Positions 1-22,745 of a DNA stretch of 22,745 nucleotides are shown here, piece after piece. Under the pieces are notes generated by a model, which saw only the letters and a list, made by a program, of their open reading frames with translations, had not been told where the DNA came from and did no database searches. Numbering within the stretch: the first letter of the stretch is position 1; the number at the start of each line of letters is the position of its first letter. This DNA is from an uncultured Spirochaetaceae bacterium (GTDB lineage: Bacteria; Spirochaetota; Spirochaetia; Treponematales; UBA12059): assembly GCA_938004315.1 (NCBI GenBank), contig CALKWG010000275.1, forward strand, positions 1 through 22,745, written 5' to 3'. The translations under genes and the position numbers were made by a program.

Positions 1-238
1 CGGCGATGATCTCCTTGGCGTCCTCGGGCTTGACCTCCACGTAGAACGACTCGGAGGGGAGCACCTTGACGATGGGGCCCTTCTCGCAGAAGCCGAAGCA
101 GCCGGTTTTGACGATCTGCACTTCGTCTTTGACGCCCATGGCCTCGGCATGGGCCTGCAGCTCCTTGAATATGTCGTCGGCCTTGCTGGATTCGCATCCG
201 GTGCCGCCGCATACCAGTATAAAGTTCTTGTACGCCAT
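1..238 (-). CDS. NADH/NADP-dependent hydrogenase subunit, HndC/NuoF-like (N-terminal part only)
   Basis: Only the first 79 residues are in the window; the gene runs off the left edge. The visible part is a thioredoxin-like [2Fe-2S] domain: a CGGTGC motif at residues 10-15 and TGCFGFC near residue 47, giving the CX4C...CX3C ligand pattern found at the N-terminus of HndC/HydB-type flavoproteins. In that family this domain precedes the FMN/NAD(P)H-binding NuoF fold and a 4Fe-4S region; those parts cannot be seen here. The protein would be the diaphorase subunit that exchanges electrons with NAD(P)H in a soluble [FeFe]-hydrogenase complex. A GGAGG ribosome-binding site lies 8 bases before the ATG. 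It is the fourth gene of the operon, 16 bases after the HndB-like gene. A catalytic hydrogenase gene would be expected next, outside the window. Confidence 0.8.
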   Translation of the reverse strand, partial: MAYKNFILVCGGTGCESSKADDIFKELQAHAEAMGVKDEVQIVKTGCFGFCEKGPIVKVLPSESFYVEVKPEDAKEIIA

Positions 239-254
239 TCTCTGGGCCTCCGGC

Positions 255-650
255 TTACTGTTTGACGATGTCGACCGCGGGGCGGTCGTAGATATGCTTA
301 TCGACGAGGGCCTTGCCCACGACGTGCTTCTCGACGATCTCGGTCGCGACGGCGGCGTCTACCTTGCCGTAGATAGTCGCCGGCATGCCAGGCATGACCA
401 CCTCGACCGTGGGCTCGACGTGGCACAGGCCCATGCAGCCGGTCTGCCGTATGATCACGGCGCTCGAAAGGCCCGCGGCGTCTACCGCCTTGACGATCGC
501 GTCGAAGGTGGGCTTGGCGCCGGCGGCTATGCCGCAGGTACCCATGCCCACGATGATCTGTATATCCTTGCCCTCTATTTCGCGGCGGTTCATATCGCCC
601 CTCTTCTCCTCGCGGAGCTTGCGGAGCTGATCCAGGGTCATCTTCGCCAT
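255..650 (-). CDS. (2Fe-2S) ferredoxin-domain protein, HndB-like hydrogenase subunit
   Basis: A 131-residue protein with a short helical N-terminus rich in Lys/Arg/Glu (residues 1-28), then a thioredoxin-like [2Fe-2S] fold. Visible cysteines are C39 (in MGTCGIAAG) and C72/C76 (in TGCMGLC). This matches the HndB family of NADP-reducing hydrogenases, which are small electron-transfer subunits. The classical family pattern has four Cys; here the partner expected five positions after C39 is not Cys, so only three of the four usual ligands are seen. I recall this reduced pattern as common in the HndB branch but could not check it. The ATG lies one base after the stop of the ATPase gene, and its ribosome-binding site (AAGGAG) sits inside the end of that gene, which suggests translational coupling. 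Confidence 0.82.
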   Translation of the reverse strand: MAKMTLDQLRKLREEKRGDMNRREIEGKDIQIIVGMGTCGIAAGAKPTFDAIVKAVDAAGLSSAVIIRQTGCMGLCHVEPTVEVVMPGMPATIYGKVDAAVATEIVEKHVVGKALVDKHIYDRPAVDIVKQ

Positions 651-651
651 C

Positions 652-1224
652 CTAGGCTCTCCTTTCGTTCTCTTCGTCTTCGTCGCCGGGCTCCTCCTGC
701 GATCGCAGGAAGGCCTCGGCCAGGACCAGGGCGCCGGCGTCGTCCAGCTCGCCGACGGCTTCCAGCAATTCCGAGCGGCGGAGCTCGTAGGCCAGCCCGC
801 GGCTCGCGTCGCGCCGCCTCATCAGGAGCTCGTAAGCCCCGTCGAAGCAGCAGGCCGACAGCCAAAAGCCGGGCAGGTCGCCCAAAGGCGGCGTATCTAC
901 CCCTTCGGCGGGGAAACGGAAGCGGAACGCGGTTCCCTTCCCCTTTTCTGAGCGGAGCTCATAATCCCCGCCCGCCTGCCCCAGCGCCTGCAGCAGGAAG
1001 GGTATGCCTAAGCCTACCTTCCGCCTGGCGTGCTTGACGCCGTCCGTATAGAACGGATCCTTGGCGCGCTCTAGCTCTTCCGGCCCCATGCCCTTGCCGT
1101 CGTCGGTCACGCCGGCGGCCAGCCAGGGGCCTTCTTCGATCACCTCGACCGCGATCGTCCTCGCGCCCGCCTCGACTGAATTCTGGACGAGGTCGAGCAG
1201 GAAGTCGCACACGGCGAAGTGCAT
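652..1224 (-). CDS. Stand-alone GHKL (HATPase_c) ATP-binding protein in hydrogenase operon
   Basis: A 190-residue protein that is essentially one histidine-kinase-type ATPase domain. The N box is DLVQNSVEAG (N15), the G1 box DDGKGM at residues 41-46, the ATP-lid motif DPFYTDG at 56-62, and the G2 box GLGIPFL at 71-77. There is no dimerisation/phosphoacceptor His domain, no membrane segment and no receiver domain. About 75 residues follow the ATPase fold and include a Cys-Cys pair (ACCFDG) and an acidic tail. The function is unknown. By analogy with stand-alone GHKL proteins it could be a protein kinase or anti-sigma-like switch, or a split sensor-kinase half acting on the neighbouring hydrogenase subunits. 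The start ATG is 6 bases after the hndA-like stop with AAGGGG before it, so it is an integral operon member. Confidence 0.8.
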   Translation of the reverse strand: MHFAVCDFLLDLVQNSVEAGARTIAVEVIEEGPWLAAGVTDDGKGMGPEELERAKDPFYTDGVKHARRKVGLGIPFLLQALGQAGGDYELRSEKGKGTAFRFRFPAEGVDTPPLGDLPGFWLSACCFDGAYELLMRRRDASRGLAYELRRSELLEAVGELDDAGALVLAEAFLRSQEEPGDEDEENERRA

Positions 1225-1230
1225 AGCCCC

Positions 1231-1710
1231 TTAGCCGAGTTCGCGGTACTTGGCGATGATCTCGGGCACTTGCTCCTTGGTGAGCTTACCGTAGACCTCG
1301 TCGCCGACCATGAGGACCGGCGCCAAGCCGCAGCAGCCGACGCAGCGCACGGCGTCGATAGAGAAGAGGCCGTCCGCGGTGACCTCATGGCCCGAGATGC
1401 CCAGGATGCTCTCGCATTCCTCGATCAAGGCCTGGCCGCCCTTCAGATAGCAGGCCGTGCCCATGCAGACCGCGAGGCGATGCTTGCCGGGTTTCGTGGT
1501 CTTGAAGTAATGATAGAAGGTCATGACCCCGTAGATCTTGGCCATCGGGATGTCCAGGTCGCGGGCTAGGCGCTCGGCGGCCTCCCGCGGTATGTAGCTG
1601 AACTCCTGCTGGACCCGATGCAGGATCATGATCAGGTTACCGGGCTTGTCCTTCCACTCTCGGACGAAGCTCTCAAGCTCTTTTGAGAACTCGATTTGAG
1701 CGACCGCCAT
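1231..1710 (-). CDS. NADH/NADP-dependent hydrogenase subunit HndA / NuoE family
   Basis: A 159-residue NuoE-like protein. It has an N-terminal helical bundle (residues 8-70, including the family-typical IYGVMTFYHYF at 59-69) and then a thioredoxin-like [2Fe-2S] domain with all four ligands: C82-X4-C87 and C123-X3-C127 (RCVGCCGLAP). Length and motifs match the 24-kDa subunit of complex I and HndA/HydC of multimeric [FeFe] hydrogenases. It would pass electrons between the diaphorase and the other iron-sulfur subunits in the cytoplasm. The neighbouring HndB-like and HndC-like genes favour hydrogenase over respiratory complex I. This is the first gene of its operon. A GAGGGGG ribosome-binding site precedes the ATG, and the promoter is at 1757-1785. 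Confidence 0.88.
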   Translation of the reverse strand: MAVAQIEFSKELESFVREWKDKPGNLIMILHRVQQEFSYIPREAAERLARDLDIPMAKIYGVMTFYHYFKTTKPGKHRLAVCMGTACYLKGGQALIEECESILGISGHEVTADGLFSIDAVRCVGCCGLAPVLMVGDEVYGKLTKEQVPEIIAKYRELG

Positions 1711-1732
1711 ACTACCCCCTCTAAAAATAAGA

Positions 1733-1746
1733 AAATATCGATATTT
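1733..1746. promoter_or_regulatory. 14-bp perfect A+T-rich palindrome in the hydrogenase operon leader
   Basis: AAATATCGATATTT is a perfect 14-bp palindrome. It falls downstream of the predicted transcription start (about 1750) and about 22 bases before the hndA-like ATG. It could be a second operator half for the regulator that binds 1749-1775, or simply an A+T-rich spacer. No regulator family is recognised from it. Confidence 0.4.
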
Positions 1747-1748
1747 AG

Positions 1749-1775
1749 TTTACGGCATTGTACAAAAGCCGTAAA
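1749..1775. promoter_or_regulatory. Long inverted repeat over the -10 box: candidate operator of the hydrogenase operon
   Basis: The 8-bp arms TTTACGGC (1749-1756) and GCCGTAAA (1768-1775) are perfect inverted repeats around an 11-base centre that itself contains the palindrome TTGTACAA. The repeat covers the -10 element (1757-1762) and the predicted transcription start, which is the classic position for a repressor site. The centre is loosely like the TTGTG..CACAA type of redox-repressor site (Rex) but does not match it well, so the regulator is unknown. Confidence 0.5.
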
Positions 1776-1785
1776 AAAAAGGCAA
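1757..1785 (-). promoter_or_regulatory. Sigma70-type promoter of the hydrogenase operon
   Basis: On the minus strand, TTGCCT (1785-1780) is followed after exactly 17 bases by TACAAT (1762-1757), matching the -35/-10 consensus at 4/6 and 5/6. A start near 1750 would give a leader of about 40 bases with a strong GAGGGGG ribosome-binding site. The spacer includes a run of eight T. The whole 164-base gap between the kinase and hydrogenase genes is much richer in A+T than its surroundings. Confidence 0.55.
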
Positions 1786-1874
1786 TTACGCCGCGGCGCA
1801 GATAAGGGCAGAATAGCACATATATTTCATATTTTGAGCAATAATTTCAAATAAAGAAATAGCGATATATGCAC

Positions 1875-4298
1875 TTAACGGAATACTTTTTCAAGCTTTT
1901 CAAGCGTTAGCGGCTTAGGCAAGAAAACGTCAAATGATTCATGGTCTTCGACCTGGTCGGCCGAGGCTATGATTATGAAGCTTCGCGCCCGCTCCAGTCG
2001 CGCTTCGATCGCGCGGATCGCCTGGGCTAGCTCGGCGCCCCCCGGGCCATCCATACGTTCGTCGCTGATGACGACGTCGTACTCCCCCGCCTCATAGAGT
2101 CGTAACGCCTCATATCCGTCGGGGGCCTCGTCGACGCGTGACGTGCCGAGACGCTCGAGCTGTTTACGCAGGGTTAGGCGTATGATGTGCTGATCATCGG
2201 CGATGAGGACGCGGGCGCCTGACCATGAACGAGTCGCGACGGCATCCGAGGAGACGCCTGCGGCCTGAGCGCCGTCCGGGCTTACGGCACCGATATCCCG
2301 TCCCGCGACGCCGACGGGGATCAGCGGCACGATAATGGTGAAGACCGTACCCTCGCCGAGCTTGGACGAGACCTTGATGGAGCCGCCCATGGTCTCGACG
2401 ATGGACTTGACGATCGATAGCCCCAGTCCGTGGCTGCTCTGCCCGCCGGCCCGCCCGCCGGCGCCGGCGAAGGGCACCCAGATTTCATCGATCCGCTCCG
2501 GCTCGATGCCGCGGCCCTGATCGCTGACCGAGCACACCAAGGAGCTTACGCCGTCCACCGCCTCGAGCGCGCCGTTCACCCGTATCGCGCCACGCTCGCT
2601 GTACTTGATCGCGTTGCTCACGAGGTTCGCAAGGATTTGCCGTAGGCGGGCCGGATCGGCCAGGTATTCGCCGCTTAAGCTCTCTTCAAGGAACAGCTCG
2701 AAGCGGAGCCCGCGTCGCGACGCCAAGATGCGGAAGGGCTCGAGCCAGGTGGGGATCTGCCGCAGCGGCCTCCAAGGCGCAGGCTTCAACTCCAGGCGCC
2801 CCGATCCGGCGCGGCTTTGGTCCAAGATATCGTCGACCAGGCTTAAGAGGGCGTCGGCCTCGCGCCCGGCCAAACCGATCAGCTTCGGCGCCTCGGCCGG
2901 CTCCTCGCCGGCGGCGTCTAAGGAGGCCCGTATGGCGGCTAAGGGGCTCTTAAGCTCGTGCCCCATGAAGGCCAGGTAGCGCTCGACGTTCTTGGTCTGG
3001 CGCTGGGCTTCGGCCTTGGCCATGTCGAGCTCCATGCTGCGGTGCAGGATGGTGCCGGTCATGGCCACGAGGCTATCGCGCAAGTCCAGGATCTCGTAGC
3101 TGCCGCCGCGCGGCCATAGTTCGTCCGCCAGCGTCCGTTCGGTAAGGCGTTCGTCGCTCGTAATCTCCAAGGCCTTTTTTTTAAGCGCTTCGAGCGGTCG
3201 CACCCAGAGCTTCGCCAGGTAGAAAGCGGCGCTATTGGCGGCGACCAGCCAGAGCAGGAGGAAGATGAACATCCGCGACAGTATGGCGTTGGCGCTCGCC
3301 GCCGCCGCGGTAAAGGATCGCTGCGCTATGAAGACGGCTCCGTCGTCGAAATGGAACTCCGCCCTAACCCAAGAGCCGCGCCAACGCTTCATGGGATTCG
3401 CTAGAGCCGGATCCCCCACGATGGACGCCGTCCCCGCCCTGTGAAGCGCCGGCCAAGCGGCCCGCGGGTCGGGGCGGCTCCAGTGCAGGGGCCTACCGTC
3501 CGGCCCCGTACCGAACATCACGAACCCCTTGGGCAGTTCGGGCGGCGCGTAGGTCCCGTTCGTGCGGAGGTAGCCGGCGGCGAAGTACTCCAGAAGGAAG
3601 GCAACCTCCTCCTCAGCGGTCACGATGGCCTCGCGCTTACGATAACCGGCGTACATGAAGGTCCACACCATGGTCGGCGCCATGAGCGACAGGCTGAGGA
3701 ACAGCACCAGGACCTCCCTGGTGCGCGGAGCCCGCGCGTTGGGCCGCGGGCTGGCGAGGCGGGGCTTGGCGAGCCAAGGCGGGGAGAAATGTCGCAGGAC
3801 GAAGCCTAAGGAGCTGGCCAGCACGGCGTTGGCGCCCTGCTTGGAGGCCGCGGCCAAGGCCCCGTCGGGAGCCATGCCGAGAGCTGCCGTATACAGCCCG
3901 AAGACGAGGGGCACGCCCACGAAGAGCCAGTAGAGCGAGTCGATGAAGAGGGTCTTGTCCCGGCCGAGGCGCCAATAGCAGTACGATATGGCCACGCCCT
4001 CGAGAGCGGCGGAAGGCAAGGCCCAGGGATGGGCCCAGAGCGCTAGGCTCGGGAGCATGACGACCAGGGGGCCCGCCGCGCCCCAGGGCCAGGGCAGGAT
4101 GAAGGCGGCGAGCGCGCCGAACACGTGGCCGGGCAGGAGCTCCAGGCCGAAGGCCACTTCCATAACGTGGTAGCGATTAAGATAAGCGCCGAGGCCGGCT
4201 AAGAATATAGCGGCGGCGAAATCCGCCGGACGCGGCTTAATCGGGGCTTCAAGGCGAAGGTCGTCCGCGGGGCGGAGTAATGCCGTCGGAGATTTCAC
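1875..4298 (-). CDS. Membrane hybrid sensor histidine kinase with C-terminal receiver domain
   Basis: An 807-residue protein. Residues 1-217 hold about seven hydrophobic segments, forming a membrane sensory unit I cannot assign to a named MASE family. Residues 220-335 look extracytoplasmic, and 342-362 is a further membrane helix followed by a linker. The kinase core has the H box FMGHELKSPL (phosphoacceptor H447), N box NLVSNAIKY (N562), G1 DQGRGI (593-598) and G2 GLGLS (624-628). The receiver (about 695-807) has D701/D702, phosphoacceptor D746 and K795, all intact. There is no DNA-binding output, so phosphate should go from D746 to the HPt protein encoded just upstream. The start is GTG, overlapping the HPt stop (GTGA). 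It lies upstream of and in the same direction as the hydrogenase operon, but an independent promoter separates them. Confidence 0.9.
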   Translation of the reverse strand: MKSPTALLRPADDLRLEAPIKPRPADFAAAIFLAGLGAYLNRYHVMEVAFGLELLPGHVFGALAAFILPWPWGAAGPLVVMLPSLALWAHPWALPSAALEGVAISYCYWRLGRDKTLFIDSLYWLFVGVPLVFGLYTAALGMAPDGALAAASKQGANAVLASSLGFVLRHFSPPWLAKPRLASPRPNARAPRTREVLVLFLSLSLMAPTMVWTFMYAGYRKREAIVTAEEEVAFLLEYFAAGYLRTNGTYAPPELPKGFVMFGTGPDGRPLHWSRPDPRAAWPALHRAGTASIVGDPALANPMKRWRGSWVRAEFHFDDGAVFIAQRSFTAAAASANAILSRMFIFLLLWLVAANSAAFYLAKLWVRPLEALKKKALEITSDERLTERTLADELWPRGGSYEILDLRDSLVAMTGTILHRSMELDMAKAEAQRQTKNVERYLAFMGHELKSPLAAIRASLDAAGEEPAEAPKLIGLAGREADALLSLVDDILDQSRAGSGRLELKPAPWRPLRQIPTWLEPFRILASRRGLRFELFLEESLSGEYLADPARLRQILANLVSNAIKYSERGAIRVNGALEAVDGVSSLVCSVSDQGRGIEPERIDEIWVPFAGAGGRAGGQSSHGLGLSIVKSIVETMGGSIKVSSKLGEGTVFTIIVPLIPVGVAGRDIGAVSPDGAQAAGVSSDAVATRSWSGARVLIADDQHIIRLTLRKQLERLGTSRVDEAPDGYEALRLYEAGEYDVVISDERMDGPGGAELAQAIRAIEARLERARSFIIIASADQVEDHESFDVFLPKPLTLEKLEKVFR

Positions 4299-4660
4299 GC
4301 GTCACGCCTTTCCAAGTACGCCCGTGCGGCGCCTAAGACGCCGGCGGTCAGCTCCAAGAGCGTTACGGCCAAGCGCCGCGCTCGCGCTTCGTCATCCGCT
4401 TTTATCGCCGAGGAGACGGCCTCCGCCGCCTCGACGGAGGCGGCGGCGCCGACCGCCCCGAAGACGTTCTTGACGCCGTGCAGCTGACGGCGGAGCTCCT
4501 CCGCGGACAGGCTATCGAAGGCCAAGCTCGCCCTGATCCCGTCGACGTAGCGCGCGCCGTCCTCGGCCAGGAGCCTCAGGAGCTCCCTGCCGAAGTCTTC
4601 GTCCCCGCTTTGGGCTACGAGGCGTTCGGGGTCGAAATCGTCGCGGGCCGGGATCGCCAT
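4295..4660 (-). CDS. HPt (histidine phosphotransfer) domain protein
   Basis: A 121-residue protein from the ATG at 4660, nearly all one four-helix HPt domain. The motif RRQLHGVKNVFGAVG carries the phosphoacceptor His (residue 61) in the family's HxxK context. The next gene, overlapping by four bases, is a hybrid kinase with a terminal receiver, so a His-Asp-His relay is expected; the final response regulator is not in the window. The reading frame is open back to 4750, but the extra 30 residues are not HPt-like, so the later ATG was chosen. A TATAGT box ends 10 bases before this ATG and no Shine-Dalgarno site is visible, which suggests a leaderless or very short-leader mRNA. Confidence 0.8.
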   Translation of the reverse strand: MAIPARDDFDPERLVAQSGDEDFGRELLRLLAEDGARYVDGIRASLAFDSLSAEELRRQLHGVKNVFGAVGAAASVEAAEAVSSAIKADDEARARRLAVTLLELTAGVLGAARAYLERRDA

Positions 4661-4670
4661 ACCGCGATCA

Positions 4671-4701
4671 ACTATAGCGTATCGCGACGGCCTCGCGCCA
4701 A
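4671..4701 (-). promoter_or_regulatory. Candidate promoter for the HPt-kinase operon
   Basis: On the minus strand TATAGT (4676-4671) is a 5/6 match to the -10 consensus. The best -35-like sequence is TTGGCG (4701-4696) with a long 19-base spacer, so the -35 is weak. The box lies 10 bases before the HPt ATG, leaving room for almost no leader. It faces away from the cyclase promoter in the same 106-base divergent gap. Confidence 0.4.
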
Positions 4702-4731
4702 TGTTTTTTGCGCCTATCGATCGGTGGACAT

Positions 4732-4760
4732 TCGCCAAAGAGCCGCGCATAGGTTACAAT
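4732..4760 (+). promoter_or_regulatory. Candidate promoter for the adenylate cyclase gene
   Basis: TACAAT (4755-4760, 5/6 match) lies 17 bases after TCGCCA (4732-4737, 4/6 match) and only six bases before the ATG at 4767. Transcription would start at or next to the A of the ATG, giving a leaderless message. Confidence 0.45.
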
Positions 4761-4766
4761 GGGGCC

Positions 4767-6353
4767 ATGGCATTGAAAACGTTGTTAGAAATCATAACGA
4801 ACTCCCTCGGCGGGGCGTTCTGGGGGCTGGCCCGCGAGCTGGGCGCCGCAGCCCGCGCCGCCGAGCTCGCGGCTTGGCTGGCCGCCGCCGCGACGCTGGC
4901 AGCGGTAGCGTGGCAGCGAAGGCGTCGACTACCGTACCTGCCCGCCCTCGCCTTCCTGGCGGCCGGCGCCGCCTCCGCGCTTCCCCTGTTCGCGTCCTTC
5001 TCGCCCTTCTTCATCCGCCCCTCGCTCGCCGCCTCGGCCGCGTCCACGATCGCGTGGCTCGCCTACCTCTGGACGGCGAACGCGTTCATGGAATATAGGC
5101 CCGGGCTCGGCCGCAAACTGGCCGCCGCCCTGCCGGCCGCGGCAGCCGCCGGCGCGGAGCTCGCCGCCGCCCTGCTCCCCGCCGAGGGGCTCGCCATGGG
5201 CGCCGCGCTCGCCGGCGGGGTCGTCCGCGCCGCGCTCGGCGCGCTCATCATAACGCGGCTGATGCGCCGCGGTTACGGGCAGGCGCTAGCCAGGCGGGCC
5301 CTGCCTTCGGCGGCCATCTGGACGGCCTCGGCCTTCGCCCTCCTCGTCCCCCTGTCGGCCGTAGCGCCCTATGCCCAGGCGGCCTATGCGGCGGGCCAGG
5401 CCTTAGCGGCCGCCTCGGCCGTCTACCTGGCCATGACCGAGCTCGGGCGCGCCTCGGCCGAGGATACGGCCCTGGACGATTACGCGCTCAAGCTGTCCGA
5501 TTCGATGCGGCGCTTCATACCCGGGGAGTTCCTAGCCTATTTGAAGAAGAGCGACGTCATCGACCTGGTCTTAGGCGACCACGTCAAGAAAGACATGACG
5601 ATATATTTCTCCGACATCCGAGCCTTCACCGAGCTGTCGGAGATCCTTACCCCGGAGGAGAGCTTCGCCTTCGTGAATTCCTACCTCTCGCGCGTGGTGC
5701 CCATCATCAAGGAGCACCGGGGCTTCGTGGACAAGTACATGGGCGACGGCATCATGGCCCTCTTCCCCGAAGACCAAGGGGCCGACGACGCGGTTTCGTG
5801 CTCCATAGCCATGCAGCATAAGATACAGGAATACAACGGCCATCGCGCCAAGATGGGCTATCGGGCTATATCGATGGGCATCGGGCTCCATACCGGGCCG
5901 CTCATGATGGGCGTAGTGGGCGTCTCCGACCGCATGGAGGGCACGGTCATCTCCGACTCGGTCAACCTGGCCAGCCGCCTGCAGAGCATCGCCAAGGCCT
6001 TCAACATACCCCTGGTCATCAGCGAGCGCACCTTCATGAGCCTGTCGGACCCCGGCCAGTTCAAGTATCGATTCATCGGCAAAGTACGGGTACGCGGCAA
6101 GGACGCGCCGGTCTCGGTCTTCGAGATCTTCGACGGCCTATCCGAGGAATTATTCGATAGGAAAATGCGTTCCAACACCTTCTTCGAGCAGGGCATGATG
6201 GCGTACTATCAGAAGGCTTTTAACGACGGCGTCTTCTACTTTAAACGCGCCTTGGAGCAGGTACCCGAGGACGGGGCATCGCGTTTCTACCTTGAAACCT
6301 GCCTACGCAAGGCCATGGCGCCGCGCGCTTCAGCGGAGAAGCCGCGCGCCTGA
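4767..6353 (+). CDS. Membrane class III adenylate/guanylate cyclase
   Basis: A 528-residue protein. The first ~230 residues are very Ala/Leu-rich, with about six or seven predicted membrane segments and no recognisable ligand-binding fold. The catalytic domain (about 275-460) has both metal-binding aspartates, D283 in FSDIRAFT and D327 in DKYMGDGIMALF, and a Lys four residues before D327 at the position that favours ATP in class III cyclases. The VNLASRL motif supplies the transition-state Asn and Arg. The likely reaction is ATP to cAMP plus pyrophosphate. A C-terminal stretch (about 475-520) looks like one or two TPR-type helices. The frame is open to 4701, but the -10 box at 4755-4760 and the start of good hydrophobic sequence favour ATG 4767. 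It is divergent from the HPt-kinase pair. Confidence 0.88.
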   Translation: MALKTLLEIITNSLGGAFWGLARELGAAARAAELAAWLAAAATLAAVAWQRRRRLPYLPALAFLAAGAASALPLFASFSPFFIRPSLAASAASTIAWLAYLWTANAFMEYRPGLGRKLAAALPAAAAAGAELAAALLPAEGLAMGAALAGGVVRAALGALIITRLMRRGYGQALARRALPSAAIWTASAFALLVPLSAVAPYAQAAYAAGQALAAASAVYLAMTELGRASAEDTALDDYALKLSDSMRRFIPGEFLAYLKKSDVIDLVLGDHVKKDMTIYFSDIRAFTELSEILTPEESFAFVNSYLSRVVPIIKEHRGFVDKYMGDGIMALFPEDQGADDAVSCSIAMQHKIQEYNGHRAKMGYRAISMGIGLHTGPLMMGVVGVSDRMEGTVISDSVNLASRLQSIAKAFNIPLVISERTFMSLSDPGQFKYRFIGKVRVRGKDAPVSVFEIFDGLSEELFDRKMRSNTFFEQGMMAYYQKAFNDGVFYFKRALEQVPEDGASRFYLETCLRKAMAPRASAEKPRA

Positions 6354-6378
6354 CCGAGTAAGCGCCTAAGCACATACT
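6350..6378 (+). promoter_or_regulatory. Candidate promoter for the GH42-prs-HAD operon
   Basis: CTGACC (6350-6355) and CATACT (6373-6378) are separated by 17 bases and each match consensus at 4/6. The start would be near 6385, so the in-frame ATG at 6380 is too early to be used. The ATG at 6404 has a GGGGGGG ribosome-binding site. The -35 overlaps the stop of the cyclase gene. Confidence 0.4.
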
Positions 6379-6403
6379 AATGCCTCGACGCGGGGGGGAA
6401 CGC

Positions 6404-8425
6404 ATGACGAACGAGCTAGAATTCGGGGTCGACTGGTATCCGGAGCAGTGGGACGAGTCCCTCTGGGCCGACGACGCGCGGCGCATGGCGGGCTACGGCT
6501 TCTCGCTCGCGCGCGTGATGGAATTCGCCTGGACCATCGTGGAACCCAAGCCCGGCCGCTTCGATTTCTCGCTCTTCGACCGAGCCGTCGAGGCCCTCTA
6601 CAAGCAGGGGATCAAGGCCGTCATCGGCACGCCCACGGCCACGCCGCCTATCTGGCTCGTCGACGCCCACCCGGACGTCCTGCGCCTGTCGCCGCGCGGC
6701 CTGCGGCATGATTTCGGCGCCCGGCGCAACCTGTGCTACAACGCCCCAGCCTACCGCCAGGCCGCGATCCGCGTCGCCCGCGCCGTAGCCGAGCGCTTCG
6801 GCGGTGACCCCCGCGTAGCCGGATTCCAAGTTGATAACGAAATCGGCCACGAAGGCTCGGATCGCTGCGCCTGCGACCACTGCAGGGCCGCCTGGCACGC
6901 CTGGCTCAAAAGCCGCTACGGCGAGGCCGCGGCGATGAACGAAGCCTGGGGCGCCGTGTTCTGGAATACCAGCTACGAACGCTTCGACCAGGTACCGGTA
7001 CCCCGGGCCCAGCCGGCGACCGGCCACAATCCGGGGCTGCTCCTGGATTACGACCGCTTCCAGTCGGAGTCCGCCGCCGCCTTCGCCCGGGAGCAGACCG
7101 AGGCCCTCCGCGCCGCGGCCGACGCCGGGCAGTGGGTCACCACGAACCTCTTCCCGCCGCCCTTCTCCAACGCGATCGACATGGAGGCGCTGACCGAGGG
7201 CATGGACTTCGCCTCCTGGGATAACTACCCCATTTGGGGGCCGCAGGACGAGGAGCTCCCGTGGCAGTTCACCGCCGCCGCCGAAAGCTACGTGCGCGGG
7301 CTGCGCGGCAACGCCCCGTTCACGGTCATGGAGGAGATGTCCGGCTTCCAAGGCCACGTATGCCTAGGGAAGCTGCCGCCCGAGGAGCAGGTCGCGCTCT
7401 GGTCGGTCCAGGCCATAGTCCGCGGCGCGAACCGCATCGTCTTCTTCCGCTGGCGCACGGCGCCCTTCGGCCAGGAGCAGCTCTGCTACGGGCTCCTAGA
7501 CGCCGACAACCAGGAGACGCCGCGCCTGCGGGCCCTGGCCGCGATGATGAGGCGCGCCAAGGAGGAGCTCGGCGGCCTGGCCGGCCAGAAGCTCAAGAGC
7601 CCCGTCTGCCTAGCCTATTCCAAGGACGACGGGCGGGTGATCCGCGAGCAATATCTATCCAAGGGCCTCTATTTAGAGGCTTCCCCGAACGCCCAAGCCG
7701 GCTACGACATGGAGGCGGGCAAGTGGTTCGCCCCCTACGCGACCTTCGGGATCAACGCCGACGCCCGCTCCGTTCGATCCATGATCGACGATTTGGCGTC
7801 CTATCGCCTGGTCGCCTTGCCGCTCTATCAGATGGCCGATCCCGCGGTCGCCGACGCCTTGGCCGCCTGGGTGGCCGGCGGCGGCTCCTTGGTCCTGGGC
7901 TATCGGGCGGGAACCCGCGACCTCCGTAACCACGCGGTCGACAAGCCCCTGCCCGGCGTCTTCGCCGAGTTGGCCGGCGTCCGCGTGCCGCGCTTCGAGT
8001 CCCTGAACCTGGGCAGCGCCGAGCTGCGCGTCGGCCCCTGGCGCGGCAAGGGCACGGTCTGGGCCGACCTCATCGAGCTCACCACGGCCCATCCGGCGGC
8101 GGTCTGGTCGGACAAGAAGAAGTTCTACAAAGGCGCGCCGGCGGCCGCCGTCAACCGCGTCGGTAAGGGCTCGGTCTGGTACCTGGGGACCAGCCCCGAT
8201 CCGGCCGCCATGTTCCACCTGTATAGGCGCATACTCAAGGACGCGGGCCTTAAGCCCCGCTTCTACGGCGCCCAGATAGAACGGGTCGCGCGACGCGACG
8301 CGGAGGGCCGCGAGTGGGAGCTCTTCCTGAACCACTCGCCCAAGGCCCGGCGCGTCGCGGGGCTCTCGCTCCCCGCCTGGGGCTGGGCCAAGCGTCGCCT
8401 TGACGCGGCCGCTGGCCGGGTGTAG
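6404..8425 (+). CDS. Glycoside hydrolase family 42 beta-galactosidase
   Basis: A 673-residue protein of normal GH42 length. The N-terminal TIM barrel starts with the family signature FGVDWYPEQW. The acid/base is E146 in FQVDNEIGH and the nucleophile is E310 in FTVMEEMSG. Four cysteines at 111, 155, 157 and 160 have the same spacing as the zinc site of the Thermus A4 enzyme. Residues from about 390 form the trimerisation (Rossmann-like) domain, followed by a small beta-rich C-terminal domain. There is no signal peptide, so it should act in the cytoplasm on galactosides (lactose-like or plant-derived) after uptake. No sugar transporter or regulator is adjacent. It is followed after 19 bases by the PRPP synthetase gene, apparently in one transcript. 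Confidence 0.93.
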   Translation: MTNELEFGVDWYPEQWDESLWADDARRMAGYGFSLARVMEFAWTIVEPKPGRFDFSLFDRAVEALYKQGIKAVIGTPTATPPIWLVDAHPDVLRLSPRGLRHDFGARRNLCYNAPAYRQAAIRVARAVAERFGGDPRVAGFQVDNEIGHEGSDRCACDHCRAAWHAWLKSRYGEAAAMNEAWGAVFWNTSYERFDQVPVPRAQPATGHNPGLLLDYDRFQSESAAAFAREQTEALRAAADAGQWVTTNLFPPPFSNAIDMEALTEGMDFASWDNYPIWGPQDEELPWQFTAAAESYVRGLRGNAPFTVMEEMSGFQGHVCLGKLPPEEQVALWSVQAIVRGANRIVFFRWRTAPFGQEQLCYGLLDADNQETPRLRALAAMMRRAKEELGGLAGQKLKSPVCLAYSKDDGRVIREQYLSKGLYLEASPNAQAGYDMEAGKWFAPYATFGINADARSVRSMIDDLASYRLVALPLYQMADPAVADALAAWVAGGGSLVLGYRAGTRDLRNHAVDKPLPGVFAELAGVRVPRFESLNLGSAELRVGPWRGKGTVWADLIELTTAHPAAVWSDKKKFYKGAPAAAVNRVGKGSVWYLGTSPDPAAMFHLYRRILKDAGLKPRFYGAQIERVARRDAEGREWELFLNHSPKARRVAGLSLPAWGWAKRRLDAAAGRV

Positions 8426-8444
8426 CCTGGAAGCCGGGGGACGC

Positions 8445-9728
8445 ATGAACGATTCGGATCCGACTAAGCTAGGGCTCCTGGCCTGTCCCGGGGGGGAGCG
8501 CTTCGCCGAGCTCGTCGTCCGTCGCCTCTCGACCATCTACCGCCGGCGCTTCGAGCGCAAGGCGCAGGTGCTGGCCGAGCGCTACCACATCTCGCGCGAG
8601 CTGGCCGCGCGCAAGATAAACTTCGATAACGACGTACAGTCGCCCCTGCTCTATATACCCGGCGACGTGAACTCGTATCGCCCGCCGCGCTTCAAGGTGA
8701 ACGCCCGCTACACCTGGTTCCCCAACGGCGAGATCAAGTCCGAGATCATCGACTCGATACGCGGCAAGGACCTCTACATCTTCCAGGACGTGGAGAACCG
8801 ACTGCCCTGCCGCTTCAACGACGGCCGCGACGAACGGCCGCTCTCGGTGAACGACCATATCTTCAACCTGATGACGACCATCGACGCGGCGGTGCAGTCG
8901 GGCGCGGGCCGCATCACCCTGGTCCTGCCGGCCTACCCCTACTCGCGCCAGCACAAGAAGAAGGGGCGAGAGGGCCTTACGGCGGCCCGCTTCGGCCAGA
9001 TCATGGAGTACTACGGCGTCTCTCGCATCATCACCTTGGACATCCACTCGCGCGAGATCGAGAACTGCTTCAACAAGCTGCGCCTGGAGAACCTGCACGG
9101 CTCGTACCAGGTGATCGAGAAGCTGGCCGGCGTCGTCGACCTAGGCGGCGAGGATTTCGTCGTGCTGTCGCCCGACACGGGCGCCGTGGACCGCAATAAG
9201 TTCTACGCCAGCACCCTGCAGAAGCCCCTGGCACTGCTCTATAAGGAGCGCGACTACTCCCGGGTAAGCAAGGACGCGAACGACTCCAATATCACCGAGA
9301 TGAAGCTCCTGGGCGACATCCGCGGGAAGACCGTCTTCATGGCCGACGACATGCTCGGCACCGGCGGCACCCTGCTTAAGGCCATGCGCTACCTGCGGGA
9401 GCAGGGCGCCGTGAAGGTGATCTGCGCCGTGTCGTTGCCCCTATTCTCGGCGAATTCTATTAACGATTTCGACGCCGCCTACCGCGAGGGGCTCTTCTAC
9501 CGCATCATCGGCACCAACGCCGTGCACCACGACGAGCTCCTTACGAAGGAATGGTACATCGAGGCCGACGTCACCACGCTCTTCGCGCAGATCATCTCGC
9601 TCCTGCACCATAACCGCAGCCTCTCGCCCATGCTGGACAACCGCGACCTTATAGCCAAGAAGATCAAGCGCACCCTGGCCGCGCGCCCCGACAGGCAGCC
9701 TACCCAGCCGAGCCTCCCGCTCGAGTAG
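8445..9728 (+). CDS. prs: Ribose-phosphate pyrophosphokinase (PRPP synthetase), long divergent form
   Basis: A 427-residue protein; ordinary Prs is about 310-320. It should convert ribose 5-phosphate and ATP to PRPP and AMP. Family marks are the FPNGEIKSEI segment, LVLPAYPYSRQHKK, the LDIHS motif, SPDTGAVDR, and the PRPP loop MADDMLGTGGTL (start about residue 300). The differences are notable: about 60 extra residues precede FPNGE, there is an added C-terminal tail, the catalytic loop reads YKERDYS instead of a KRR-type loop, and the PRPP loop has Gly where the canonical DDMIDT has Asp. The start ATG has GGGGG four bases upstream. It would supply PurF, encoded at 16670-18079. The overall fold is clear; activity of this divergent form is inferred. 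Confidence 0.87.
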   Translation: MNDSDPTKLGLLACPGGERFAELVVRRLSTIYRRRFERKAQVLAERYHISRELAARKINFDNDVQSPLLYIPGDVNSYRPPRFKVNARYTWFPNGEIKSEIIDSIRGKDLYIFQDVENRLPCRFNDGRDERPLSVNDHIFNLMTTIDAAVQSGAGRITLVLPAYPYSRQHKKKGREGLTAARFGQIMEYYGVSRIITLDIHSREIENCFNKLRLENLHGSYQVIEKLAGVVDLGGEDFVVLSPDTGAVDRNKFYASTLQKPLALLYKERDYSRVSKDANDSNITEMKLLGDIRGKTVFMADDMLGTGGTLLKAMRYLREQGAVKVICAVSLPLFSANSINDFDAAYREGLFYRIIGTNAVHHDELLTKEWYIEADVTTLFAQIISLLHHNRSLSPMLDNRDLIAKKIKRTLAARPDRQPTQPSLPLE

Positions 9729-9730
9729 CC

Positions 9731-10384
9731 GTGCGCCCCTACCGCATACCCAAGCCCTCGCTCGCCGTCCTCTTCGACGTGGACGGCACGCTCTATACGG
9801 ACGAGGCCTACGGTCGATTCCAGATAGACGTCCTCATCGAGGAGCTCGCGCGCGTACGGGGCGAGGCCTTCGAGGCGACGGCGGCGGCCGTCGAGGAGGC
9901 GCGGCAACGCCTAGCGCGCGAGCGGGGCCTGGCCACGACGAGCCTGGGCAACGCGATGGCGGCGCTGGGCGTGAGCCTGGCGACGAGCGTGGCCTGGCGG
10001 GAGCGGCTCATCGATCCGGCCCGCTTCCTTAGGCCTGACCCGCGGCTCGCCGCCGCGCTCGTGGCGCTCCGCAGGGGCGGGGCGTCAATAGCCGCCGTGA
10101 CCAACAACCCCCGCTCGGTCGGGGAGGCTACGCTGACGGCCCTAGGCGTGCGCGAGGCCTTCGACGCCGTGGTGGGCTTAGACGATACCATGCTCTCTAA
10201 GCCGGCGCCCGAGCCCTACCTCCTGGCCGCCAGGCTCCTGGGCGTAGCGCCGGCCGCCTGCCTCTCCGTCGGCGACCGCTACGACGTGGACCTGGCGGTC
10301 CCGCTGGAGCTCGGCATGGGCGCCGTCCTCGTGGACGGCGTCGAGGACGTCTATAAGCTGCCCGAGCTGCTCGCGGGGGCTTGA
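9731..10384 (+). CDS. HAD-superfamily hydrolase (phosphatase-like)
   Basis: A 217-residue HAD protein with a helical cap of subfamily I type. Motif I is FDVDGTLY (nucleophile D16, acid/base D18), motif II AVTNN, motif III Lys in SKPAPEPY, and motif IV VGDRYDVDL. All catalytic residues are present, so it is probably an active small-molecule phosphatase, like phosphoglycolate or nucleotide-type members; the substrate cannot be read from the sequence. The start is GTG two bases after the prs stop, so it is likely translationally coupled to prs and might act on a sugar phosphate or nucleotide in that pathway. It ends 24 bases from the convergent transporter gene. That gap holds only a short GGGG-CCT-CCCC hairpin and no clear terminator. 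Confidence 0.85.
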   Translation: MRPYRIPKPSLAVLFDVDGTLYTDEAYGRFQIDVLIEELARVRGEAFEATAAAVEEARQRLARERGLATTSLGNAMAALGVSLATSVAWRERLIDPARFLRPDPRLAAALVALRRGGASIAAVTNNPRSVGEATLTALGVREAFDAVVGLDDTMLSKPAPEPYLLAARLLGVAPAACLSVGDRYDVDLAVPLELGMGAVLVDGVEDVYKLPELLAGA

Positions 10385-10408
10385 GCGCCGTTCCCGCGGG
10401 GGCCTCCC

Positions 10409-12064
10409 CTATTTCATCTCCTTGAGCGCGCGCGACAGGCCGTAGGCCCGGTCGCCTATCTTCTCGATGTGCCGCACCACGTCGATGTAGAGGAGCTCGG
10501 ACTTGACGTCGGCCCCAGCCTGCAGGCGCTTGCGGGCCTTCTTCTTGAGGACGCTGCGGAAATCGTCGATCTTATCCTCGAGCTCCTGCGCCATATCCAA
10601 CTGGGCCTGGCTGATGTTGACGTTGATATTGGCCTCTACGAAGCCCAGGAAATTCTCAACGAGCAGGGTATAGGGCCCCAGGCTCTCCACCTCGTCCTCG
10701 TCCAGGCTGAGCTTGCGCGATCGCGACTTATCGAGCAGCATAATGAGGCTGAAGCAGTCGTCCGTGATGTCCTCCAGGTCGGTGACCATCCTGAGCATCG
10801 TGCCGATGTTCGCCTGGCTCGCCGGCCCCATCTCGTGGGCCGCGCAGTCCATGAGGAACTTCGACAGTTCCTCGCGCATCTGGTCGGCATAGTTCTCCAT
10901 ATTCTTAAAGGCCTCGACGTCATCGGCGAGATCGACGGGGCGGTCCTTCAGGAGCTCCCTGAAGCGCCTGAACATGCGGCCGCATAGCCCGGCCATGTCG
11001 GAGATCTCCTTCTGCGCGCGCATCAGGTTCAGCTCGGGGCTGTCCATGAGCGGCGCGGCTACGTACTCTAGCCGCTGTACCATGGATTCCTCGCCCGGAC
11101 GCGCCTTCACCAGGCGTTCGACCAAGGCGGTGAACTGCTTGGTGAACGGGGCGAAGAGCAGCGCGTTGATGACGTTGAAGGTCGTATGCATGAGCGCGAT
11201 GTGCTGGGCTACGGTGCTGCCGCCCGCCACGAGGTCGACGAGCCGTATGAAAGGCCTGAACAGGATGATGGCCCAGACCGAGCCCAGGACGTTGAAGAGT
11301 ATGTGGATCATCGCGGCGCGGCGGGCGGCGGTGCGCGCGCCGATGGACGCCAGGAAGGCGTCTATGGTGGTGCCGATATTGGCGCCGAGCACGAGCCCCG
11401 CGGCCATCTCGAAGCCGATGACGCCTTCCACGGCCAGGGTGATGATGACCGCGGTCGACGCGCTGGACGAGTGCATGAGCACCGTGAGGACCACGCCGGC
11501 GGCGGCCGCGATCAGCACGGAGAGCGCGCCCATGCCCGACAGCTCGGCTAGGAAGTGCAGGATCTCGGGCGAGGGCTTGGGTAGCACGTGCGACAGGTAC
11601 TCGAGGCCCAGGAACAGGATGCCGAAGCCCACCGCCGCCTCGCCGTAGTCCCGCAGGCGGGAGCGCCGCTTGGCGCCCATCATCATGACGAAGCCCAGGC
11701 CGACGATAGGCAGGGCGATGGCCGACATCTTGAACTTAAAGCCTACGAGCGAGACGATCCAGGCGGTGACCGTGGTGCCGATGTTAGCGCCGAAGATGAC
11801 GCCCGCCGCCTGGGCTACCGACAGGAGCCCGGCGTTCACGAAGGACACGACCATGACCGTGGTGGCCGACGACGACTGCACCAGCACCGTAACGCCTATG
11901 CCCGTGAGCAACGAGCTCACGGTAGTGCCCGTCATGGAATTCAGGGTGCGCTTGAGCTTATCGCCGGCGGCCCGCTGTATGCCTTCCGATAGGATCTTCA
12001 TCCCGAAGAGGAAGAGCCCGAGGGCGCCGATCAGCTCGATAGCCATGAATATAATGGTCTTCAT
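10409..12064 (-). CDS. Na+/phosphate cotransporter family protein with PhoU-like domain
   Basis: A 551-residue protein. Two inverted-repeat membrane halves carry the duplicated family motifs: QSSSATT (63-69) and HSSSAST (198-204), plus GANIGTT at 92-98 and again at 228-234. This is the Na_Pi_cotrans (NptA/YjbB) pattern, with roughly eight to ten membrane segments up to about residue 310. Residues 340-551 are a helical PhoU-like cytoplasmic domain. It should move inorganic phosphate with sodium across the inner membrane; family members work in either direction. ATG 12064 was preferred over the GTG 15 bases upstream because AAAGGCGG lies just before it. It is a single-gene unit with no other phosphate genes nearby. 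Confidence 0.9.
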   Translation of the reverse strand: MKTIIFMAIELIGALGLFLFGMKILSEGIQRAAGDKLKRTLNSMTGTTVSSLLTGIGVTVLVQSSSATTVMVVSFVNAGLLSVAQAAGVIFGANIGTTVTAWIVSLVGFKFKMSAIALPIVGLGFVMMMGAKRRSRLRDYGEAAVGFGILFLGLEYLSHVLPKPSPEILHFLAELSGMGALSVLIAAAAGVVLTVLMHSSSASTAVIITLAVEGVIGFEMAAGLVLGANIGTTIDAFLASIGARTAARRAAMIHILFNVLGSVWAIILFRPFIRLVDLVAGGSTVAQHIALMHTTFNVINALLFAPFTKQFTALVERLVKARPGEESMVQRLEYVAAPLMDSPELNLMRAQKEISDMAGLCGRMFRRFRELLKDRPVDLADDVEAFKNMENYADQMREELSKFLMDCAAHEMGPASQANIGTMLRMVTDLEDITDDCFSLIMLLDKSRSRKLSLDEDEVESLGPYTLLVENFLGFVEANINVNISQAQLDMAQELEDKIDDFRSVLKKKARKRLQAGADVKSELLYIDVVRHIEKIGDRAYGLSRALKEMK

Positions 12065-12091
12065 GTAGCCGCCTTTCACGTTCGGGGGCTT

Positions 12092-12119
12092 TATATAAGA
12101 AAACGGTTAAAATTGTAAG
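12092..12119 (-). promoter_or_regulatory. Candidate promoter for the Na/Pi cotransporter gene
   Basis: On the minus strand, CTTACA (12119-12114) and TATATA (12097-12092) are separated by 16 bases (4/6 matches each) in a short A+T-rich patch. The start would be near 12085, leaving a 20-base leader with an AAAGGCGG ribosome-binding site. Confidence 0.4.
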
Positions 12120-12171
12120 GGCTTTTCGTGAGCGCTCATTCCGGAGGCGCGCATGCTCCGCGATGGCCGCA

Positions 12172-12193
12172 GAAATGCCGCCGAAATGCCGCC
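12172..12193. repeat. Tandem pair of an 11-bp unit
   Basis: GAAATGCCGCC occurs twice in direct succession (12172-12182 and 12183-12193), in the 200-base gap between the transporter and DUF1232 genes. It is probably a replication-slippage product. Apart from this and the two promoters I see no gene in the gap; the frame that is open from 12128 has no family likeness before residue 52. Confidence 0.5.
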
Positions 12194-12245
12194 GGACGGC
12201 GCGCGGAATCGCCCGCGGCCGCGGCCGGCTCCGTGGCGGCCGCCC

Positions 12246-12274
12246 TTGGAAACCGCGCGCCGGCGCTATATAGT
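12246..12274 (+). promoter_or_regulatory. Promoter directly abutting the DUF1232 start codon
   Basis: TTGGAA (12246-12251, 4/6) and TATAGT (12269-12274, 5/6) are separated by exactly 17 bases. Only six bases (GCGTCC) separate the -10 from the ATG at 12281, so transcription should begin at about the A of the ATG. There is no Shine-Dalgarno site. Confidence 0.55.
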
Positions 12275-12280
12275 GCGTCC

Positions 12281-12673
12281 ATGAACATAGCGAGCTTGAA
12301 AGAACGCGCCCGCGCGGCCGCGCATGAAACCTCGGCCCTGTATTACGCCTTTTCGGACAGGAGGACGCCGGCGGCGGCTAAACTGGTCGCCGGGCTCACG
12401 GCGGCCTACGCCCTGAGCCCGATCGATCTCATACCGGATTTCATACCGGTCCTCGGCATGCTGGATGATATCCTGATCGTACCGGCCGGCGTGGCCTTGG
12501 CGATTCGGCTCATTCCCCCGGCGGTCATGGACGAGTGCCGGACCAAGGCGGCCGAGGGACTAGGCGGCGGCGCGAGACGGGCGGCCTTCGTCGGCGGCGC
12601 GCTCGTCGTGGGGTTCTGGGCGCTCATTTTGACGCCGCTCATTAAGCTGATCATCAAGGCGGTAGTGAAATGA
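12281..12673 (+). CDS. DUF1232 (YkvA-type) small membrane protein
   Basis: A 131-residue protein. The DUF1232 core at about residues 22-68 has the signature AYALSPIDLIPDFIPVLGMLDD. A Gly/Ala-rich C-terminus with one strong membrane helix (about 103-125) ends in a Lys pair near the end. Family members are widespread; some associate with membranes, and no biochemical role is established that I can rely on. The start was fixed at ATG 12281 because it immediately follows a good promoter and because upstream codons lack family likeness. Its TGA overlaps the ATG of the next gene (ATGA), so the two are co-translated. Confidence 0.85.
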   Translation: MNIASLKERARAAAHETSALYYAFSDRRTPAAAKLVAGLTAAYALSPIDLIPDFIPVLGMLDDILIVPAGVALAIRLIPPAVMDECRTKAAEGLGGGARRAAFVGGALVVGFWALILTPLIKLIIKAVVK

Positions 12674-13533
12674 CGACGATTTACATCGGGCGCGCTGGCG
12701 TTCAGCGCCTTCGCTCGGGCGGCCGAAGCTCGACCCGCTCCGCGACGATGGCGACGGCGTTCGCCGCGTTCTTTTTAACCGCCGCGGCGGCTCCGCTCGC
12801 CGCCCTGCCGGCCGGCGCGGTCCTAGGCCGCGAGGCGCTGGCGACGCTCTCGGCCGGAGGGGACCTACGGGCAGCCTCGAGCGGGCGCGCCGCCTCGCCG
12901 AGCTTGGCGCCCGACCATCCGGCCGCCCGCGCGCTCCGCGACGAGCTGGCCCGCGAGGCCCCGGACGTCATCGTGGAGGCGCTCTTCCTCTGGCGGAAAC
13001 CGCGCGCCGCCGCACCGGCGACCGAGCTCCTGGAGACCTATAACGTGCTCAGGGCCATAGGCACGCTGCAAGGCATCGAGTACTACTCGGCCAGCCGCAA
13101 GGCCATGCGGCTATTCTACGAGTACTCCAGCCTGGTAGACGGCCCCGATACCAAGACCCCGACGCCCGACCGGCGCCTCGACGCGCTGCCGCGCGCCGAG
13201 ACCCTCTACGCCAGGCAGAAGGACCTCTCCTTCGGGGACAACCTGTATCGCTACGACTTTACGAGCGGCGCGGACTATATCGGCTCGCTCTCGACCAACC
13301 TGACGACGATGCGCTACGGCATCGTGCCGGTGGCCGCCCCGGAGGCGCTCAAGGTCCGCTCCCTGGCTATCCTGGTCGACGAGGGCATCGTGTTCTACGC
13401 GGTGTCGAGCGCCAAGGCGGCCGTCGTCCCCGGGGTGCGCGCCAAGCTCGAGAGCTCGTTCGGGAACCGGGCCGAGGCGGTCTACGATTGGTTCGCCGCC
13501 AAGGCCGAGGCGGCCTGGCGGCGCCTACCCTAA
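12670..13533 (+). CDS. Exported protein of unknown function, DUF6675-like
   Basis: A 287-residue protein. Residues 1-26 are basic, and a hydrophobic Ala-rich segment (about 27-45, ending in APLAALPAGA) looks like a signal peptide; an alternative start at Met27 would give a normal-length signal. The mature part has the order LETYNVLRAIGTLQGIEYYS, then YRYDFTSGADYIGSL, then VRSLAILVDEGIVFYAVSS. This resembles a family I know as DUF6675, found in Treponema and relatives, but the assignment is from memory. No catalytic motif is visible. It is coupled to DUF1232 by an ATGA overlap, which suggests a shared membrane or periplasmic role. It is convergent with purD. Confidence 0.6.
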   Translation: MTTIYIGRAGVQRLRSGGRSSTRSATMATAFAAFFLTAAAAPLAALPAGAVLGREALATLSAGGDLRAASSGRAASPSLAPDHPAARALRDELAREAPDVIVEALFLWRKPRAAAPATELLETYNVLRAIGTLQGIEYYSASRKAMRLFYEYSSLVDGPDTKTPTPDRRLDALPRAETLYARQKDLSFGDNLYRYDFTSGADYIGSLSTNLTTMRYGIVPVAAPEALKVRSLAILVDEGIVFYAVSSAKAAVVPGVRAKLESSFGNRAEAVYDWFAAKAEAAWRRLP

Positions 13534-13569
13534 GGCCGCCGGTCGCGGCCGAAGATCGCCGATCGGCGA
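13534..13569. terminator. Hairpin pair between convergent genes
   Basis: Two inverted repeats fill the 54-base gap between the DUF6675-like gene and purD: GGCCGC/GCGGCC (13534-13550, 5-base loop) and the perfect 14-bp palindrome TCGCCGATCGGCGA (13556-13569). Neither is followed by a T-run on either strand, so they are at best weak bidirectional terminators. Confidence 0.35.
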
Positions 13570-13587
13570 ACGAGTCGCCGGGCCCTG

Positions 13588-14865
13588 CTAGTCCAGGTAG
13601 TACGACTTGCCGATATCCTTGCGGAACCACGCGCCTTCGAAGCGGAGCTCCTTGGCGGCCTCGAGGGCGCGGGCGTGCGCCTCGAAATAATCGCCGCCTA
13701 AGCCCACCACCGTGAAGCATCGGCCGCCGCCGGTGAGAAGCCGCCCGGCGGGATTCCTGGCGGTCGCGGCGTGGAACACCAGGCGGCCCGGGCCTTCCTT
13801 CGGGAGCGCTTCCACCGGTATACCCTTGGGGTAATCGCCCGGATAGCCGGGGGCGGCGACGGTGACGCCGACGGCGGCCCCTTCGCGTATGCTCGGCCGC
13901 AGGCCGGCCACGACGCCGGTCGCCGCCGCCTCGAAGAGGTCGCACATATCGTCCTTCAGAAGCGGCAGGAGCGACTGCGTCTCGGGGTCGCCCCAGCGGA
14001 CGTTGTACTCAAGGAGTTTGGGTCCGTCGGCGCAGACCATGACGCCGAAGAAGAGCACGCCGCGGTAACCTAGCCCCTCCTTCTTCATCTGCCTGAAGCT
14101 CGGCTCGACGATCTCCCGGTCTATGCGCTCCATCAGGGCGGCATCGGCGGGCGGGACGGGGCAGAGCGCGCCCATGCCGCCCGTATTGCGCCCGACGTTG
14201 CCTTCGAGAGCCTTCTTGTGGTCGGCGCAGGCGGGCAACAGGACGTAGCCGTCCCCGTCGCTCAGGGCGAAGACCGACAGCTCGTAGCCTTTAAGGAATT
14301 CCTCGACGAGGAGCTCGTCGTCGGCCAGGACGCCCTTGGCGAAACGGCGTAGCTCGTCGCTATCGTCGGATTCGAAGACGCCCTTGCCGGCCGCCAAGCC
14401 GCTCTTCTTCAGCACCAGGGAACCTGCGAAGGGCGCTCCGGGCGCTAGGCTCGAGCGGGTGGCCGCGAGCCACTTGTCGAAATCGGCGTAGGCCTGGAAG
14501 CGCGCGGTCGTAGCCGTTGGTATGCCGGCGCGGCTAGAGAACGCCCGCGCGAAGGATTTATTCGACTCTAAGGCGGCCGCCTTGGCGCCCGGGCCGAAGA
14601 CGGCGGCCCCCGCCTCGCGGAGCGCGTCCGCGACGCCGGCCGCCAGCGGGGCTTCCGGGCCGACCACGACGAGGCGCGCGCCGGAGGCCCGATAGGCCTC
14701 GACGACCGTCGCGGGATCGGCAGGATCGCCCGGCAGGTTCTGGGCCAGCTCCTCGGTGCCCGCGTTACCCGGCAGGCAGAAGAGCCCCGCGTTGCGCTTA
14801 CTGCGCTCGAAGGCCCAGGCGAGCGCGTGCTCCCGAGCCCCGTTTCCTAAGATCAATACCTTCAT
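13588..14865 (-). CDS. purD: Phosphoribosylamine-glycine ligase (GAR synthetase)
   Basis: A 425-residue protein of standard length. It ligates glycine to 5-phosphoribosylamine using ATP, the second step of IMP synthesis. The N-terminal domain begins [15 protein letters not shown] and continues [17 protein letters not shown]. The ATP-grasp region includes [15 protein letters not shown], the [14 protein letters not shown] strand and the late [16 protein letters not shown] motif carrying metal and substrate ligands. A C-terminal domain follows. The ATG has GCGGAGCG just upstream. It is the last gene of the purF-M-N-D series, but 225 bases of non-coding DNA holding a hairpin island separate it from purN, so its expression may be uncoupled. 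Confidence 0.96.
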
Positions 14866-14886
14866 GAACGCTCCGCTTCGGCTAGC

Positions 14887-15036
14887 TTAGCAGGGTGCTG
14901 ACAAAGGCGAAAGCGCCTTTGTCAGCAGCTTCATTAATGTGGCTATTGCGTAGAAAACCGCAAGGTTTTCGAGCAATTGCACTGCATGGTGATGACAAGC
15001 ATCGAGTTTGTCATCACCATGGTAGGGTCCCATCAT
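14887..15036 (-). CDS. Possible 49-residue peptide within the hairpin island (doubtful)
   Basis: A reading frame from ATG 15036 crosses all three hairpins and ends at TAA 14887. The peptide begins MMGPYHGDDK, has a HHH cluster at residues 15-17, a hydrophobic middle (LLENLAVFYAIATL) and ends LSAPC. No ribosome-binding site is evident. Such frames often arise because the repeat happens to lack stops; I have a vague impression of similar peptides annotated in termite-gut treponemes but cannot verify it. I list it so that it can be tested, not as a confident gene. Confidence 0.2.
   Translation of the reverse strand: MMGPYHGDDKLDACHHHAVQLLENLAVFYAIATLMKLLTKALSPLSAPC
14896..14927. repeat. Perfect 14-bp hairpin, 4-base loop (island hairpin 1)
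   Basis: TGCTGACAAAGGCG pairs perfectly with CGCCTTTGTCAGCA around an AAAG loop. It lies 30 bases upstream of the purD ATG on the purD-coding strand. No T-run follows on either strand, so it is not a standard terminator. Confidence 0.8.
14945..14977. repeat. Hairpin with GCAA tetraloop (island hairpin 2)
   Basis: The upper stem GAAAACC/GGTTTTC is closed by a GCAA loop (a GNRA type on the plus strand), then a small internal loop, then a lower stem ATTGC/GCAAT. The interrupted stem and tetraloop are typical of folded RNA, although the same would arise from an imperfect DNA palindrome. Confidence 0.7.
14985..15021. repeat. Perfect 14-bp hairpin, 9-base loop (island hairpin 3)
   Basis: CATGGTGATGACAA pairs perfectly with TTGTCATCACCATG around a nine-base loop; a G.T pair could extend it by one. 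Its inner arm shares TGACAA with hairpin 1, so the two may be related in origin. Confidence 0.8.
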
Positions 15037-15090
15037 ACCAAGTTGAGATTGACGTTTCTAGCGCCGGACTTCGGAGGGGCCTGCGCGGGC

Positions 15091-15648
15091 TTAGCGCAGC
15101 CCGTCCAGCAGCCCGACGACGACCCGGGGATACAAGCTATGCTCAAGCTCGTGGACGGCCGCCTCCATCGCCTCTAAGGTCGCCGCCCGAGCTACCCGTC
15201 CTTGAACCAAGAGCGGGCCGGTATCCATGCCTTCGTCAACGTAGTGGACGCTGACGCCTAACTCGGCGTCGCCGGCCTCCCAGGCCCGCTCGATAGCGTG
15301 GGCCCCCGGCCAAGCCGGCAAGAGGGACGGGTGCACGTTGACGAGCCGGCCGCGACGGCGCGCGACGAAGGCGGGGCTTAAGAGGCGCATGAAGCCGGCC
15401 AAGGCGACCACGTCGGTCCCGGCGGCCTCGAGCGCGGCCTCGAGCTCGGCCTCGGCCTCCTCGCGCGGCCTACCCTTCCAGGGGACGAGGGCGGCCGGCA
15501 CCGAGAGGCGGCGCGCGCGTTCGAAGGCGTAGGCCTCCGGCCTATCGCAAACCAGGAGGCAGACCTCGTGCCCGGCCGCGCGCGCCGCAGTCGCCAGGGC
15601 TTCGAAGTTACTCCCGTTGCCGCTGGCTAAGACCGCGAGCCTGGCCAT
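15091..15648 (-). CDS. purN: Phosphoribosylglycinamide formyltransferase (folate-dependent)
   Basis: A 185-residue protein. It transfers the formyl group of 10-formyltetrahydrofolate to GAR, the third step of IMP synthesis. It starts with LAVLASGNGSNFEAL (phosphate-binding loop). The catalytic residues N104, H106 and D142 lie in NVHPSLLPAWPGAHA and VDEGMDTGP, each two positions before the E. coli N106/H108/D144. The frame is open upstream to 15855, but that part overlaps purM; ATG 15648 begins at the family's normal N-terminus, 14 bases after the purM stop, with GGCGG before it. Confidence 0.95.
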   Translation of the reverse strand: MARLAVLASGNGSNFEALATAARAAGHEVCLLVCDRPEAYAFERARRLSVPAALVPWKGRPREEAEAELEAALEAAGTDVVALAGFMRLLSPAFVARRRGRLVNVHPSLLPAWPGAHAIERAWEAGDAELGVSVHYVDEGMDTGPLLVQGRVARAATLEAMEAAVHELEHSLYPRVVVGLLDGLR

Positions 15649-15662
15649 GAGCCGCCCGCCGC

Positions 15663-16625
15663 CTAAGCCCGGGCCAGGCGGCCCATACGGAAGGCCTCGA
15701 TGCCCTTCCGCGCCGCGTGCGCCAGGAGCTCGTCGGCGTCGCGCGCCTTGACGACCATGGCTATCCCCACGCCCAGGTTGAAGACGCGGCGCATCTCGTC
15801 CTCGGAGACGCCGCCGCCCTTCTGGATGCGGCCGAAGATCGCGGGCCGCGCCCAATCCCAGCTGTAATCGCCCTTAAGGCCCGGGGGCAGGACGCGCTCG
15901 AAGTTGCCGTCCAGGCCCGAACCGGTGATATGCGCCGCGCCGAGCACGAGTCCCGTGGAGATAAGCTCGGAAAGCTCGCGCACGTAGATGCGCGTCGGCG
16001 TCAAGAGCTCGGCCCAGGCCTCGTCGTCGCCTTCTGGCACGCATTTGCGGGCCAAGGAGTAGCCGTTGGAATGGACGCCGCTCGAGGGCAGGCCGATGAC
16101 GGCATCGCCCTCGGCCATGAGCGCGGTCTTGGGTAGGATGTCGTCGCGGTCGACGATGCCGGCGCAGAAACCGGCCAGGTCGACGTCGTCCTCGTCGTAG
16201 ACATCGGGCATCTCGGCGGTCTCGCCGCCGGTAAGCAGGCAGCCGGCCTGCTCGCAGCCGACGATGACGCCGCCTATGATGGCTTGGAGCTTGGCGTCGT
16301 CGATCTTACCGCAGGCTATATAATCGAGGAAGTTCAGGGGCTTGCAGCCGCAGACGATGAGGTCGTTGACGTTCATCGCGACCAGGTCGATGCCGATGGT
16401 ATCCCAGCGCCCTAAGCGCTTGGCCACGAGGAGCTTGGTGCCCACGCCGTCGGTGGTGCTCATGAGCACGGGGTCGCGCATGCCTAGGGCCGCCTTGATG
16501 GACAGCCCGCCGGCGAAGCCGCCTATGCCCCGGTCCACCGCCGCCGAGCTTCGGCTCCGGATGAAATCGGCGAAGCGGTCGCCCTTCTCCATGTCCACGC
16601 CGGCGCTGCGATAATCGATTGCCAT
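15663..16625 (-). CDS. purM: Phosphoribosylformylglycinamidine cyclo-ligase (AIR synthetase)
   Basis: A 320-residue protein, slightly shorter than the usual ~345. It closes the imidazole ring of AIR with ATP, the fifth step. Family motifs in order are DYRSAGVDMEKGD at the start, GGFAGGLSI, MSTTDGVGTKLLVA, NDLIVCGCKPLNFLDY, LTGGETAEMPDVY, GLPSSGVHSNGYSL, HITGSGLDGN and FNLGVGIAMVV. ATG 16625 was chosen over the upstream open frame because AGAGGAG lies five bases before it and the sequence becomes family-like there. It lies 44 bases downstream of purF in the same direction. The FGAM synthetase (step four) is not in this cluster. Confidence 0.95.
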   Translation of the reverse strand: MAIDYRSAGVDMEKGDRFADFIRSRSSAAVDRGIGGFAGGLSIKAALGMRDPVLMSTTDGVGTKLLVAKRLGRWDTIGIDLVAMNVNDLIVCGCKPLNFLDYIACGKIDDAKLQAIIGGVIVGCEQAGCLLTGGETAEMPDVYDEDDVDLAGFCAGIVDRDDILPKTALMAEGDAVIGLPSSGVHSNGYSLARKCVPEGDDEAWAELLTPTRIYVRELSELISTGLVLGAAHITGSGLDGNFERVLPPGLKGDYSWDWARPAIFGRIQKGGGVSEDEMRRVFNLGVGIAMVVKARDADELLAHAARKGIEAFRMGRLARA

Positions 16626-16669
16626 ATTCGCTCCTCTAAGGCCGCCTCGGGCCGGTTCTCTATGCGTCT

Positions 16670-18079
16670 TCAGCGCCCGCCTGAGACGGGGCAGGGATAG
16701 GCTCCGTCGAAGCAGGCGGCGCAATACTCGCCGTCCGGCGCGCCCAGGGCCTCCCGCATCGCCTGAACCGAGAGGAAGCGGACGCTATCGGCGCCGATGT
16801 GCGCGGCTACCGCCTGGGGGTCCATACGATTGGAGATGAGCTCGTCCCGGTCGGGGATGTCGATGCCGTAGTAGCAGGGCCCTTTGAGCTCGGGGCTCGA
16901 CAGGCGCAGGTGTACCTCGGACGCCCCGGCCTCCCGGAGGAGGCGGACGATGATGCCGCTCGTGGTGCCGCGCACCAGGGAGTCGTCGACGATGGCGACG
17001 CGCCGACCGCGTACCGCCTCGGCGACGGCATGCAGCTTCATGCGCACCGCCAGCTCCCGCTCGCCCTTAGACGGCAGGATGAAGGAGCGGCCGACGTAGT
17101 GGTTGCGCGTCAGGCCGAAGGCGAAGGGCGCGCCGATAGCCTGGGCGTAGCCCATGGCCGCCAGGGTCCCCGAATCGGGGACCGGGACGACCAGGTCCGG
17201 CCGCAGGGGGTCTCCCTCGGCCATGGCGCGCCCCAGGGCCATGCGCGCCTCGTGGACCGAGCGGCCGAAGACGTAGGAGTCGGGCCGGGCGAAGTAGATG
17301 GGCTCGAAGATGCAGCGCGCACGGCGGGGCGAGGGCGATAAAAAAAAGGAGCGCGGGCCGCCTTCATCGACGACGACGCACTCCCCCGGCTCGATCTCGC
17401 GCCAGGCCATGGGGCCGAGCGCGTGTAGGGCGCAGGTCTCGCTGGCCACGTACCAGGCCCCGTCGCGCTCGGCTATATGCAGGGGCCGAAAGCCCATGGG
17501 GTCGCGGACGGCGACCAGGGCGCCGTCCCAGATCATGCACAGGCTATACGCGCCCTCGACGCCGCCGAGCGCGTCGCGGATGATCGCCTCGCGCCCGTCA
17601 GCCCCGGAGCGGCTGATCCGATGGAGTATGAGCTCCGAATCGCTGGTGGTCTGGAAGATCGAGCCGGCGCCGAAGAGCTCCGCCCGGAGCGCGGCGCCGT
17701 TGGATAGGTTGCCGTTATGGGCCAAGGCGACGCGGCCCTTGTTGCATTCGACGGCCAGGGGTTGGGCGTTGGCCAGGCCGCCGCCGCCTTGGGTGGCGTA
17801 GCGCACGTGCCCGATGCCGACGCGCGAGCGCAGCTCGGAGGCCTGCCAATCGCCCGCGGCGTTGGCCACCATGCCAAGGCGCCGGTCGGAGCGCAGGCGC
17901 CCGTCCGCCTCTTCCCAGGCGATGCCGCAGGCCTCCTGGCCGCGGTGCTGCTGGGCGAACAGCATATAGAAGAGGGTCCGGGCCGCCGGCAGGCCCGCGG
18001 GCGCGTAGGCGCCCGCCACGCCGCAATAGTGGCCGAGGGTCTTAAAGCCCCGCTCGGGGCGCATGTCCTGGGGTTTCAC
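16670..18079 (-). CDS. purF: Amidophosphoribosyltransferase, Fe-S type
   Basis: A 469-residue protein from GTG 18079. It commits PRPP to purine synthesis by replacing pyrophosphate with glutamine-derived ammonia. The N-terminal Ntn glutaminase begins at Cys19 (HYCGVAGAY), which implies removal of a propeptide. The synthase half carries the PRPP loop VAIVDDSLVRGTT (361-373). Four cysteines (256, 402, 453, 456; the last pair in YCAACF) match the [4Fe-4S] ligands of the B. subtilis-type enzyme. The frame is open to 18094, but the -10 box at 18085-18090 excludes that start; GTG 18079 follows the box by five bases, and ATG 18064 is an alternative. It heads the purF-M-N-D series. Confidence 0.93.
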   Translation of the reverse strand: MKPQDMRPERGFKTLGHYCGVAGAYAPAGLPAARTLFYMLFAQQHRGQEACGIAWEEADGRLRSDRRLGMVANAAGDWQASELRSRVGIGHVRYATQGGGGLANAQPLAVECNKGRVALAHNGNLSNGAALRAELFGAGSIFQTTSDSELILHRISRSGADGREAIIRDALGGVEGAYSLCMIWDGALVAVRDPMGFRPLHIAERDGAWYVASETCALHALGPMAWREIEPGECVVVDEGGPRSFFLSPSPRRARCIFEPIYFARPDSYVFGRSVHEARMALGRAMAEGDPLRPDLVVPVPDSGTLAAMGYAQAIGAPFAFGLTRNHYVGRSFILPSKGERELAVRMKLHAVAEAVRGRRVAIVDDSLVRGTTSGIIVRLLREAGASEVHLRLSSPELKGPCYYGIDIPDRDELISNRMDPQAVAAHIGADSVRFLSVQAMREALGAPDGEYCAACFDGAYPCPVSGGR

Positions 18080-18084
18080 GCTTG

Positions 18085-18113
18085 TTTGTAGCACGCCCCC
18101 CCGCGAGCGTCAA
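18085..18113 (-). promoter_or_regulatory. Promoter abutting the purF start codon
   Basis: On the minus strand TTGACG (18113-18108, 5/6) is followed after exactly 17 bases by TACAAA (18090-18085, 4/6). The GTG start at 18079 is five bases further on, so there is essentially no leader. This also rules out a purine riboswitch in front of purF; control, if any, must be at the promoter. Confidence 0.55.
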
Positions 18114-18135
18114 CGGCCGCCGGGCCGCCCGGGCG

Positions 18136-18165
18136 GAGGCGACGAGGCGACGAGGCGACGAGGCG
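18136..18165. repeat. Short tandem repeat, 8-bp unit, 3.75 copies
   Basis: GAGGCGAC is repeated three times plus a partial GAGGCG, ending one base before the stop codon of the DUF5312-like gene, in the 87-base gap before purF. It is likely a slippage product and may vary in length between strains. The spacing unit is too short for a CRISPR or an iteron-type origin. Confidence 0.75.
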
Positions 18166-18166
18166 C

Positions 18167-19765
18167 CTAGGGGCCGACGAGCTCCGCGTTCGCCGGCGCG
18201 ACGGAGGGTTTCACGAAGGTGAAATTCCTCATGATGCGCGTAAAGCCGTCCAGGCGGCGCTTAGCCTCGGTCAGCGCGACCATGAACTCCTTGTTCCTCG
18301 CGCCGCCTAGGCTGCGGATATTGGTGACCAGGTCGGGGCTGGAGCGCCGGTAGTCGGCCAGGAGCTCGGCTATGGCATCGCCGAGCATCTGGAAGATGCC
18401 GGCCTCGTCCTCGCAGATCTGCTTGGCCTTGTAGTTGATCTCGTCCACGATCTTGGTCAGGAAGGGCAGGATATCCTTGCCGTGCCGCATCTCGTCGACG
18501 TAGCGGCGGACGGAGGCGACGCTCACGCGGCCGGTCCCCTGCAGGCTCTCCTCGAACTCGGCTATCTTGGCGGCGCAGCGGTCGCACTGGTAGAGGATGT
18601 TGGCCAGGTTGTTCTGGTAGGCTTTATCCTCGAAATAACCTTCGACTAAGACTTTCTTAACGGTATCCTTGATGGTCGGCTCGAAGATACCCAAGGCGAA
18701 GGTTCGCAGTATGCCCATGGCCTTAATGTGGGTAAAGCCGCTCGGGCTCTCCCGCCTTAGGAAGGCGTCGTTCTCCTCGCTATAATTGTCGAGCGGCGCG
18801 GCCTCGACCCCGGCGAAAAGCTCGGCCAGGTCCTGCGCGACGGCGTTCTCGTGCCGCTCGCGGAGCAGCCGGTCGCGGTCGCGCTCGAACTCGCTTACCA
18901 GGCGCTGCCTATATTGCCCCAGGTAATCGACGCGCTCCCGCCGTAGGTTCGGCTCGAAAGCCGGGTCGCCCTTGCAGAGGCGTATGAGCGCGAGGAGGCT
19001 CTCGTCGGAGAGCCGATAGCGCCTGATCTTATTGATGGTGGCCAGGATCTTCTCGAGCCTGGCGCGCTGGCCCTGGGCCGCGGCCGGCGAGTATCGCTCG
19101 TACACCTTGGCCAGGCGCGAGAGGAGGGCGGAGCCGAAGTCGAAGCCGGCCAGGAGATAGAAGGCGTCCAGGATCTCGGGCGCCAGCTGCTCCCCCTCGA
19201 CGGGCTGGAAATCGGGGCGGTAACGCGGGTCCTCCAGGGTCAGGCCGGGGTCGAAGAAGCCCAGGAGGCGCTCCCAGTCGTGGCGGCTGATCTCGACGAA
19301 GCGCTCGACCTCGGCGAGCTCGAGGTTAAGCCGGGGGCCGGCCAAGGAATCGAGGGCGGCCAGGAAGCGTTGGAAATCGCGGCTTATGCCCTCCATCTCC
19401 TCGTCGGCCTTGACCGCGTTTTCAAGCCGGCTCTTCATGCCGTCATAGGTGAAGGCCGCCTTCTTCTCGAGCTCAACGGGCTCGAGCTCGCTGTCCACCA
19501 GGTAATCGAAGAAGCGCCGCGAAACGCGGATGTCGGGGTGCGCCAGGGTCCGATCGGCCAAGTCCATAAGCGGCTTAAGCGCTTGGCTGAAGAGGAAGAG
19601 GTCATGCGCAAAACCGGGCAGGACGGCGTTGTGCTTGAAGCGATAGTACGGCGGCTTAAGGTCGGCGATCACGCCGTAGACGCGCCGCAGCTCGCCGCGG
19701 ACGCTTCCGTCCTCCAGGCCGAAGAGGCGCCTAAAAAAATCGGCCAGGACGCTCAGTATTCCCAT
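18167..19765 (-). CDS. Conserved protein of unknown function, DUF5312-like
   Basis: A 532-residue soluble protein, largely helical with long charged stretches, no signal peptide and no convincing membrane segment. It starts with an amphipathic/hydrophobic helix (ILSVLADFFRRLFGL) that could anchor it to a membrane or partner. Features include RVYGVIADLKPPYYRFK early on, several acidic-basic helices, and a CDRCAAK pair of cysteines near residue 395. The overall architecture resembles the spirochaete-restricted DUF5312 family as I remember it; no enzymatic motif is visible. ATG 19765 was chosen over the TTG nine bases upstream because the TATGAT box ends at 19775. No Shine-Dalgarno sequence is visible. 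Confidence 0.65.
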   Translation of the reverse strand: MGILSVLADFFRRLFGLEDGSVRGELRRVYGVIADLKPPYYRFKHNAVLPGFAHDLFLFSQALKPLMDLADRTLAHPDIRVSRRFFDYLVDSELEPVELEKKAAFTYDGMKSRLENAVKADEEMEGISRDFQRFLAALDSLAGPRLNLELAEVERFVEISRHDWERLLGFFDPGLTLEDPRYRPDFQPVEGEQLAPEILDAFYLLAGFDFGSALLSRLAKVYERYSPAAAQGQRARLEKILATINKIRRYRLSDESLLALIRLCKGDPAFEPNLRRERVDYLGQYRQRLVSEFERDRDRLLRERHENAVAQDLAELFAGVEAAPLDNYSEENDAFLRRESPSGFTHIKAMGILRTFALGIFEPTIKDTVKKVLVEGYFEDKAYQNNLANILYQCDRCAAKIAEFEESLQGTGRVSVASVRRYVDEMRHGKDILPFLTKIVDEINYKAKQICEDEAGIFQMLGDAIAELLADYRRSSPDLVTNIRSLGGARNKEFMVALTEAKRRLDGFTRIMRNFTFVKPSVAPANAELVGP

Positions 19766-19774
19766 GATGCCCAA

Positions 19775-19803
19775 ATCATACGCGAGGCGCGGGGCGTCCG
19801 CAA
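19775..19803 (-). promoter_or_regulatory. Candidate promoter of the DUF5312-like gene
   Basis: On the minus strand TTGCGG (19803-19798, 3/6) and TATGAT (19780-19775, 5/6) have a 17-base spacer. The -10 ends nine bases before the ATG, so the mRNA would be leaderless or nearly so. Confidence 0.45.
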
Positions 19804-19844
19804 GGCTCGGAGCCGGGCGTTATGCCGAACCGCCCAGGCATGGA

Positions 19845-20315
19845 TCAGCCCGCCGCGGCGTCGCGGCACCAATAGGCCCGCCCTCCCTCGGCCGCCTCCA
19901 TGAAGAGGGGGCCCGGGGCGGATTTAACGAGGGAATCGTGCGCAAAGATAGGCGCTTCGAAGGCGAGCGCCAAGGCTATGGCGTCGGACGGCCGCACGTC
20001 CCGGACGCGCCGGGAGAGGCCCTTGCCGTAGACGATGCGGGCAAGGTAGCCCTCCTCGCCGTAACCGTCCAGGCCGTAGAGCTCGGCTCGCTCCACCTTC
20101 AGGCCCTGCTCGGCCATGAGCTCGGCCATGAGGCGGTGCGTCAACGGCCGCGGCGGCGAGATGCCCTCGAGCTGCATGATGATGGCCCCGGCCTCGTAGG
20201 CCCCGACGCGCAGCGACACGTGCCCTTCGGCGGCGGCGAGCAGCACCACGGGCAACTCGTCGTCGGCGGGCACGGCGACGCCTTCGACCGAAACGGGAAC
20301 GAGCGATTCTCTCAT
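19845..20315 (-). CDS. Bifunctional nuclease family protein (DUF151)
   Basis: A 156-residue protein covering one BFN/DUF151 domain: LPVVLLAAAEGHVSLRV... then a YGLDGYGEEGYLARIVY strand pair and the conserved VRPSDAIALALAFEAPIFA helix. The plant and Mycobacterium members are reported to have DNase/RNase activity; many bacterial copies are uncharacterised. No UVR motif is fused at the C-terminus, unlike some relatives. The start ATG 20315 lies eight bases after a TATACT box, with no ribosome-binding site. It is divergent from cheR, with a 118-base gap holding both promoters. Confidence 0.85.
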   Translation of the reverse strand: MRESLVPVSVEGVAVPADDELPVVLLAAAEGHVSLRVGAYEAGAIIMQLEGISPPRPLTHRLMAELMAEQGLKVERAELYGLDGYGEEGYLARIVYGKGLSRRVRDVRPSDAIALALAFEAPIFAHDSLVKSAPGPLFMEAAEGGRAYWCRDAAAG

Positions 20316-20323
20316 ATCGGCCA

Positions 20324-20351
20324 AGTATAGCCCGCCGGGCGCCGGAATCAA
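20324..20351 (-). promoter_or_regulatory. Promoter abutting the DUF151 nuclease start codon
   Basis: On the minus strand TTGATT (20351-20346, 4/6) and TATACT (20329-20324, 5/6) are 16 bases apart. The box ends eight bases before the ATG and no Shine-Dalgarno sequence is present. Confidence 0.5.
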
Positions 20352-20370
20352 GGACGCGAAGGCCCTTCTA

Positions 20371-20399
20371 TTGACGGGCCGAATTCGCGATACTAGACT
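20371..20399 (+). promoter_or_regulatory. Promoter of the cheR-cheB operon
   Basis: TTGACG (20371-20376, 5/6) and TAGACT (20394-20399, 4/6) are 17 bases apart. Transcription from about 20406 gives a 28-base leader with GAGAGGCGG before the ATG. It looks like a housekeeping promoter; no flagellar sigma28 (TAAA...GCCGATAA) motif is seen. Confidence 0.5.
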
Positions 20400-20433
20400 T
20401 TCGATACGAACGCGCGCATCGAGAGGCGGAACC

Positions 20434-21243
20434 ATGGCGGATTTCTTAAGCGAGACCGATTTCGAGCTCTATAGGAAGCTGATCTACGACGAAAGCGGCA
20501 TACACTTCTCCGCCACGAACCGCTCCATACTGGAGAGCCGCCTGCGCGAGCGCCTGCGCGAGAAGAAGCTGCAGACTCCCGCGGAGTACTACGCCATCCT
20601 CATCAGGGACCGCGAGGAGCTCAAGCTCCTCTTAGATTCGGTCACCACGAACCTGACGCGATTCTTCCGCAACCAAGCTCATTTCGACGCCATAGAGCAT
20701 TTCGTGGTGCCCGAGCTTTTAAAGCTGCGAGCCTCGGAACGCAAGCTACGTTTTTGGAGCGCCGGCTGCTCGACCGGCGAGGAGCCCTACACCATAGCCA
20801 TGCTCCTCAAGCACATCCTGCCGGCGGGCTGGAACTACGAGGTGACGGCCTCCGACATAAGCCTGAAGTCGCTCATGGTAGGCAAGGAGGGCTTCTATCC
20901 GGAGACGCGCGTCCAAGGCATACCCGACGAGTACTTAGCCAAGTATTTCGAGAAGCGCCCCAACGGCTACCAGATCAAGGACGAGATAAAGAAGACGATA
21001 CGCTTCGACTACCACAACCTGAAGAACGACTCGGGGCAGCGCGGCCTCGACGTCGTCTTCTGCCGCAACGTGCTCATCTACTTCGACGAGGCGGCGCAGA
21101 AGGCGACTATCGAACGTTTCTGGGACGCCATGGCTCCCAAGTCGTTCCTGTTCATCGGCCACTCCGAGTCGCTCTTCGGTATGAACACGAAGTTCGAGTT
21201 CGTGAAGACCGACTGGGCCTGCTTCTACAAGAAATCAGTCTAG
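20434..21243 (+). CDS. cheR: Chemotaxis methyltransferase CheR
   Basis: A 269-residue protein of normal CheR length. It uses S-adenosylmethionine to methylate glutamates of chemoreceptors. The N-terminal helical domain (1-75) ends with TTNLTRFFRN (71-80), the CheR signature. The SAM-binding loop is WSAGCSTGEEPYTIAM (108-123), then TASDISLKSL and the late motif VVFCRNVLIYFDEAAQ. No TPR or tether extension is fused. It is followed after 11 bases by cheB, so the pair sets receptor adaptation. No chemoreceptor or CheA/CheW gene is in the window. Confidence 0.96.
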   Translation: MADFLSETDFELYRKLIYDESGIHFSATNRSILESRLRERLREKKLQTPAEYYAILIRDREELKLLLDSVTTNLTRFFRNQAHFDAIEHFVVPELLKLRASERKLRFWSAGCSTGEEPYTIAMLLKHILPAGWNYEVTASDISLKSLMVGKEGFYPETRVQGIPDEYLAKYFEKRPNGYQIKDEIKKTIRFDYHNLKNDSGQRGLDVVFCRNVLIYFDEAAQKATIERFWDAMAPKSFLFIGHSESLFGMNTKFEFVKTDWACFYKKSV

Positions 21244-21254
21244 CGGAGGGTATC

Positions 21255-22379
21255 GTGACCGAGCCTATTTCAGTCCTCGTCGTCGACGACTCGGCCTTGA
21301 TGAGGAACCTCATATCCCATATCGTCGAGTCGACGCCGGGCCTCAAGGTGGCCGATAAGGCCATGAACGGCATCTTCGCCCTGCAGAAGATACCGCGCTG
21401 CAAGCCGGACGTGATCGTACTAGACATCGAAATGCCGGAGATGAACGGCATCGAATTCCTCAAGGAGCGCAAGCGCCTGGGCATCGATATCCCGGTGGTC
21501 ATCCTGTCCAGCGTGGCCAAAAAGGGCGCGCAGATCACCATGGAGGCCCTCGCGCTCGGTGCCGCCGACTTCATCACCAAGCCCTCGGGCTCGGTCTCCT
21601 CCGACGTACATACGGTGGCCGGGGAGCTCGGCCGCCTCCTCTTAGCCTACGGCTCGCAGTACCAGAAGGCCAAAGGCAAGGAGGCGCCCCGCCTGCAGTT
21701 CGAGGCCCCCGAGCGGCTCTTCGAGGCCGCCAAGCCCCAGCGGCCGCGCGCGGCCCCCGCCGCGGAAGCACCGCGGCCGACGCCCCTGCGCCAGCCCGCC
21801 GCGGCCGAGATCATAGCCATAGGCATATCGACCGGCGGCCCCAACGCGCTCCGCGAGGTTTTCGCCGCCATAGACCCGAAGCTGTCCCAACCCGTAGTGG
21901 TGGTGCAGCATATGCCGGCCGGCTTCACCGAGGAGTTCGCGGCGAGCCTAGACCGCATCTGCCCCTTGGAGGTCAAGGAGGCGGCCGAAGGCGACCTCTT
22001 AAAGCCGGGCCGCATCCTCATCGCCCCCGGCGACTACCACATCACCGTAGAAAAGCGTTCGCTAGCGGGAATAGTGCACGTCAACCAGGATCCGCCCGAG
22101 AACGGGCACCGCCCGAGCGCGGACGTGCTCTTCAGGAGCGTGGCTAAGGAATACGGCAACAAGGCCATCGGGGTCATCATGACCGGCATGGGCAAGGACG
22201 GCGCCCGCGAGCTCGGCTCCATCTATCGCGAGGGCGGCGTCACCTTAGGCCAAGACGAGGCGACGAGCGTGGTCTACGGCATGCCCAAGGTGGCCTTCGA
22301 GCTCGGGCACGTGACGGAGCAGGTTCCCCTGGCGCTTATGGCCGAGCGTATCGGCGCCTTGGCGGCCGAGCGCCGTTGA
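21255..22379 (+). CDS. cheB: Chemotaxis response regulator methylesterase CheB
   Basis: A 374-residue protein starting at GTG with GGAGGG four bases upstream. The receiver domain (1-125) has D11/D12, phosphoacceptor D57 (VLDIEMPEMNG) and K109. A Pro/Ala/Arg-rich linker (about 140-183) joins it to the methylesterase domain with the triad S192 (GISTGGPNAL), H219 (VQHMPAGFT) and D315 (MTGMGKDGA). It removes methyl groups (and deamidates glutamines) on receptors after phosphorylation by CheA, opposing CheR. All key residues are intact. Confidence 0.97.
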   Translation: MTEPISVLVVDDSALMRNLISHIVESTPGLKVADKAMNGIFALQKIPRCKPDVIVLDIEMPEMNGIEFLKERKRLGIDIPVVILSSVAKKGAQITMEALALGAADFITKPSGSVSSDVHTVAGELGRLLLAYGSQYQKAKGKEAPRLQFEAPERLFEAAKPQRPRAAPAAEAPRPTPLRQPAAAEIIAIGISTGGPNALREVFAAIDPKLSQPVVVVQHMPAGFTEEFAASLDRICPLEVKEAAEGDLLKPGRILIAPGDYHITVEKRSLAGIVHVNQDPPENGHRPSADVLFRSVAKEYGNKAIGVIMTGMGKDGARELGSIYREGGVTLGQDEATSVVYGMPKVAFELGHVTEQVPLALMAERIGALAAERR

Positions 22380-22383
22380 TCGG

Positions 22384-22403
22384 CGCGGGAATTTGCCCCC
22401 GCG
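22384..22403 (+). terminator. Weak hairpin after cheB
   Basis: CGCGGG (22384-22389) pairs with CCCGCG (22398-22403) around an eight-base loop, four bases after the cheB stop. There is no T-run, so termination would be inefficient or Rho-dependent. Confidence 0.3.
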
Positions 22404-22466
22404 GACGGCGTTGATTACTTTCTAACTTGGGATTATCGACCGAGGCAACGAAAAAGGAGGCACCAG

Positions 22467-22649
22467 ATGGCTAAGAAAACCTACCGATGCGACGATTGCG
22501 GGCATGAGATAACCCAGGACGCCGCCCTACCCCCGCCCGAGTGCTGCGGATCCTCTATGTCGGGCCTGCAGCCCTGCGACAAGCCCCACACTGCGGAGTC
22601 GTCGCGCAACGCCGAGATAGACGACGCCTGCGACGACGGCGTTCATTGA
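22467..22649 (+). CDS. Small Cys-rich, zinc-ribbon-like protein of unknown function
   Basis: A 60-residue protein with CDDCG at residues 8-12 and a second Cys pair in PPPECCGSSM, the spacing of a small zinc ribbon or rubredoxin-like knuckle. A further CDK and a very acidic C-terminus ending in DDACDDGVH follow. It has an excellent AAAAAGGAGG ribosome-binding site six bases before the ATG, which supports it being real. An 87-base gap separates it from cheB, so it may have its own promoter, though I could not find a well-spaced one. It resembles the small rubredoxin-type domain at the end of rubrerythrin-like proteins only loosely; a metal-binding or redox role is inferred. Confidence 0.75.
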   Translation: MAKKTYRCDDCGHEITQDAALPPPECCGSSMSGLQPCDKPHTAESSRNAEIDDACDDGVH

Positions 22650-22669
22650 TGGGCGCCTGAGACGACAGC

Positions 22670-22691
22670 GAGCCGCCCGCGAGGGCGGCTC
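22670..22691. terminator. Strong hairpin between convergent genes
   Basis: GAGCCGCCC and GGGCGGCTC form a perfect 9-bp stem with a GCGA loop, followed on the plus strand by GTTTCG. It sits 20 bases after the small Cys-rich gene and 16 bases after the stop of the minus-strand gene at the window edge, so it can serve both. Confidence 0.65.
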
Positions 22692-22707
22692 GTTTCGTCA
22701 GCGGGCT

Positions 22708-22745
22708 TTAGCCCTGGACGACCTCGCTCACGCCGGGGACGACCT
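22708..22745 (-). CDS. C-terminal end of an unidentified gene (partial)
   Basis: The last 38 bases can be read on the minus strand as a C-terminus VVPGVSEVVQG followed by TAA. The reading is supported only by the strong hairpin placed just after the stop and by the absence of other features. It is too short to identify. Confidence 0.4.
   Translation of the reverse strand, partial: VVPGVSEVVQG

Follow-up and report, generated by a model that had tools for sequence, protein, structure and literature searches.

The low-G+C island between purN and purD in the window (the whole stretch of 22,745 nucleotides that was analyzed) is very probably an old and slightly degraded copy of a Spirochaetales MITE that an IS5-family transposase moves in trans and whose hairpins have been kept as structure. 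The MITE reading follows from the existence of dispersed copies with unrelated flanks, from YTAR target duplications, and from ends like those of an IS5-family insertion sequence (IS). The element has the features of a MITE, namely, 139 bp without coding capacity, terminal inverted repeats, a target duplication (three of four bases alike in the window copy), and dispersed copies. MITEs are commonly taken as IS ends around a meaningless middle. In the present element, the terminal sequences vary while palindromic ends and a middle hairpin with a defined internal loop persist, and this persistence despite differing ends makes selection on MITE structure and transposase switching testable. A literature search covering titles and the beginnings of abstracts, with subscription papers mostly outside its reach, retrieved no description of the element, and the accessible part of a 2024 review of prokaryotic MITEs contains neither "spiroch" nor "hairpin" (PMC10969869).

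The source of the window is spirochaetal, since its PurD is 72% identical to PurD of SPCK01000289, from a Spirochaetales MAG, and spirochaete MAGs also account for the next three matches. The purine genes are arranged in the order purF-purM-purN-purD, all on the minus strand. A 225-bp gap containing three hairpins separates the stop of the purN open reading frame (ORF) at 15091 (15091 to 15855; true start uncertain) from the start codon of purD at 14865 (13588 to 14865), and the element lies 65 bp from purN and 21 bp from purD. The sequence-only reading had described, between purN and purD, a low-G+C island made of three inverted repeats and devoid of any coding family or known RNA consensus, and each of these points was confirmed. 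Two perfect 14-bp stems and, between them, a 7-bp stem with a GCAA loop are present; G+C falls to a minimum of 0.47 at the island (150-base windows), compared to 0.62 to 0.80 in the island-free windows from 14000 to 16000; the only overlapping ORF, a mechanical one of 119 residues (14895 to 15254), has no Pfam match at an E value of ≤0.1; and no Rfam family reached its gathering score in the window. The fold of the island exceeds chance by far on both strands, with −88.2 kcal/mol for a stretch of 186 nt (z score of −9.56) and a z score of −7.84 for the opposite strand, none of 200 shuffles being as low in either case. The CTAGC direct repeat that had been proposed as the border (14882 to 14886 and 15058 to 15062) proved to be a chance repeat: homology to other copies stops at 15025, so the second CTAGC, 32 bp beyond the element, is not its boundary.

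The whole element, including both end tetranucleotides, extends from 14887 to 15025 in alignments with other copies and is on the plus strand in the orientation of the family model, R1. The window copy scored 148.8 bits with R1 in cmsearch (E value, 9.5e-37) and is itself part of the model alignment. In the family, the terminal inverted repeats are of 15 bp (consensus CAGGNTGNTGAMAAA), and each end forms one arm of a hairpin. In the window, the left repeat (CAGGGTGCTGACAAA, 14891 to 14905, plus strand) was delineated from aligned copies and IS5-type ends, and the right repeat (CATGGTGATGACAAA as read on the minus strand, 15007 to 15021) from aligned copies; the two are identical, by reading, at 13 of 15 positions. 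They are bordered by the tetranucleotides TTAG (14887 to 14890), as expected from the family rule YTAR, and GTAG (15022 to 15025), which shares three of four bases with TTAG. TTAG and GTAG are likely the boundary repeat of the window copy, a degraded YTAR duplication, and the imperfection of this duplication speaks against our best explanation. The plus strand contains three hairpins. Hairpin 1 (14896 to 14927; arms 14896 to 14909 and 14914 to 14927) and hairpin 3 (14985 to 15021; arms 14985 to 14998 and 15008 to 15021) have perfect 14-bp stems identified by inverted repeats and covariation. Hairpin 2 (14942 to 14980) consists of an outer stem (14942 to 14949 and 14973 to 14980), in which seven of eight pairs are formed by reading, and a perfect 7-bp inner stem (14953 to 14959 and 14964 to 14970) closed by the GCAA loop. 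The two stems are separated by an asymmetric GNA/GA internal loop, with GTA on the 5′ side (14950 to 14952) and GA on the 3′ side (14971 and 14972).

Dispersal was demonstrated in the genomes of relatives, in two sets defined as the relatives of G001 and those of G005. Several diverged copies are present in G001, the closest relative, and BLAST matches at an E value of ≤0.01 were found in 10 of the 58 genomes of the G001 set, G001 included, with a best match of 87% over 139 bp in G017. The number of copies per relative ranged from one to about 150. In the alignments, the similarity between copies spans 14887 to 15025, and the flanks beyond these positions are unrelated, except in one orthologous-looking pair (G017 and G011), as predicted for a mobile repeat. 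An exact 19-base end motif was present in 11 of the 58 genomes, with 163 forward and 149 reverse matches in G005, whereas the reversed pattern, used as a control, had no match in any of the 58. The plasmid and phage collections had no match to the window copy, and the plasmid collection had none to a G005 copy. R1 marks as element copies repeats that would otherwise be taken for ordinary spacer. One locus (L152, 3551 to 4531) consists of near-identical tandem units of about 422 bp with three family-A copies. Single-hairpin copies with YTAR-like tetramers on either side were seen in L070, L162, L165, L166, and L152 (1591 to 1639), the two tetramers being identical in L070 only and one base apart in the other four. 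Since the inner arm of each hairpin repeats the opposite end in direct orientation, slippage between the two could leave a single-hairpin remnant.

The flanking tetramers were identical in 43 of 49 end pairs (family-A pairs among the matches listed, pairable among the first end-motif places per genome), whereas 10,000 shuffles of the end pairs gave 13.8 on average and 27 at most; since the search pattern demanded YTAR at each end, this count tests the agreement of the ends and not the YTAR rule. The 23 nonpalindromic tetramer pairs included 18 direct repeats and one inverted repeat. The target tetramers were CTAG, CTAA, TTAA, and TTAG, and mostly the same tetramers bordered the copies found by BLAST. 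The IS5 duplication is given as YTAR in the accessible part of one article (PMC10359306), and CTAG is given as the IS5 target in that of another, which itself reports 8-bp repeats (PMC10379815). YTAR includes the stop codons TAA and TAG; an insertion preference for stop codons was considered and set aside as indistinguishable from ORFs cut by insertion.

An end-motif scan of viral contigs returned nine stretches. One of them (L173) is a complete IS5-family IS of 1.5 kb with CTAG adjoining CAGGGTGTTGAAAAA-type ends on both sides, and the ends of the element (CAGGNTGTTGAAAAA) match both of its ends. Its 367-residue transposase contains DUF772 and DDE_Tnp_1 domains and scores 266 bits with the IS5-family model NF033581 (cutoff, 140). 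At an E value of ≤1e-20, this protein had a match in only 1 of the 194 relatives of G005, namely, G069, whose transposase is 54% identical to it and scores 270 bits with NF033581 (cutoff, 140); the single visible end of the latter IS (CAGGCTGTTGAAATTCC) is flanked by CTAT, which is not YTAR. PF05598 was present in 53 of these 194 relatives. Among 30 PF05598 loci scanned, an end close to the transposase was found in L180 only (one end, flanked by CTAT, with NF033581 above the cutoff), and L182 had a one-mismatch end motif alone, without a partner end. The 10 draft genomes that bear the element were searched for PF05598, for DDE_5 (PF13546), and for PF01609, and none had a match, save for a fragment below the PF01609 cutoff. 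An autonomous IS5-family partner was accordingly found alongside the element in none of these 10 genomes, G005 among them. Draft assemblies can lose multicopy ISs, and the partner may have been lost from these assemblies or may be extinct in the genomes. From the likeness of the ends, we infer that an IS5-family transposase, acting in trans, was most likely responsible for moving the element. Such a DDE transposase would recognize the 15-bp ends and insert the element at YTAR, duplicating these four bases.

Several known repeats resemble the element in part, as far as the accessible parts of the articles cited here allow the comparison. RUP from Streptococcus pneumoniae, associated with IS630-Spn1, is likewise short, noncoding, and multicopy, with ends matching those of an IS and a preferred target (PMC2229807); the spirochaete element differs by its YTAR target, its IS5-like ends, each of which is a hairpin, and a conserved third hairpin between them. 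CIR, from Caulobacter and its relatives, likewise has a linker between two long inverted-repeat arms, is said to differ from other bacterial repeats, in which the stem-loop is formed by pairing of the 5′ and 3′ ends, and is of unclear mobility (PMC2229807), whereas the spirochaete element has three stems and a target duplication. ERIC and Correia (NEMIS) repeats are small MITEs reported to affect mRNA (PMC2229807); the spirochaete element is made of three separate stems. Compared to the IS5-family ISs themselves (NF033581; L173 and L180), the ends are alike and the YTAR target is common to L173, but the element is only 139 bp long, has no transposase gene, and has palindromic ends.

The MITE- or REP-like nature suggested by the sequence-only reading was upheld for its mobile MITE half, by the many copies, unrelated flanks, target duplications, and IS-like ends, and not for its REP-like half. 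REPINs consist of two REP hairpins in inverted orientation and owe their mobility to a Y1 tyrosine transposase (RAYT), and the element resembles them as a multicopy inverted hairpin pair, although, to judge from the accessible parts of the two articles, it departs from them by its YTAR duplication and inconsistent GTAG tag (PMC3733652, PMC3116915). The pair of inverted hairpins is separated by a spacer and single hairpins exist too, as in REPINs; Y1_Tnp was detected in 9 of 15 genomes tested, including 5 of the 10 that bear the element (G001, G008, G011, G017, and G052). The other five (G005, G012, G013, G020, and G026) yielded no Y1_Tnp; a scan of 27 Y1 loci revealed the family-A end only as two weak matches with at most two mismatches (L112 and L115); and CTACC, the GTAG-like motif beside hairpin 1, is missing from some copies. 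To our knowledge, REPIN/RAYT elements do not generate target duplications, which the end pairs above display. Given the target duplication and the many-copy genomes with no Y1_Tnp match, membership of the REPIN/RAYT group is highly improbable.

The stems covary strongly. In 37 family-A copies, 88.1% of the cells of the alignment were paired, compared to 33.9 to 43.8% when partners were slid, and 23 of 43 pairs were changed on both sides, as opposed to a mean of 14.9 upon shuffling (0 of 500 shuffles as high), relatedness among the sequences inflating such counts. The compensatory changes anticipated for a structured sequence were thus found, and they reach the middle hairpin, outside the terminal repeats. 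In hairpin 3 of the window copy, two positions differ from the closest relatives on both arms (alignment columns 104/136 and 109/131). Covariation of this kind could be devoid of functional meaning if template switching at replication perfected palindromes by copying changes from one arm to the other, and the perfection of both 14-bp hairpins in the window copy, even where they depart from the relatives, fits this possibility. Template switching would, however, erase the 3x2 internal loop of hairpin 2. With a relaxed parser, 78 of 105 distinct copies had GNA/GA as their best 3x2 loop and nine more had a loop close to it (50/63 in family A, 5/5 in x, 15/20 in B, 6/6 in C, 1/1 in E, and 1/10 in D); with a stricter parser that disallowed stem mismatches, it was found in 52 of 105 (30/63 in A, 1/5 in x, 10/20 in B, 6/6 in C, 4/10 in D, and 1/1 in E). 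These counts are to be read knowing that both parsers force a 3x2 loop, that copies were picked with the structure model, with BLAST, or by their end motifs, and that many are near identical. In a control, the relaxed scan retrieved the loop from 30 of 37 real A1 cores and from 2 of 296 letter-shuffled cores. The inner stem of family D comprises two pairs only and the parser mostly fails on it; by reading, most D copies have GCA...GA. Template switching as the sole source of the covariation is thus possible, if rather doubtful. We infer instead that selection acted on the structure, above all on the middle hairpin. Each end would double as an arm of a perfect hairpin, with the third hairpin and its GNA/GA loop in between, and joint changes in the two halves of the arms would retain the structure. 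This structure may serve the element itself: it would be selected for persistence of the element, through folding of the transcript or of single-stranded DNA, and not for purD.

R1 is a covariance model derived from family A, and among 194 relatives of G001, 32 had matches to it at an E value of ≤0.001. In a control with 35 genomes, the spirochaete G003 had no match and 1 of 34 genomes of other groups was matched (G211; 26.3 bits; E value, 5e-4), the weakest of the 32 matches (G144; E value, 7e-4) being no better than this one. R1 retrieved families with other ends, namely, B (GAGGCTCTTTCAAAA), C (TAGTGTCTGTCCATAA), and D (TARGGAARCNCTGATTAA), as well as a single E copy and five x copies whose outer hairpins are mutually unrelated by eye. 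Copies of A and B coexist in G001. The duplication of family B is of 4 bp and varied in sequence, with 11 of 20 pairs exact, compared to a shuffle mean of 0.65 and a maximum of 5; the nine misses include at least one tandem copy (in L281) that had been anchored on the adjacent copy. In this locus (L281, 590 to 878), two copies of family B follow each other head to tail and are bordered by AGCT. The ends of family D match those of ISs of 1.2 to 1.3 kb in viral contigs (L428, L430, and L437), and the L437 IS encodes an IS5-family transposase of 333 residues. End patterns of B and C revealed no convincing autonomous IS in the viral contigs, and the core pattern had no match there. All 33 folded copies had three stems in the same order, on a common plan: a hairpin, a linker, a middle hairpin with the GNA/GA internal loop, and a hairpin.

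Families B, C, and D may be convergent, that is, unrelated MITEs that chanced on three hairpins, and we regard this as a serious possibility, although short of an even chance. A sequence-only HMM of the A core found all five x copies at an E value of ≤1e-4 and had no significant match to B, C, or D copies; an apparent B match in L156 was discarded, the match being a family-A copy in the same locus. R1 scores structure and hence selects three-hairpin sequences, and only 1 (relaxed parser) or 4 (strict parser) of 10 D copies yielded a GNA/GA loop. Convergence is harder to reconcile with the scores of the fetched B to D copies, all at 51.7 bits or more with R1 (about 52 to 73) compared to 26.3 bits for the best control, and with the identical order of the stems and the GNA/GA loop in most B and all C copies. 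All the families may descend from a single ancestor, but sequence alone joins only some of them. We tentatively suggest a single lineage whose conserved three-stem structure with the GNA/GA loop would be the functional part, and whose ends would have changed repeatedly to suit different transposases. If so, the end-bearing stems were rewritten on both arms each time, and the structure was conserved when the ends were not. Two similar copies, L288 (532 to 671; G016) and L291 (549 to 686; G019), have outer hairpins that look mutually unrelated and are possibly immobile or domesticated forms.

The structure could also be explained by a regulatory RNA, either acting in cis on purD or processed from the pur mRNA, with spread being secondary. 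The strong plus-strand fold, the covariation, the GNRA loop, and the conserved purine internal loop would suit such an RNA. However, both the GNRA and the GNA/GA motif are on the plus strand, which is antisense to the pur operon, no terminator-like site was predicted in the element and purD region of the window, and, besides the lack of Rfam families mentioned above, Rfam yielded only weak matches far below the cutoffs (miRNA models and naRNA4) for the window copy and 10 other loci. Of 74 copies put through a rough ORF test, 53 were located between two called genes without overlap, 19 overlapped a called ORF, and two had one neighbor missing. For the 53 copies, the upstream gene was sense in 28 cases and antisense in 25 in the orientation of the element; this lack of a clear orientation bias fits better with a selfish element than with a part of an mRNA. 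A regulatory RNA is accordingly an unlikely origin for the island, and we retain the IS5-type MITE.

The purN-purD site differs between relatives, as revealed by comparing 19 purine-operon loci. purN adjoins or overlaps purD in L002, L218, L219, and L221 and, by reading, in L220 and L222; the spacer is short in L003. A gene of roughly 170 to 280 residues lies between purN and purD in L001 (the L212 genome), L213, L216, and L004, i.e., in the three genomes closest by PurD plus L004. The products share GLAFLIEQAR, and tblastn found no match to this gene in the window. In the remaining loci, purN was not found beside purD. The search for an empty site was thus partly successful: element-free purN/purD junctions exist in relatives, but no bare site was found among the close relatives examined. 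Directly upstream of purD, L004 (5420 to 5570) has another inverted-repeat island, which has no match to R1 and is apparently unrelated. In the window, a promoter-like match on the minus strand (15032 to 15060; TAGAAA-17-TATGAT, with TG ahead of the second box) reads into the element and purD; two promoter-like sites were seen in the region for 0.2 expected. An effect of the element on purD is possible, as a candidate only.
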